From positions 186,001 through 250,000 of the forward strand of contig NZ_CP043312.1 of assembly GCF_008189685.1 (NCBI RefSeq): a stretch of DNA of 64,000 nucleotides, given 5' to 3'. Positions within the stretch are counted from its first letter, which is position 1; the number at the start of each line of letters is the position of its first letter. The notes below the pieces were generated by a model, which saw only the letters and a list, made by a program, of their open reading frames with translations, did not search any database and was not told where the DNA came from. Both the position numbers and the translations under genes were made by a program. Shown in pieces: positions 1 through 64,000 of this stretch. The stretch is from Candidatus Sneabacter namystus (GTDB taxonomy: Bacteria; Pseudomonadota; Alphaproteobacteria; Rickettsiales; Rickettsiaceae).

Positions 1-480
1 TCCTCTTACAAGGTCATTCCATTCTAGTTTGACATTGTCTAATTTAAACCTGTAATACGGATTACGTCCCTCTTTTTCATATTGTTTTATTTTATCTTGG
101 CTGATTTTTAGACTAGCTCTATTATATTTTGGTGGCAATTTATTTACCAAGCAGAGTTGTCTATGCTGTTCTAATTCTTCTTTTGTTTCATAGCATGGGT
201 ATGCTTTGCCTATGGAAATAAGATATTGCGCAAAATGTTTGTATATCTGTGTTCTTTTAGATTGAAAAATAAGATCCTTCCATTCTATACTTAACCATCT
301 TAGATCAGAGAATATTGCATTACAAAATTCTTTACTCGTATTGCTTGCGTTTGTATCGTCGATTCTTAAAAGAAAATTTCCTTTGTGCTTTTTGGCATAT
401 AAGAAATTGATTAGTGCTGTTCTTGCGTTACCAACATGTAATAAGCCTGAAGGAGACGGAGCAAATCTAGTAATTTCCAT
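1..480 (-). CDS. gltX: Glutamate--tRNA ligase, N-terminal part (cut by window edge)
   Basis: Charges tRNA-Glu (and in some bacteria tRNA-Gln) with glutamate in the cytoplasm. I translated the minus strand from the ATG at 478-480. It opens MEITRFAPSPSGLLHVGNAR, the class I synthetase start with the HIGH-type motif HVGN at residues 15-18. The frame stays open for all 160 codons to the window edge, so the KMSKS loop and anticodon-binding domain lie outside. The gene starts 9 bp after the stop of the IMPase-like gene and so looks like the third gene of an efp-IMPase-gltX run. Bacteria of this group often carry two GltX paralogues; whether this one is discriminating cannot be told from the fragment. 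Confidence 0.93.
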   Translation of the reverse strand, partial: MEITRFAPSPSGLLHVGNARTALINFLYAKKHKGNFLLRIDDTNASNTSKEFCNAIFSDLRWLSIEWKDLIFQSKRTQIYKHFAQYLISIGKAYPCYETKEELEQHRQLCLVNKLPPKYNRASLKISQDKIKQYEKEGRNPYYRFKLDNVKLEWNDLVRG

Positions 481-489
481 TAAAGTGCT

Positions 490-1176
490 TTAGTCGTTTT
501 CTCGTGTGTATTGTTTTTTATACTCTTGTATGAGTAGTTGTGCACTTTTTTTTGTTGCTAAGTCCATATTTTTTGTATGTATCATATCTACTTTGTTTGA
601 TATTAGCGCCCAGATACAATATGTTGCAGATCCGACATTTAATTCTGTTATGCCTTTAGGTGGCATTTTATATTCATTAGTGCATGAGATTGGTGTATCT
701 ATTTTGGTAAATTGAGGACAATATACACGTGTAAAGCAGTCATGAGCTGTATCTTTTATCCATGTACCTTCTCTTGACACTGCGTAGCACGTATGATTTA
801 AGGCAGGAAAGTCGATCAAGCACGCCTGCACATTTTCACCCTTAGGTGAAATTTTTTGTAAAAATATTACAAAGGCAAAGAACGGTAAAGCTCGAGAAAA
901 ATTTGTTACTCCTTCTATTGGGGTAACAAAACATACATTATCCTCTGTTATATTTTGCTGTTCATCTACTTCGTCTGAAAAAATAACTTTGGTTTGTTGT
1001 TGCTCGTTAAAAAAAAATATTATGTCTTTTTTTATTTTTTTTATAGCTCCTTGAACAAATTTGGTTGTATTACTTTTTCCATTTTGTAGCAAACATAACT
1101 CTAGATAATCTCTGCGTAGTAGCATACTTGGCTTTTCTGCGCCTTTATGTAGCAGGCGTGCTAATATTAGAGACAT
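490..1176 (-). CDS. Inositol-monophosphatase (SuhB/CysQ) family protein, degenerate
   Basis: 228 aa, somewhat short for the family (about 260). The fold is recognisable: the central block FVTPIEGVTNFSRALPFFAF (from residue 83) aligns with the family's DPxDGTxNF and following xxPxFA segment, and MDLATKKSAQLLIQE (from 204) with the C-terminal WD motif. However, the two metal-binding aspartates of DPxDG are T85 and E88, the tryptophan before D205 is Met, and the usual glycine-rich tail after the WD motif is missing. Established members are Mg2+-dependent, lithium-sensitive phosphatases; SuhB is also an RNA-polymerase/ribosome biogenesis factor. Its start is one base beyond the stop of efp, and the efp-IMPase pairing is seen in Rickettsiales. 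I infer loss or change of phosphatase activity with possible retention of a structural role. Confidence 0.75.
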   Translation of the reverse strand: MSLILARLLHKGAEKPSMLLRRDYLELCLLQNGKSNTTKFVQGAIKKIKKDIIFFFNEQQQTKVIFSDEVDEQQNITEDNVCFVTPIEGVTNFSRALPFFAFVIFLQKISPKGENVQACLIDFPALNHTCYAVSREGTWIKDTAHDCFTRVYCPQFTKIDTPISCTNEYKMPPKGITELNVGSATYCIWALISNKVDMIHTKNMDLATKKSAQLLIQEYKKQYTREND

Positions 1177-1743
1177 TTATTTTACTTTTTCTACAAAAGA
1201 ACCATCTGATGTCTTTATTAATATGTCATCACCATTGTTTAAATATGGTGGAACAGATACTGTTAAAGATTCTGAAATGATTGCTTTTTTATATGATGCT
1301 TTGGCCGTTGCGCCTTTAATGCTGGGCGGTGTGTCTTGTATTGTTGCTACTATTTCATTTGGTAATACTATGAGAATGGGATTATCCATGTAGAACAGTA
1401 TTGCTACTTTTATCCCATCTAAAAGGAATTTTTTTTCTGTTCCTATTTTATCTTCATTAAGTTCAAATTGCTCAAAACTCTCTAAGTCCATAAAGAAAAA
1501 ACTGTTCTCATTTTGGTAGAGAAATTGACATTTCTTTTCTTCTATATGAGCCTTTTCTACTACGTCGGCGGAACGAAATCTCTTTTGAACTTTTGTATTT
1601 GAAGTTAAATTTTTCATTTCTACTTGTACATACGCAGGTCCTTTTCCAGGTTTTATATGCTCTGGCTGCTTTGTGACCGAGAATAGACAATTGTCCATTA
1701 CAAGCACATTACCTGCTCTTATGTCATTAGCATTGACTTTCAT
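1177..1743 (-). CDS. efp: Elongation factor P
   Basis: Binds between the P and E sites of the ribosome and rescues stalling at polyproline stretches. 188 aa when started at the ATG at 1741-1743; the frame is open further upstream to 1827, but the extra 28 residues do not resemble EF-P, whereas MKVNANDIRAGNVL is the canonical N-terminus. Three beta-barrel domains: KOW-like N-terminal domain with K34 in PGKGPAY, the residue that is modified in families with EpmA/B, then central and C-terminal OB domains ending NNGDDILIKTSDGSFVEK. It leads a tight run with the IMPase-like gene and gltX. A promoter-like pair lies at 1835-1863. Confidence 0.95.
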   Translation of the reverse strand: MKVNANDIRAGNVLVMDNCLFSVTKQPEHIKPGKGPAYVQVEMKNLTSNTKVQKRFRSADVVEKAHIEEKKCQFLYQNENSFFFMDLESFEQFELNEDKIGTEKKFLLDGIKVAILFYMDNPILIVLPNEIVATIQDTPPSIKGATAKASYKKAIISESLTVSVPPYLNNGDDILIKTSDGSFVEKVK

Positions 1744-1834
1744 AAAATAGGGCCGTAATTGTAGTTTGTTATATTTTACAGAAAAACGTTTTAAATAAAA
1801 AATTGTTTTATCTATAGGGATTTGCATTTACAAG

Positions 1835-1863
1835 AATGTAACAATATTTTGGCAACGGGGCAA
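1835..1863 (-). promoter_or_regulatory. Candidate sigma-70 promoter for efp
   Basis: Read on the minus strand: TTGCCC at 1863-1858, a 17-base spacer, TACATT at 1840-1835. It sits about 90 bp upstream of the efp start, in the only sizeable gap of the dapB-efp junction. Found by eye from spacing and similarity to TTGACA/TATAAT; not tested. Confidence 0.35.
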
Positions 1864-1898
1864 CTAGCTCTCGTGTCAAAAATGTGTATAGAATATCT

Positions 1899-2576
1899 TT
1901 AAAGAAAAACATCTTGCATAGAATATAAACTACCTGACTCTTTATTTAATAGCCACTTTGCTGCTTTTATAGCACCTAATGCAAACGGTTTTCTGCTGGT
2001 TACTTTATGTGATAATGTTATTTCTTCATCTTCTCCAAAAAACATGACTTGGTGTTCGCCTATGCTTTTACCGGCTCTTATTGTTGTATGATCGTGTGTA
2101 CGAGATATCTGTTGAGAAATCATTAAAGCTGTTCCAGAAGGTGCATCTTTTTTATCTTTGTGATGTATATCCAAGATTGTGGTGTCAAAAGAAGATGGTA
2201 GTATTTGCTCTATTGCTTTAGATGCTAACGCTAACGCTGTTGCTCCTATGGTTGTATTAGGAGCATACAAAATAGCATTCTTCTTTGCCATCTTTTTTAA
2301 ATACAACATTTGTTTGTCATTAAATCCTGTTGTTCCTATTATTACCTTTGTGGAATGTTTCGTAGTTTCTTCTAGAAGAGCAATTGTTCCTTTAGGGCTA
2401 GAAAAATCAAATATTATTTTTGCCATTTTACATAGCGTTTGTAATGTGGTGTCGGAATTTGTGTTTCTTGCTGCAGATAGATAAAATGTGCCATCTTGTA
2501 GGATAGCTTTTCTTAGCATTTTTCCCATTTTTCCAGACGATCCGTTAATCCCAACTGGAATATTTTTAGCAGACAT
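1899..2576 (-). CDS. dapB: 4-hydroxy-tetrahydrodipicolinate reductase
   Basis: NAD(P)H-dependent reduction of hydroxy-tetrahydrodipicolinate to tetrahydrodipicolinate in the lysine/meso-diaminopimelate pathway, cytoplasmic. 225 aa, slightly shorter than the usual 240-270. The Rossmann motif [12 protein letters not shown] is at residues 9-20, the IGTTGF segment follows, and the substrate-binding [13 protein letters not shown] block with its lysine and the DAPSGT signature is intact. The start overlaps the end of mnmG by 11 bp, so the two are probably cotranscribed and translationally coupled. Together with dapD and the dapF domain elsewhere in this window it indicates that the cell makes meso-DAP for peptidoglycan. 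Confidence 0.94.
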
Positions 2577-4431
2577 AAGAATTTTTACTTTTTTTACTTA
2601 GCTGCTTTATGTGAAGTATAAGAGCTATAATGGCAGAGGGAGTGATCCCTTCTATCATTTTTGCTTCTTTTATGGTGTTAGGTTTATGTATAGAAAGCTT
2701 TTCTTTTATTTCTGTAGATATACTTTCTAGAGAGAGAAAATCTATATCATGTGGTATCTTGCATAAATCTTCTTTTCTTAGCATTTCTATTTCTTGATTT
2801 TGTCTCTTAAGATATGGTTCATATTTTGCCTCTATTTCTAGAGATTTCACGATGCTTAAGTCATTTTTATCTAATTGTGGCATTACGGCAAGAACGTCTT
2901 CTGCATGATAATGAGAGCGAGAAAGCATCGTATAAGCTGAGGTAGGAGCGTGATTTTGTAATGCAGAATCTGTTGTGCATTTTACAGTGGTTTGAGAGAG
3001 TAACTGCCTTAGCGTATTCATGGTTTTCATTTTTCTTTCGAAATGCTGCTTTCTTTCCTTTCCTATACACTTTATTGCATCTGCTAGAGGCGACAACCTT
3101 GCATCTGCATTGTCTTGTCTTATGCTGATACGATATTCCGAGCGAGAAGTAAACATTCTATATGGTTCTTGTACACCCTGTGTTACAAGGTCGTCTATCA
3201 TTACTCCTATATATGCTTGTGTTCTATCTATTATGAAAGGTGGTTGATTTTTTACTATTAAAGCTGCGTTAATTCCTGCTATTATCCCTTGTCCTGCAGC
3301 TTCTTCATAACCTGTTGTGCCATTAATTTGTCCTGCGAAAAAGAGCCTACTAATTTTTTTTGTTTCGAGAGATTGTCTCAGTTCTGTTGGATTCACAAAG
3401 TCGTATTCTACAGCGTATCCTGGTGTGATCATTGACACATTTTCTAATCCCTTTATTGTTCTTAAAAACAGGAGTTGTATCTCTTCTGGTAGGGAGTTAC
3501 TTATTCCGTTTGGATATACTACATTTGTTGACAGTCCTTCTGGTTCTAGGAAGATTTGATGTGCTGTTTTATTTGCAAACCTTACAACTTTTTCTTGAAT
3601 TGATGGGCAATATCTAGGAGCTATACTGTCTATTTTATAAAGCCTTACCCCAGATTTTTGTATGTTATTTTTTATTATTTCATGAGTTTTTTCATTAGTG
3701 TGTGTAATATGACAATCTATCTGTGGCACATGTATCACGTTGTTTAAGTATGAGAATGGTCTTGGAATTTCGTCACCTTGTTGGGGGGTAATTTTGTCAT
3801 AATTTATAGTATTTTTATCTAATCTGGGTGGAGTGCCGGTAAACAATCTTCCTAAAGCAAAATTGTACTCTTTCAGTGTTTTTGATAGCCCATAAGTAGC
3901 TTCTTCGTTTATTCTTCCCAAGGGTTTGGATTGTTTGCCTATACACACTACTCCTGATAAAAATGTCCCTGTACATAAAACTACTGATTTTGCATTAATT
4001 ACACTGTTGTCAAATAATTTTACTGCTTTTACAGTGTCATTTTTTACTATGATATCTTCTACTTTTGAGAAAAGGATTTTTAGACCTTTTTGTTGTTTTA
4101 ATAGTTTGGTGACGGCATGTGCATATAATTGTCTGTCTGCTTGTGCTCTTGGGCCCCACACTGCAGGGCCTCTACTTTCGTTAAGCATTTTATAATGAAT
4201 GCCAGCTTGATCTATTGCAACTCCCATAATACCGTCTAATGCATCTACCTCTTTGACTATGGTTCCCTTCCCTATGCCGCCTATCGATGGGTTGCATGAC
4301 ATTTGCCCTAAATCAGATTGACGTGGTGTAATAAGTAAAGTATTAGCTCCTATTCTGGCAGCCGCAGCTGCAGCTTCACATCCTGCATGACCTGCTCCTA
4401 TAACAATTACGTCAAAATCACTTTCTATCAT
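2566..4431 (-). CDS. mnmG: tRNA uridine-5-carboxymethylaminomethyl modification enzyme MnmG (GidA)
   Basis: With MnmE, installs the (carboxymethyl)aminomethyl group on wobble U34 of tRNAs reading NNA/NNG codons, using FAD and methylene-tetrahydrofolate. 621 aa, full length. Visible: dinucleotide-binding GAGHAG at residues 12-17, the GidA signatures [10 protein letters not shown] and GPRAQADR, the second FAD segment around GYEEAAGQG, and the C-terminal MnmE/tRNA-binding helical domain. It is followed by dapB with an 11-bp overlap. The 180-bp gap upstream separates it from infC and holds a weak promoter-like pair at 4515-4543. Confidence 0.97.
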
Positions 4432-4514
4432 AGAAGAATTTAAAACAGATTATTAACAGAGACTTTGATACTATCTTTCAGGTAGTATTTCATAATGACA
4501 ACTTTTCAGCTTAA

Positions 4515-4543
4515 ATGTAAAAGGCATTTTTGCACTAACTCAA
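4515..4543 (-). promoter_or_regulatory. Candidate promoter for mnmG-dapB
   Basis: Minus-strand TTGAGT (4543-4538), 17-base spacer, TTACAT (4520-4515), about 85 bp before the mnmG start. A small stem (ATACTATC paired with GGTAGTAT, loop TTTCA) lies between it and the gene at about 4470-4490. Both are visual calls. Confidence 0.3.
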
Positions 4544-4611
4544 TTATCCTTTAATAAATCTACCTTATCACATGGTGAGGATAAAATGGCAATGAAGATG
4601 TCTATTGATGG

Positions 4612-5139
4612 TTATCTATTTTTGGCTTGAGATATTTGCATCACCATATTTCTTCCTTCGAATTTTGGTTCATAGTCTTTTGTTGCTATAGATGAGACAC
4701 TATCCCAAATTTTATCTAACACTTTTCTTCCTTGTTCTGAGAATAATACCTCCCTGCCTTTGAATTTCATGTATATTTTCACTTGGGCTCCATCTTGTAT
4801 AAATTTGGTAACTTGTTTTATTTTGACGTCAAGGTCATGAGCTTCTATTGATGGCTTCATTTTCACCTCCTTCAGTTCAACCTTTTTTTGTTTCTTTTTT
4901 GCAAGTTGCAGCTTTTTTTTCGCTTGATATTTGAGCTTTCCTAAATCTGCTATTCTGCATACAGGAGGTGATGCTGTTGCAGAAATTTCAATTAAATCAA
5001 GGTTTTGTTCTGCAGCCATACTTAACCCTTTTTCTAAAGGACATACGCCTACCATGTGTCCATTGACGTCAATCAGCCTAATTTCTTTAGCTACAATTTG
5101 GTTATTTGCCTTGAAAGACTTACCTATAAACTTCTGTAT
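4612..5139 (-). CDS. infC: Translation initiation factor IF-3, non-canonical start codon
   Basis: Binds the 30S subunit, checks start-codon/initiator pairing and prevents premature 50S joining. The first ATG (5053-5055) would give 147 aa beginning inside the N-domain, because the frame upstream still encodes conserved IF-3 sequence (KANNQIVAKEIRLIDVNGH). Between the upstream in-frame stop and that ATG there is no ATG, GTG or TTG, only ATT, ATA and one CTG. I placed the start at the ATA at 5137-5139, six bases after an AGG, giving 175 aa, the normal size; the ATA at 5125-5127 is an alternative. AUU/AUA/AUC starts in infC are the known basis of its autoregulation. The SPPVCRI and C-terminal KFKGREV segments are typical. 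It follows thrS as in many bacteria. Confidence 0.92.
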   Translation of the reverse strand: MQKFIGKSFKANNQIVAKEIRLIDVNGHMVGVCPLEKGLSMAAEQNLDLIEISATASPPVCRIADLGKLKYQAKKKLQLAKKKQKKVELKEVKMKPSIEAHDLDVKIKQVTKFIQDGAQVKIYMKFKGREVLFSEQGRKVLDKIWDSVSSIATKDYEPKFEGRNMVMQISQAKNR

Positions 5140-5250
5140 AAAATACCTACATATATAATTTACAATGTCAGTACCACTTGGTACTAAAACATAATATCAC
5201 GACTGAGCAAGTATAAGTTTTTCTGATACAAAGCTCAACACCCTTGGAAA

Positions 5251-7137
5251 TTAAATAGGGTAAGAAGATTTGATCAAGTTGATAAGTTGCTCTATTTGCA
5301 TTGTGGTTGTTACACCTTCTCTATCACGTACGCTGATATTTCGCTCATTCATTTCATTGTTTCCTATTATTGCGATAAAAGGAATTTTTTGTTTTGTTAT
5401 TTCTCTTATTTTATACCCTATGGTGTCATTTTTTATATTAAGAGCAGCGCGAACACCGTTTTGCACAAGGATTTTGTGTGCCGAGGTGGCATAATCTGTA
5501 CATGCAGAAACAACGGTGGCTATGCTAACTTGTACAGGTGATAACCATACTGGCAACTTGCCTTCATAATGTTCTATTAGAATACCTATAAATCTTTCAA
5601 AAGATCCTAATATAGCTCTGTGAATCATAACTGGGTAGCATTTTTCCCCACTAGAGTCTATGTACGTTGCCGAGAGTCTCTTAGGAAGTATAAAGTCCAA
5701 TTGTAATGTGCCGCATTGCCAGTTTCTTTTTATGGCATCTTGCAGATGAAATTCTATTTTAGGTCCATAAAATGCTCCTTCTCCTTTTTCGTAAGAATAA
5801 GGGATATTAGTTTTTTCTATTGCTTTTAGTAGCGATTGTTCTGCATGGTCCCAGGTACTATCATTTCCTACTCGTTCTTTTGGTCTGTCTGCAAATTTCA
5901 TTGTTATGTTGGTAAAACCAAAATCTTTGTACGTTTCTTGTAACAGTGTGCAAAAATTAATTGTTTCTTCTGTTATTTGCTCCTCAGAGCAAAAAATATG
6001 AGCATCATCTATAGAAAAGCTTTGCACTCTCATTAATCCATGTAATGCTCCTGACGCTTCGTTTCTATGACAGATTCCAAATTCTGACATTCTTATTGGT
6101 AATTCTTTGTAGCTTTTTAGCCCTTGTTTAAATATTTCTACATGGCATGGGCAATTCATAGGTTTAAGAGACATATCTTCTTTACTTAAGATAAACATGT
6201 TTTCTGAAAATTTATCCAAATGTCCTGAGGTGCGCCACAGATCATTTGAACATAATATTGGAGTTTGTACTTGTACGTAATTGTTTCTCTGTAGTTTCTT
6301 TTTTATGTATTGTTGTATGACATCTAGTATTGCGAAACCGTTCGGGTGCCAGAATACCATACCTGGAGCTTCTGTTTGCCAATGAAACAGATCTAAGTAC
6401 GATCCGATTTTTCTATGGTCACGTTTTTTTGCAGATTCCAACATAAGCAAATAATCCTTTAATTGTTGCTTTGAACTCCATGCTGTTCCATAGATTCTTT
6501 GCAACATTTTATTGTTTTTATCTGCCCGCCAGTATGATCCTGATACCTTCATTAATTTTACGTGTTGTACAAATGATGTATTTAATCCGTGAGGACCCTT
6601 ACACAGATCTGTAAAATTCCCCTGTTTATAACAAGTTATTTGTTCCGATTCTGGTATATTGTTTTTTATAATATCTACCTTGTACATTTCTTGTTGCTGA
6701 GAGAAAAAATCTATTGCTTCTTCTCGTGACATGTTTATTCTCGTTATTTCACAGTTAGACTTAGCAATATTTTTCATTTCTTTTTCTATGTTCTGAAAAT
6801 CACGTTCTGTTATTTTATATTCTAGGTCTATATCGTAGAAAAAGCCGTCTTCTATTACAGGTCCTGTAGCAATTTTTGCTTCTGGGTAAAGATTTTTTAT
6901 CGCTTGAGCTAATATATGGGCTGCATCGTGTCTTAACACCTCCACAGATTCAGAATCTTGTGTAGTAATAATGCGCATTGTGCATTGAGAGTCAAAGATG
7001 TCGCGCAAATCATATAATTTATCTTCTATTAACACTGCTACAGCATTTTCAATGTTTAAAGTACGTGCTATTTGTATACCAGAAGAGCCTAAGGCCACTT
7101 GAGTTGTTTTTCCGTTGGGTAAAGATATTGAAATCAT
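5251..7137 (-). CDS. thrS: Threonine--tRNA ligase
   Basis: Class II synthetase charging tRNA-Thr, with editing of mischarged serine. 628 aa. Domains in order: TGS domain (about 1-62), editing domain with the paired histidines H70 and H74 in HDAAHILAQ, catalytic domain with the zinc cysteine in MNCPCHVEIF, motif 2 around FGICHRNEASGALHG, and the anticodon-binding domain from about 530 (VQVSIATVV...). It is upstream of infC on the same strand, the widespread thrS-infC arrangement. The 85-bp gap to pth on the other strand must carry divergent promoters. Confidence 0.98.
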   Translation of the reverse strand: MISISLPNGKTTQVALGSSGIQIARTLNIENAVAVLIEDKLYDLRDIFDSQCTMRIITTQDSESVEVLRHDAAHILAQAIKNLYPEAKIATGPVIEDGFFYDIDLEYKITERDFQNIEKEMKNIAKSNCEITRINMSREEAIDFFSQQQEMYKVDIIKNNIPESEQITCYKQGNFTDLCKGPHGLNTSFVQHVKLMKVSGSYWRADKNNKMLQRIYGTAWSSKQQLKDYLLMLESAKKRDHRKIGSYLDLFHWQTEAPGMVFWHPNGFAILDVIQQYIKKKLQRNNYVQVQTPILCSNDLWRTSGHLDKFSENMFILSKEDMSLKPMNCPCHVEIFKQGLKSYKELPIRMSEFGICHRNEASGALHGLMRVQSFSIDDAHIFCSEEQITEETINFCTLLQETYKDFGFTNITMKFADRPKERVGNDSTWDHAEQSLLKAIEKTNIPYSYEKGEGAFYGPKIEFHLQDAIKRNWQCGTLQLDFILPKRLSATYIDSSGEKCYPVMIHRAILGSFERFIGILIEHYEGKLPVWLSPVQVSIATVVSACTDYATSAHKILVQNGVRAALNIKNDTIGYKIREITKQKIPFIAIIGNNEMNERNISVRDREGVTTTMQIEQLINLIKSSYPI

Positions 7138-7222
7138 GCTAAAATTCTAAACGTTTTGTATAAGTGCCTTAAGTGTATAATTGAGTTACTTTTTTTTAAA
7201 GACTTTCTTGATTCATGTATAT

Positions 7223-7798
7223 ATGATTCTTGTGTGTGGGCTTGGCAATGTTGGAACGACATATCGTTGTACACGTCACAATGTTGGGTTTTTTGTGGTA
7301 GATATGATAGCAAAGCAGTACTGTGAGGAATTTACTTTCTGTAGTAAATTTGACGCCTTTGTTGCAAAATTATCTATCAATGCGTGTCATGTAACTTTGG
7401 TAAAACCATCTTTGTTGATGAATAATTCTGGTGTTTCTTTAGGTAAGGTAGTGCATTATTACAAGGTTGACCCGGATAAAGTTATAGTAATACATGATGA
7501 TATTGATTTGGCATTAGGTAGAGTTAAGCTTAAAAAAGCTGGTAGTGCCGGAGGGCATAACGGAATTAAATCTATAGATACCTTTTTGGGAAATGAATAT
7601 TGGCGAATAAGAATTGGTATAGGGCGTCCTGATTTTGGTGATGTGAGTAATTATGTGTTGTCTCGGTTTAGTGGTGACGAACTTACTGTAATTAAAGAAA
7701 TTACTAAATTTATAGCGCAAAGTTTTGATTTAGGTGAATGGAAAGATATAAGGAAATATATAAACGAACGTTTAATAAAGAAGCAACATGAGTCTTAA
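7223..7798 (+). CDS. pth: Peptidyl-tRNA hydrolase
   Basis: Cleaves peptidyl-tRNA that drops off the ribosome and recycles the tRNA. Started at the ATG at 7223, giving 191 aa that begins MILVCGLGNVGTTY; the frame is open 14 codons further, but the canonical N-terminus is here and a perfect TATAAT at 7176-7181 would put the transcript start just at the longer version. The active-site histidine lies in TRHNVGFFV and the aspartate in HDDIDLALGRVKLKKAGSAGGHNG, both family signatures. It overlaps ychF by 11 bp; the pth-ychF pair is common in proteobacteria. Confidence 0.96.
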   Translation: MILVCGLGNVGTTYRCTRHNVGFFVVDMIAKQYCEEFTFCSKFDAFVAKLSINACHVTLVKPSLLMNNSGVSLGKVVHYYKVDPDKVIVIHDDIDLALGRVKLKKAGSAGGHNGIKSIDTFLGNEYWRIRIGIGRPDFGDVSNYVLSRFSGDELTVIKEITKFIAQSFDLGEWKDIRKYINERLIKKQHES

Positions 7799-8873
7799 AT
7801 GCGGTATTGTAGGGTTACCTAATGTTGGCAAGTCTACCTTGTTTAATGCTCTTACTGGTTCTAGCAAAGCTGAGGCAGCTAATTATCCTTTTTGTACGAT
7901 AGAGCCTAACTCTGCTAAGGTTCCTGTTCCTGACATACGTTTGCAACAATTAGCTGCTCATGCTAAGTCTGATTCTATCATCCCTGCTTACGTGGAATTT
8001 GTTGATATTGCTGGATTGGTTTCCGGCGCCAGTAAAGGTGAAGGGTTAGGAAATAAGTTTCTTTCTCATATAAGAGAGGTAGATGCTATTATGCATGTAG
8101 TAAGGTGTTTTGACGATAGAAGCATATTACATGTGTCTGATACAGTAGATCCTGTGCGTGATATTCAAGTCATAGAGACAGAGCTTATGCTAGCAGATTT
8201 GCAATCATTGGAAAAACAATTAACCACTTGGCGTAGACAAGCTAAATCTGGAGATTCTTACGCGCAAAATAAAGAAAAAGTCATTTTAGACCTTATTGCG
8301 CTTTTAGAAAAAGGTATAAAAATAACTAAATCTGATATTTTTGATGTTCAAAAAAATGTCATTCTATCTTTAAATCTTATTACCAGTAAGCCTTGTATAT
8401 ACCTATGTAACATTCCGGATATGTGTATCAATGACGGTAATGAATATTTACGTTCTGTTTATGCTTACCTGAAAGAAAGAAATGATATACCGTTATCGTT
8501 TTCTGCTCAAATAGAGTATGAGGTGTCGTTATTACAATCTGACGCTGAAAAGAGGCAATTTTTGGATACTTTGGGCCTCAAAGAAAGTGGCGTGGAAAGA
8601 GTTGCACGAGCAGCATATTCACTGTTAAATCTTGAAAGTTATTTTACGGTTGGTCCTCAAGAAACTAGAATGTGGACTATTAGTAAAGGTACTAAAGCCC
8701 CTGATGCAGGTGGAGTGATACATTCAGACTTTAGAGATGGATTTATTAAAGCTGAAGTTATTTCTTGTGAAGATTATTTAAACACAGGCAAGAAGGTGAA
8801 CATGCGTATTGAAGGTAAAGAGTATATTGTGCAAGACGGAGATGTAATACATTTTCTCTTTAATAAGACGTAG
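7788..8873 (+). CDS. ychF: Ribosome-binding ATPase YchF
   Basis: Obg-family P-loop protein that prefers ATP and binds ribosomes, linked to stress and redox responses. 361 aa, normal size. P-loop GLPNVGKS at residues 9-16, switch II DIAGLVSGASKGEGLGNKFL, NIPD in place of the GTPase NKxD (as expected for this ATPase), a coiled-coil insertion in the middle and a C-terminal TGS domain (DFRDGFIKAEVI). Translationally coupled to pth by an 11-bp overlap. Confidence 0.97.
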   Translation: MSLKCGIVGLPNVGKSTLFNALTGSSKAEAANYPFCTIEPNSAKVPVPDIRLQQLAAHAKSDSIIPAYVEFVDIAGLVSGASKGEGLGNKFLSHIREVDAIMHVVRCFDDRSILHVSDTVDPVRDIQVIETELMLADLQSLEKQLTTWRRQAKSGDSYAQNKEKVILDLIALLEKGIKITKSDIFDVQKNVILSLNLITSKPCIYLCNIPDMCINDGNEYLRSVYAYLKERNDIPLSFSAQIEYEVSLLQSDAEKRQFLDTLGLKESGVERVARAAYSLLNLESYFTVGPQETRMWTISKGTKAPDAGGVIHSDFRDGFIKAEVISCEDYLNTGKKVNMRIEGKEYIVQDGDVIHFLFNKT

Positions 8874-8919
8874 ATCCTGCGATACTCAAATAAGATAACC
8901 TACTAATTAATTTTATCAG

Positions 8920-9798
8920 ATGAGCGATAAACCTTTATCTTTTCAAGATATCATCCTTAATTTGCAGAAATTTTGGTCTGAGCATGGATGTACCATATTA
9001 CAACCATACGATTTAGAAATGGGGGCTGGTACTTTTCATCCTGCTACTGCTTTATATGCCGTATCTAGTCGTAGTGATTGGAACGTAGCTTATGTTCAAC
9101 CTACTCGTAGACCGGCAGATAGCAGATTTGCTAACCATCCTAATCGCACTCAGCATTATTATCAGTTTCAGGTATTGATGAAACCAGCACCTGTAGATAT
9201 ACAGTCTACTTATTTGGATAGTTTGGCTTTTATCGGTATAGATAGTTTAAATGATATAAGATTTATAGAAGATGATTGGAAATCCCCTGCACTTGGTGCC
9301 TGGGGGCTCGGATGGGAGATTCAATGTAATGGTATGGAGATTTCTCAATTTACGTATATGCAGCAAATAGCTGGCAAGATATGTAGTCCGCCAGTATTGG
9401 AAATTACCTATGGGTTAGAAAGAGTGGCTATGTATGTTCAAGGAGTGGAGTCATTTGGTAAAATTGTTTGGAACAATGCCGAATTGCCTGTTTTGTACGA
9501 AGATATAGACTTTCCCGCTGAGCGCGAATTTTCAGCATTTAATGTGGAATATGCTGATGTGACCTTGCTGAAGAGACATTTTCAGGATTATTATGATCAA
9601 TGTGAATTGATGGTAAAAGCACATTTGCCCATTGTAGCTTATGATTTTTGTGCAAAAGCAAGCCATATGTTTAATTTGTTGGATTCTAGGGGAGCGCTTA
9701 GTGTGATAGAAAGGGAATCGAATTTATCTAAAATAAAGTACTTGGCGAAAATTTGTTGTGAAGGATTATTAAAAAAGCAAAAGGTAGAAAATGTCTGA
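8920..9798 (+). CDS. glyQ: Glycine--tRNA ligase alpha subunit
   Basis: Catalytic subunit of the bacterial alpha2beta2 glycyl-tRNA synthetase. 292 aa, normal length. The N-terminal SFQDIILNLQKFWSEHGCTI and the class II core with TRRPADSRFANHPNR are nearly invariant in the family. The stop overlaps the glyS start by 8 bp, so the two subunits should be made in step. No promoter stands out in the 46-bp gap after ychF. Confidence 0.98.
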   Translation: MSDKPLSFQDIILNLQKFWSEHGCTILQPYDLEMGAGTFHPATALYAVSSRSDWNVAYVQPTRRPADSRFANHPNRTQHYYQFQVLMKPAPVDIQSTYLDSLAFIGIDSLNDIRFIEDDWKSPALGAWGLGWEIQCNGMEISQFTYMQQIAGKICSPPVLEITYGLERVAMYVQGVESFGKIVWNNAELPVLYEDIDFPAEREFSAFNVEYADVTLLKRHFQDYYDQCELMVKAHLPIVAYDFCAKASHMFNLLDSRGALSVIERESNLSKIKYLAKICCEGLLKKQKVENV

Positions 9799-11908
9799 AC
9801 TGATATTAGAGTTATACTCTGAGGAGTTACCGTTTTCTGCTCAAAATCAGGCTAAGAAAGACTACCCTGATATTTTTGCTAAGATGTTATCGGAATATAA
9901 TTTTGTCTATGATGCACTAGAAGTATTTGTTGGCCCTTGTCGTATTACACTTCATGTCTCTGGTATGCTTAAAGAAGTGGAGCATGCAAGTCAAGATATT
10001 AAAGGTCCTAGGGTAGATGCTGGAGGAAGCGCTTTATTAGGTTTTTGTAGTAAATACGGCATAACTCCACAGAGTGATTTGTTGCAAGTTGTGACTTCTG
10101 GGTGTTATCGGTACTATTATTATATGAAGCCTGTTGAAAAAGTTTCTAGTGTTGAGGTGTTGAAGTCCATGCTTCCAAAAGCTATAGGTACTATTAGTTG
10201 GGAGAAGAGTATGAGATGGATTGATAACGATTGCATTTGGCCTCGACCGCTTAGAAGTATATTATGCTTGTTTGATGATACTGTTGTTCCAATAGAGTAT
10301 TATCACCTGCAGGCCAGTGATGTTACGTTTGGTCATAAGTTTCTCTCCAAAAATTATATACAGGTGCACTCTTGGTCTGAATATTTAGAAGGTTTGCAAA
10401 ATAATTTTGTGATTTTAGATCACAAAGACAAAGTAGCATCTATTAAAGAACAAGCAGAGCAGTATTTTAAAGATAAATCTTTGCGCAATAAATTATGTGG
10501 CAAATTACTAGATGAAGTTGCGTGTAGTGTCGAATATCCAAATGTTTTATGCGGTAAGATAGATGAGGCTTATGCTTCTTTGCCTTCTGAATTAGTGACT
10601 GTAGTAATCAATGAACATCAAAAATATATACCAACATATTTTGACGATGGTAATTTAGCGCCATATTTTTTGTTTGTGACTAATATGTTTACAGACCCTC
10701 GTGGAGCTATCTTGCGTGATAATGAAAGAGTTGCCAAAGCTAGGCTAGAAGATGCAAAATTTCTCTATGAGAAAGATTTGAAAGTACCACTTGATGTGCG
10801 ATATGAACAGTTGGCACATGTGTTATTTCATCGATCTTTAGGCTCTATACAAGATAAGACGCGCAGATTGCAAGATATTGTTGAAATTATGGCACTGAAT
10901 GCTTATGACAAGAGAGTTTTGTCAGAGGCTGCTAAATTTTGTAAATGTGATTTAGTCGGAGATGTTGTATCAGATTTATCTTCTTTACAAGGTGTTATGG
11001 GATACCATTACTCGTTGAATGCTGGTTTAAATGATGATGTTGCAAAAGCTATTTTAGAGCACTACAAGCCTCAAGGATTACATGATAGTTTGCCTACTCA
11101 TAATATTGCTAAGCAGTTATCTTTGATAGATAAAGTCGATAGTTTGGTCGGATTATATGTTGTAGGGGAAAGAGCTACTGGAAACAAGGATCCTTATGGT
11201 TTGAGAAGATTGGCTATAGGTATTATCAGAATTATTTTAGATGTAGGGGTGGGAGATTTAATGACCATAATAGCAAGATGCTTGGGCTTTTATTCTGATA
11301 AAATCTCTAATAAAGACAATATTATGCGAGAAATAGTGAATTTTATTAAACATCGTCATAAAAACTTTTTACTGGAGAGTAATGTTGGATCATTGTCTTA
11401 TATAGAAGCGGTGATGGAGGCAAATGATTATGACATATCAAAAGTATCTTCTAAGCTACATGCCTTGGAGGACTTTGTTAAGCATACGCGGTATGAATTT
11501 ATCGTTCAGGTGTTCAAAAGAGTACACAATTTAGCGCGTTCAAATGGCGTGACAGCTGAATTTGCTAGTAAAGTGATGAATGACGTAAACAAAGAAAGTA
11601 GAATTTTACATGTACTTCGTAGAGGAGAGCATTTTTCTGCCTTACTTTCAGAATTTAGAAAAAAGGGGGCTCCAGAATTGTATGAAGAATATGCACGTGG
11701 TGTTTTAGAAGGCATGTCTTCTTATGATTCATTTAGTATTAGTTGGGATTATAAAAGCGCACTTGTAGGCCTATATGCTATATCTTTACCTCTGAACACT
11801 TTTTTGGAAAATGTAACAATTGCAGACAGTACTGTATTGAAAGTTTTACTTGGAGCTGTTTTAGAACGGTACAGCAGGGTAATAAATTTTGAGTACTTAC
11901 AAAAATAG
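9791..11908 (+). CDS. glyS: Glycine--tRNA ligase beta subunit
   Basis: tRNA-binding subunit of glycyl-tRNA synthetase. 705 aa, full length. N-terminal SELILELYSEELPF is the family signature; the segments GPRVDAGGSALLGFC, FLSKNY and ATGNKDPYGLRR (HD-like region) are conserved, and a C-terminal anticodon-binding helical domain is present. Lies between glyQ (8-bp overlap) and nusB (2-bp gap), so all three probably form one transcript. Confidence 0.97.
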   Translation: MSELILELYSEELPFSAQNQAKKDYPDIFAKMLSEYNFVYDALEVFVGPCRITLHVSGMLKEVEHASQDIKGPRVDAGGSALLGFCSKYGITPQSDLLQVVTSGCYRYYYYMKPVEKVSSVEVLKSMLPKAIGTISWEKSMRWIDNDCIWPRPLRSILCLFDDTVVPIEYYHLQASDVTFGHKFLSKNYIQVHSWSEYLEGLQNNFVILDHKDKVASIKEQAEQYFKDKSLRNKLCGKLLDEVACSVEYPNVLCGKIDEAYASLPSELVTVVINEHQKYIPTYFDDGNLAPYFLFVTNMFTDPRGAILRDNERVAKARLEDAKFLYEKDLKVPLDVRYEQLAHVLFHRSLGSIQDKTRRLQDIVEIMALNAYDKRVLSEAAKFCKCDLVGDVVSDLSSLQGVMGYHYSLNAGLNDDVAKAILEHYKPQGLHDSLPTHNIAKQLSLIDKVDSLVGLYVVGERATGNKDPYGLRRLAIGIIRIILDVGVGDLMTIIARCLGFYSDKISNKDNIMREIVNFIKHRHKNFLLESNVGSLSYIEAVMEANDYDISKVSSKLHALEDFVKHTRYEFIVQVFKRVHNLARSNGVTAEFASKVMNDVNKESRILHVLRRGEHFSALLSEFRKKGAPELYEEYARGVLEGMSSYDSFSISWDYKSALVGLYAISLPLNTFLENVTIADSTVLKVLLGAVLERYSRVINFEYLQK

Positions 11909-11910
11909 CT

Positions 11911-12381
11911 ATGGTTTTGCTACATTCTAGGACTGTTGCACGTCTTGCTTTGACTCAGGTGTTGTTTTTACATGAATTTAGTGGGAGGTCTGCTCCGGTA
12001 ACAGATATAATGCGGTTTATCTCAGAATATTATCTAAAAAAAGACTATCTGGAAGATTTTGACTCTGCTTACAATATCAAGTTGCATAATAGGTACTTCT
12101 TGCGATTATCTGAGTTTGCAATAAATAAGCTGGATATATTGGATGAGCATATTATTAAGCATGCTTCTTGTAAAACTGATATATTACATTTGTCTTTGTT
12201 ACGAGCTGGCGTTGCAGAATTAATGTGCTCTGGTGGTAAAGATGTTCCTGTGGTAGTGGTTTTAAATGAGTTTACTAACATAACAGCTAGTTTTGCATGC
12301 AATGCTGGATTTGTTAACTCTGTTCTTCATGTTGTGGCGTCTAGTCTCAATCTTGATCAGGATAATGCAAAAAAAGATTAA
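11911..12381 (+). CDS. nusB: Transcription antitermination protein NusB
   Basis: With NusE/S10 binds boxA of rRNA transcripts and supports antitermination. 156 aa. The all-helical NusB fold is recognisable from the N-terminal SRTVARLALTQVLFLHEF and the C-terminal ILHLSLLRAGVAELM and VVVLNEFTNITASF segments. It starts 2 bp after glyS. It ends 1 bp before the convergent gpsA stop, and its last codons lie inside the gpsA terminator hairpin. Confidence 0.9.
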   Translation: MVLLHSRTVARLALTQVLFLHEFSGRSAPVTDIMRFISEYYLKKDYLEDFDSAYNIKLHNRYFLRLSEFAINKLDILDEHIIKHASCKTDILHLSLLRAGVAELMCSGGKDVPVVVVLNEFTNITASFACNAGFVNSVLHVVASSLNLDQDNAKKD

Positions 12382-12401
12382 ATTATTGATCCTTTAATCT
12401 T
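12369..12401 (-). terminator. Intrinsic terminator of the mtaB-gpsA transcript
   Basis: On the minus strand: a perfect 9-bp stem AAGATTAAA / TTTAATCTT with a 10-base loop, followed at once by five further T residues. The gpsA stop codon lies in the loop, and the other side of the stem is the 3' end of nusB. On the plus strand no U-run follows, so it should act mainly on gpsA. Confidence 0.75.
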
Positions 12402-13387
12402 GTTATAGCGTTAAAATGCGATTCTAAATTTTCTGGCTCTTCCAGAATGTTACTTAATACAGAGCAGAGATTTGATTTTAGATTTAGCCTATTTGCTAAC
12501 GCTGTTAATTGTAATAAATTGTTTCTTCCTTCCGTTAATATTGGGTAGTCATTGATAAAGTCCATTCTCTTCTCTTTAGGAGTTTGTGCCAACTTATTGC
12601 CAAAAGTGTTGTTTCTTGATCCTGAGTTATTGCAACACAGTGACAAGTCTCCTACAACTTTAGATTGTATAACTTTACATTGAGATGATAGTTGTTTTGA
12701 GAATATTTCTATTTCTTCTAGCGCTAAAGCCACTATCCATGATTTATTATTTGCTCCGTATTCTAGCCCGTCAGACATACCTGATAATATAGCAGCCACA
12801 TTTTTTACACAGCTTGCAATTTGTAAAGACACTATATCTGTTGTTGGGTGAGCAACAAAACTGTCTGTACTGATCAATTTAGATACTTCAAGGGCAAAAG
12901 GCATTGTGTCCGCCCCTACGACAGTATGAGATGGCATATCGCATGCAACTTCTATTGCTAGATTAGGTCCTGCTAGTATAGCGCACCTATTCCCTAATAT
13001 TTTGCTTGTTATTGAGGAGAGAAGAGATCCGTCTGTTAGTAATCCTTTTGTTGCTATTACTATGATAACTTCTTTGCTAATTTTAAGAGAACGTAATTGT
13101 AATAGTGTGTCTTTAAAGTCCTGTGAGGCAATGGAAATGACTATGCACTGAGAATCTTGTATATCTTGAATGTTTGTAGACGATATTAAATTTTTTGGTA
13201 ATAAAGGAAAGCTTGGTAAAGAGATATTTTTTTTATGCGTATTGATTGCATTTGCAACATTTAAGCGGCGTGTAACAATTACCAGCTCATCAACATTTTT
13301 ACATAACTGAATTGCTATTGCCGTTCCCCACGCACCTGCTCCTATTATTGATATTTTTTTTGTAATTTCATATAAAGAAGCATTCAT
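12383..13387 (-). CDS. gpsA: Glycerol-3-phosphate dehydrogenase [NAD(P)+]
   Basis: Makes sn-glycerol-3-phosphate from dihydroxyacetone phosphate for phospholipid synthesis. 334 aa, normal length. Rossmann motif IGAGAWGTA at residues 15-23, ATKGL, GPNLAIEVA, the catalytic lysine K195 in SCVKNVAAI, and GDLSLCC...SRN. One oddity: the family motif NTKxxxxxRG, whose arginine contacts the substrate phosphate/NAD, reads NNKSWIVALA here, with Leu221 where Arg is expected. The start overlaps the mtaB stop by 4 bp; the transcript ends at the hairpin over the stop codon. Confidence 0.93.
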   Translation of the reverse strand: MNASLYEITKKISIIGAGAWGTAIAIQLCKNVDELVIVTRRLNVANAINTHKKNISLPSFPLLPKNLISSTNIQDIQDSQCIVISIASQDFKDTLLQLRSLKISKEVIIVIATKGLLTDGSLLSSITSKILGNRCAILAGPNLAIEVACDMPSHTVVGADTMPFALEVSKLISTDSFVAHPTTDIVSLQIASCVKNVAAILSGMSDGLEYGANNKSWIVALALEEIEIFSKQLSSQCKVIQSKVVGDLSLCCNNSGSRNNTFGNKLAQTPKEKRMDFINDYPILTEGRNNLLQLTALANRLNLKSNLCSVLSNILEEPENLESHFNAITRLKDQ

Positions 13388-14655
13388 GTAACTTTTTGTG
13401 ATAAAACATGATCAGTATTGGCGTGTTTTAGCCTAACCTTAATCAATGTATTCGGTGAGATAACGCCTCCTTCTACTTTGATTGGTATGTAGTTTTCCGT
13501 GTAACCTTTATTATTCTTTTCTATTAAAGTTATATGATGTGTATTTAGATGTTTAGAAAAGAATTCCTGTTGTTGTTGTTTTCCTTCTTTAATTAAAATA
13601 TTTGCACGTATTTTTCGTTTTTCGAAAGCTACCTGAGGCATTCTAGACGCTGGTGTATTTTCATGAGGTGAAAATGGGAATACATGCAAAAATTGAATTT
13701 TTGCCTCTCTAACCAGATCTATTGTATTTTGGAACATTTCTTCTGTTTCGGTAGGAAATCCTGCTATTATGTCAGCTCCGAACGCTATTTCTGGTCTTAA
13801 AGTTCTCACAAAGCTACAAAATTTTAATACTTGTTCTCTTGTATGCCTACGTTTCATTCGTTTTAAAATCATGTTATCTCCAGACTGTAGGCTAAGATGT
13901 ATATGCGGCATGAATCTTGGTTGCGATTGTATCACATCTAACAAATCTTTATTGATTTCTGCTACATCTACAGAAGATAATCTTAATCTAGGAAGGTCAG
14001 GAACTAAGTTTAAAATTCTCTTTACCATTTGCCCCAACGTGGGTTCGCCTGGTAAGTCTTTTCCATAATCAGTAATATCTACTCCAGTAAGTACAACCTC
14101 TTGATATCCTTTTGATACCAAGGTTTTAATTTGTTGTACTAGAGATCCTATTGGAGTTGACCTACTATTACCTCTTCCAAATGGTATGGTACAAAAAGTG
14201 CATCTGTGATTGCAACCATTTTGTACTTCTAAAAAAGCTCTAGTATGATTTTCGAAGTGCTGAATTATATTTTTATTAGTATGTTTAGAGGACAATATGT
14301 CTCCTACTTGTATCTTATCTTTCAGATTCAGATCAACGTAGCTTTGTTGATTCATTTTTTCTTCGTTTCCAAGCACTAAATTAACACCGTGCATTTGAGA
14401 AAAATCATGCGGTTTAATTTGTGCCGCACAGCCTGTGACTATGATTTTTTTGTTTGGATGTGTTTTACAGGCAGAGTGTACTGCTTGTTTTGATTTTCTG
14501 AGCGCTTCTTGAGTGACTGAACATGTGTTTATTACTATGCACTCTGTACTACTTGTGTCAATTAAATGTTTCTTTATTACCTCTCCTTCGTAAATATTGA
14601 GTCTGCATCCCAAATTTATGACTTGATTACCAGCTGTTTTTATTTTTTCTGCCAT
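13384..14655 (-). CDS. mtaB: tRNA t6A37 methylthiotransferase MtaB
   Basis: Radical SAM enzyme converting N6-threonylcarbamoyl-A37 of tRNA to its 2-methylthio form. 423 aa. N-terminal MTTase domain with cluster cysteines C17 (LGCRLNIYE), C45 (NTCSVT) and C76 (TGCAAQ); radical SAM motif CNHRCTFC (C148, C152, C155) followed by IPFGRGNSRS, which is diagnostic of MtaB rather than MiaB; C-terminal TRAM-like tail. It follows the dapF-containing gene by 6 bp, the dapF-mtaB order seen in other alphaproteobacteria, and overlaps gpsA by 4 bp. Confidence 0.95.
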   Translation of the reverse strand: MAEKIKTAGNQVINLGCRLNIYEGEVIKKHLIDTSSTECIVINTCSVTQEALRKSKQAVHSACKTHPNKKIIVTGCAAQIKPHDFSQMHGVNLVLGNEEKMNQQSYVDLNLKDKIQVGDILSSKHTNKNIIQHFENHTRAFLEVQNGCNHRCTFCTIPFGRGNSRSTPIGSLVQQIKTLVSKGYQEVVLTGVDITDYGKDLPGEPTLGQMVKRILNLVPDLPRLRLSSVDVAEINKDLLDVIQSQPRFMPHIHLSLQSGDNMILKRMKRRHTREQVLKFCSFVRTLRPEIAFGADIIAGFPTETEEMFQNTIDLVREAKIQFLHVFPFSPHENTPASRMPQVAFEKRKIRANILIKEGKQQQQEFFSKHLNTHHITLIEKNNKGYTENYIPIKVEGGVISPNTLIKVRLKHANTDHVLSQKVT

Positions 14656-14661
14656 GTTACT

Positions 14662-16203
14662 TTATAAGGTAAACGTACCTTCTATTGTTTTTTCTACAGG
14701 ACCTTCCATTATAACATTGCTATCTTGCAAAGATAATTGTAAATCTCCTACTGCAAATTTTACTGTTACCTCATCGTTCACGAACCCCATTTTGTTTATT
14801 GCAGAAAATGTCGCACATGCACCGCTACCACATGCTAAAGTAAGTCCAGTGCCTCGTTCCCATACTTTAAGATGGATAGCATCGTTTTTTATTTTTGCGA
14901 AATTGACATTTACTCCCTTTGGAAAAGAGTGATGAGACGAAAGACAGGCTCCTACTTTTGACATAAAATTCTCTGTGATATTTTGGTTGAGAATTACCAA
15001 GTGCGGGTTACCCATATCAACGCACATCATCTCTCTGGCGTTTAAGGAATAATTTTTAGCTAGTTTCCACATGATATCAGATGATGGCATCCATTCTGCT
15101 TGAAACTTTGGTGTTCCCATATTGACACTGATTTTATCTTTTCCTGATACAAAGCACGGTATAACTTTATCTAGAACACGAATGGAGCAGTTCTGTTTGC
15201 CTGTGTCTTGAAAACACAACCAGGCTAAGCATCTTGTAGCATTGCCGCAAACTTCTCCTTTTGAACCATCCTGGTTAAAAACAACCATGCCGTATTCGTC
15301 TGGTAGAGTTTTGGAAAAAACGATCATTTGGTCACATCCAACTCCTAGTCTTCTATCGCATACCAACTTTACTTCATGCTTTGCGTTTTGGTAGTTGAAG
15401 AACTTATCTTCTACTATTACAAAGTCGTTTCCCAAACCATGCATTTTTACGAAAGGTACTTCTTTAGGCATATAATTTATTCGTTCTAGATATTGCATTG
15501 GATTGACGGATATTGTGCCTTTTTGCATAGCAAAATACAATACAGGATGTTCTTTTGTTCCGCATGCCAAGCCTAGCAATTGTTTTTGTTTGACTTGATC
15601 CCCTAATTTAGGAAATGTTTTAGATAGATATGCATACGCAATCTTTATTCCATTTTCTGATCGTATTATTATCGTTTTGCCAAATTGTGAATGCGGGCCT
15701 ACGTATGTTACTTTACCTTGTAATGCACAGTACACTTCTTGATTTTTCTTGGCTGATATATGGATTCCTGATATCGATTTTCCGTTTACTGTTTCTTTAA
15801 ATTTGTTGACTACTTTGCCTTTTATTGGCCACGATAGTGTTATAAGTTTTCCTTTATTGTCATGAATTTTTTTCTTACTCTGGTCGTCATTTTTTAGATC
15901 TTGTTCAAAGAATAATTTTTCATCTGTTAGCTTTTCTTCATAAATTTCTTTTGGCATGCTGTACTGCCTAGTAGCCGCTATATTTTTATCTATTACGGAA
16001 GAGATTATTTTTTCAGGTCGTGGAATTTTCGATACAGTTCCTAAACCTTTCCCAGATGCTAAATTCACCAAATCTGTACTGGTGCAACTACATAGGAACA
16101 AAGCTGGCAAAATTGGTAGCAAATGCCTTAATTTCGATGATATTAAGGTAAGCTGTTCTTTTAATAACATTATTGAGTAAAATTTGTGCATACGTAAATT
16201 CAA
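14662..16203 (-). CDS. dapF: Fused gene: NlpD-like lipoprotein domain + diaminopimelate epimerase
   Basis: One uninterrupted 513-codon frame joins two unrelated proteins. Residues 1-40 form a signal with lipobox LCSC (lipid Cys40; start could also be Met12 at 16170). Residues about 118-236 are an M23/LytM-like domain: GIHISAKKNQEVYCALQGKV, YAYLSK, LYFAMQ and NPMQYL match NlpD/EnvC, but the zinc histidines are missing, as in amidase activators. Residues 245-513 are a complete 269-aa DapF (LL- to meso-DAP epimerase) with both catalytic cysteines, C319 (VCGNATRC) and C458 (ACGSGAC). The DapF part begins at an ATG (15469-15471) with no visible Shine-Dalgarno. A lipoprotein goes to the periplasm while DapF works in the cytoplasm, so internal initiation, cleavage or a lost stop codon must be considered. 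Upstream grx4, downstream mtaB. Confidence 0.88.
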   Translation of the reverse strand: MNLRMHKFYSIMLLKEQLTLISSKLRHLLPILPALFLCSCTSTDLVNLASGKGLGTVSKIPRPEKIISSVIDKNIAATRQYSMPKEIYEEKLTDEKLFFEQDLKNDDQSKKKIHDNKGKLITLSWPIKGKVVNKFKETVNGKSISGIHISAKKNQEVYCALQGKVTYVGPHSQFGKTIIIRSENGIKIAYAYLSKTFPKLGDQVKQKQLLGLACGTKEHPVLYFAMQKGTISVNPMQYLERINYMPKEVPFVKMHGLGNDFVIVEDKFFNYQNAKHEVKLVCDRRLGVGCDQMIVFSKTLPDEYGMVVFNQDGSKGEVCGNATRCLAWLCFQDTGKQNCSIRVLDKVIPCFVSGKDKISVNMGTPKFQAEWMPSSDIMWKLAKNYSLNAREMMCVDMGNPHLVILNQNITENFMSKVGACLSSHHSFPKGVNVNFAKIKNDAIHLKVWERGTGLTLACGSGACATFSAINKMGFVNDEVTVKFAVGDLQLSLQDSNVIMEGPVEKTIEGTFTL

Positions 16204-16306
16204 TTAATAGACTACTCAAACATATTACTTAACACAGTGTCTCAGTGCAAGGGAGTGTTTTAGTTAGATCTTGTGTTTATAAGCTACGTTTTATTATTGA
16301 TATATT

Positions 16307-16663
16307 TTATTTGTGACTTTCGATCAAGTTGTTTATTTCCTGAAAAAAAATTCCTTTAGACTCCATTTCGGACACTATATCAGATCCGCCTACAAATACT
16401 TGTTTCACATACAATTGAGGTATTGTTGGCCAATTGCTAAATTGTTTTATTTCTTCTCTAAGATACGGAATAGAAAATATGTTGACATCACAAAACGTAA
16501 ATTTGTTTTTTCTTAAGATGTTGACCACTTGCGCTGAAAAGCCGCATTGAGGAAAGTTGTGTGTACCTTTCATGAACACAACAATAGTTTTTTCTTTTAT
16601 TGTTTTTTGGATAAAATCGATAGCTGTTTTTCTTAATTGATTTTCATCTTCATTTTCTTTCAT
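16307..16663 (-). CDS. grxD: Monothiol glutaredoxin, Grx4 family
   Basis: Carries and delivers [2Fe-2S] clusters as a glutathione-bridged dimer; cytoplasmic. 118 aa. The CGFS active site begins at Cys40 (FPQCGFSAQVV), the WP-T-I-PQLYV block with the cis-proline and the GGSDIVSEM glutathione-binding turn are all present. In alphaproteobacteria grx4 often neighbours bolA; no bolA is adjacent here. Same strand as the NlpD-DapF gene, 103 bp upstream of it. Confidence 0.95.
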   Translation of the reverse strand: MKENEDENQLRKTAIDFIQKTIKEKTIVVFMKGTHNFPQCGFSAQVVNILRKNKFTFCDVNIFSIPYLREEIKQFSNWPTIPQLYVKQVFVGGSDIVSEMESKGIFFQEINNLIESHK

Positions 16664-16773
16664 TGTATGTATCTTTGTAAATAGATAAAGTCTATGTTAG
16701 CGAGTTTATAGGTTGTTTTTTATCTATGCAAATGTTGTATAAAAGTATAAACAGATGATATTGGTTAGTGTAT

Positions 16774-17409
16774 ATGAATGATAGGTTATTTGTAACGAAG
16801 ATATTGGACGCCTGGCGTTCTTGGTGTGCTAACCCTACAATTGAATTAGATTATAAAAACCATTTTACCTTATTAGTTGCTATCGTGCTATCGGCTCGCG
16901 CTACTGATGTAGGTGTAAATAAGGCAACTCATAGTCTTTTTGAAATGTACAGTACTCCCAGGGAATTTATAAAATTGGGAGAAGAAAATTTATCGTTCTA
17001 CGTAAAGACTATAGGTTTATATCGAACAAAGGCAAAAAACATATTAAAGATGTCACATATTTTAGAAAGCAAGTATGATGGACAAGTTCCGTCTAATTTT
17101 GAAGATTTAGTTCAGTTGCCTGGAGTTGGAAGAAAGAGTGCCAACGTTTTTTTAAACAATGCATATGGAGCTCAAACGATGCCGGTTGATACACACGTTT
17201 TTCGTGTTGCAAGAAGAATAGGTTGGAGTGATGCTACCACCGTACTTGGTGTGGAAAGAGATTTAGTTGCAATATTACCTAAAAAGTGTTTGAATCACGC
17301 AAACAATTGGCTTGTTCTTCATGGTAGATATGTGTGTAAAGCACGTAAACCTAATTGTACAAAATGTCTGATAAATAAGTATTGCAAGTATTACAATGAA
17401 AGTAAGTAG
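16774..17409 (+). CDS. nth: Endonuclease III
   Basis: DNA glycosylase/AP lyase removing oxidised pyrimidines. 211 aa from the ATG at 16774 (a GTG two codons earlier is possible). The helix-hairpin-helix LPGVGRKSANVFLN carries the catalytic lysine and MPVDTHVFRVA the catalytic aspartate; the C-terminal 4Fe-4S motif C-x6-C-x2-C-x5-C is intact. The family's gap-filling glutamine in LSAQ(A/T)TD is Arg42 here. Its 3' end overlaps the next gene by 14 bp. Confidence 0.96.
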   Translation: MNDRLFVTKILDAWRSWCANPTIELDYKNHFTLLVAIVLSARATDVGVNKATHSLFEMYSTPREFIKLGEENLSFYVKTIGLYRTKAKNILKMSHILESKYDGQVPSNFEDLVQLPGVGRKSANVFLNNAYGAQTMPVDTHVFRVARRIGWSDATTVLGVERDLVAILPKKCLNHANNWLVLHGRYVCKARKPNCTKCLINKYCKYYNESK

Positions 17410-18043
17410 AACAAATATAGGACATGAAATTGCCTGTGAAGATGCAGAGGTTTTAGCAGTTCTTTTGCATGGATATGGTTCCTCTTCTGAGGATTTAATT
17501 AGCCTTGTTCCTTACATTTCTACTACTTTGCAGAAAATATATTGGTTTGCTCCTAATGGTGTGGAACAATGTGAAGGATTTGGATATAGTTGGTTTCATT
17601 ACGTAGGGCTGGACTCGTGTTTTGAAGAGTTATGTCGTAACAGAAGACGTATATTAGATATTATAGATACTAAGCGTCAGTCTGTTAACTTAAAGTGGTC
17701 TAAGGTTTTATTGATTGGTTTTTCTCAAGGGGGTATGGTAGCGCTGGACTTTGTAACAAGTTTTTCAGAAAATTTGTTAGGGGCTATTAGTTTTTCAGGT
17801 GCATTTTTAGGCAGAGAAGTGATGAATAATAAAGCACCCATTTGCATGATTCATGGTTCTGATGACAATGTTGTACCTGTAGATTATCTTGTAAGTGCCA
17901 AGAAGTTTTTAGAGGATAATGGATGTGATGTATCATCTCATAAATTAATGCACTTAGCCCATTCTATAGATGTCAGAGGAATAAATTTGGCTACAAATTT
18001 CATTAATAGGCTAACAGAAAAAGAAAGTATTTACGGTAAATGA
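17396..18043 (+). CDS. Alpha/beta-hydrolase, phospholipase/carboxylesterase family
   Basis: 215 aa with the fold of the carboxylesterase/acyl-protein-thioesterase group: oxyanion segment [12 protein letters not shown], nucleophile elbow GFSQGG, acid residue in GSDDNVVP and histidine in LAHSID. The family hydrolyses short carboxylic esters or lysophospholipids; the substrate here is unknown. No signal peptide, so cytoplasmic. Overlaps nth by 14 bp and is followed by glyA after 4 bp, so it lies in an nth-esterase-glyA-mnmA run. Confidence 0.88.
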
Positions 18044-18047
18044 TGTG

Positions 18048-19277
18048 ATGATAAAAGATGAGAAATTAAATGCTTTACTTGATAAGGAAGTAAAAAGACA
18101 ACAAGAAAGCATAGACTTGATAGCATCGGAAAATTTGGTTAGTTCTAACGTATCAAAGTTCCAGGGATCGGTTTTGACTAACAAGTATGCTGAAGGATAT
18201 AGTAGTAAGCGTTATTATGAAGGATGCGATATAATAGATCAGGTGGAGAATCTTGCTCAGCAGAGGCTGTGTGAGTTGTTTGGTGCAAAATATGCTAACG
18301 TGCAGCCACATTCTGGATCTCAGGCCAATCAGGCTGTCTTACTTGCTTTACTTAAACCTGGAGATACTATTTTGGGCATGTCTTTAGATTGTGGTGGGCA
18401 TTTGACTCATGGATTTAAAGTTACAATGTCGGGAAAGTGGTTTAACGCTGTATCGTATGGTGTTAATGAGATCAGCTATTTGATAGATTATGAACAAGTT
18501 CATAAATTGGCTATACAATATAAGCCAAAACTAATTATATGTGGCTGCTCTGCATATTCTAGGGTTATAGATTTTTCTAAATTTGCTCATATTGCTCAGC
18601 TGGTTGGGGCCTATCTTCTTGCTGATGTTGCTCATATCGCCGGTTTGATTGCATCTGGATTACATCCAAATCCATTGGGATATGCGGATGTTGTGACATC
18701 TACTACACACAAAACTCTACGTGGTCCTAGAGGAGGTATAATAATGACTAATCATGCAGATATAGCAAAAAAGGTTAATTCAGCAGTATTTCCTGGAATA
18801 CAGGGAGGTCCGTTTATGCATACTATTGGAGCGAAAGCAGCTGCGTTTTTTGAGGCATTGCAACCTGCTTTTAAAGAGTATTCAAAGCAAGTTATAACGA
18901 ATGCTAAAACTTTGGCACGTGTATTACAAGAAAGGGGTTACAGTGTTTTGACTGGTGGGACTGATAATCATGTTATAATTTTAAAATTAGATATGTTAAG
19001 TGGCAAAGAGGCTGCTTTTAGACTAGCATCTATAGGTATTGTGTGTAATAAAAACAGTGTTCCGTTTGATGTTAGACCTCCTGCTATTTCTTCTGGTATA
19101 AGGCTTGGTAGCCCTGCTTGTACTACTCGTGGTATGTCAGAAACTGAGTTTGAGATCATAGGTAATTGTATAGCGGACGTTCTTGATGTCAAAAATTGGG
19201 AAAATGTAGAAGATATCATTGATAAAAAGAAGGCGATTGTTAAGAGTTTGTGTGATAAATTTCCTATTAATTGCTAA
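18048..19277 (+). CDS. glyA: Serine hydroxymethyltransferase
   Basis: PLP enzyme interconverting serine and glycine while charging tetrahydrofolate with a one-carbon unit. 409 aa from the ATG at 18048 (the preceding GTG would add one residue). IASENLVS, the [11 protein letters not shown] segment, the PLP lysine in [14 protein letters not shown] and the C-terminal [12 protein letters not shown] are all conserved. It feeds methylene-THF to MnmG-type tRNA modification and thymidylate synthesis. Confidence 0.98.
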
Positions 19278-19289
19278 TTTTGAGAGAGT

Positions 19290-20405
19290 ATGTTAATTGA
19301 TGGTTTAGATCCTAAAAATAGCACCGTTGCAGTTGCTATGTCAGGTGGAGTGGATAGTTCGACGACGGCAGCTCTTTTGCATGAGGCTGGGTATAATGTT
19401 ATAGGTGTTACTTTACAGCTATATAACGCTGGTAATACCCCTAAGAAAGAAGGAGCATGTTGTGCTGGGATTGATATTTATGATGCTAAGCTTGTTGCGG
19501 ATAATTTGGGTATACCTCACTATGTATTGAATTATGAAAGTAGGTTTCGTCAATCCGTTATAGATGATTTTGTTGACACGTATCTTGCTGGAGAAACGCC
19601 TACTCCGTGTGTTAGATGCAATCAAACTGTGAAATTTTCTGATCTATTGAAAGTTGCTAAAGAATTAAAAGCTGATCGTTTGGCGACAGGTCATTATGTT
19701 TCTAAAGTTATACATAATGGAGTTGCTGAAATGCATAAAGCTTATGATCTTTCTAAAGATCAAAGTTATTTTCTTTTTGCTACTACTCAAGAGCAATTAG
19801 AGTATCTAGAGTTTCCTTTAGGCAATATGAGCAAAGAGGAGACTCGCAAACATGCGCAGAGACTAGGGCTGCTAGTGTCTGATAAACCTGATAGTCAAGA
19901 TATTTGCTTTGTTCATGGTTCGTATGTTGATTTTGTGAAAAAGATCAGGCCAGATGCCATAAAAAAAGGCGATATCATGCATGTAGATGGTTATAAAGTT
20001 GGAGAGCATGAGGGAGTGATGAAATACACAATAGGACAAAGGAAGGGTATAGGAATCTCTTTTCATGAGCCACTCTATGTAATTAAGATAGATGCTGTAA
20101 ATAATGTAATATACGTTGGGCCCGAGTCAGCTTTGTATAAAGTAAAATTTATAGTAAAGGATGTGAATTTTCTCGGTTGCGGTTTAGATTGTGTTGACGG
20201 GTTGGAGGTGCAGGTCAAGGTTAGATCTATGTTTTGTGCTGTAGATGCCAAGATATATCCAACATCTGACATAACAAAGGTCTGTGTATGTTTACTGACG
20301 GCGCAAAAAGCCATTGCTCCTGGCCAAGTATGTGTTTTTTATGATGGAGTAAAAGTATTGGGAGGTGGATGGATAGAAAATACATCAAATGTAAGTAAGA
20401 AATAG
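19290..20405 (+). CDS. mnmA: tRNA-specific 2-thiouridylase MnmA
   Basis: Adenylates and thiolates wobble U34 of tRNA-Lys, -Glu and -Gln; partner modification to that of MnmG. 371 aa. PP-loop [12 protein letters not shown] near residue 16, catalytic cysteines in [12 protein letters not shown] and SQDICFV, GHYVSK and the GQRKGIG segment. A GAGAGAG ribosome-binding stretch precedes the ATG at 19290. Twelve bases after glyA, last gene of that run. Confidence 0.98.
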
Positions 20406-20433
20406 TGTTTTGTTATTCTTAATTTTGCCTTAC

Positions 20434-20462
20434 TTGAAAAAATGTAGCTTTAAGGATACAAT
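20434..20462 (+). promoter_or_regulatory. Promoter for the amino-acid permease gene
   Basis: TTGAAA (20434-20439), 17-base spacer, TACAAT (20457-20462): a close match to sigma-70 consensus in a 195-bp gap, leaving an untranslated leader of about 130 bases before the ATG at 20601. No riboswitch fold is evident in that leader. Confidence 0.55.
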
Positions 20463-20600
20463 ACCACCCTTTAAGAATTTAACTTGGTTGAATTGTTTGA
20501 AATCCTTTTCATTGGATCTTTTTGTATCTTATACCGCGTAGTTGCATTGAAGTATTTCACACAAGATTAGTTAAGTTTCGTCATAACATATCAGAATATC

Positions 20601-21971
20601 ATGATACAAATTTTCAAAAAACTTCCTATTGATAACGTAAAAAAAAGATCCAATGTTGTGAAACATCTTGGAGCATTTGATTTGACGCTAGTGGGTTTAG
20701 GGGCAATGGTAGGTTCTGCTATTTTTTCTTTGACAGGTGTGATAGCTGCTGCATATTGTGGGCCTTCTGTTGCTATATGTTATGTCATAGCTGGTTTATG
20801 TTCTGTACTTATTGCATTTCCTTATGCGGAAGTAACATCTACTTTTCCCACCTCTGGTAGTATTTATAGTTATGCTGGTGCTGTTGTTGGAGATATTGGT
20901 GCCTGGCTTGCTTTATCTATATTAATGATGGAGTTAGCGAGTGGTGCAGCGTTGGCTTCTTCATGCATGGCGACGTACTGCGTCACTTTATTTAGAGATT
21001 TTGGCTTTATAATTCCACAAAAGTTTCTTATGACGCCTTTAGAAGGTGGAATTATCAATGTACCTAGTATTATTGTGACTTGTATTTTGGGAGGAGTATC
21101 TTGTATGGGGAGTAAAGGTAGTAAAGGAATGAGCAATTTTTTTGTGTATCTTAAATTCTTTATTATTGTGGCTTTTGTGATTCTTATAGTGCCTTATTTC
21201 AAAGTTAGTAATGTGAAGGAATTTATACCCTTTGGTTTTGATAGCGCTTTAATAGGGTCTGCTATACTGTTTGGAGCTTTTGCTGGATTTAGTGTCATTC
21301 CTACTATGGCAGATGAGTGTCACAACCCCTCTCGGGACGTTGTGATTGGCATGTTGTCTTCGATATTAATTACAGCTTTGATATATTTTATTGTATCGTT
21401 TTTTATAGTAGGGGCTGTACATTACACTAACCTTGGCTTTCCTGACATATCTTTGAAAGTTATGGACGCCTGCGGATATAGCGCTCTTAGTCAAATGGTT
21501 GGAGCTGTTATAGTTTTTTCTATTTCTTCTGTTGTGATAGTGTTGCTAAATTCCAAGTCGAAAGTTTTTGCTGTTGTTAGTAGAGATGGTATGTTGCCTA
21601 AGTGGTTTAGCATTGTAGATAAAAGAGGTACGCCTATTTTTGGTTTATTGTTTTGTATAGTGTTAGTATCTTTAATAGGAGGTTTAACTCCTTACAACCA
21701 AATAGCAAAAGTAACAAGTATTGGTACGTCTGGGGAATACCTTGTCATGATGGTGTTAGCATGTGCATTGCGTGTAAAGTTTTCTAATGTAAAAAGGTCT
21801 TTTGTTTGTCCTGCGTTATATGTTTTATCCACTACTGCTTCTATGATTTTGCTGTACATGATAGTAAAGCAATTGCTTGAATCTTTAGTTGTTGCAAAAT
21901 TTGTCTTTGGTTGGATTACAGTGTGGCTTGGTGTTTATTTTGCTTATTTGTTTTCTTTTAGAAAAGTATAA
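20601..21971 (+). CDS. Amino acid permease, APC superfamily
   Basis: 456 aa, strongly hydrophobic with about 12 membrane segments starting near residue 25. The signature GLGAMVGSAIFSLTG in the first segment and EVTSTFPTSGSIYSYAG in the third are those of the APC (YfnA/cationic amino acid transporter-like) family. It probably imports one or more amino acids from the host cytosol across the inner membrane; the substrate cannot be read from sequence. It has its own promoter and is followed 8 bp later by hisS. Confidence 0.87.
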   Translation: MIQIFKKLPIDNVKKRSNVVKHLGAFDLTLVGLGAMVGSAIFSLTGVIAAAYCGPSVAICYVIAGLCSVLIAFPYAEVTSTFPTSGSIYSYAGAVVGDIGAWLALSILMMELASGAALASSCMATYCVTLFRDFGFIIPQKFLMTPLEGGIINVPSIIVTCILGGVSCMGSKGSKGMSNFFVYLKFFIIVAFVILIVPYFKVSNVKEFIPFGFDSALIGSAILFGAFAGFSVIPTMADECHNPSRDVVIGMLSSILITALIYFIVSFFIVGAVHYTNLGFPDISLKVMDACGYSALSQMVGAVIVFSISSVVIVLLNSKSKVFAVVSRDGMLPKWFSIVDKRGTPIFGLLFCIVLVSLIGGLTPYNQIAKVTSIGTSGEYLVMMVLACALRVKFSNVKRSFVCPALYVLSTTASMILLYMIVKQLLESLVVAKFVFGWITVWLGVYFAYLFSFRKV

Positions 21972-21979
21972 AGGTTTAT

Positions 21980-23221
21980 ATGGCTATGCGGAAAGTTAGG
22001 GGTACCAAGGATATTTTTTTTGATAAATGTAGATTGAGGAAAGAGATAATAGAAAGGTGTTGGAGTGTTTCTGAGAGTTATGGTTTTGAGCCTGTAGAGG
22101 TTCCTGTTTTAGAATATGAGGATACTTATAAAAGGACTTTGGGAGAATGGTCTGATATTGTAAGTAAAGAAATGTATTCCTTTGAAGATAAAGGAGGAGA
22201 GGTTCTAACGTTGAGACCTGAGTTTACTGCGGGGATAATGAGAGCCGTATGTTCAGAGGACATGCGTATGCCTTTAAGACTGTTTTCTCATGGTCCACTT
22301 TTTCGTTACGAGAGACCTCAAATGGGTAGACAGCGTCAATTATATCAAATGAACTGGGAACACATAGGAACTAGTTCTTCTTATGCAGATGCAGAGTTGA
22401 TATGTATGATAGACAATATATTGAAAATTTTAAATTTGGATCATGCCATTAAATTGAAGATTAACTCACTTGGTTGTTCCGAATCCCGTTTTCGATACAA
22501 AAATGCTATAAGTCAATATTTTGAACGATTTAAAGACGATTTATCAGAGTATAGTAAAGTTAGGTTGGAAAAAAATCCTCTTAGAATACTTGATTCTAAG
22601 GACGAAAAAGATATAGAAATAGGACGATCTGCTCCTTCTATTTCGAGTTATTACACAATTTCATCGAAACAATTTCTTGAGGAATTATTATCTAGTTTGA
22701 CAAAATTAGGAGTGAAGTATGAGTTAGATGAAACTTTGGTCAGGGGTCTTGATTACTATAATCATTCAGTGTTTGAATTTGTTAGTGACGAGATAGGAGC
22801 TCAAGCTGCTGTGTGTGGTGGAGGCAGGTACGATGGTTTGTCGGAAAATATGGGATTTTCCTATCGTTGTTCTGTTGGAGCTGCTTTGGGCTTAGATCGT
22901 ATATGCCTTATGATCAAGAATTTGTACTTTAAAAAAACTCCCATCATTTTTATTATTCCAACTGATTCTGCTACTGGATATGCATTGATTTTGGCTGATA
23001 AACTTAGGCGTGAATTAAATTCCCATTATCGCATTGTAGTAGATGTGGAAGGAACTGTTAAAAGACGTATGAAAAATGCTGATAATTGCGAGGCTCAATA
23101 TGTGATTGTATTAGGTGATCAAGAGTTAGCATCTAACGTCGTACGTGTTAGAGATTTTGTGACTGGAGTAGAAAAAGAGGTAACGTTTGATAAATTATGT
23201 GAATTTTTTGTTGAAAGTTAA
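21980..23221 (+). CDS. hisS: Histidine--tRNA ligase
   Basis: Class II synthetase, 413 aa. Motif 1 region VRGTKDIFF, motif 2 FRYERPQMGRQRQLYQ, the histidine-binding loops LVRGLDYYN and CGGGRYDGL, motif 3 GAALGLDRI, and a C-terminal anticodon-binding domain are present. It follows the permease by 8 bp. The hairpin at 23312-23343 is the first structure downstream and may end its transcript. Confidence 0.97.
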   Translation: MAMRKVRGTKDIFFDKCRLRKEIIERCWSVSESYGFEPVEVPVLEYEDTYKRTLGEWSDIVSKEMYSFEDKGGEVLTLRPEFTAGIMRAVCSEDMRMPLRLFSHGPLFRYERPQMGRQRQLYQMNWEHIGTSSSYADAELICMIDNILKILNLDHAIKLKINSLGCSESRFRYKNAISQYFERFKDDLSEYSKVRLEKNPLRILDSKDEKDIEIGRSAPSISSYYTISSKQFLEELLSSLTKLGVKYELDETLVRGLDYYNHSVFEFVSDEIGAQAAVCGGGRYDGLSENMGFSYRCSVGAALGLDRICLMIKNLYFKKTPIIFIIPTDSATGYALILADKLRRELNSHYRIVVDVEGTVKRRMKNADNCEAQYVIVLGDQELASNVVRVRDFVTGVEKEVTFDKLCEFFVES

Positions 23222-23311
23222 CGTTTTGTTATTTTCTTGTTTCATTATATCGTGACTGCAGACATAATGTATAAAATGCAATGTGTTTTGTGTGTAATAA
23301 TTTTTGTTTCA

Positions 23312-23343
23312 ATCTGTTTGTGTAAAACAGATGTTTATTTTTT
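23312..23343 (+). terminator. Hairpin with T-rich tail between hisS and pnp
   Basis: ATCTGTTT / AAACAGAT perfect 8-bp stem, 5-base loop (GTGTA), then GTTTATTTTTT. It could terminate hisS transcripts. It lies only 35 bp before pnp, so it may instead be part of a pnp leader; in enterobacteria the pnp leader hairpin is the autoregulation target. Confidence 0.55.
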
Positions 23344-23377
23344 GAATTTTTATAAAGTTTTTAGGTGTTATTAAAGA

Positions 23378-25624
23378 ATGGAGAGATTTAAGAAGACTGG
23401 GTTGTATGAAAAATCGCTGCAATTTGGTTCTGGTACTTTAGTGTTGCAATCTGGAAAAATTGCTAAACAATCGGATGGTGCTATCCTTGCAACAGTTGGG
23501 GATACCGTGGTTCTGAATACTGTGGTACTTGGCAAAGAGCCGTTGGCATCGTGTAATTTTCTTCCTTTATCAGTGCATTATAGAGAGATGTTTTCTGCTG
23601 CTGGTAAGTTTCCTGGTGGATTTTTAAAAAGAGAGGGTAAGATTTCAGATAGAGAGGTTTTAATCTCAAGGTTGATAGATAGGGCTTTGCGTCCCATGTT
23701 TGAAGATCACTTTTTTCATGAGGTACAGATTATTTCTCATGTTTTGTCTTATGATCCAAATTTTGATCCTGCGATGATAGCTATGGTCGGAGCCTCTGCT
23801 GCTCTTTCTATTTCTGGAGCTCCGTTAGTTGGTATATCTGGAGCTGTGCGAGTTGCCAAACTAGACAAAGAAGTTATTGTTAATCCTTCAATACAGCAAA
23901 TCAAAGCTAGCGATGTAAATTTAGTTGTTAGTGCAACGCATCGTGAGATTGTGATGATTGAGTCTGAGGCAAAAGAGGTTAAAGAGGACGATTTGTCTAG
24001 TTTATTAAAGACTGCTATGGATTCCATTGCTCATATTGTGGATTGTATGGAAGAAATGAAGAAAGAGATAGGTAAGGAGTTTATTTGGCGCTCTAATACA
24101 GTACAAGATGTAGAGCGTGTGAATCTTGCTCAAGCATTTGAACATAGAGTGCAAGAAGGTTTGAACATTTCTTGCAAGTATGAAAGAGTTGGATACTTTG
24201 AGTTATTAAGTAGAGAAATATTAGAAAAATGTCAAGATGATGATGTATCGTTGTCTGATGTAAAAAAAGATGTGGAAAAGCTTTTAAAGAGTATAATGCG
24301 TGACAATGTTATCGAAGGTAGAGGTCGAATCGGTGGTAGAAATAATACGGAAATAAGAGAGATAGAATGTGAATCAGGTATCTTTCCTCGTACTCACGGA
24401 TCTGCCCTATTTACAAGGGGTGATACGCAAGTTATTGCTACTGTTACGCTTGGAACAGAAGATGATGGGCAAATTATCGGTAATGTTATTGATGATTATA
24501 GGGAAAGCTTTATGTTGCATTATTCTTTTCCTCCGTTTGCAGCTGGTGAGTGCGGAGCGCTTAGAGCTCCTGGTAGAAGGGAGATAGGGCATGGTCAGTT
24601 GGCTCGCAAGGCCATCAATGCCGTTATGCCTTCTAAAGAACAATTTCCTTATACTGTAAGGGTATGTGCAGATGTGACAGAGTCAGATGGTTCCAGTTCT
24701 CAAGCTACTATTTGTGCTGGAATACTTAGTTTAATGGATGCAGGAGTGCCTATAAAGAGTATGATTGCAGGTATTGCTATGGGTATGGTTCAAGAAAAAG
24801 ACAAGCTTGCTATATTATCTGACATTGCTCATGAAGAAGATAGTTTTGGTGATATAGATTTCAAAGTTGCTGGTTCTGTAGAAGGGGTAACAGCTTTACA
24901 GCTCGATAGTAAATTACCTTGCTTAACTCTGGATACATTGATAACTGCTTTATCTCAGGCAAAAGACGGTAGGTTGCATATATTGTCTAAAATGAAAAAT
25001 ACGATATCAGTTCCTAGGGAAAAGTTGAGTCGATATGCTCCATCTTTTCATACACTAAACATAGCAAAGGATTCCATAAAAGATCTTATTGGTCCTGGAG
25101 GTAAGGTAATACGGGATATTTGCGAAAAGACTGGTGCAAAAATAAATGTTAATGATGACGGTGTAGTGACTGTTGCAGCTGTAGATGCTGCTGCTGTGGA
25201 AAAAGCGATACTCATGATTCGTGGTGTTACTGGGGCCTCAGCTGAAATAGGTACTAAATTTGAAGGTCGAATAGTTAAAATTATAGATTCTGGTATTTTT
25301 GTAGACTGCGGAATGGGGAAAGATGCCTTTGTGCATATTAGTGAAGTATCTCATTCTACAGTTAATGATCTTCGAGACTGTTTTTCAGAAGGAGAGAAGG
25401 TTAATATGGTTGTCATAGGAGAAGATAGAGGGAGAGTGCGTTTTTCTATCAAAGACTACGATGTAGAGGTTAGCGTTTTAATAGAAAAGAATAAAAGGAA
25501 AAGAAGTAGGAATAGCGAGCATGGGAAGAACGATCAAAGTGGAAAGTTTGAAAGAAGTAGAAAGCGTATGAGGAATGAACATTGGAAAAGAGATAAAGCT
25601 GAGGAAAAATTTAAGAATAGGTAA
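23378..25624 (+). CDS. pnp: Polyribonucleotide nucleotidyltransferase (PNPase)
   Basis: Phosphorolytic 3'-5' exoribonuclease of mRNA decay; a trimer, often with RNase E. 748 aa. Two RNase PH domains (about 1-220 and 300-545) with FSAAGKFPGGF and the catalytic GDIDFKVAGS...ALQLDSK, then KH domain (IKDLIGPGGKVIRDI) and S1 domain (GTKFEGRIVKIIDSGIFVDC). The last 50 residues are a low-complexity Lys/Arg-rich tail that may add RNA affinity. rpsO, the usual upstream partner, is not here; nrdR follows after 11 bp. Confidence 0.98.
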   Translation: MERFKKTGLYEKSLQFGSGTLVLQSGKIAKQSDGAILATVGDTVVLNTVVLGKEPLASCNFLPLSVHYREMFSAAGKFPGGFLKREGKISDREVLISRLIDRALRPMFEDHFFHEVQIISHVLSYDPNFDPAMIAMVGASAALSISGAPLVGISGAVRVAKLDKEVIVNPSIQQIKASDVNLVVSATHREIVMIESEAKEVKEDDLSSLLKTAMDSIAHIVDCMEEMKKEIGKEFIWRSNTVQDVERVNLAQAFEHRVQEGLNISCKYERVGYFELLSREILEKCQDDDVSLSDVKKDVEKLLKSIMRDNVIEGRGRIGGRNNTEIREIECESGIFPRTHGSALFTRGDTQVIATVTLGTEDDGQIIGNVIDDYRESFMLHYSFPPFAAGECGALRAPGRREIGHGQLARKAINAVMPSKEQFPYTVRVCADVTESDGSSSQATICAGILSLMDAGVPIKSMIAGIAMGMVQEKDKLAILSDIAHEEDSFGDIDFKVAGSVEGVTALQLDSKLPCLTLDTLITALSQAKDGRLHILSKMKNTISVPREKLSRYAPSFHTLNIAKDSIKDLIGPGGKVIRDICEKTGAKINVNDDGVVTVAAVDAAAVEKAILMIRGVTGASAEIGTKFEGRIVKIIDSGIFVDCGMGKDAFVHISEVSHSTVNDLRDCFSEGEKVNMVVIGEDRGRVRFSIKDYDVEVSVLIEKNKRKRSRNSEHGKNDQSGKFERSRKRMRNEHWKRDKAEEKFKNR

Positions 25625-25635
25625 TTTAGTTATAG

Positions 25636-26097
25636 ATGCTGTGTCCTTTTTGCGAAGGTTTTGATACTGGGGTTAAAGATTCAAGGTGTTTAAAGTATTC
25701 GGTGAAGCGACGCAGATGGTGTGGTAAATGTAATAAAAAATTTACCACCCTTGAAAGGGTCGTCAGTGAGTGTGTGTACGTTATTAAATCTTCCGGTATT
25801 AAAGAGCCCTTTAATAGAAGCATTCTTCGTGATTCTGTACTTAATGTCTTCAAAGATGGCTCTGTTTCACAGCCTTATATAGATAGAATTATAGATTCTT
25901 TTGTAGACTTTGTTTCTTTATTCTCTTGGCAAGAGATCAGTACTCAGCAAATTGTTTCTGGAATGTTGAAGATTCTTGTATCGCATGATGTTTTAGCCAG
26001 CATACGTTTTGCTGCTCTTTATAAAAGTTTTGATAATGTATCAGATTTTTTGTCTTTTGTGCAATCGTTGGCAGCTGGGCATGCAGATAATCTTTAA
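25636..26097 (+). CDS. nrdR: Transcriptional repressor NrdR
   Basis: Zinc-ribbon/ATP-cone regulator of ribonucleotide reductase genes. 153 aa. N-terminal zinc ribbon with CPFC at 3-6 and a second pair in RRRWCGKCNKKFTTLE, then an ATP-cone domain (VIKSSGIKEPFNRSIL...). The target NrdR boxes are not in this window. Starts 11 bp after pnp and its stop overlaps the convergent comM stop by 4 bp. Confidence 0.94.
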   Translation: MLCPFCEGFDTGVKDSRCLKYSVKRRRWCGKCNKKFTTLERVVSECVYVIKSSGIKEPFNRSILRDSVLNVFKDGSVSQPYIDRIIDSFVDFVSLFSWQEISTQQIVSGMLKILVSHDVLASIRFAALYKSFDNVSDFLSFVQSLAAGHADNL

Positions 26098-27611
26098 TTA
26101 TTGAAGTTAGAATATTCTTTTAGCCTGTAACTTAAGGCTTCAGAGAGATGTACTTTAGATATGTGCTCAGATTCTTCTAAGTCTGCTATAGTTCTTGCTA
26201 TCTTTAGGATTGTGTGATGGGCTCTTACAGAAAGTCTAAAGTTTTTTACAGCTTGTTTTAATATAGCTGCCCCTTCTTCGTCTAATTGAGTGTATTGTTC
26301 TATATTTTTTGCATTTGCATTAGTTGAGAATTGGCATTCGTTGTATCGTGTATTTTGTATAGCCCTTGCTTTTAAAACTCTTTTTTTTATTGTTTCAGAA
26401 GTTTCTACTTTTTGTGGTGTGTCTTCATATTCTGGCTCACAGACTTCTATGTGTATGTGAAATCTATCTAAAATAGGGCCTGATATTTTAGACATGTAAG
26501 TTTTGCCGCATGTAGGCGCTCGTGTACATTGCTTTGCAATATCACCTAGGTATCCGCATTTACACGGATTCATGGCTGCAATGAGTTGAAAATTGGCAGG
26601 ATATGTAACATGAAAGCTAGCACGTGAGATCAAAATTTCTTTTTTCTCAAGTGGTTGTCTTAGGGCGTCTATAGTAGTTTGAGGAAATTCTGGCAATTCA
26701 TCTAAAAACAGTATTCCGTTGTGAGCTAAAGATATTTCTCCTGGCTTTATTTTATTTCCTATACCGCCACCTACAATAGATGCCATTGAAGCTGATTGAT
26801 GAGGAGATCGAAAGGGTCTGTTAGTTGTTAATTTTCCATTTTTAATTAGGCCAGCCACACTATATATCATGCTGGATTCTAGAATTTCTTCTTTTGAAAG
26901 CTGTGGCATAATTCCAGGTATGCGCTCTGCTAACATTGATTTACCTGCTCCTGGTGGTCCAAACATGAGCATGCTGTGTCCTCCTGCAGCTGCAACTTCT
27001 GTTGCTCTTTTGGCGAATATATGTCCTTTTACATCTTTAAAATCTAATTCTTGATCGTTGATGGCAAGGATAGATGGAATAGGTTGTGGTATTGTTAATT
27101 TCCCTTTAAAGTGATTTAGCAATGATAAAAGATTTTGTGCTGCAATTATATCTTCGTTTCCAGACCATATAGCTTCTGGTCCATTTTCGTTAGGACATAT
27201 GATACCCATATTATTTGACATTGCGCACATAGCTGCTGGCAATACACCAGGTACTTGTAAAATATGACCGCTTAAATCTAGTTCTCCAAGGATGATGTAT
27301 TCATGTACTGCTTCTTCTGGCAATACTCCTAAGTTTGACAAAATAGCACATGCAATTGGTAGATCAAAATGACTTCCTTCTTTGTTTAAGTCTGCTGGCG
27401 AAAGATTTATAAGGATACGTTTTGCTGGTAGTGCTAATCCTATAGATGTAAGGGCGCCTCTTACTCGTTCTTTTGATTCGGCGATAGTTTTATCTGCAAG
27501 TCCAACTATTGTGAATGTAGGAATGCCCGGAGTGATTTGAACTTGCACCTTAACTTTTATAGTTTCCACACCTTTTAAAGTCAGGCTATATGCGTCTGTT
27601 AAATTTGACAA
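26094..27611 (-). CDS. comM: ComM/YifB family Mg-chelatase-like AAA+ ATPase
   Basis: AAA+ helicase that promotes branch migration during integration of foreign DNA in transformable bacteria. 505 aa from a TTG at 27609-27611, the only start that keeps the conserved N-terminus (TPGIPTFTIVGLADKTIAES). N-terminal Lon-protease-like ChlI domain, Walker A GPPGAGKS, Walker B ILFLDELPEF, sensor region and a C-terminal domain with LRAHHTI-like VRAHHTILKIARTIADLE. Conserved in Rickettsiales; with comEC in the same window it is consistent with retained DNA uptake or recombination. Confidence 0.93.
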   Translation of the reverse strand: MSNLTDAYSLTLKGVETIKVKVQVQITPGIPTFTIVGLADKTIAESKERVRGALTSIGLALPAKRILINLSPADLNKEGSHFDLPIACAILSNLGVLPEEAVHEYIILGELDLSGHILQVPGVLPAAMCAMSNNMGIICPNENGPEAIWSGNEDIIAAQNLLSLLNHFKGKLTIPQPIPSILAINDQELDFKDVKGHIFAKRATEVAAAGGHSMLMFGPPGAGKSMLAERIPGIMPQLSKEEILESSMIYSVAGLIKNGKLTTNRPFRSPHQSASMASIVGGGIGNKIKPGEISLAHNGILFLDELPEFPQTTIDALRQPLEKKEILISRASFHVTYPANFQLIAAMNPCKCGYLGDIAKQCTRAPTCGKTYMSKISGPILDRFHIHIEVCEPEYEDTPQKVETSETIKKRVLKARAIQNTRYNECQFSTNANAKNIEQYTQLDEEGAAILKQAVKNFRLSVRAHHTILKIARTIADLEESEHISKVHLSEALSYRLKEYSNFNN

Positions 27612-27670
27612 CTGTTGTTTATGAATAAAATATGATACATTAACGATTCTACTCCTGATAAAAGGAAAGT

Positions 27671-27698
27671 TTTACAACAAAAATTATATTTGTATAAA
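27671..27698 (+). promoter_or_regulatory. Candidate promoter for tlc-ddl-ftsQ
   Basis: TTTACA (27671-27676), 16-base spacer, TATAAA (27693-27698), each one base from consensus, about 83 bp before the tlc start in the comM/tlc divergent gap. Confidence 0.45.
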
Positions 27699-27781
27699 CA
27701 TTTTGTTAGTACTTTTATGAGATAATCACCAGGGTGTACTGTGCTAAATTTCTTTAATCTCTACGTTTCACTTCTCTTATT

Positions 27782-29266
27782 ATGAACAATTTTTTTTCTA
27801 AAGCTTTTTTTCCTATTAAGGCTGAAGAAAAGAAAAAGTTTATTATGATGTCTTCCCTGATGTTTACTATACTTCTGAATCAAAATATAGTACGCAATAT
27901 CAAAGATGCCATTACTGTCACGTATATAGGCGCTGAAGCTATCAGTTTTATTAAGTTATGGGTTGAATTGCCTTGTAGCGTGGTTTTTGTATTTTTATAT
28001 ACGAGGTTATGCAATTATTTTGGTCCACATAAAACTTTCAGAATAGTATTGTATATATTTATACTATATTTTTTCTTATTTTTGGTTTTATTGTTTCCTC
28101 ATTTGGAGTTATTACAGCCATCTCAATTGGTTACTGAGCATTATGTTTCCATACACCCGCATTGGAAATGGTTTATAGCTTTATGGTCTAATTGGATTAT
28201 AGTTTCATTTTACGTAGTTGGTGAATTGTGGCCAGTAATTGTATTTTCTCTTCTATTTTGGCAGTTGGTGAACAGTACTACGCTTACTGAGCAATCTTAT
28301 AGATTTTATCCAAGTCTAAGTCTAATAGGACAGACAAATCTACTTGTTGCATTTTTGATAATAGAGTATGTGACGAAGGATAATACGTTCTTATCTAGTT
28401 TAGTTATAGGTAATAATTTCGAATCACGACTCAACGTGTTGTTATCATTTGTAGTTATATGCGGAATAACAAGCGCTTTACTGCACAAAATGATAGAGAA
28501 GGATATTACCAAAAATCCTTGCCTATATATCTGTGTTGGAGGTGCGAAAGAGTATTTTAGATTAGGGTTAAGAGATAGTATAAAAATGTTATTCAATTCA
28601 AAATATCTGCGTGCCTTATGTATAATTGTAATATCGTATAGTTTGGCAATTAATTTAACTGAAGGGATACTTTTGTTTAAAATTCGAAAGTATTATCACA
28701 CTGCTACAGAGGTTATGAGATACAACGCGATGGTATCATTCTGTACTGGTATATTCACGTTTATTTGCTCTATTGCTGGGGGATACATGATACGAGGATT
28801 GGGATGGTTTTATTCTGCGATCATCACTCCTGGAATTTTTGCAATTATGGGAAGTATTTTTTTCTGTTCCGTATTGTTGCAGTATTATTTCGGTATTTCT
28901 TTTGCTGTATTGGGATTATCTACTTTAGGCTTTATAGTTATCGTAGGAGCTTTTCAGAATATTTTAAGTAAAGCTGTAAAATATTCTCTTTTTGATGCAA
29001 CAAAAGAGATGGCGTATGTGCCTCTTTGTGACGAATGGAAAACAAAAGGCAAGGCTTCTGTTGACATGTTTGGTCCTAAGTTAGGCAGAGCTTTTGGTTC
29101 TGGTGTGCAATTTTCTTTGTTTTCTCTTTTTCCAAGATCTGACTACGATGATATTGCGCTACCTTTGATGATGCTATTTTTGCTTGTTGTGGGTATGTGG
29201 ATGTATGGAGTATCTACTTTGGGAAAAGCCTATAACTGTATGATAAAAAAGGAAAATGAAAGTTGA
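27782..29266 (+). CDS. tlc: ATP/ADP translocase (nucleotide transporter, Tlc family)
   Basis: Exchanges host ATP for bacterial ADP (some paralogues carry other nucleotides) across the inner membrane. 494 aa, standard size, with about 11-12 hydrophobic segments. The N-terminal region LNQNIVRNIKDAITVTYIGAEAISFIKLW matches the rickettsial/chlamydial carriers in the LR-x-KD and GAEAI positions, and the C-terminal DATKEMAYVPL and KGKASVDMFGPKLGRAFGS blocks are hallmarks of the family. This is the strongest lifestyle marker in the window: these carriers occur in obligate intracellular bacteria, microsporidia and plastids. The stop overlaps ddl by 11 bp. Substrate preference is not readable here. 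Confidence 0.96.
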   Translation: MNNFFSKAFFPIKAEEKKKFIMMSSLMFTILLNQNIVRNIKDAITVTYIGAEAISFIKLWVELPCSVVFVFLYTRLCNYFGPHKTFRIVLYIFILYFFLFLVLLFPHLELLQPSQLVTEHYVSIHPHWKWFIALWSNWIIVSFYVVGELWPVIVFSLLFWQLVNSTTLTEQSYRFYPSLSLIGQTNLLVAFLIIEYVTKDNTFLSSLVIGNNFESRLNVLLSFVVICGITSALLHKMIEKDITKNPCLYICVGGAKEYFRLGLRDSIKMLFNSKYLRALCIIVISYSLAINLTEGILLFKIRKYYHTATEVMRYNAMVSFCTGIFTFICSIAGGYMIRGLGWFYSAIITPGIFAIMGSIFFCSVLLQYYFGISFAVLGLSTLGFIVIVGAFQNILSKAVKYSLFDATKEMAYVPLCDEWKTKGKASVDMFGPKLGRAFGSGVQFSLFSLFPRSDYDDIALPLMMLFLLVVGMWMYGVSTLGKAYNCMIKKENES

Positions 29267-30248
29267 TAGCTTATCTGATCAAAAAAGGAAATATCATAGT
29301 AATGTAAAAGGACAGCATAAATCTGTTATTACAGACAAGTATGCAGGTGATAAAGCAAAAGTGTTAGTGCTGCATGGTGGTATGTCGTTCGAAAGAGATA
29401 TTTCCAAAATTTCTTCTAAGGGAGTGGTAGAGGCACTAGTGCAGCTTGGTTATGGCGTTACCGTAGTTGATGTAGGTATTGATATACAAGAATTTTTGTT
29501 AAAAAATTCTAATTATGATGTTGTATATAATTGTTTACATGGGACTTATGGAGAAGACGGTTGTATTCCTAGTATATTAAATTCTATAGATTTGCCTTAC
29601 ACTCATTCTGGTGTAAGAGCGTCTGTTTTAGGTTTTTATAAAGATGTTACTAAATCTATGTGTAACGAACTTGGAATTATTACACCTAAAGCAGAGTTGG
29701 TGGATATTAATAATAAGAGTACATCTTTTCAGTTTCCATATGTTATCAAACCTATAGCTCAAGGGTCTAGTTTAGGGGTGGAAGTAGTGTTTTCGGGTGA
29801 TGATTACAGTATAGAAAATTATGACTTTTTTTATGGCGATGTTGCTCTTGTGGAAGAATATATTGAAGGTCAAGAGATACATTCTGCTGTTTTAGATGGA
29901 GAAGTTTTAGGGATCTTAGAAACTCGTCCTATAAAAAAAAGATTTTATGATTATGAGACTAAATACACGGATGGTTTGGCTCTTCATATTCATGATGTTG
30001 ACATCACAGAGAAAGAAAGATCAAATATTTTTGATGTAAGTACAAAGATATACAGTTTCATGAATTGTAAAGGAATTGTAAGGTTTGAGTTTATCTATAA
30101 TAGTACTCAAGATAAAAGTTACTTTCTCGAAGGTAATACACACCCTGGTATGACACCTTTATCTATATGTCCTGAAATTGCACAAATGGTTGGTATAGAT
30201 TTTTCTGAATTAGTTGTCAGAATACTTAATAGTGCTGGTGTTGACTAA
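29256..30248 (+). CDS. ddl: D-alanine--D-alanine ligase
   Basis: ATP-grasp enzyme making D-Ala-D-Ala for peptidoglycan precursors. ATG start gives 330 aa, about 35 longer at the N-terminus than usual; a GTG at 29361 (MLVLHGGMSFERDIS) gives a canonical 295-aa protein and may be the real start. Visible: HGTYGEDG, PFVIKP-type FPYVIKPIAQGSS, EYIEGQEIHSAVL, and EGNTHPGMT with the metal ligands. It overlaps tlc by 11 bp and is followed by ftsQ, keeping the ddl-ftsQ order of the dcw cluster. Confidence 0.95.
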   Translation: MKVDSLSDQKRKYHSNVKGQHKSVITDKYAGDKAKVLVLHGGMSFERDISKISSKGVVEALVQLGYGVTVVDVGIDIQEFLLKNSNYDVVYNCLHGTYGEDGCIPSILNSIDLPYTHSGVRASVLGFYKDVTKSMCNELGIITPKAELVDINNKSTSFQFPYVIKPIAQGSSLGVEVVFSGDDYSIENYDFFYGDVALVEEYIEGQEIHSAVLDGEVLGILETRPIKKRFYDYETKYTDGLALHIHDVDITEKERSNIFDVSTKIYSFMNCKGIVRFEFIYNSTQDKSYFLEGNTHPGMTPLSICPEIAQMVGIDFSELVVRILNSAGVD

Positions 30249-30265
30249 ATTTTGTTTGGACGCCT

Positions 30266-31036
30266 GTGTTTTGGATACGTAAAGTCTATGTGTATAGTAG
30301 GCTCTTTTTTAAGTTAGCATTTTTTATTTCTTTTATTTGTATTATTGCGCTATTTTCTTTGCCATCGTGCAGAAGTTATAGGGGTAATATGCAAAAATTT
30401 TGTGAAAGTTTTTTGATAAATAATGGTTTTGTACTACGTGGCGTGATTGTCTATGGTAGAAATAATATACCTATAAAAGATGTAAAGGCTTTTGTTGAGT
30501 ATGACAAAGAGTACCCAATTTTTAGAATTGACTTAAAAAAAGTCTTGGATAAGGTTTCTTGTAATCGCTGGGTGGCAAAGTGTAGTGTACGGAGAAGATT
30601 GCCTGATACCATAGTTATTAAAGTGGTAGAAAGGGTGCCAATAGCAATTTGGCAGTATCAATATAAGCATTACTTAGTTGATAAGGATGGTAGAATTTTT
30701 GATATTGATGGACTTACCGATAAGTACGGTCATTTATTGCATGTGGTTGGCAAAAGTGCCAATTTTTATGTTTATCAGCTTATTCAAGATATGGAAAATA
30801 ATCCTACATTGTTACATGAAGTTAAATATGCAGTTATACAAGGGAAAAGGAGATGGGATTTGTTTATAGGGGACATTTTAGTCAAAATGCCGGAAAAAAG
30901 ATTTGATAATGCATGGCGATATCTTGGTCAGTTATATTCAGAAGGTGTTTTAAATGATAAAAGTATAAGAGTCATAGATATGAGAGATGAAAACAAATTC
31001 TATGTAGAAAAATTTAATAATGTTACTTTGTCTTAG
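30266..31036 (+). CDS. ftsQ: Cell division protein FtsQ
   Basis: Bitopic membrane protein linking early and late divisome parts. 256 aa from a GTG at 30266. One membrane segment near residues 13-35, a POTRA domain (VLRGVIVYGRNNIP...RVPIAIWQY) and a beta domain ending IRVIDMRDENKFYV. ftsA, normally next, is absent; the following gene is obgE on the other strand, whose stop overlaps this one by 14 bp. Confidence 0.9.
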   Translation: MFWIRKVYVYSRLFFKLAFFISFICIIALFSLPSCRSYRGNMQKFCESFLINNGFVLRGVIVYGRNNIPIKDVKAFVEYDKEYPIFRIDLKKVLDKVSCNRWVAKCSVRRRLPDTIVIKVVERVPIAIWQYQYKHYLVDKDGRIFDIDGLTDKYGHLLHVVGKSANFYVYQLIQDMENNPTLLHEVKYAVIQGKRRWDLFIGDILVKMPEKRFDNAWRYLGQLYSEGVLNDKSIRVIDMRDENKFYVEKFNNVTLS

Positions 31037-32015
31037 AACTGTTTTGTATTAAATCTATTGCATATAGAGTAGCTTCATCAAAACTTATTGTATTTTGTGT
31101 ACTAATACTAAATACTTTTTTCTTAGTTAATTTAGATAGTCTTTCTGACTCTTCGATTAAACTTTTTTTATCTATTAAGTCAGTTTTACTAAGGCATAAT
31201 ATGCAAGGTGGTATAGGCTTATTTTTAAAGTACTGTTGTAATGTATTCTGGATTTTTTGGTATGTATTATAAGTGTTTGTTGTAGAGGCATCTATAACGT
31301 AGATAAGTATTTTAGAGCGCTCTATATGTTTTAAATGTCCAGGGAGGTGGCCTAATAACGATTCTGTGATGCTTGGCATATCTATTATTACGTACTTTGC
31401 ATAATTTTTATATAAGCATCCTATTTGTGGAATTACTGTTGCAAAGGGGTAATTAGTAATTCGGGGTTTTGCAGATGTTATATTAGCTAAAAATGTTGAT
31501 TTTCCAGAATTAGGTAGACCTATTAATGCTATATCTGACAAAAGTTTTAGATTTAGTGTGATTGTTGTTTCTTGACCTTTATGCCCCTCTGTTGCGATTC
31601 TTGGAGCTTTATTAGTTGATGATTTAAAACAGGAGTTACCTATACCTCCATTGCCACCTTTTAAAATTGTTATTGGTGTTTTTATATCAACAATATCAAA
31701 TAACAAAGAATCTGTTATTGTGTCAAATATTTGAGTACCTAAAGGTACATGTAGGTAAAGATTTGCACCATTTTTACCAGTTGCGTTATTTGATTTACCA
31801 GCTTGTCCGTTACTTGCACTAAGATTTCTATTGTACTTGTAATATTCTAAAGATGTTAGATTATCATCTGCTACAATTATTACATCTCCACCTTTTCCAC
31901 CATTTCCACCATTTGGACCTCCTTTAGGAAGGAATTTTTCTCTTCTAAATCGTATTACCCCGTTGCCTCCGGTACCACTTTTTATTTTCAAAGTTATAAT
32001 GTCGCAGAAGTTCAT
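31023..32015 (-). CDS. obgE: GTPase ObgE/CgtA with altered G3 motif
   Basis: Ribosome-associated GTPase needed for 50S maturation. 330 aa. The glycine-rich Obg fold (residues 1-158, FLPKGGPNGGNGGKGG) is intact, P-loop GLPNSGKS at 166-173, and SKTD (276-279) stands for NKxD. The G3 motif, normally DxPG followed by LIEGAHxGxGLG, reads DMPS (212-215) and then ITESLLGHLPG, so the invariant glycine and the switch II loop are changed. The frame is open throughout and the gene looks maintained. Convergent with ftsQ. Confidence 0.93.
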   Translation of the reverse strand: MNFCDIITLKIKSGTGGNGVIRFRREKFLPKGGPNGGNGGKGGDVIIVADDNLTSLEYYKYNRNLSASNGQAGKSNNATGKNGANLYLHVPLGTQIFDTITDSLLFDIVDIKTPITILKGGNGGIGNSCFKSSTNKAPRIATEGHKGQETTITLNLKLLSDIALIGLPNSGKSTFLANITSAKPRITNYPFATVIPQIGCLYKNYAKYVIIDMPSITESLLGHLPGHLKHIERSKILIYVIDASTTNTYNTYQKIQNTLQQYFKNKPIPPCILCLSKTDLIDKKSLIEESERLSKLTKKKVFSISTQNTISFDEATLYAIDLIQNSSKTK

Positions 32016-32084
32016 ATATGTTTCTGTAATGCTTTATATGTTATAGTCGTGGTTCGGTATTCAGTTTAGGGTTAATGATAGAAA

Positions 32085-33062
32085 ATGCAAAGTCAAAATT
32101 TTGATGATCGTGTTGCGATACAAATTAGTAGTTTATGTAAAAAATATAAAGGTGAAGGTGGTAGATGTGTTGATGCGCTTACGGATGTTAATATAGAGAT
32201 ATTAAAGGGCAGCTGTTGTGCTATTTTAGGACCTAATGGCGCAGGAAAATCTACTTTGATTAATATTCTTGCAGGTAGCGTTGTCAAAACTTCAGGTTCT
32301 GTTAAAATTTTCGGTTTTGATATAGATACACAGACTTTTGCTGCAAAAAGAATGATAGGTGTAGTACCTCAAGAACTTAATTTGGACGTATTTTTTTCTG
32401 TAAGAGAATTATTAGAGATATATGCTGGATACTATGGAATAAAGAGTGGTGATAGAAAGACTGATCACATTCTTCAGGTTTTAGATTTGTATGATAAAAA
32501 AAATTCGACTGCAAGGCAATTGTCTGGTGGTATGAAAAGACGTTTGCTTGTTGCAAAAGCACTTGTACATTCGCCTAAAATTTTGGTGTTGGACGAACCT
32601 ACTGCCGGTGTAGATGTTGAGTTAAGAGAAAAGTTGTGGAAGTACGTAAGGCAATTAAAATCTCAGGGAGTGACAGTACTGTTAACCACGCATTATTTGT
32701 ATGAGGCTCAGGAATTATGTGATAGTTTTATTTTTATAAAAGATGGCTGTACGCCAGCTACTCATTATACAAAGGAGGAGTTATGGAAATTAAGTTGTAG
32801 TGAAGCAACTGTAAGATTTGATTCTCCAGTGACGTTAGATGGTACGTTATCTAGTTATAAAAATATTTGTCTGAAAGATGATGGTAAGCTGTTGACTGCA
32901 GAGTGTAGTAGATCCGAAGTTACGTCTTTTATCAAATATATAAGCTCCTTGGATGTTAATATAGAATCTATCGAAATAAATAGCATGAGTTTGGAGAATA
33001 TCTTTAAAAAGATCTTTTTTAGTAAAAAAGATACAACTGATAAAAAAGACAGATTTTTCTAA
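32085..33062 (+). CDS. ABC transporter ATP-binding protein (ABC-2 type), orphan
   Basis: 325 aa. Walker A LGPNGAGKST, Q-loop VVPQEL, signature LSGGMKRR, Walker B ILVLDEPTAGVD and H-loop TTHYLYEA, all canonical, so an active ATPase. The long N-terminal domain and about 100-residue C-terminal extension resemble DrrA/YadG exporters of drugs, lipids or polysaccharides. No permease gene lies on either side (obgE and rpsT are both on the other strand), so its partner must be encoded elsewhere. Confidence 0.88.
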   Translation: MQSQNFDDRVAIQISSLCKKYKGEGGRCVDALTDVNIEILKGSCCAILGPNGAGKSTLINILAGSVVKTSGSVKIFGFDIDTQTFAAKRMIGVVPQELNLDVFFSVRELLEIYAGYYGIKSGDRKTDHILQVLDLYDKKNSTARQLSGGMKRRLLVAKALVHSPKILVLDEPTAGVDVELREKLWKYVRQLKSQGVTVLLTTHYLYEAQELCDSFIFIKDGCTPATHYTKEELWKLSCSEATVRFDSPVTLDGTLSSYKNICLKDDGKLLTAECSRSEVTSFIKYISSLDVNIESIEINSMSLENIFKKIFFSKKDTTDKKDRFF

Positions 33063-33095
33063 AAACGTATTGAGCAGAGATTGCTAAGTATTGAT

Positions 33096-33127
33096 GATGA
33101 GCAAATATGCGTTAAGATTTGCTCATC
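33096..33127. repeat. Long perfect hairpin across the 3' end of rpsT
   Basis: GATGAGCAAAT (33096-33106) and its exact complement ATTTGCTCATC (33117-33127) form an 11-bp stem with a 10-base loop that holds the rpsT stop codon. No T-run follows on either strand, so it is more likely an mRNA-stabilising 3' structure for both convergent transcripts than a classical terminator. Confidence 0.5.
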
Positions 33128-33417
33128 TGAGCAGAATTTAGTAGCTTTAACTTCCTTGCCATTGCGCTAACTGTTCTAGATGCCTTATTCATACTAATAA
33201 CTTTTTTTGAAGTACCGCTCATAATAAGTTTTTGAGCATTTATAAAATCTTCACGGATACTACTCGTTTTTTCATGTGCCTTAAGTACTTTCTTTACAGC
33301 CGTTTTGATTTTACTGATTCTCATCTTGTTTATGGCATTTTTTCTCAAAGATTTACGCGCTGCTTTTCTAGATGAAGGATAGTCACCAAAATTAATTTTT
33401 TTGTCTTCTTTTGCCAT
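33112..33417 (-). CDS. rpsT: 30S ribosomal protein S20
   Basis: Primary 16S rRNA-binding protein. 101 aa; the helical core SSRKAARKSLRKNAINKMRISKIKTAVKK is diagnostic. The N-terminus carries about ten more residues (AKEDKKINFGDYP) than the usual MANHKSA start, and there is a short C-terminal tail. It sits 21 bp downstream of rplQ, an unusual place for rpsT, and so may be expressed with the alpha operon. Confidence 0.9.
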   Translation of the reverse strand: MAKEDKKINFGDYPSSRKAARKSLRKNAINKMRISKIKTAVKKVLKAHEKTSSIREDFINAQKLIMSGTSKKVISMNKASRTVSAMARKLKLLNSAQMSKS

Positions 33418-33438
33418 TTTTCTACTTATATAATGCTT

Positions 33439-33858
33439 TTATTGGTTTACTTTTTTCTGCACAAGGCTCTGATTCTCGTTGTTGTATTTCCCTTTTTCTT
33501 TTTTATCTCTATCAACAAACTGTATGTATGCCATTGCGGCGCTATCACCGTACCTAAAACCTGCACGTATAATTTGCAAATACCCTCCTGGCCTTTTTGC
33601 ATATCTTGGTCCTAAAACATCAAGCAACTTATTTGTAGATTGTTCAGATATCAATGATAGTAATTTTCTTCTTATTTGAAGAGTGTTAACTTTAGCCTTT
33701 GTGACTAATTTTTCTAGATATGGTCTTAAAGCTTTGGCTTTAGGAATAGTTGTCTTAATTTGCTCATTCATTATTAGCGCATCCGCCATGTTCGTTAGCA
33801 TAGCAAGTCTGTGACTTGTTGTTCTATTAAGCTTTTTTAATCCTATCTTATGTCTCAT
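33439..33858 (-). CDS. rplQ: 50S ribosomal protein L17
   Basis: Lies near the exit-tunnel surface of the 50S subunit. 139 aa, normal. [21 protein letters not shown] is the canonical start and [25 protein letters not shown] the canonical core; a short lysine-rich tail follows. Starts 8 bp after rpoA, as in the standard alpha operon. Confidence 0.97.
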
Positions 33859-33866
33859 ACTACCGC

Positions 33867-34886
33867 TTAAAAATTATTTTCTTTGTGCTTCTTAGCTAAT
33901 TCCTCTAAGTTTGCGGGCGGCCATGTAGGCACACTCATACCAAAATCCAATTCTAGCACTGATAACATTTCCTTAATTTCGCTTAAAGACTTTCTGCCAA
34001 AATTTGGAGTCTTTAACATCTCTGCCTCTGTTTTTGTAACAAGATCACCTACGTATACTATATTAGCATTCTTTAGGCAATTATGAGATCTTACAGACAT
34101 ATCTAGCTCTTCTACTTTTTTCAAAAGAGCATGGCTAAATTGTAGCTTTTGCTGACTTTTCTCTTGTTTATCAGAATCTTGTGTATCAAACGGTATAAGA
34201 GTTTGTAACTGCTCTTGTAAAATTTTAGCTGCAAGACCAACAGCCATCTCAGGATCTACTGATCCATCTGATTCTATATCAAGCGTAAGTTTGTCATAAT
34301 CCATCTTTTGACCAACACGAACACTTGATACCTTAAAAGCAACTTTGTGTATTGGACTAAACAATGCATCAATCCATACAACTTTTTGAGCTAGCTCAAT
34401 ATCTTTCTGGTAAAAAGATTCAGCAGGTACATAACCATGACCCCTACGGCATAAAACCCCAATTTGTATTTCTGTATTACCTGTTACGGTACAGATATGT
34501 TGATCTGGATTGAAGACCTTAACACCATTTTCTTCAAAGACAGATGCTTTAACATCACAAGGACCTTGTACAGTACATGTAACATACAATTGCTCTTGAT
34601 TTTCGATAGATAAATTGACGGACTTTAGATTCAGAATTATCTCCATCATATCTTCTTTGATTTCCGGTATTGAAGCAAATTCATGCGTTGCACCAGGAAT
34701 TCTTACCCCAACTATAGCGTATCCTTGTATAGAAGACAGTAAAACTCTTCTAAGTGCATTACCTATTGTGACACCAAACCCTTTCTCTAACGGAGATATT
34801 ACTACTTTTGCTGTATTGCATGAAACTTTCTCAAGTACAAACTTTTCTGGTTTTATAAGAGCAGTCCAATTTTTATTCAGTGACAT
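33867..34886 (-). CDS. rpoA: RNA polymerase alpha subunit
   Basis: Dimer platform for RNA polymerase assembly; its C-terminal domain binds UP elements and activators. 339 aa. N-terminal domain with [17 protein letters not shown], and a C-terminal domain (from about 255) with [35 protein letters not shown]. Between rpsK and rplQ in the usual order. Confidence 0.98.
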
Positions 34887-34919
34887 ATTTATTGTACGAT
34901 AAATTATACTTTTTATACT

Positions 34920-35312
34920 TTAATTTCTTCTTCTTTTGGGTGGTCTGGTACCATTATGAGGTAACTTAGATGTGTCGACTATCTGAGTGATTACAAATGG
35001 CTGATTGAACATTGCCCTTAATGCTGCTTCTCTTTGTGATCCTGCGCCATTGACATGAATAGAGAGAGTCTGAAAGCCAATGTCTTTCGCTTCTTTTGCA
35101 GCCGCCTCTACTGTCACCTGAGCAGCATAAGGCGTGGATTTTTTAGTCCCTTTGAAGTGACTTTTTCCTGCGCTAGAGGAAACCAACACATTACCTTGCA
35201 CGTCAGAAAAAGTGACTATAGTATTGTTGAAAGTAGTTTGTATATGAACTATGCCCAAAGCAGGGCCTCTTTTTTTCTTTTTTTTGGCCTGGGACCCTGA
35301 ATGTTTATTCAT
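34920..35312 (-). CDS. rpsK: 30S ribosomal protein S11
   Basis: Platform protein of the small subunit close to the E site. 130 aa. After a lysine-rich start, GIVHIQTTFNNTIVTFSDVQGNV and the C-terminal DTSKLPHNGTRPPKRRR are invariant in the family. Part of rpsM-rpsK-rpoA-rplQ. Confidence 0.98.
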   Translation of the reverse strand: MNKHSGSQAKKKKKRGPALGIVHIQTTFNNTIVTFSDVQGNVLVSSSAGKSHFKGTKKSTPYAAQVTVEAAAKEAKDIGFQTLSIHVNGAGSQREAALRAMFNQPFVITQIVDTSKLPHNGTRPPKRRRN

Positions 35313-35355
35313 AGGCTATTACGTATATAAATATTGTCTAAGCACTGTTAATTTT

Positions 35356-35739
35356 TTACTTTTTGGCAGAAGCTTTTTTCTTACCTGCTATGGCTACAGC
35401 TCTTCCCTTCCATGTTCTTGCATTGGATTTGGTATTTTGCCCTCTGACAGGAAGTTTTCTTAAATGCCTTAATCCTTGGTAGCATTTTATATCTTTTTTC
35501 TTCTTTATATTCATGCTGACCTCTCTACGCAACTCCCCTTCAACTTTGTATTGTGACTCTATCAATTGTCTTAGACGACTAAGCTCGTCTTCTGATAGTT
35601 CATGTACCCTTTTTGCAAGAGGTATATTGGCTTCAGCGCATATCTTACTGGCGAAAGTTGACCCTATGCCGTACACATATGTTAAAGCTATTATTACTCT
35701 TTTTTTATGAGGTATATTGACGTTAGCTATCCGTGCCAC
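35356..35739 (-). CDS. rpsM: 30S ribosomal protein S13
   Basis: Head protein of the small subunit contacting the P-site tRNA. 127 aa from a GTG at 35737-35739; [25 protein letters not shown] and C-terminal [23 protein letters not shown] are canonical. A strong promoter lies 95 bp upstream, so this gene starts its own transcript (rpsM-rpsK-rpoA-rplQ-rpsT) as well as possibly being read through from secY-adk. Confidence 0.97.
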
Positions 35740-35831
35740 TCATCTATCCTTTATTAATTAAATTAATTTGCAATCCAAACACTAGGATTTATACAACTAG
35801 CCCCTCTATAGAGAGACCACCACAGCGGATG

Positions 35832-35860
35832 ATTCTAACAGAGAGACATGCTGTAGTCAA
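35832..35860 (-). promoter_or_regulatory. Promoter for rpsM-rpsK-rpoA-rplQ
   Basis: Minus-strand TTGACT (35860-35855), exactly 17 bases, TAGAAT (35837-35832). The transcript would start near 35825 with a leader of about 85 bases whose first part holds the palindrome CTCTATAGAG (35814-35823). Confidence 0.6.
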
Positions 35861-35888
35861 TATTGGTGCTCAGACGTATATCATGACT

Positions 35889-35916
35889 TTGTTAGCTCAA
35901 AATTGTTAGCTCAAAA
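35889..35916. repeat. 14-bp tandem duplication over the adk stop codon
   Basis: The unit TTGTTAGCTCAAAA occurs twice in perfect tandem. The copy at 35903-35916 contains the adk stop codon and last codons; the other lies just beyond. It looks like a recent slippage duplication that did not alter the protein. Confidence 0.8.
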
Positions 35917-36538
35917 TCGTTTTTAATATTTTAGAAATTTCTTTAAAAACTATTTCTATGTCTGCGCTAGCATCGATGTCGTACACTTTGTCTATTTGTC
36001 TAAAATATTGTATTACAGGCAAAGTATTTTCTGTGTATGCTGACAGTCGATTTTGTAAAGAAACTTGATTATCATCTGCCCTTGCGGATAGTTGTTTTTT
36101 GCCACACTTGACACACTTGTCTTCATTAAGCTCGTTTGTAAACTTGTTGTATATTTCTCCACAATAGGTGCAATTTATTCTTCCTTCTATTCTGGCGTTT
36201 AAGTTATGATGATTTGTAAAGAAATGTATTACTGATAAGTTTTTTTGGTCAAAATGTTCTAATAGAAACTTTACCTGCATCATGCTTCTTGGGTACCCAT
36301 CTAGTATGACGTTTTTATTAACTTTTTGTAAATTGTCTTTTATTATTTCATTGACAACGCTTGCTGGTAGTAGTTCTCCAGAGTCAAGTATCTTTTGTAT
36401 CTCGGTGTCTTTGTTTTTTTTGGCAAAATCTCTTAAAAGATCACCTGCGGATAGATTCTCAATTGAGAAATGTTGTTTGATGAGTCTGGCTTGTGTTCCT
36501 TTACCAACACCAGGTGGACCTAAGAGTATTATTATCAT
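35906..36538 (-). CDS. adk: Adenylate kinase
   Basis: Interconverts ATP + AMP and 2 ADP. 210 aa. P-loop GPPGVGKGT at residues 7-15, AMP-binding segment with LDGYPRSMMQ, and a LID domain carrying four cysteines (CTYCGEIY...CVKC), the zinc-binding type. Starts 1 bp after secY stop, the standard secY-adk junction. In a cell importing ATP through Tlc this enzyme sets the adenylate balance. Confidence 0.97.
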   Translation of the reverse strand: MIIILLGPPGVGKGTQARLIKQHFSIENLSAGDLLRDFAKKNKDTEIQKILDSGELLPASVVNEIIKDNLQKVNKNVILDGYPRSMMQVKFLLEHFDQKNLSVIHFFTNHHNLNARIEGRINCTYCGEIYNKFTNELNEDKCVKCGKKQLSARADDNQVSLQNRLSAYTENTLPVIQYFRQIDKVYDIDASADIEIVFKEISKILKTILS

Positions 36539-36539
36539 T

Positions 36540-37817
36540 TTATTTTATCCGCATTTTTTTCACGACAGATTCATATTTTTTATTGAACATGAACGTCTGG
36601 ATTTGAGTCATAGTATCTAACACTACGTTTACAACTATCAATACACTTGTTCCACTAAAATACAAAGATGGTGCAATTTTGCCCGTTATGGTTTCTGGTA
36701 ATATGCATATTATGCATAAGTAGGTTGCCCCTATAAATGTTAATTTATGTGAAACATCTAGAAAAAATTCAGTTGTATTACTGCCAGGACGTCTACCTGG
36801 TACGTATGCTCCATGTTTTCTTAAATTTTCTGAGGTATCCTCTAAATTAATTGATACTGATGTATAGATAAAGCTCATGCATATTATCAACGCCATGTAC
36901 AATAGGGTAAAAAGAGGTTTACCATGCCCTAAATTTACCAGTAACCATTGTGCAAATTTTGTACTTGGCTGAGTAAAATTGAGTACACTGACAGGAGATA
37001 ACAAAATTGTACCGGCAAATATTGGAGGTATTACACCGGCTGCGTTGATTTTCATTGGTAGGTATGTTTTTTCACCTCCATACAGTTTATTACCCATTTG
37101 TCTTTTTGGATAATAAATAGGTATTTTTCTGTATGATTGTTCTACAAAAATAATTAACGATAACACTATTGATACTGCCATTATTAAAAATAGCAATGCA
37201 GTTATATCTACTGCTCCTGTTCTGCATAATTCAAATGCTCTGATGGTACCTTCTGGTATTGATGTGACTATACCTGTAAAGATAATCAAGGATGATCCGT
37301 TTCCAAGACCATATTTGCCCACTTGGTCCGCTAACCATATCAGCGACATTGTACCAGTTAGTAGTGTGATAATGGTGGAGGAAATAAATATTGTAGAATT
37401 TTGTATCACTACTATGTCTCCTAAGTGTCCTAACCCTGTTGCTATTGCATATGCTTGTCCTGTTGCAATTAACGTTGTTATAGCTATTGTTATTTGCCCT
37501 AATTTTTTTCTACCTCTCTCTCCTTCTTTTTGCAATTCTTTTATGGAGGGATAGGCGAAAGATAGTATCTGCGTTATTATAGATGCCGTAATGTAAGGTA
37601 TGATTGCTAACGCAAATATTGACATTCTACTCAACGACCCTCCAGATAGAATATCCAACATTCCTAATATACCTCCTTGATGTTTAGAGGTAAATTCTTG
37701 TAAGGCTATTCCATCTATACCTGGTATAGGAATGTGAGATCCCAATCTACATACGCACAATATAAAAAGAGAGAAAAGTACCTTTTTGTGTAACTCCTGA
37801 GATTTGTCTCTTGTCAT
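36540..37817 (-). CDS. secY: Protein translocase subunit SecY
   Basis: Channel of the Sec translocon, inner membrane, ten transmembrane helices. 425 aa. GSHIPIPGID near residue 26, the plug region GGSLSRMSIFALAIIPYITASIITQ, GERGRKKLGQI and the C-terminal cytosolic loop with YVPGRRPG are canonical. The upstream ribosomal genes normally joined to secY (rplO and earlier) are missing; atpC precedes it on the same strand 127 bp away. Confidence 0.98.
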   Translation of the reverse strand: MTRDKSQELHKKVLFSLFILCVCRLGSHIPIPGIDGIALQEFTSKHQGGILGMLDILSGGSLSRMSIFALAIIPYITASIITQILSFAYPSIKELQKEGERGRKKLGQITIAITTLIATGQAYAIATGLGHLGDIVVIQNSTIFISSTIITLLTGTMSLIWLADQVGKYGLGNGSSLIIFTGIVTSIPEGTIRAFELCRTGAVDITALLFLIMAVSIVLSLIIFVEQSYRKIPIYYPKRQMGNKLYGGEKTYLPMKINAAGVIPPIFAGTILLSPVSVLNFTQPSTKFAQWLLVNLGHGKPLFTLLYMALIICMSFIYTSVSINLEDTSENLRKHGAYVPGRRPGSNTTEFFLDVSHKLTFIGATYLCIICILPETITGKIAPSLYFSGTSVLIVVNVVLDTMTQIQTFMFNKKYESVVKKMRIK

Positions 37818-37944
37818 GTTTTTATCAACCGAGTTTAAACTTGTGTAGTTCTTGTATTAAGAAGGATAGCTATTGTAGAAGTTTTGCGTAAATAAGTCTA
37901 TATTTGAAGAAATAGCACTTATGTCAGTTTTTCGTAAAGTTATT

Positions 37945-38334
37945 TTATAGAGACTTTTTATACTCCAATACTAATAGCATGTTCTTATGCAGAGTTATAG
38001 CATGACTGACCTCTTTTCCATTTTTTTGTTGATCATGAAGGGTTTGTAATTTTTTTTTGCACGTCATTATAGAGGAGCTATCTACTGGATACAAAAGTTC
38101 AGAAAAAATTGTTACTTTGCTACCTCCCACAGCGCAGAGACAAGATCCTACTACAGCGTAAGATGTACTCTTGCCATTATCTTTTTTTATGTCTAGTATG
38201 CTGTCTTTTACTGATGCATAAAATGATTCATGTTCCTGCATGACGCAAAACTCTCCTTCTACGCCTCTTACAATAATGTGTTTGATGTTTGTTTCATTTA
38301 TGGATTTATGATAGGAGAATATATTCAGCAGCAT
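37945..38334 (-). CDS. atpC: ATP synthase epsilon subunit
   Basis: Central-stalk subunit that couples rotation and inhibits ATP hydrolysis. 129 aa. Divergent in sequence, but the beta-sandwich signature VRGVEGEFCVMQEHESF and GGSKVTIF match the family and its place directly after atpD (19 bp) fixes the call. A short helical hairpin remains at the C-terminus. Confidence 0.85.
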   Translation of the reverse strand: MLLNIFSYHKSINETNIKHIIVRGVEGEFCVMQEHESFYASVKDSILDIKKDNGKSTSYAVVGSCLCAVGGSKVTIFSELLYPVDSSSIMTCKKKLQTLHDQQKNGKEVSHAITLHKNMLLVLEYKKSL

Positions 38335-38353
38335 GTTTTGCCTACTCTAAAGT

Positions 38354-40604
<2,251 letters not shown>

Positions 40605-40621
40605 AAGTGTAAGTAGAGGTT

Positions 40622-42151
40622 TTAATTATTGTTCGATAAAAAGCTTTTCAAAAAATTCTTTATGATTTTATCTAATTTCCCTTCTGTATTTTTTGATATT
40701 TCTTTTTCTTCTTTCAGTATCACCTCTATGTTTTCATGTTTATCTTCTATATGTTGCAGCAATTCTTTTTCGAAATTGCTTATTTCCTCCGTTGGTACAG
40801 ATGTTATGTAGCCGCTATGGTGAGCGTAAAGAGTTATAACTTGCTTATGAATTGGTATTGGTTGCAGCTGATCTTGTTTTAGAGATTCTATTAATTTCCT
40901 TCCTTTTAAAAGAATATTTTTTGTATCTTCATTCAGATCAGAGCCAAATTTGGTGAAATTTTCCATTTCCCTATATTGAGCTAGTTTTACCTTTAGGGAT
41001 GATGCAACCTGTTTTGTCGCTTTTATGCTGGCTGCGTATCCTACTCTACTTACTGATAACCCTATATTGATAGCAGGTTTTATACCGCTATTGAAAAGAT
41101 TTTCTTCCAAAAATATTTGACCATCTGTTATAGATATAACGTTTGTTGGTATATACGATGATATATCTCCTGCTTGAGTTTCTACAATTGGTAATGCAGT
41201 TAATGACCCTCCACCTTCTTTTTCTGATAGTTGAGCTGCTCTTTCTAGTAACTTAGAATGCATAAAGAATATATCTCCTGGATATGCTTCTCTACCTGGT
41301 GGACGTCTAGCTAATAAAGATATTTGCCTATAGGCTATTGCATGTTTACTTAAATCATCATATATCACAAGCGCATGTTTGCCAGAATCTCTAAAAAATT
41401 CTCCTAGAGCGCATCCGAAATAAGGTGCTAAAAATTGCGACGCTGCAGATTCTGTTGCAGATACTACGGTTGTATAATTCATAGCGTCATGATCTTTTAA
41501 CTGTTGCACTATTCTTGCAACGGAAGAGCATTTTTGACCAATGGCTACATATATACAGCGTATTGGTTCTTCTCCTAAGTTTTGAACATTTTTTTGATTT
41601 ATTATTGAATCTATTGCTATTGTAGTTTTGCCAGTCTTTCTATCTCCTATAATGAGTTCTCTTTGCCCTCTTCCTATGGGAAAAAGAGTATCGATAGCCT
41701 TTATGCCTGTGTACATTGGTGCAGATACACCTTGTCTTTGTATAATTCCTGGTGCCGGAGTTTCTATATTTCTGTATTCCTGTACTTCTATTGGCCCTTT
41801 ATCATCGAGTGGATTGCCTAAAGGATCTATTACCCTACCTAATAGCTGTTCCCCTACTGGAGCTTTTGGGAATGTTTTCGTACGACGTACTTGTTCCCCC
41901 TGCTTTACTTTGTGTTCTTTGCTAATTAGCATCACTCCTGTATTGTTCATTTCTAAGTTTGTTGCGATACCAATAGCTCCTGAATCAAACTCTACGACTT
42001 CGTTAAATCCTACTAAACTTAGTCCTTGCACTTTTGTTATACCGTCACTTACGCTTGTAACATATCCTACTTCCGTAACTTCTGGTTCGAAGTTAACATC
42101 TTTTATTTGCTCTTTAAGTGATTTTACCAAGCTTTCTATATTTAATTTCAT
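40622..42151 (-). CDS. atpA: ATP synthase alpha subunit
   Basis: Non-catalytic nucleotide-binding subunit of F1. 509 aa. GDRKTGKT P-loop, ALVIYDDLSKHA, LLARRPPGREAYPGDIFF, and LSVSRVGYAAS are canonical. Preceded by atpH (12-bp gap). Confidence 0.98.
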   Translation of the reverse strand: MKLNIESLVKSLKEQIKDVNFEPEVTEVGYVTSVSDGITKVQGLSLVGFNEVVEFDSGAIGIATNLEMNNTGVMLISKEHKVKQGEQVRRTKTFPKAPVGEQLLGRVIDPLGNPLDDKGPIEVQEYRNIETPAPGIIQRQGVSAPMYTGIKAIDTLFPIGRGQRELIIGDRKTGKTTIAIDSIINQKNVQNLGEEPIRCIYVAIGQKCSSVARIVQQLKDHDAMNYTTVVSATESAASQFLAPYFGCALGEFFRDSGKHALVIYDDLSKHAIAYRQISLLARRPPGREAYPGDIFFMHSKLLERAAQLSEKEGGGSLTALPIVETQAGDISSYIPTNVISITDGQIFLEENLFNSGIKPAINIGLSVSRVGYAASIKATKQVASSLKVKLAQYREMENFTKFGSDLNEDTKNILLKGRKLIESLKQDQLQPIPIHKQVITLYAHHSGYITSVPTEEISNFEKELLQHIEDKHENIEVILKEEKEISKNTEGKLDKIIKNFLKSFLSNNN

Positions 42152-42163
42152 CGCTATTATGTT

Positions 42164-42700
42164 TTACAGTATTGAATTTAAAATTTTGTTTAGATACGTC
42201 CTTATTGAGTGATCAATGACGGTATTACCTACTTGTAACTTTATTCCTCCAAGGATTTTACTGTCTTTTTTTATTGATATTGTTGTCTTTGTGTCAATTT
42301 TTTTTGCTACCAGAGCAGTTATTTGGCCTTGAAAGGTTTGTGAAGGCGCTTGTGCGCATGTCACTATTGTCTCTTTTATATCATAAAGACGTATTTTTGC
42401 AGAAGATACTTTATCCAAAATACTTTGCAAAGAATGAATCTGACACTCGTATATTAAGGCTAATAAAAAGATTCTTGAACTTTCAAGACATTGATTCCAT
42501 TTTAGCAGGCTTTGTCTCGCTATTTTTAACCTTAATTGAGGATGTATGTGTGGTAAGTGTAAATTAGATGATAAATGAGGTTTATCTTGTAACTCTGATG
42601 AGATTTGCTCTAACTCTTTCTGGGTGTTCCACTCTTTATCATACTGTTGAGAAAAGAGAAAAAGAGCATCTGAATAAACGTCTACCTTATTGTTTTTCAT
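42164..42700 (-). CDS. atpH: ATP synthase delta subunit
   Basis: Peripheral-stalk subunit capping F1. 178 aa. Weakly conserved as usual for delta, but the C-terminal DSKILGGIKLQVGNTVIDHSIRTYL is the family signature and its position first in atpH-A-G-D-C is standard. Its start overlaps the end of the DciA-like gene by 4 bp. Confidence 0.9.
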   Translation of the reverse strand: MKNNKVDVYSDALFLFSQQYDKEWNTQKELEQISSELQDKPHLSSNLHLPHIHPQLRLKIARQSLLKWNQCLESSRIFLLALIYECQIHSLQSILDKVSSAKIRLYDIKETIVTCAQAPSQTFQGQITALVAKKIDTKTTISIKKDSKILGGIKLQVGNTVIDHSIRTYLNKILNSIL

Positions 42701-43038
42701 GTGACATCCGTTGTTTCTGTATTACTCTTATTGATCAAATTTCCCACGACTTTTACCTTTATGTCATCTATAGCAACGTATCCCAGATTCAATGTTACTT
42801 TGTCCAGTATAGCACCTTTATTGTAGATCACATGCATGCTAGATGCCACATTAGATGCGTTTACAAACAATATAACCTTTTTCTTGTAACATTTTGTACC
42901 ACATGGCCAAGTATTGTTACTATATTGCTCTTCATTTACTATACTTTTCCATAAATAGCAGATTTGAGCAAAAAGAGTTCCTCTTTTTTTAAGTATTGTC
43001 TTCGTAACTTTAGTGATAGAGAAACTGATGGATCTCAT
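42697..43038 (-). CDS. DciA-like protein (DUF721), putative replicative-helicase loader
   Basis: 113 aa. The pattern ILKKRGTLFAQICYLWKSIV near the start and ILDKVTLNLGYVAIDDIKVKV near the end is that of DUF721/DciA proteins, which load DnaB in bacteria lacking DnaC. It overlaps atpH by 4 bp, so helicase loader and F1 ATPase are read from one transcript, an unusual partnership. The identity rests on motif spacing only. Confidence 0.7.
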   Translation of the reverse strand: MRSISFSITKVTKTILKKRGTLFAQICYLWKSIVNEEQYSNNTWPCGTKCYKKKVILFVNASNVASSMHVIYNKGAILDKVTLNLGYVAIDDIKVKVVGNLINKSNTETTDVT

Positions 43039-43198
43039 ATATTTACAACCTTAGTACACAAGATTCTAGGCTAATACAGTTTTGCTATATTTTTCTAAAA
43101 TTAATCATCTGTTAATCAAAGAAGGATATTACTGTAATTTTATTTACTTGCAACTCCCAAGTTAGTTTTTATTATAGACGTATTAGGCTTTTATTTAT

Positions 43199-45256
43199 AT
43201 GACATTATTGAAAAGACCATTATTATGGCTTGAAGAACAGGCTAGCTGGGATGTTAGACAATTTTTTTCTTGGTTTGCGGTAGCTTATGTATTCGGGCTT
43301 CTTCGTGCTTTTTATTTTGCGAAGTTTTCTTGTACGGATATTTATTTTGTATTGTTGTTGACATCTTTATCAGTCTTGATGTCACTTTGGCTTAGATGTT
43401 TTGGTATAATTCTTCTTTCTATTTTCCTTGGTTTTTTATTTGGATTAACTATAGGGAAGGTAAATGTTCCACGTGACATTTATCAAGAAGGTGTTATTGC
43501 TAAGAAATTATATAAAATACAAGGTAGCGTAGAAATTGTGCGCCCTGATAATAGTGGTGGGAAGTATGATGGAGCATCGTTCATTATTTCTGATGTTTTG
43601 GATTTAGAAGCAGAGGATGGTGCGATTCCTTTTTTAAAGTACAAAAGAATACAAGTCTGTTCTCGTATGTCAGATGTGAAGCATCTGCATGTCGGTGACT
43701 ATGTTGCGATAAGAATCCAATTGGCACACAGCAAGACAAAGCTGTTACCTGGTAGTTATGATTTTCGCTTAGGCAATCATTTGAAAAAAATAGACTGCGT
43801 GGGTTACGCTGTAGGGAAACCTTATTTGATATCGAAATATGAAAAATTTTCTCCCATAAGTTTTATAAAAAATATTCGTCAAAGTTACTATGAACAAATC
43901 AGTAGTTTATTAGAGAAAGATTGTGCGGATTTTGCAGCAGCGCTCATAATAGGAGAAAGTCGAGGATTGTCTAGAGATATTATGGAAGATATGAGAACGG
44001 CTGGTATATCGCATGTTCTTTGCGTTTCTGGTTTACATCTTTCTTTAGTTGCAATGATATGTTTTTCTAGCTTTAGGTTTATTTTAAATCTTATTCCGCA
44101 AATTGCCTTATCTGTTAATACAAAGTTTTATTCTGCACTTTTTTCTCTGTTGTTTAGCTTTGTGTATTGGATTTTATCTGGAATGAATGTTGCCACTACT
44201 AGAGCTTTTATTATGACATCGATTGCAGTCATTGCTGTTATGTTTAATAGGAGTATATGTTCTTTTCGGAGTATATCTTGTGCAATTTTATTGGTTTTGT
44301 TATTCAATCCCTTAGATGTCACTAGTGTAAGTTTTCAATTATCTTTTGCAGCCGTTTTTGCCCTTATTGGTTGCCAGAAATTTTTTCATACACATATAGC
44401 TAAGAAAGCTACTGGCGTTATAAGTAGTATATATAATTCTGTTGCAAGCAATGTTTACTCAAGTGTTACGGTGGGTATAGCAACAGCCTCTGTTGTAATT
44501 TATCACTTTTATATTTTTTCTGTTTATCAAATGCTTGGTAATGTTGCAGTGCTACCTGTGGTGTCAATGTTATTGATGCCAATGGCTATGTTATCTCTTT
44601 TTTGCATTCCTTTAGGATTAGGAAAATATCCTATGTTTGTCATGGGTAAAGGTATCACTTTTGTAACTAAGGTGGCATCTTACATCGCTTCGTTGCCCTT
44701 CTCTATTGTATATTTTGGACATATTAGCTGGCTTAACGCAGTTTTGTTTATTTTGGGGTTTTTATGGCTTGTGCTTTTTAAGTCAGTGTGGAGAGTGTTA
44801 GGTGTTATTGTTATGGTTGTGGTGGTAATTGCCGTTTATTTTTCTGATAAGCCGAAAATGATAATAGATTTTAGAAATGGTGCATTTGCCATAAATGATA
44901 GCGGAGATTTGCGTATACATGCAGATAGGATGTCGCCCTTTGCGAGAAGATGTTGGGCTGATTGGTTTGGAAAAAAGACTGTAGTATTATGCAAAGGTGG
45001 CATGAAAAAGAGTAATATGACATTCGACGTTGGAGATAATGTCAAAGTTGTCGTGATAAATAGAGCAGATAATCAAAAGATAGAGGCAGATTTGATTCTA
45101 GATAATATTGGAATGGGGACTGAAAATCTAAAAGCAAGCCACATAATTTCTAAAGCAGATTTGGATAAGTTAGAGTGTATAGCATTGTATTATAGAAGCG
45201 GACAGATGTTTATATATGGCATTGGAGGATCTTATCATGTTAGAATACGTGGGTGA
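43199..45256 (+). CDS. comEC: ComEC/Rec2 family DNA-uptake channel protein
   Basis: Inner-membrane channel for single-stranded DNA uptake in natural transformation. 685 aa. N-terminal DUF4131-type soluble/membrane part, then the competence domain with the signature GESRGLSRDIMEDMRTAGISHVLCVSGLHLS and many membrane segments. The C-terminal metallo-beta-lactamase-like domain of larger ComEC proteins is absent; about 130 soluble residues remain, as in many alphaproteobacterial versions. Function in an intracellular bacterium is uncertain. Confidence 0.88.
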   Translation: MTLLKRPLLWLEEQASWDVRQFFSWFAVAYVFGLLRAFYFAKFSCTDIYFVLLLTSLSVLMSLWLRCFGIILLSIFLGFLFGLTIGKVNVPRDIYQEGVIAKKLYKIQGSVEIVRPDNSGGKYDGASFIISDVLDLEAEDGAIPFLKYKRIQVCSRMSDVKHLHVGDYVAIRIQLAHSKTKLLPGSYDFRLGNHLKKIDCVGYAVGKPYLISKYEKFSPISFIKNIRQSYYEQISSLLEKDCADFAAALIIGESRGLSRDIMEDMRTAGISHVLCVSGLHLSLVAMICFSSFRFILNLIPQIALSVNTKFYSALFSLLFSFVYWILSGMNVATTRAFIMTSIAVIAVMFNRSICSFRSISCAILLVLLFNPLDVTSVSFQLSFAAVFALIGCQKFFHTHIAKKATGVISSIYNSVASNVYSSVTVGIATASVVIYHFYIFSVYQMLGNVAVLPVVSMLLMPMAMLSLFCIPLGLGKYPMFVMGKGITFVTKVASYIASLPFSIVYFGHISWLNAVLFILGFLWLVLFKSVWRVLGVIVMVVVVIAVYFSDKPKMIIDFRNGAFAINDSGDLRIHADRMSPFARRCWADWFGKKTVVLCKGGMKKSNMTFDVGDNVKVVVINRADNQKIEADLILDNIGMGTENLKASHIISKADLDKLECIALYYRSGQMFIYGIGGSYHVRIRG

Positions 45257-45280
45257 ATTTTAGCTTATTGTCTTGTTTTT

Positions 45281-46624
45281 ATGTCTGTTGATTTTCTGTA
45301 TTTTGCACTTAGAAATGCTTTTTTTCGTGTGTTTGGTACAGACTTACCAGCTCGCCTGGCTTGTGCTGTGTCAGGTGGTAGTGATTCTATGGCGTTACTT
45401 GTTGCAAGTAAGCGCTTTTCAAAGAGATATGGCTGTGAAATTATAGCTTTAACTGTAGATCATGGTCTTCGTGATGATGCTCATCAGGATTGTGATTTTG
45501 TTCATGCAGTTTGTGCCTTGAATCAGATTCGATGTTTTACCTTAAAAGTTCAAGGGCCACATTTAAAAAGAGGTGGTGTGCAGGCTTATGCAAGAGAAGC
45601 AAGGTATCGTTTGTTGATCAATTTCTGTAAAGAGAATGATATTCTTGACTTGTGCACAGCGCATCATGCAGACGATGTGGCGGAAAATTTTTTCATACGT
45701 TTAGGGCGTAGTGCTAGTATTGCTGGATTGATTATGCAAGATGTTTCTTTTTTAGATAATATTAGAGTAGTGAGACCTTTGTTGTCTGTTCAAAAATCTT
45801 CGTGTCGTAAGTATTTGGAAGATGTTGGTGTATCGTGGAGAGAAGATTCTTCTAATTTTGATACTAGTTTTTCCAGAAATGCTGTCCGGGTAGCAATAGA
45901 TAATTTTTGTAAACATAAGCATTTCGTCTCACAAGATGTATTTTTAAAAAATATAGCGGGTACAGTTCGACATTTAGATGGAATGTTTCAGGCAGTCAAA
46001 ACTAAATTTTTAGAACTATTTGTTAACAGTGTTTTTGTTTCTCATATTGGGTATGCCACAATTGATATGCAATTGCTTGAAGGCGAAAATGTAGAGATGC
46101 AGGGCCTGTTATTGTCTCATGTACTGACTATAATAAGAGGTACAAAGAAAATGCCTCGCACATCTTCGGTGAGTATGTGCTTGAAAGACTTGATGAGTGG
46201 TTGTTGTGTTGCTAAAAGTCTGCATGGTTGTCGTATGGTTCTTGAGTCAAGAATAATTTTTGTATATCGCGATTTTGGTAAAAATTTTCCCTGTGCAAGT
46301 CAAGTGCAAAGGACATGTGTGTGGGATGATAGATTTGTAGTGTTTACCAATGAAAAAGATAAAATGGATGGTTGTGTAGTTGACTTTATATATAAATATG
46401 AGTTAAGTAAGGTTTATTGTGTCGATAATCTGAGAGCACTCTACGGTCTTAAAAAATCTATCTATGATGGGATAATGTCTTCGTTGCCTGTTATTCGTAG
46501 AAACGATACAATAGTCGGGCTGGCCAGTTTTCTTAATGCAGTAGATGATACTGATAGACTGGATTTTGTGTCCGCAGAGGTTAAATTTTTACCAAACTTT
46601 ACTTCCAAGTTGGTTCATTTTTAG
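45281..46624 (+). CDS. tilS: tRNA(Ile)-lysidine synthase
   Basis: Converts C34 of the tRNA-Ile(CAU) anticodon to lysidine so that it reads AUA, essential in AT-rich genomes that use this codon. 447 aa. PP-loop AVSGGSDSMALL at residues 29-40, GLRDDAHQDC, and TAHHADDVAENFFIRLGR are family motifs; a C-terminal substrate-recognition domain follows. Directly upstream of ftsH, the usual order. Confidence 0.96.
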   Translation: MSVDFLYFALRNAFFRVFGTDLPARLACAVSGGSDSMALLVASKRFSKRYGCEIIALTVDHGLRDDAHQDCDFVHAVCALNQIRCFTLKVQGPHLKRGGVQAYAREARYRLLINFCKENDILDLCTAHHADDVAENFFIRLGRSASIAGLIMQDVSFLDNIRVVRPLLSVQKSSCRKYLEDVGVSWREDSSNFDTSFSRNAVRVAIDNFCKHKHFVSQDVFLKNIAGTVRHLDGMFQAVKTKFLELFVNSVFVSHIGYATIDMQLLEGENVEMQGLLLSHVLTIIRGTKKMPRTSSVSMCLKDLMSGCCVAKSLHGCRMVLESRIIFVYRDFGKNFPCASQVQRTCVWDDRFVVFTNEKDKMDGCVVDFIYKYELSKVYCVDNLRALYGLKKSIYDGIMSSLPVIRRNDTIVGLASFLNAVDDTDRLDFVSAEVKFLPNFTSKLVHF

Positions 46625-46680
46625 CTTGCGTCTTCTTAATCTGAATTCGCTTTTGTTGAAACGTTAGTTGGTGTCATTGT

Positions 46681-48492
46681 ATGAAAAATAATCAAATTAA
46701 GAATTTAGTTGTATGGGCTGGTGTTGTATTTGCCACTATTGTCTTATTTAATTTGGTAAGAGTTGGTAGTAGCGATTCAGCAAATTACATAGTGTTTTCT
46801 GAATTTTTGGAATGTTTGGATTCTAAGCAAGTGAAAAAGGTTAAGATTCAAGGCAGGCATTTAGAGGGGCAATTTGTAGATGGAAGAAAATTTCGTACTT
46901 ATTCTCCAGAATATCAGGATTTGGTACGTGATATGAAAAAGAATAATGTTGTGATAGAGGTGGTACCATTACATTCTAGGATGAGTACTATTGTTGGTAT
47001 CTTGTTATCTTGGGTACCTATGATTGTTATGGCTGGCATATGGATATTTTTTATGCGCCAAATGCATGGCGCCGGTGGAAAGGCATTGGGATTTGGTAAA
47101 TCTAAAGTCAAACTAATGTCTGATAAAGGTAATAAGGTTACTTTTGCAGATGTGGCTGGTATTGATGAGGCGAAAGAAGAATTGATGGAGGTGGTAGATT
47201 TTCTAAGAGATCCTGGCAAGTTTCGTAATCTTGGGGGTAATATTCCAAAAGGTTGTCTACTTATAGGACCTCCAGGAACAGGTAAAACTTTGCTTGCAAG
47301 AGCTATAGCTGGGGAAGCTAACGCTCCGTTTTTTAGTATTTCTGGGTCTGATTTTGTAGAAATGTTTGTAGGTGTTGGTGCTAGTCGTGTTCGAGATATG
47401 TTTGAGAAAGGGAAAAAACATGCTCCTTGTATCATTTTTATAGATGAAATAGATGCTGTTGGGAGATATAGAGGTATAGGACTTGGTGGAGGTAATGATG
47501 AGAGAGAGCAGACATTAAATCAGCTTTTAGTAGAAATGGACGGCTTTGAGTTTAATGAAGGAGTTGTGATTATTGCTGCTACTAATAGGCCAGATGTATT
47601 GGATCCAGCATTGTTGCGTCCTGGTCGCTTTGATAGAAAGATTGCTATTTCTTATCCCGATATAGAAGCTAGGGTGAAGATAATTAATGTGCATTTGAAG
47701 AAGGTGAAGCATGACACTTCTGTAGATGCTAAGATATTGGCTAGAGGTACACCAGGATTTTCTGGTGCTGAGTTGGCAAATTTGGTAAATGAAGGGGCAT
47801 TGTTGGCGGCTAAACACGGTAAGAGTATGGTTGATATGAGTGATTTAGAAAATGCTAGAGATAGAGTGCTTATGGGGGCTGAGCGTCGCTCTATGGTTAT
47901 ACCAGAAGAAGAAAGATTAAGGATAGCTTATCATGAAAGCGGACATGCGCTTGTGAGTTTGTATGTCCGATCTAAAGATCCGATACATAAGGTTACGATT
48001 ATTCCTCGTGGACATGCTCTTGGAATGGTTATGCGTTTACCTGAAGATGATAAAGTGCTAAGAAGTATGTGCAAAATGGAGTCTGATATTGCAGTTGCCA
48101 TGGGTGGTAGAGCTGCAGAAGAAATAATATACGGTAACGCAGAGGTTACTACTGGCGCTTCAAATGATTTAAAGGTTGCTACTGGCTATGCTAGATCCAT
48201 GGTAAGCGAATTAGGTATGAGTAAGAAGGTGGGGCCTATTTTTTATGCAAATAGCGAAGATATGTATGTGAAAGAAGGCGGCAGTAAGATTTCTGAATAT
48301 ATGTCTACTTTGATCGATCAAGAGGTTAAAAGATTTTTAGAAGAAGGGTATACAAAGGCAGAAGTTATTTTGCGTGAACATATCGATGAATTACATGCAG
48401 TTGCTAAAGTTTTAGTTGAAAAAGAGACTTTGACTGGTGAAGAAGTTGCGTCTGTGATCAAGGAAATGAAAAATGATGCTAACGCAGCTTAA
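46681..48492 (+). CDS. ftsH: ATP-dependent zinc metalloprotease FtsH
   Basis: Membrane-anchored AAA+ protease degrading misfolded membrane proteins and regulatory targets. 603 aa. Two membrane helices (about 8-27 and 103-125), Walker A GPPGTGKT at 196-203, Walker [12 protein letters not shown], second region of homology with LLRPGRFDR, and zinc motif HESGH at 418-422 (the family mostly has HEAGH). 56 bp after tilS. Confidence 0.98.
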
Positions 48493-48549
48493 GGTTTATG
48501 GTAATGTATATTGTTTTAAATTCATTGCGTAATGTTGGAAAACGTTATC

Positions 48550-48578
48550 TTGACTTTGATTTGTACCGGTTGTACGAT
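48550..48578 (+). promoter_or_regulatory. Candidate promoter for rpmJ
   Basis: TTGACT (48550-48555), 17-base spacer, TACGAT (48573-48578) in the ftsH-rpmJ gap. It would give a long leader of about 125 bases that contains two small stems (GTGTC/GACAC, and CAAGG/CCTTG at 48657-48673). Confidence 0.45.
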
Positions 48579-48711
48579 GCCCAGGCCTTGTAGTGTTTTT
48601 GTGTCAAAATAGGTAGCGACACGTTTTGATAAAATGAAGTATACGTGACAATGAGCCAAGGTTTGAGGCCTTGTTTCTGATGTGTTAAATTTTGTTATAG
48701 AAAGATAAGTT

Positions 48712-48840
48712 ATGAAAAATAGAAGTTCTTTAAGATGTTTGAAGGTGCGTCACCCTGACAACAAGGTGGTAAGGCGAGGGAAGAGAGTCTATGTGATCAA
48801 CAAGATGAATCGTAAATATAACGCTAGGCAAGGCGGATAG
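48712..48840 (+). CDS. rpmJ: 50S ribosomal protein L36
   Basis: 42 aa, read directly: it opens [17 protein letters not shown], continues with [14 protein letters not shown] and ends KYNARQGG. This is the Cys-less (zinc-free) L36 type of alphaproteobacteria, ending in the invariant ARQG. It is encoded apart from the secY-rpsM junction where many bacteria keep it. Convergent with rpoD, 14 bp away. Confidence 0.95.
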
Positions 48841-48854
48841 TTATTTTTTGTATT

Positions 48855-50702
48855 TTACTGCTGAATAATTTGCCCATCTGCGAAGCTTCTTAACTTTCTG
48901 GATCTTTTAGGATGTCTTAGCTTTCTCAAGGCTTTTGCTTCTATTTGTCTGATTCTTTCTCTAGTCACCTTGAATTGCGATCCTACTTCTTCGAGAGTAT
49001 GTTCGTCTACTACTATTCCAAAGCGTAATCGTAGCACTCGTTCTTCTTTTGCTGTCAGTTCTATTAGAGATTGAGTTGTCATATCTCTTAAGTTTGCTGA
49101 AATGGCTGCATCTGTAGGTAATAAAGTATTTTTATCCTCTATAAAGTCACTAAGACAGCTACCTTCTTGTTCTCCTACTGGATTTTCTAAGCTTACTGGT
49201 TCTTTACCTACTTTTAGTACTTTGTGTACTTTTTCTACTGATAATGATGTCTTTTTTGCTATTTCTGTAGCTGTTGGTTCGTAACCTAACTCATTGAACA
49301 TTTCTTTAGATGTTCTTAGGATCTTGTTAATTGTTTCTATCATGTGTACGGGAATACGTATTGTTCTTGCTTGGTCTGCTATAGCTCGTGTTATAGCTTG
49401 TCTTATCCACCAAGTTGCATATGTAGAAAATTTGTATCCTCTTTTATATTCGAACTTATCTACTGCTTTCATCAAACCTATATTTCCTTCTTGTATAAGG
49501 TCCAAGAAGCTAAGACCTTTGTTTGCATATTTTTTTGCTATGGAAATGACAAGTCTCAAATTTGCTTTTATCATTTCCTTTTTTGTATTGGCTATTTTTC
49601 TTTCACTGCCCTTAATATGTAAGGTTTTATTTTTAAAATCTTCTAATGGGATTTTGAGTTTCAAGGCTAGTTTCTGAATTTCTGACTGTATTTTACTTAA
49701 AACAGCATATTCTTGATTCACAAAATTTTTCCACTTTGTATTTGTGTTTAGATCTACATTTAACCAATCACTTTCGGAACTGTAATTTTCTAAAAATTCA
49801 TTTCTTGAGATGTTGTACTTTTTTGCCAAAAGAGAAATTTTATTTTCTTTGCTTATTAGCTCTTTGTTCAGGTTGTACAGGAAATGAAGAATCTTATCTA
49901 TGGCTTTGTTGGTAAGTTTCATATTGTTTATGCGATCTACAATATCTTGTAGTTTTTCTTGATATATAGGATCGTTACAGATATCAGCATAACTTATATT
50001 TTTTTCTAGCATATTAGATATAAGTTTCTCAAAATCTACTATGCAAGATTGTATTTGCTCTATTTGAGATACTACTGAGATGAGGTTTTGTTGCGTTTCT
50101 TCGTATTCTTCAAGTGTATCCTTTTGTTCAATATCTTCTGTATCATTTAATTCTTCTTCTAATTCTTCTAGTTTATCTTCTATTAATGCTGTGCTATCTG
50201 CATCTTTTGTTTCTACAACATCACCTAGTACTTCATCTTCATTTGATGTATCTAGTTCTACTATCTCTTTTATTGGAAGCGTTCCTTCTAGTAGTTGGTT
50301 ATGCCATTTGGAAAATACTTCTAATATTACAGGGTGGCTGTATGCCAATCTAAGCATTTCTTTAACTTTACATTCTATAGACATTGCTATAGCTATTTCT
50401 CCTTCTCTCGATAAGAGAGGTACCTTGCCCATATCTTTAAAGTACAATCTTACCGGATCGTCTGATGGTATATACGCCTTATATCCTGATTCTCTAACAG
50501 GTATTCCTGTATCTGTAGTAAAAAGAGATATAGCCTCTTCTGGCTTTTCTGCTACTTCATCTATTGCTTTTAATATGCTTTCTTGATTTGTATCTACTTT
50601 GTCGTTGTCAGATTTTTTACTTTTCTTGCGTAATGGTTCTTTATCTTTTTGCTCATATTTTACAGTTTTTTTAATTTTATCTTCGTTGTCATTATTTTGC
50701 AT
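48855..50702 (-). CDS. rpoD: RNA polymerase primary sigma factor
   Basis: Directs RNA polymerase to housekeeping promoters. 615 aa. Region 1.2 ([21 protein letters not shown]), an acidic non-conserved insert (about 170-250), regions 2.1-2.4 ([19 protein letters not shown] and the [11 protein letters not shown] helix), region 3, and region 4.2 ([20 protein letters not shown]). Follows dnaG after 21 bp, the conserved dnaG-rpoD pair. Consistent with the TTGAnn/TAnAAT pairs seen in this window. Confidence 0.98.
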
Positions 50703-50723
50703 GAGACTAGACCATTATTATGT

Positions 50724-52472
50724 TTAATTAGGAGAATTTTTTATAGAACTTAGCAATTCTTCTCTTTCTTCGCTGTATGCTTTATTTTTATCTTCTGAGT
50801 GCGTTGTATCACATAGCTCTATTTCTAACATTTTGAGTTTATGCATATTGGCTATTGTCTTCATTTGTTCTATACAAGCTTCAGTAGATATTGATTCTAT
50901 TTTTTGAGGAGTATATTGTATTACTTCTTGTAATATTTGTGTACAAGTTTTTTTCAAATCAGTGTATTTACATTGCCCTTGTAGCTTTTTAGTTAGAATT
51001 TCTTGACATAAAGTTTCTATTTCTTGATCTTGTATATGTATATCTAGTATTAATTCATTGACTTGTGATACTTCTTCTTCTGAAGATTTTAGTTCCACGT
51101 AGAACAATAATAATGCAGCTAAGCTTAATTCTATGTCTCTTATGTCTGTAAATATTGCTGAATCTGAGCAAATGTTGTGATTAAGAGGTAGTGTGTTTTG
51201 TGTATGCGTTTTATTTCTTTTAGCTATTTTCTTATAAAATTTATCTTTGATTTTTTGTTTAAAAAAAGCGTTATAATCATTACGTAGAGTTAAGTCTTTT
51301 ATGCTGTGTATTAAAAGTTTTAGCTCTGTTCTTATTTTGCTTATGTATTCTGGTGTTCTAGATGACGGTATTGTGTCTGTATTTTTCCAGATAGCTTCGG
51401 AAAGCATTAATCTGGATTCTACAAGGTTTTTTATGTCTATTTTCTTGTCATTGATTGCACTATCTGGATCAGAATTAAAAGGTAGATATACAACACTTAT
51501 TTTTTTTACTTCAGAAATTCCACCTAACGCAATCTGCATAATACGAGTTAATGCTTTCTTTCCTGCAGTATCTTGATCTAAACATAACACTATTTCATCT
51601 GCGTATTCCCAAAGTGTTTTTAAATGTTTTTCTGTTATAGAGGTACCTAATGCCGCTACTGTATTTGTATATCCAGCTGCATGCATTGCTATTACATCAA
51701 AATACCCTTCTACCAAAATGATGCTATTTTTTTTTCGTCCTATAGGAAAAGCTTTTTCTTGAGCAAAAAGAATTCTGGATTTATTAAATAGTTTTGTTTC
51801 TGGAGAGTTTAGGTATTTTGGTACAGTATTTAGCGATATTCCCCTACCTCCAAAACCTATTGTTGCGTTGCGTAAGTTTTTAATAGGCAACATTATCCTT
51901 TGACGAAAGATTTCATAATACTCAGAAGTGTTAGTGGTGAATGCTATCAACCCAGCATCTGCCATGTTATCAAGGGTGAATTTTTTACTTTGTAAGTATT
52001 GTATTAAAGTATCATGTCCAGGAGCATAGCCTATATTAAAATCTTCTATTAATTGATCAGATACGTTTCGATTGTTTAGGTACTGTACGACATTTTTTTT
52101 GATTTGTTTTTGGAAAAAATCACTTGCTAGTTCCAAGATATCTTCTAGTAATTGGCGTGTCTTTGTTTCTTTATCTGAATAGGATTTATTTTGCCATTGT
52201 ATATTATATTCCTGGGCTAATTGTACCGCTGCTTCGTAGTATGTTATTCCCTTAATTTGAGATGTGAATTTTATTACATCTCCACTTTCCAAACATCCAA
52301 AGCACTTGTAAAAATTGTTTTCTGTATTTACGTGAAAAGATGGCGTTTTTTCTTGATGAAAAGGGCATAATCCAGAATATGATTTCCCCCCTTTTCGTAA
52401 TTTTACGATTTTTTGTACAACTTCTAATATGTCGACAGTATTTTTTACTATCTTGAAAATAGAATCAGACAT
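50724..52472 (-). CDS. dnaG: DNA primase
   Basis: Makes RNA primers at the fork with DnaB. 582 aa. CHC2 zinc finger with C36, H39, C57, C60; catalytic core with the toprim glutamate in ILVEGYFDVIAMH and acidic pair in CLDQDTAGKKA; C-terminal helicase-interaction region divergent. Coding sequence contains a one-mismatch parS-type site at 51092-51105. Confidence 0.97.
   Translation of the reverse strand: MSDSIFKIVKNTVDILEVVQKIVKLRKGGKSYSGLCPFHQEKTPSFHVNTENNFYKCFGCLESGDVIKFTSQIKGITYYEAAVQLAQEYNIQWQNKSYSDKETKTRQLLEDILELASDFFQKQIKKNVVQYLNNRNVSDQLIEDFNIGYAPGHDTLIQYLQSKKFTLDNMADAGLIAFTTNTSEYYEIFRQRIMLPIKNLRNATIGFGGRGISLNTVPKYLNSPETKLFNKSRILFAQEKAFPIGRKKNSIILVEGYFDVIAMHAAGYTNTVAALGTSITEKHLKTLWEYADEIVLCLDQDTAGKKALTRIMQIALGGISEVKKISVVYLPFNSDPDSAINDKKIDIKNLVESRLMLSEAIWKNTDTIPSSRTPEYISKIRTELKLLIHSIKDLTLRNDYNAFFKQKIKDKFYKKIAKRNKTHTQNTLPLNHNICSDSAIFTDIRDIELSLAALLLFYVELKSSEEEVSQVNELILDIHIQDQEIETLCQEILTKKLQGQCKYTDLKKTCTQILQEVIQYTPQKIESISTEACIEQMKTIANMHKLKMLEIELCDTTHSEDKNKAYSEEREELLSSIKNSPN
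51092..51105. other. parS-like site inside dnaG (one mismatch)
   Basis: GTTCCACGTAGAAC, one base away from the perfect palindrome GTTCCACGTGGAAC found at 60699-60712. Here it encodes FYVEL of DnaG. Alone it could be chance; with the two intergenic sites it looks like part of a ParB-binding cluster. Confidence 0.4.
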
Positions 52473-52513
52473 TTAATTATTGATCATATTTAAATACTTA
52501 ATTGTAGCCGAGC

Positions 52514-52542
52514 ATTCTACAGTTTTGCATATAAGTACACAA
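52514..52542 (-). promoter_or_regulatory. Candidate promoter for dnaG-rpoD
   Basis: Minus-strand TTGTGT (52542-52537), 17-base spacer, TAGAAT (52519-52514), about 40 bp before the dnaG start. Confidence 0.4.
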
Positions 52543-52582
52543 CTCATTTGATTTTTAGTCGCAAGCAAGTTCTTTATCTGCT

Positions 52583-52612
52583 TTGACAATTGGTGCGTTA
52601 TTAAGTTGTTAT
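52583..52612 (+). promoter_or_regulatory. Candidate promoter for rpmH-rnpA
   Basis: Perfect TTGACA (52583-52588), 18-base spacer, TGTTAT (52607-52612). The leader would be about 165 bases and would include the AAATTGTTACAATTT palindrome. Confidence 0.4.
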
Positions 52613-52781
52613 ATGATAAAAGTGCACGTATGGCCGTGTGCTGCACATATCGGAGTATAACAGATTTTTCTTGAAAATTGTTACAATTTCTGTTATTAGT
52701 CTATGGTTTCTTGTCTTTTTGTATGATTGTGAGAGTCTAAGAGGATTTATATAATAAAAGTTTAATAACGGTTTGTTGATA

Positions 52782-52916
52782 ATGAAGCGTACTTTTCAGC
52801 CTAGTAATTTAGTTAGAAAAAGAAGGCATGGATTTAGGGCTAGGATGTCTACAGTAGGTGGGATGTTAATTTTGCAACGTCGTAGAGCAAAGGGCAGGGT
52901 AAAACTTTCTGCTTGA
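52782..52916 (+). CDS. rpmH: 50S ribosomal protein L34
   Basis: 44 aa, read directly: [20 protein letters not shown] and onwards to GRVKLSA. All invariant L34 positions are present. Overlaps or abuts rnpA as in nearly all bacteria; rnpA has an in-frame TTG overlapping the rpmH stop and a GTG 5 bp after it. dnaA, the gamma-proteobacterial neighbour, is not here. Confidence 0.97.
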
Positions 52917-52921
52917 TTAAT

Positions 52922-53275
52922 GTGTCTATTAAGGGTTTTTCTAGCATCAGATCAAGGAGGCATTTTTGTGCTATCTTAGGGTATGGTAGTAAAGTTGTAT
53001 CTAAATCTCTTGTGGTGAGAGCTTTATTTGACCAGTGTGCTGAGGAGGGAGTGAGATTTGGTATTAGAGTTAGTAGAAAAGTTGGGGGCGCTGTTCATAG
53101 AAATCTTATTCGCAGGAGGATAAGGTCTATTGTCGTGGATGCGTTGTCCAGTTCTTATAGAGAAGGTATCTATCTGATTAGTGCCAGGCCTGGCGCGGCT
53201 TTATGTAATTTTTCTCGTTTGAAACAAGATCTGAAGTATAGTATTAAGATTCTTTTTTCCAAGGCTCAGCAATAG
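52922..53275 (+). CDS. rnpA: Ribonuclease P protein component
   Basis: Protein cofactor of the tRNA 5'-processing ribozyme. 117 aa from the GTG at 52922 (MSIKGFSSIRSRRHF, matching usual RnpA starts); a TTG at 52913 would give 120 aa. The RNR-type motif appears as FGIRVSRKVGGAVHRNLIRRRIRS, which is diagnostic. Behind rpmH; yidD/yidC, often next, are not present. Confidence 0.92.
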   Translation: MSIKGFSSIRSRRHFCAILGYGSKVVSKSLVVRALFDQCAEEGVRFGIRVSRKVGGAVHRNLIRRRIRSIVVDALSSSYREGIYLISARPGAALCNFSRLKQDLKYSIKILFSKAQQ

Positions 53276-53348
53276 TGTTTGTTTTATCGTGTAACAATGT
53301 GGTTGCCAAGCGCTCTCTACTCTGAGATATTGCGTTTCTTATTCATAC

Positions 53349-53377
53349 TTGAGCGTTGTGTGTATTTAGGGTACAAT
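53349..53377 (+). promoter_or_regulatory. Promoter for rpsB
   Basis: TTGAGC (53349-53354), 17-base spacer, TACAAT (53372-53377), in the 207-bp rnpA-rpsB gap, about 100 bases before the rpsB ATG. The leader could host S2 autoregulation but no conserved structure is evident. Confidence 0.55.
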
Positions 53378-53482
53378 CTAGCCCTGTGGTCTACTTAAAA
53401 AAGGGAGTTGCTAGTGAATTTAGTGCTCTATGTGTATGACTGTTGACGTTTTTTATAAAGAAAGAATAAATATTTGTTGATT

Positions 53483-54184
53483 ATGCAAACTGGTGTACCG
53501 GATTTTTCTGTCAAGGATCTTTTTGATGCTGGTGTTCATTTAGGTCACTCTATTTCTAGATGGAATCCTAAGATGGAGTCTTACATATATGGTATCAAAG
53601 GTGGTACGCATATAATAGATTTGCGCAAAAGTTATTTTCTGCTAAGTAGGGCATTACGAGCGGTGAAAGAAGTTGCTAATAAAGGTGGGAAAGTATTGTT
53701 TGTTGGTACAAAACAATCTAGCAGGCAAGTCATTGAGGAATACGTAAAGCTTTGTGGGCACCATTATGTGAATTATCGGTGGTTAGGTGGTACGTTGACC
53801 AATTGGAGGACAATACTTAGATCTATTAGGAAGTTAGACAATTTAGATAAGATTTTACTGTCTGAAAAGGGCTTTCAAACGTATACGAAAAAAGAGCTAT
53901 TAAAGGTAGAGAAAAAGAGAGAAAAATTGCAGTTGTCTTTGTCAGGAATAAGAGATATGAAAAGGTTACCTAACCTTTTAATAGTATTGGATTCTGTAAA
54001 GGATAGTATTGCTATATCAGAGGCTAACAAGTTAAAAATCCCTGTTGTTGCTATATCTGATACTAATTCCGATCCAGATAAAGTTGATTATCCTGTTCCT
54101 GGAAATGATGATTCCTTGAGGTCTATAAAGTTGTATTTAGAATTGTTTTCTAGAGCTCTTTTAACAGCGTCTGAGGAAGAGTAG
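53483..54184 (+). CDS. rpsB: 30S ribosomal protein S2
   Basis: 233 aa from the ATG at 53483; TTG codons three and two codons earlier are unlikely. DLFDAGVHLGHSISRWNPKM, GIKGGTHIIDL, FVGTKQSSRQVIEE, NYRWLGGTLTNW and PVVAISDTNSDP are all canonical. The partner tsf lies 3 kb away on the opposite strand instead of directly downstream. Confidence 0.98.
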   Translation: MQTGVPDFSVKDLFDAGVHLGHSISRWNPKMESYIYGIKGGTHIIDLRKSYFLLSRALRAVKEVANKGGKVLFVGTKQSSRQVIEEYVKLCGHHYVNYRWLGGTLTNWRTILRSIRKLDNLDKILLSEKGFQTYTKKELLKVEKKREKLQLSLSGIRDMKRLPNLLIVLDSVKDSIAISEANKLKIPVVAISDTNSDPDKVDYPVPGNDDSLRSIKLYLELFSRALLTASEEE

Positions 54185-54276
54185 GGTATTATTTTCTAAT
54201 TACATGTTTATTAGATCGGTGTTGAGTTGTCTTTATCAAGTATTAAAAATTAAAAAGTCTAGATTGGTGTGTCTAT

Positions 54277-55818
54277 GTGCGTAGTTTAGTTAAGTCTAGT
54301 GTTATAGTAGTCATAGGTACCGTTTTATGTAAGATTTTGGGTTTGGTGCGTGAGCTGTACGTGGCTAGTACTTTTGGATCCAGTAACCTGGCTGACGTTG
54401 TTAATGTTGTTTTACGCCTTCCTAATTTTTTTCGTCGTATCTTTTCTGAAGGGGCTTTATCTAGCGTCTTTATTCCCGTATTTAACGCTAAATCAAGAGA
54501 AAATAAGAAAGATGCTCTCATATTTGCGAATCAAATTTTTTTCTATCTACTGATTTTCTCTGGAGTATTTGTTATTCTTGTAGAGATCTTTATGCCTGTT
54601 ATTGCATCTTTACTTGCACCTGGTTTTATTGCAAATAGTGATCAGTTATGCACAACTGTCAGACTGTGTAGGGTGAGTATACCATATCTGTTTTTTGTCA
54701 CACTAGTTGGCTTTTTATCTAGTGTTCTTAATTCATACGGATATTTTTTTGCGGCATCTATTAATCCTTCTTTGATGAGTATAGGTGTAATAGCTGCAAT
54801 GAGTTTTACTGATAATGTTAGTGTTAAGGCTAAATTTGTGCCTTTTGGTTTAGTGATAGCTGGTATATTGCAATTGAGTTTTGTTATGTACAACGTAAGA
54901 TGTGTTAACATTGGCGTTCCCAAACGAGTGTCTTTAACTGAAAATAGTGATAGTACAAAGAAATTTTTGTGTAAATTATTACCTGCCGGCATGGCTTCTG
55001 GTGCTACTCAAATACAGATCATTATATCTCAGTCTATAGCGAGCTTTTTCCCCGGTGCGATATCAATACTTGGGTATGCTGAGAGAATTTATCAATTTCC
55101 TTTGTCATTATTAGGTGTGATTTGTTCTTCTGTTTTATTGCCCGCTATGTCTAAAATTAATGTTAAATATGACTCTAGTAAGATAAGTCATATGCAGATG
55201 CGTTCTATAAAATTGGTTAGTTTGATCTCATTTCCGTGTGCTATAGGTATGGCTGCAATCTCTATTCCAATAGTACAATGTATATATCAGCATGGTAATT
55301 TTTCATTTGAAAGTACCAAATCTGTAGCTATTACTTTTTCTCTTTTTGCTTTGGGATTACCAGCATTTGTTTTGATTAAGCTATTTAACAATTTATTTTA
55401 TGTTTATCAAGATACCAAAACTTTGTTTAGAGTTACATGTGTTAGTATTGTGATCAATACTTTAGCGAATATTATTCTCATTCAGTATATGGGATACTTT
55501 GGCATATCTCTTGGATCGAGCTTAATAAGTTGGGTGCAGTTAATATGGCTTGTGCATCTTTCTGTGAAAAAGAAATACCTGAGCATAAAGCGTTACATTA
55601 TCATCTGGTGTCTGGAAGTGTTTTTTATTAGTAGTGTTATGGGCGGAATGCTTCATGTATCATACTTGATTCTTACTCCTTATTTTAATTCTGCATCATT
55701 TTTTGTGCGTCTTATTTTGACATTTGGCTTATTATTTTTGGGTATTATTACCTATTTATGCGGAGTGTTATTATTCGGTAAGATATCTATTGGTAAAAGG
55801 AGTATTGTATTACTGTAG
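54277..55818 (+). CDS. murJ: Lipid II flippase MurJ
   Basis: Flips the peptidoglycan precursor lipid II across the inner membrane. 513 aa from a GTG at 54277, about 14 membrane helices (MOP superfamily). SSVIVVIGTVLCKILGLVRELYVASTFG, FFRRIFSEGALSSVFIPVF and the segment GAISILGYAERIYQFPLSLLG are typical of MurJ/MviN. With ddl and the dap genes it supports a working peptidoglycan pathway. Confidence 0.95.
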   Translation: MRSLVKSSVIVVIGTVLCKILGLVRELYVASTFGSSNLADVVNVVLRLPNFFRRIFSEGALSSVFIPVFNAKSRENKKDALIFANQIFFYLLIFSGVFVILVEIFMPVIASLLAPGFIANSDQLCTTVRLCRVSIPYLFFVTLVGFLSSVLNSYGYFFAASINPSLMSIGVIAAMSFTDNVSVKAKFVPFGLVIAGILQLSFVMYNVRCVNIGVPKRVSLTENSDSTKKFLCKLLPAGMASGATQIQIIISQSIASFFPGAISILGYAERIYQFPLSLLGVICSSVLLPAMSKINVKYDSSKISHMQMRSIKLVSLISFPCAIGMAAISIPIVQCIYQHGNFSFESTKSVAITFSLFALGLPAFVLIKLFNNLFYVYQDTKTLFRVTCVSIVINTLANIILIQYMGYFGISLGSSLISWVQLIWLVHLSVKKKYLSIKRYIIIWCLEVFFISSVMGGMLHVSYLILTPYFNSASFFVRLILTFGLLFLGIITYLCGVLLFGKISIGKRSIVLL

Positions 55819-55823
55819 CTTTT

Positions 55824-56537
55824 ATGAGTAGGCGGCCAAGAATATTTTCAGTTTATGTATTACAAGAGGGGTTGAAAATTGAATTGACTCCAGAACAGGT
55901 GCTTTATTTGCTTTCTGTTTTGCGTTTAAAAGACAATGATACCTTAGAAGTATTTAATGCATCTTGTGGTAGTTTTCTTGCAAAATTTGTTGTTGTAGAT
56001 AATAAAAGATGTTTTGTTGTTGTAGAGTCTTTTTTAAGTTCTCCAGAGCGGTTATTTCCTCTTAGTATCGCAATTGCTTTGATAAACAAGGACAGGTTTA
56101 GAGATGCTATAGATATGGCCACTCAATTAGGTTGTACAAGAATAGTTCCAATATTGTGTGAGCGTAGTAATAGAGAGAAGTTTAATATGAAGCGTGTACA
56201 ACGTGTTGTAACTGCTGCAGCGGAGCAAAGTGGTAGATGTACATTGCCTGAAATCATGTCTCCTATCAGCTTGGAGTCATTTGTTTATAATAACAGTAGC
56301 TACATCTTGTACGCAGATTTACTTGGAAAAGAGAGAGTCTGTGATTTTAAGGATAAATTGCTTGACTGTGTTTCAATATCTTTATTAATAGGGCCAGAAG
56401 GTGGATTTTCTGTTGCTGACAGAAAGGTTTTGAGTTCTATAGAATCTGTAAATTTTGGGTCTCTTACTTTGCGATCTGAAACTGCTGTTGCATGTTTTAT
56501 TTCTCAAGTTAAGTTATTCTTACCTAAATTTATTTGA
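55824..56537 (+). CDS. rsmE: 16S rRNA (uracil-1498-N3)-methyltransferase
   Basis: SPOUT methyltransferase acting on U1498 of 16S rRNA. 237 aa. N-terminal PUA-like domain, then the knotted domain with MATQLGCTRIVPILCERS, AAEQSGRC, and the SAM-binding LLIGPEGGFSVADRKVL and LRSETAVACFI. Starts 5 bp after murJ; the stop is 14 bp before the chosen rnhB ATG. Confidence 0.94.
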   Translation: MSRRPRIFSVYVLQEGLKIELTPEQVLYLLSVLRLKDNDTLEVFNASCGSFLAKFVVVDNKRCFVVVESFLSSPERLFPLSIAIALINKDRFRDAIDMATQLGCTRIVPILCERSNREKFNMKRVQRVVTAAAEQSGRCTLPEIMSPISLESFVYNNSSYILYADLLGKERVCDFKDKLLDCVSISLLIGPEGGFSVADRKVLSSIESVNFGSLTLRSETAVACFISQVKLFLPKFI

Positions 56538-56551
56538 AATACGTAGTACTT

Positions 56552-57154
56552 ATGCCTAACTTGGAATTGGAAAATAGTGTTCTTGGTGATTATATAGCTG
56601 GTGTTGATGAAGTTGGATGTGGAGCGCTTGCCGGTCCTGTTGTTGCTGTATCATTTGTAATGCACAAGAGAAATTTTAAGCATTTGTCTGCGATTCGTTA
56701 TGTCAACGATTCTAAAAAATTATCATTAAAAAAAAGAGAGCAAGTTTATAATCTTATATCTTCTATTGGTAAATGGTCTGTTGGTATGGTGTCTCACGAG
56801 GAGATAGATCGATTTAATATAAGAGAGGCTTCTAAAATTGCTTGTATGAGAGCAATATACTCTTCTACACATATGCCAGATTTTTGTATTATTGATGGCA
56901 ATATGAATTTTGTTAAAATGGAAAATTACATAAGTGTTGTTTCGGGTGACAGTAAATCCTTACTTGTTGCTGCTGCTTCAATAATTGCAAAAATTACAAG
57001 AGATAGATTAATGCTCTTCTTGCACGAAGAGGATGTTAGATATAATTGGGATGAAAATAAAGGATATGGTACACACAAACATATCTCTAAAATCAAGCTG
57101 TACGGCCCTTCTAAATATCATAGAAAATATTTTATAGACCATTTGATTAAATAA
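56552..57154 (+). CDS. rnhB: Ribonuclease HII
   Basis: Removes ribonucleotides embedded in DNA and RNA primers. 200 aa from the ATG at 56552 (MPNLELENSVLGDYIAGVDE), the usual N-terminus; a TTG at 56534 overlapping the rsmE stop is possible. Catalytic acids appear in GVDEVG, IIDGN and the ASIIAKITRDR region. The near-invariant GRG motif that reads the RNA-DNA junction is GCG here (DEVGCGALAGPV). Convergent with tsf, with a parS-like palindrome in the 19-bp gap. Confidence 0.93.
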   Translation: MPNLELENSVLGDYIAGVDEVGCGALAGPVVAVSFVMHKRNFKHLSAIRYVNDSKKLSLKKREQVYNLISSIGKWSVGMVSHEEIDRFNIREASKIACMRAIYSSTHMPDFCIIDGNMNFVKMENYISVVSGDSKSLLVAAASIIAKITRDRLMLFLHEEDVRYNWDENKGYGTHKHISKIKLYGPSKYHRKYFIDHLIK

Positions 57155-57158
57155 TATT

Positions 57159-57172
57159 GTTCCATGTGGAAC
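57159..57172. other. parS-like palindrome between rnhB and tsf
   Basis: GTTCCATGTGGAAC, one base different from the perfect parS-type site at 60699-60712. It lies in the convergent gap between two stop codons and is followed by TTTATT, so it could also serve as a small terminator stem. Confidence 0.5.
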
Positions 57173-57173
57173 T

Positions 57174-58040
57174 TTATTCTCCCACAGCTAATCTTACAAA
57201 ATCCAAAACAGCAATTTTTGTTCCTAACACTTTTGATGTTTCTTCTAATATGTCTTCAACTGTCTTTTTTTGCTCAAAAACATATCCTTGCTTCAATAAT
57301 GAAATGCTATTTTTGAACTCATTTACCTTGTTTTCTATAATTTTATCTATAATATTTGCAGGCTTGTTACCAAAATCTTGTTCTAAAAAAATAGAACGTT
57401 CCTTCTCCAATATTTCAGTTGGTATATGTTCGGGCGAGATGCACAAAGGCGAATTTGCTGCTATATGAACACTGAGTTTGTTTGCTAATTCCTTCAAAAT
57501 GTCAATATTAGTACTTTGAGATTTTATTTTCACCATAGCCCCTATCTTGGCTAATCCTTTTCCAACTGAGTTATGTAAATAAATTCCTATTATCTCATTT
57601 TCCATAGCTTGAAATTTTCTTATTTTTCCTAAAGCTATCTTTTCTCCAATTGTCGCTATTCCTTCTATCAAAATATCTTTCACTGACAAATCTTGTGTGA
57701 CTTTGTGTTCTTCCACATTGCTTTTTTCATCCCAATTTAAAAGAGATTGAGATACTTTAGATGCTAAATTATGAAACTTATCGTTTCTTGCAACAAAATC
57801 CGTTTCTGTTTTTATTTCCAATAATAGTACTGATTTATTTTCTATATTTTCAGCCAAAGAAATTACACCGTCATTTGAAACTCTGGAAAGCTTTTTTGTT
57901 GCTTTGATTGTACCTCTTTTTCGTAACCACTGTACAGATCCTTGTACTTCCCAATTATTCTTTTCTAGTGCCTCTTTGCATTCTAGAATACCTGCTCCGG
58001 TTAATTCTCTCAATTGTTTTATAAGTTTTGGATCTGCCAT
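57174..58040 (-). CDS. tsf: Elongation factor Ts
   Basis: Nucleotide exchange factor of EF-Tu. 288 aa. N-terminal UBA-like LIKQLRELTGAGILECKEAL, then TDFVARNDKFHNLA, and the core domains with VHIAANSPLCIS. It follows bamE by 63 bp and not rpsB, so the standard rpsB-tsf operon has been split. Confidence 0.97.
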   Translation of the reverse strand: MADPKLIKQLRELTGAGILECKEALEKNNWEVQGSVQWLRKRGTIKATKKLSRVSNDGVISLAENIENKSVLLLEIKTETDFVARNDKFHNLASKVSQSLLNWDEKSNVEEHKVTQDLSVKDILIEGIATIGEKIALGKIRKFQAMENEIIGIYLHNSVGKGLAKIGAMVKIKSQSTNIDILKELANKLSVHIAANSPLCISPEHIPTEILEKERSIFLEQDFGNKPANIIDKIIENKVNEFKNSISLLKQGYVFEQKKTVEDILEETSKVLGTKIAVLDFVRLAVGE

Positions 58041-58103
58041 TAAAAATAAGTCTTAAAAACGTTTACTAGACCAAATGCTAACCTAATTTGTTAGTTTTGT
58101 CAT

Positions 58104-58577
58104 TCATTCTGTTTTTTTACTTTTCTCTTTTTTTAACCTTTTTACTTTTAGAAAACTTGATATGTAGGAATTGTTAGTTTTGGCGTTTAGCTCAGAATCT
58201 TTTGTAATTTTGTTGTGTATTCTAATTTGTTTACCTGTTGTATTATTCATTTTTGATAAAGTGGTTCTTGTATTTAAATTTTCTTTTTTTTGACTAGGAT
58301 TGGGTAACTTATATACAACACTGTTTTTTATCGATGATCCTGCAAAGGAATCTTTTATCAAAATATCGCAGTAATACCAATTGCTTTTGCTTGTGAATGA
58401 AGGATGTCCCATTGTGTTCAGTATTTCTTGCGCGTTTTTACCATCAATATCGCTGTTTTTCTCTAGAGTGGGGCATGAGTTTATTCTTCTATTAAAAGAG
58501 CAAGAAGATAAAGAGCAACATACTATTAGTAGCATTATCCCTTGTAGAATTTTCGGTGCATATGTGAATTTTAACAT
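58104..58577 (-). CDS. bamE: BamE/SmpA-like outer-membrane lipoprotein
   Basis: 157 aa. Signal peptide with lipobox LSSC (Cys26). The segment NAQEILNTMGHPSFTSKSNW followed by YYC matches the conserved helix-turn and WxY strand of BamE, a component of the outer-membrane beta-barrel assembly complex. The last 70 or so residues are polar, Lys/Asn-rich and low-complexity, not part of the family. In many alphaproteobacteria bamE lies divergently next to the yceD-rpmF-plsX-fabH block, and here it is divergent from rpmF-fabH, which supports the call. Confidence 0.72.
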   Translation of the reverse strand: MLKFTYAPKILQGIMLLIVCCSLSSCSFNRRINSCPTLEKNSDIDGKNAQEILNTMGHPSFTSKSNWYYCDILIKDSFAGSSIKNSVVYKLPNPSQKKENLNTRTTLSKMNNTTGKQIRIHNKITKDSELNAKTNNSYISSFLKVKRLKKEKSKKTE

Positions 58578-58678
58578 TTCTTAGTGCTATTTAGTTTTAA
58601 ATGTAGGTGGATTTTATACGGGCTACATAATACAATTTTGAGAGTAAGTAGTAAACTTTAATATTTATTTAAGAACTT

Positions 58679-58867
58679 ATGGCAGTACCTAAAAGAAAAA
58701 CCTCAAAATCTAAGCGTAATCATCGTAGAGCGCATCACGCTTTGTCTAAGGTTAACGTTATGCAAAATAAAAATTCTGGCGACTGTGTGTTGCCTCACCA
58801 TATTAATTTGTCAGATGGTACATATAAAGGTAAAAGCGTGGTAAAGATGAGTTCTCGTGCCGAATAG
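58679..58867 (+). CDS. rpmF: 50S ribosomal protein L32
   Basis: 62 aa. [20 protein letters not shown] is the canonical start. The zinc-ribbon cysteines of other L32 proteins are missing except one, so it is the zinc-free type. Overlaps fabH by 11 bp; plsX, normally between them, is absent. Confidence 0.95.
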
Positions 58868-59828
58868 CGTGAAATCTTTCAAAGTTAAGATAGCGGGTTG
58901 CTGTGGTTATTTACCCGAAAGGGTTATGTATAATTCTGAGCTAGAGGAAATAGTCGATACTTCTCACGATTGGATAGTGCAGCGTACTGGTATACATAAA
59001 AGGCATATCGCAGAGGAGCAGTCTGCTTTAGAGTTGGCTATGATTGCTTCCCAGGGAGCAATAGAAAAGAGTAAGTTGATACCGGAGTTGATTATAGTTG
59101 CTACTACTACTCCTGATTTAACTTTTCCTGCTATGTCGGTTATTTTGCAATCTAAGCTTGGTTTTAGCAGTGCTCGTGTTCCTGCATTTGATATCCAGGC
59201 AGTCTGCTCTGGTTTTATTTATGGACTACATATAGCTTCTGCTTTTATTAATAATGGTACCTATAAAAATGCTCTTGTCGTTGGGGTTGATAAAATGTCA
59301 AATGTTATTGATTGGAGCGATCGCAACACATGTGTATTGTTTGGAGATGGCGCAGGCGCTGCAGTCCTTACTAGCTCTTATGAAGATAATTCGTATATTA
59401 TAGATAGCATAATTTATTCAGACGGAGATTATTCTACATCGTTGCGTACTAGTTATGGTTTGAATAAAGGTGGTAAATACGGTGTTATAGAGATGGATGG
59501 TAAAAATGTTTTTAAACATGCTGTCGCGAAGATGGTAGAAGTATCTAATGAAATTTTAAATAAGAATAATGTGTCTGTCTCTGAAGTAGATTATTTTGTT
59601 CCTCATCAAGCTAATCAAAGGATAATACAAGCTGTATCCGATGCATTAGGCATTAATAAAACTAAAGTCGTCAGTACTGTTGCAGATCATGCAAATTGTT
59701 CTGCTGGGTCTGTTCCTTTAGCCCTATCTTTTCTTCAGGAAAGCGGAAAATTGAAATCAGGAGATGTGATACTACTTGTGGCATTTGGTGCAGGATTTGC
59801 TTGGGGAGCTGTATTATTAAAGTGGTGA
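58857..59828 (+). CDS. fabH: 3-oxoacyl-ACP synthase III
   Basis: Starts fatty-acid chains by condensing acetyl-CoA with malonyl-ACP. 323 aa from a GTG at 58857 (a second GTG at 58869 is possible). Catalytic Cys in AVCSGF, His in VPHQANQRI, Asn in DHANCSAGS; the last reads N-C-S-A-G instead of the usual N-T-S-A-A. Overlap with rpmF suggests coupled translation. Confidence 0.96.
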
Positions 59829-59883
59829 TTTGATATTTGATATTTATTACTTATTACATATTTATTAAGTAGGTTACAAGAAT

Positions 59884-60693
59884 ATGAATGGTGTTTTAAA
59901 GGAGAGAATAGAGGCGCTTTGGGAACAAAAAGGTGAATTAAGTCATAATTTAGATTTGTTAGGGCAAGTCGAAATTGTTGTGGATGAACTCTTGCATTTA
60001 TTAGAGTCTGGCGTTGTGAGATCTTGTGAAAAAAATGAAGATAAGTGGATAGTAAACAATTGGGTTAAAAAAGGCATATTACTTTTGTTTTGTGTTAGAA
60101 AAAGTTGTAGAGTGAGTGCTCAAGTTATGACATATAGAGATAAAATAAGGGCATTACATAATTTTTCTGACGAATGTAGAGTCATTCCAACTGCCTATAT
60201 TAGAGAAGGGGTTTTTGTTGGATCGAATGCTGTCATCATGCCATCATTTGTAAATATAGGAGCATATGTTGGTGATAATACTATGATTGATAGCTATGCT
60301 ACCGTTGGTTCTTGTGTGCAAATTGGCGATAAATGCCATATTTCTAGTTCCGCTGTCATAGGTGGTGTTTTAGAGCCAGTACAAGAATGTCCTGTGATTA
60401 TAGAAGACAATTGTTTTGTAGGGGCCGGGTCACAAGTGACTGAAGGAGTGATTCTAGGAGAAGGATCTGTAATAGGTGCTGGTGTTACTCTTACTAATAG
60501 TATAAAAATATATGACTCCGTAGATCAAAAATTTTTGTCTGGATATGTTCCACCGTTTAGTGTTGTAGTTTCTGGAGTAGTGCAAAGTAATACAAGAGCT
60601 GATGTAATGGTTAAAAGCTCTATTATTATAAAAAAACTAACCGTGCAAGAAAGAGAAGTGCTATCCATAAATGAAATTTTACGATCTAACTAA
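59884..60693 (+). CDS. dapD: Tetrahydrodipicolinate N-succinyltransferase
   Basis: Succinyl-CoA-dependent step of the DAP/lysine pathway. 269 aa. Helical N-terminal domain, then a left-handed beta-helix of hexapeptide repeats (VGSNAVIMPSFVNIGAYVGD and onward), GGVLEPVQECPVIIEDNCFVG, and C-terminal GYVPPFSVVVSG. Places this organism in the succinylase branch. A perfect parS-type palindrome follows 6 bp after its stop. Confidence 0.97.
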   Translation: MNGVLKERIEALWEQKGELSHNLDLLGQVEIVVDELLHLLESGVVRSCEKNEDKWIVNNWVKKGILLLFCVRKSCRVSAQVMTYRDKIRALHNFSDECRVIPTAYIREGVFVGSNAVIMPSFVNIGAYVGDNTMIDSYATVGSCVQIGDKCHISSSAVIGGVLEPVQECPVIIEDNCFVGAGSQVTEGVILGEGSVIGAGVTLTNSIKIYDSVDQKFLSGYVPPFSVVVSGVVQSNTRADVMVKSSIIIKKLTVQEREVLSINEILRSN

Positions 60694-60698
60694 AACAG

Positions 60699-60712
60699 GT
60701 TCCACGTGGAAC
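60699..60712. other. parS-type ParB-binding palindrome (perfect)
   Basis: GTTCCACGTGGAAC, a perfect 14-bp palindrome, in the 46-bp convergent gap between dapD and the superoxide dismutase gene. It equals the chromosomal parS core used by ParABS systems with the CC/GG variant (for example in pseudomonads; B. subtilis has GTTTCACGTGAAAC). Confidence 0.75.
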
Positions 60713-60739
60713 TTCGTTTACGCTTGATACAGAATCTTT

Positions 60740-61411
60740 TTATTTATGATGACTTAAATTCTTTAAATATAAGTAGTTTTGCTCTAGTTGCTGCCAGTTA
60801 AGATGTTGCAAAAACTTCTCTACATATTCTTTTCTATTATTTTTAAAGATCAAATAATAGGCATGTTCCCATAAATCGCATGTAAAAATGGGAAATGCGT
60901 TTTGCGCTATAGGTGTAGTGGCATTTGAAGTCGTTTCTATACTTAAGGTATTTTCTCGTAATGTTAACCAACTCCATCCACTGCCAAACTGTGCTAAGCT
61001 TTTTTCTATGAATAATGTTGCGAATTTTTCCCAACTTCCATACTGCAGCGCAATTTTCTGAAATATATCGTAATTTTCTCTGTTTTGTTTATTGTCCGGT
61101 GTAATACAAAACCATAAAAAATCGTGATTCCATAATTGTGCTGCGTTGTTAAATACCAATGTAAGGTCTTTTTTTAAAGATTGGGATATTAATGATTCCA
61201 AACTTAATTGCTTTAGGTCATGATATTTGTCTTCCTCGAGTAAAGAGTTTAGCTTCATGCAGTATGTTAGATGATGCTTGTCAACGTGATATTGAAATAC
61301 TTCCTCTGAACAGAAATCTTTTTCGAAAGCATCTCTTCTATATGGAAGAGGTAGTAGAGAAAAGGGAAATGTCCTGTTTATTGTAGACCTTAAGTTTTTG
61401 TAAATTTGCAT
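60740..61411 (-). CDS. sodB: Superoxide dismutase, Fe type
   Basis: Detoxifies superoxide. 223 aa with about 15 additional N-terminal residues. Metal ligands are all present: His in YHVDKHHLTY, His in LWNHDFLW, and Asp/His in CDLWEHAYY. The glutamine in NNAAQLWNH points to iron rather than manganese. No convincing signal peptide. Convergent with dapD. Confidence 0.94.
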   Translation of the reverse strand: MQIYKNLRSTINRTFPFSLLPLPYRRDAFEKDFCSEEVFQYHVDKHHLTYCMKLNSLLEEDKYHDLKQLSLESLISQSLKKDLTLVFNNAAQLWNHDFLWFCITPDNKQNRENYDIFQKIALQYGSWEKFATLFIEKSLAQFGSGWSWLTLRENTLSIETTSNATTPIAQNAFPIFTCDLWEHAYYLIFKNNRKEYVEKFLQHLNWQQLEQNYLYLKNLSHHK

Positions 61412-61711
61412 ATTTTCTTAAATAAAAAATTTTGTATAATTTATATATTAATGGTGTATCCGACAGTTAGTTTACAACATGGACAACTTCTCGCCTACCA
61501 TAAAAATCACAGTGAAAGTTTTAGTCATATTTAACATATTTTTTAGGTTCTTCAATTAATCAACCTACAATTGATGTTGTTGACATATTGCGCAACATTG
61601 GGTATTACTAAATTAACAGATGACAATTACCTCTTTTGCCTTTATGCTTAGCTGATTGTAGAGGGTATACTTAGGTTAATATATTATTTTATTTAGACAC
61701 GTTAATTAGTT
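61412..61711. other. 300-bp sodB/ftsZ divergent intergenic region
   Basis: No ORF or RNA gene seen. It contains the ftsZ promoter candidate (61580-61608), an inverted repeat ATGTTG (61574-61579) / CAACAT (61593-61598) flanking the -35 element with a TTGCGCAA palindrome (61588-61595) in the spacer, and an A/T-only stretch near 61420-61450. ftsZ lacks its usual ftsA/ftsQ neighbours, so this region must carry all its transcriptional control. Confidence 0.5.
61580..61608 (+). promoter_or_regulatory. Candidate ftsZ promoter
   Basis: Perfect TTGACA (61580-61585), 17-base spacer, TATTAC (61603-61608), overlapped by an inverted repeat that could be a regulator site. Leader of about 97 bases before the ftsZ ATG. 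Confidence 0.5.
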
Positions 61712-63034
61712 ATGGATCACGATTCTTCAGAGGTTCTGCTAAGGCCAATTATAGTAGTATTTGGTGTTGGTGGTGCTGGGTGTAATGCTGTAAATAATAT
61801 GATAAATGAAGGACTAGAAGGAGCCAGATTTATCGCTGCAAACACAGATGCTCAATCATTAAATGATTCTCTTGCTTCTATTAAGATCCAGCTGGGTGTT
61901 GGTGTAACAAAGGGGCTTGGCGCTGGATCCGTTCCTGGTGTTGGGGCTACTGCTGCAGATGAGTCAAGAGAGGAGATAAGAAAGTACATCGAGGATGCTA
62001 ATATGATATTTATAGCAGCTGGTATGGGCGGTGGTACTGGTACTGGCGCTGCTCCCGTTATTGCTAAAATTGCAAAAGAGTTAGGTATTTTGACTGTCGG
62101 TGTAGTAACCAAGCCGTTTGAATTTGAAGGTGCTTATCGTATGCAAATAGCTATGAAAGGACTAGCAGAATTGCAACAGTATGTTGATACTTTAATTGTG
62201 ATACCAAATCAAAATCTGTTCCGCTTATCTAATGAAAGGACAACTTTTTTAGAGGCTTTTAAAATGTCTGATGATGTGTTAAGTGGAGGAGTGCGTAGCA
62301 TAACAGATTTAATGAATATGCCAGGTCTTATTAATCTGGATTTTGCAGATATTAGAACAATTATGACCACTATGGGCACTGCGATAATGGGAACAGGAGA
62401 ATCTGCAAACGAGGAAGAGCGCTCTATTACAGCGGCAGAGGCAGCTATTTCTAATCCTTTATTATCTCATTCTTCTATTAAAGGCGCTCAAAATATTCTT
62501 ATCAATGTTACTGGTGGTATGGATATGACGTTGCATGAAGTTGATAACGCCGCAAATCATGTAAGAGAGGCTGTGGATAATGAAAATGCTAACATAATAT
62601 TTGGTTCTACTTTTAATGCTAAGCTAGACGGCCGTGTACGAGTTTCTATAATTGCTACTGGAATAGCATCTGAAATTCAAGAAGAACCTCTTTGTGAAAG
62701 GAGTGATAACAAGAGTAGTAATTATAGTTTTGCATCTTCGCGTAAAAAAGATAGTGGAGTTAAAAATGATTCAGATGTCAATTTCTCCTCTGACTTTAAC
62801 GTAAAAGGGGTATACGATTCTGAAGGCAATTCTGATGGAGTGATAAAGTCGTACTCTAGTAATACTAATAAAGTAGAAGAAGATATAAACGTTGGTGATG
62901 AAGGCGAGGTGGGAAAATTGAATTTTGGAATCTTTGATCATAACGTCAGTGATGATAGTGATACTGTACAAGAAGGAGAACAAAATTATGAAATTCCAGC
63001 CTTTTTAAGAAAAAAACGTCGTAAAAATGATTAA
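61712..63034 (+). CDS. ftsZ: Cell division protein FtsZ
   Basis: Tubulin-like GTPase forming the division ring. 440 aa. N-terminal [14 protein letters not shown], tubulin signature [14 protein letters not shown]7 loop with [11 protein letters not shown], a variable linker of about 110 residues, and the C-terminal docking peptide [13 protein letters not shown]. Isolated from the dcw cluster (ddl-ftsQ are over 30 kb away). Confidence 0.98.
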
Positions 63035-63110
63035 ATTGTAGTAAGAGTTCTTTTTTTGTAAAAAATATTTGGACAATTTAGGTAATTTTGTAGAGAATCT
63101 TATTATGCAT

Positions 63111-63185
63111 TCCTCGGTAGCTCACTGGCAGAGCAAGCGGCTGTTAACCGCTTGGTAGCTGGTTCGATTCCAGCCCGAGGAGCCA
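63111..63185 (+). tRNA. tRNA-Asn (anticodon GTT)
   Basis: Cloverleaf folds by eye: acceptor TCCTCGG/CCGAGGA, D-stem GCTC/GAGC, anticodon stem AGCGG/CCGCT with loop CTGTTAA, T-stem GCTGG/CCAGC with loop TTCGATT, discriminator G and encoded CCA. 77 bp after ftsZ. Its 3' end faces the phage-type lysozyme gene. Confidence 0.96.
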
Positions 63186-63227
63186 CTTTATCATGTCGTT
63201 GTTCAGCTTTCGCCTGTTTACTACTAG

Positions 63228-63689
63228 CTATAGTAGTGCTGTGATATTTATTTTTGATTGCCTTCCTAAAAATACCTCTGCTTCGATTTCACGCCTTCTT
63301 ATTAGCCCTGTTATTCTCTTTCCTCTTGCGAAAGTCCATTTGAGAAATTCTTCTTTCACATTGTCTTTGTTATCAGAATTTATTTTTTGCTTGAGTTGAG
63401 ATCTTTGTAATGCCGCTCCTCCGACGTTAAATGTGAATGACACTAAAGCATCCAATTGTTCTTGTGATAAATCGACTTTTATATTTCGTATTACCGAAGC
63501 TTCTGCTTTTGAGATATCTTTAATTAAAAGAGTCTCGGCCATTTTGTCGTCTATTGATGTATATTGATCTGGTCGAAGCATTTTATGTCCGTAGCCTATT
63601 GTGTAATATCCACCAGAGCATTTATATGGTTTTAATGATAATGATTCAAATATTTTTATCAGTTTTAAGCCGAAATTTGAAATAAGCAT
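63228..63689 (-). CDS. Phage-type lysozyme / endolysin (glycoside hydrolase family 24)
   Basis: Muramidase cutting the MurNAc-GlcNAc bond. 153 aa from the ATG ending at 63689 (MLISNFGLKLIKIFESLSLK), the usual start of the family; the frame is open 14 codons further. Active-site layout E15-x8-C24-x5-T30 (SLSLKPYKCSGGYYTIGYGH), with Cys at the position that is Asp in T4 lysozyme, as in phage P1-type endolysins. The LDALVSFTFNVG and GLIRRREIEAEVF blocks complete the family. No signal peptide and no holin beside it. Next to a tRNA gene, a typical place for phage remnants, but no integrase is visible. Confidence 0.92.
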   Translation of the reverse strand: MLISNFGLKLIKIFESLSLKPYKCSGGYYTIGYGHKMLRPDQYTSIDDKMAETLLIKDISKAEASVIRNIKVDLSQEQLDALVSFTFNVGGAALQRSQLKQKINSDNKDNVKEEFLKWTFARGKRITGLIRRREIEAEVFLGRQSKINITALL

Positions 63690-63763
63690 TAGGCATTGGT
63701 ATTTAACGTTAATTTTATTTATATATACCAAGGGGAGGTTGACGCTAATTACTTTTATAGATT

Positions 63764-64000
63764 TTATTTAACGATTATCTTTACTGACACTTGATTAATA
63801 TCTTGCACAGTACAGTTTAGTGTTGTTGAGTGATGTGAAGCTGTGTACGGCACAATCGATGTATTAATCAATCGAGATTCTATTATTGTACTTTTATCTT
63901 GTGTATTTGTGAGAATAATATCTACTTTTCTGATATTGACTAATTTATTGCCACTGTTATGGATTTGAAATCTGCATATAGTTTTGTTATCTCCAGTTTT
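63764..64000 (-). CDS. Unknown protein, C-terminal fragment (cut by window edge)
   Basis: The minus strand is open for 78 codons from the window edge to a TAA at 63764-63766. Translation includes CRFQIHNSGNKLVNIRKVDI and ends VKIIVK, with alternating polar/hydrophobic residues suggesting a beta-rich domain, loosely like the C-terminal domain of DUF3426 proteins. I do not recognise it firmly. Same strand as the lysozyme, about 75 bp upstream of it. Confidence 0.45.
   Translation of the reverse strand, partial: KTGDNKTICRFQIHNSGNKLVNIRKVDIILTNTQDKSTIIESRLINTSIVPYTASHHSTTLNCTVQDINQVSVKIIVK

Follow-up and report, generated by a model that had tools for sequence, protein, structure and literature searches.

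A LytM-domain lipoprotein gene and dapF in one reading frame of Candidatus Sneabacter namystus: probable loss of a stop codon with retention of the dapF start

Introduction

How does a bacterium come to encode a lipoprotein and a cytosolic enzyme in one uninterrupted reading frame, and how, in that case, is the enzyme obtained in the compartment where its substrate is? The question is raised by an open reading frame of Candidatus Sneabacter namystus located in the stretch of 64,000 nucleotides analysed here (hereafter the window). A first-pass annotation, made from the sequence alone, left three options for this frame: a bifunctional or dual-localised product, internal initiation at the start codon of the second gene, and a recently lost stop codon or a sequencing error. 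Here we weigh these options using comparison with related genomes, domain and structure matches, and the translation start signals of the genome itself.

Results and Discussion

Organization of the fused reading frame

The features of the locus are as follows.

14662..16203, minus strand: fused open reading frame, LytM-domain lipoprotein plus DapF, 513 aa, with a TTG start (at the 16203 side) and a TAA stop
15484..16203, minus strand: upstream module, residues 1-240, consisting of signal peptide, lipobox, linker and degenerate LytM/M23 domain
16084..16095, minus strand: lipobox L37-C38-S39-C40 (LCSC), closing the signal sequence (residues 1-40)
15499..15771, minus strand: Peptidase_M23 (PF01551) match, residues 145-235, E 5e-16
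15472..15483, minus strand: joint, CGA ATA AAT TAT, encoding R-I-N-Y, residues 241-244
15469..15471, minus strand: internal ATG (Met245) at the ancestral dapF start position, in a start-like context
14662..15471, minus strand: dapF, complete diaminopimelate epimerase, 269 aa
15247..15249, minus strand: catalytic Cys319, CGN motif
14830..14832, minus strand: catalytic Cys458, ACGSGA motif
13384..14655, minus strand: mtaB, conserved downstream partner of dapF, separated from it by a 6-base gap and unfused here
16307..16663, minus strand: grxD (Grx4 monothiol glutaredoxin), upstream neighbour, present also in the sister genus

Alternative ATG starts of the fused frame are found at residues 5 and 12. 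The domain matches, the LCSC lipobox and the pair C319/C458 bear out the first-pass description of a single 513-codon frame with a lipobox, an M23/LytM domain and a full-length DapF of 269 aa. The DapF part (residues 251-511) matches TIGR00652 with 253 bits against a cut-off of 114.65, both catalytic cysteines and their flanking motifs are invariant in the DapF alignment, and the structure predicted for the fused protein is confident over the DapF fold, which begins near residue 247; as to the LytM part of this prediction, the alignment was shallow, with too few relatives to judge. In comparison with DipM and EnvC, the ligand-bearing positions of the M23 domain hold GIHI, YAYL and VLYF, which makes the metal site degenerate, and the earlier remark on the missing zinc histidines was thus correct. 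So was the placing of a second ATG at 15469-15471, which is codon 245, and the view of dapF and mtaB as an ordinary operon pair, mtaB being the conserved downstream partner of dapF. Since two complete, conserved and collinear genes are joined, the fused frame is not a product of chance.

Separate genes in the sister genus

In two Rickettsiales metagenome-assembled genomes of the sister genus (G031 and G011) the gene order is grxD-lytM-dapF-mtaB, and lytM and dapF are separate open reading frames. On their contigs (CAJBEU010000002.1 and CANGTI010000001.1) the two genes have the same domains and order as in the window and similar lengths; in contrast to the window, where no stop is present, they are parted by a stop codon and 5-12 nt. 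In G031 lytM and dapF lie in one frame and are parted by just one TAA and 12 nt; the loss of that one stop codon would therefore be enough to create a fusion. In G011 the intervening sequence is a TAG and 5 nt, and the genes are out of frame, which, judging from these sequences, leaves the exact ancestral spacing between lytM and dapF not fixed.

The products of the sister lytM genes end with DPLKYLQ and DPLKYLK, while in the window NPMQYLE is followed by R-I-N-Y-M. The stop codons of both sister genes align with the CGA codon of the window (15483-15481), and the end of the upstream module at residue 240 is the end point of the separate sister genes. The chain 8tzk, an M23-family protein aligning over the same domain, ends one residue beyond this point. 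Cys40 of the lipobox is kept in the alignment with both sister-genus proteins. Protein identity between the window and the sister is 35% for LytM and 47% for DapF, compared to 58% and 68%, respectively, between the sisters themselves. Taken at the level of sequence, the anatomy of the fused frame is explained by a lineage-specific loss of the lytM stop codon.

Rarity of the fusion and the quality of the assembly

Matches with E 1e-15 or better were found in 78 of the 85 family genomes, and only one of the 85, that of the window, has LytM and DapF in one stop-free frame. At the level of the order, DapF was matched in 241 of 344 genomes, and a LytM fusion does not recur among the matches listed, which leave off the weakest ones. 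The search for the same junction in related genomes, which had been proposed by the first-pass annotation, thus returned a single case in the family and nothing further in the listed matches of the order. When 70 LytM loci of the genome collection were compared, dapF was located nearby in just two, those of the sister genomes; a search of the genome contigs with the whole fused protein did not find the same fusion elsewhere, and no DapF-NlpD fusion turned up in a search of the literature. As a separate observation, no DapF match was obtained in genus g23 (G022, G034 and G071, 97-99% complete), whereas such a match is present in almost every other genus of the family.

A fusion present in one genome might be a base error in the assembly, the true genome having two normal genes parted by a stop at this point. 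One wrong base in the CGA codon would be enough for this, and the genus of the window was represented in our comparisons by one genome. Besides, a dapF-mtaB fusion in another genome of the family, described below, sits on a homopolymer difference (T6/T7) typical of such errors. The joint in the window, however, is not a homopolymer, and substitution errors are rarer than indels. Moreover, in a genome-wide comparison with the sisters, the lytM-dapF frame was the only one among 462 open reading frames with a match that corresponded to two adjacent sister frames, and the reverse comparison yielded only paralogue-type or opposite-strand pairs. With no other convincing split or fused gene in about 460 open reading frames and two sisters, the assembly looks clean, its genes being neither joined nor broken at random; a general tendency of the assembly to fuse or split genes was not seen, and an error confined to the joint itself is, in our opinion, rather unlikely.

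The dapF-mtaB fusion mentioned is an in-frame one of 687 aa (L022, G003:C109, 235-2298, minus strand), with a run of T6 where a congener (L021) has T7. This fusion probably reflects an indel, either erroneous or recent, and owing to this T6/T7 difference we rejected it as support for the usefulness of dapF fusions.

Shine-Dalgarno motifs and the 16S rRNA tail

The first-pass annotation counted the lack of a clear ribosome-binding site as a doubt about initiation at the internal ATG. This doubt loses its force in view of the translation signals of the genome. Its 16S rRNA gene is full-length (Rfam RF00177, positions 1-1533; C1:372583-374089, i.e., L054:12583-14089), and has the tail ACCTAAAG in place of ACCTCCTTAAAG; the gene ends with GGATTACCTAAAGAAG, while the end in Rickettsia-like genomes and in most of the family genomes matched is GGATTACCTCCTTAAAGA. 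Shine-Dalgarno matches of five or more bases precede 2% of 94 trusted starts versus 5% of internal in-frame ATGs; four-base matches are modestly commoner at starts (32% versus 19% of internal ATGs). Some host-bound bacteria are known to have lost both the CCTCC core and the Shine-Dalgarno motifs (PMC3522020). As the genome has neither a normal anti-Shine-Dalgarno tail nor long Shine-Dalgarno motifs, the missing ribosome-binding site at the internal ATG carries little weight. With long motifs missing even at trusted starts, the Shine-Dalgarno motif is uninformative here as a test for internal initiation, and we discarded it.

The 16S end of this genome looks as if four bases with the anti-Shine-Dalgarno core had been deleted; the end in the sister genome G011 is CCTCTAAC. 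Upstream of trusted starts, the complement of the altered tail (CTTTAGGTAA) is matched better than in shuffled upstream regions (mean match 3.71 versus 3.19), a level equalled by 1% of shuffled motifs. The excess may reflect a shifted Shine-Dalgarno pairing or just AT-rich composition.

Internal start of dapF

We scored the internal ATG with a start-context model trained on the trusted starts of the genome itself (n=94; AUC 0.88). In this model, which is small and in which AT-richness alone accounts for a part of the signal, ATG245 ranks at the 49th percentile among true starts and at the 93rd among internal ATGs, and it outscores every other in-frame ATG beyond residue 12. The RNA around it, from -30 to +20, is predicted to be unstructured (0.0 kcal/mol), a value reached by 0.3% of internal ATGs, by 7% of true starts and by 8% of those starts that follow closely on an upstream gene. 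No promoter-like site was found just upstream of the internal ATG, such sites being at or below chance in the region, and internal initiation would rely on the upstream transcript. If the stop was lost recently, the start-like context at ATG245 may be no more than a remnant. Nevertheless, the internal dapF ATG still looks usable by these models, and DapF is probably still made separately.

A known parallel is spaO with its internal in-frame start (PMC13059759), where one open reading frame gives a long product and a C-terminal short one, SpaO-short, as is expected here. The differences are that the short form of spaO is experimentally shown and conserved, while that of the window is a predicted one, and that the latter would represent the ancestral gene and not a derived isoform.

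Proposed origin and products of the fused frame

The genome encodes MurE and DapB, which implies that diaminopimelate (DAP) is made and a cytosolic epimerase is needed. No second dapF copy, which would free the fused one from this duty, was found in the 633-kb genome (G000). The account that we prefer, and regard as fairly probable on the present comparison of sequences, is that the lytM stop was lost and that the frame now yields both a free DapF, from the internal ATG, and a read-through LytM-DapF lipoprotein. The common ancestor of the window lineage and the sister genus would have had grxD, the gene of a LytM-domain lipoprotein, dapF and mtaB as consecutive genes. The window lineage would then have lost the stop that closed the lipoprotein gene, most simply by one substitution resulting in CGA. 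As both genes are in the same frame, ribosomes starting at the lipoprotein start would read on into dapF and produce a lipoprotein of 57 kDa that ends in DapF. The start codon of dapF would have been kept and would still be used, so that the normal cytosolic DapF of 30 kDa arises as well, and the latter would supply meso-DAP to MurE. The sequences themselves show the joined frame, its separate counterparts in the sisters, the single dapF copy, the start-like context of its ATG, the altered 16S tail and the genes murE, dapB and lgt. The two protein products, their locations in the cell and the DapF tail being tolerated rather than useful are what we infer from this scheme. Among the three options of the first-pass annotation, a lost stop combined with internal initiation thus gains from the stops of the sister genes, from the uniqueness of the fusion and from the context of the ATG, while the bifunctional product does not.

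According to the latter option, only the 57-kDa fusion is made, and the tethering of DapF is of use to the cell as a true bifunctional or dual-located enzyme. Both modules are indeed complete, a good fold is predicted for DapF within the fusion, and N-terminal extensions of DapF are tolerated in solved structures, the matches to 2otn and 3ejx beginning at chain residues 24 and 28. On the other hand, export would separate DapF from its substrate in the cytosol, the start context of the dapF ATG has been kept, the divergence of LytM and DapF shows no special constraint, the fusion is confined to one genome (among the 85 of the family and the order matches listed), and no Amidase_3 or Amidase_2 was found that would give a meaning to the word 'activator'. 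We consider this reading unlikely; a selected bifunctional enzyme finds no positive support here. That the cell makes use of the LytM-DapF coupling, either through a DapF bound to the cytosolic side of the membrane after failed export or through a dual-located enzyme linking DAP supply and wall remodelling, seems very unlikely.

Small lipoproteins are not always exported efficiently. This would fit one more scheme, in which translation yields the fusion alone and active DapF is released into the cytosol by proteolysis or because export fails, so that no internal start is required. However, the four-residue joint has no recognised cleavage site, nothing specific speaks for such a release, and the start context at ATG245 makes it unnecessary; we regard this scheme as highly improbable.

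With the stop loss and the retained dapF start as the preferred explanation, the locus offers a clear case of operon neighbours with incompatible cell locations joined through one stop loss in a reduced genome. It also offers a test of how a cytosolic enzyme is made from within the frame of an exported protein when the 16S tail is shortened and Shine-Dalgarno motifs are little used. For annotators it is a caution that such open reading frames should not be labelled bifunctional enzymes. NCBIfam includes a DapF type annotated as bifunctional DapF/glutamate racemase (NF038284), for which the window protein scores 88 bits, the cut-off being 350; in contrast to that type, a second function in the window would come from an exported LytM lipoprotein.

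The LytM lipoprotein and its possible partners

The upstream module had been called NlpD-like. The lipoprotein signal is of the NlpD type (LCSC, with the Cys conserved in the sisters), and the degenerate M23 domain is common to the window protein and the LytM factors DipM, EnvC, ActS and NlpD, among which DipM and EnvC are its best relatives with solved structures. The name is a loose one, however: a profile search did not find a LysM domain in the fused protein, and the equivalog cut-offs were not reached for ActS (48.8 against 375 bits), EnvC (44.1 against 270), NlpD (38.6 against 311) or DipM. The window protein also differs from these factors in having no detected Amidase_3 or Amidase_2 partner: Amidase_3 (PF01520) was not found in the genome by a search that was positive in 8 control genomes, and neither was Amidase_2. 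This makes the role of an amidase activator, suggested by the first-pass annotation, doubtful. As for the N-terminal part, its lipidation is possible, since Lgt is present in the genome.

A second open reading frame with an M23 domain, of 538 aa, is located in the same genome (C1:138128-138412). Candidatus Sneabacter namystus is a member of the Rickettsiaceae with a T6SS (PMC11077975), and the second contig of its genome bears a short tssH-like match.
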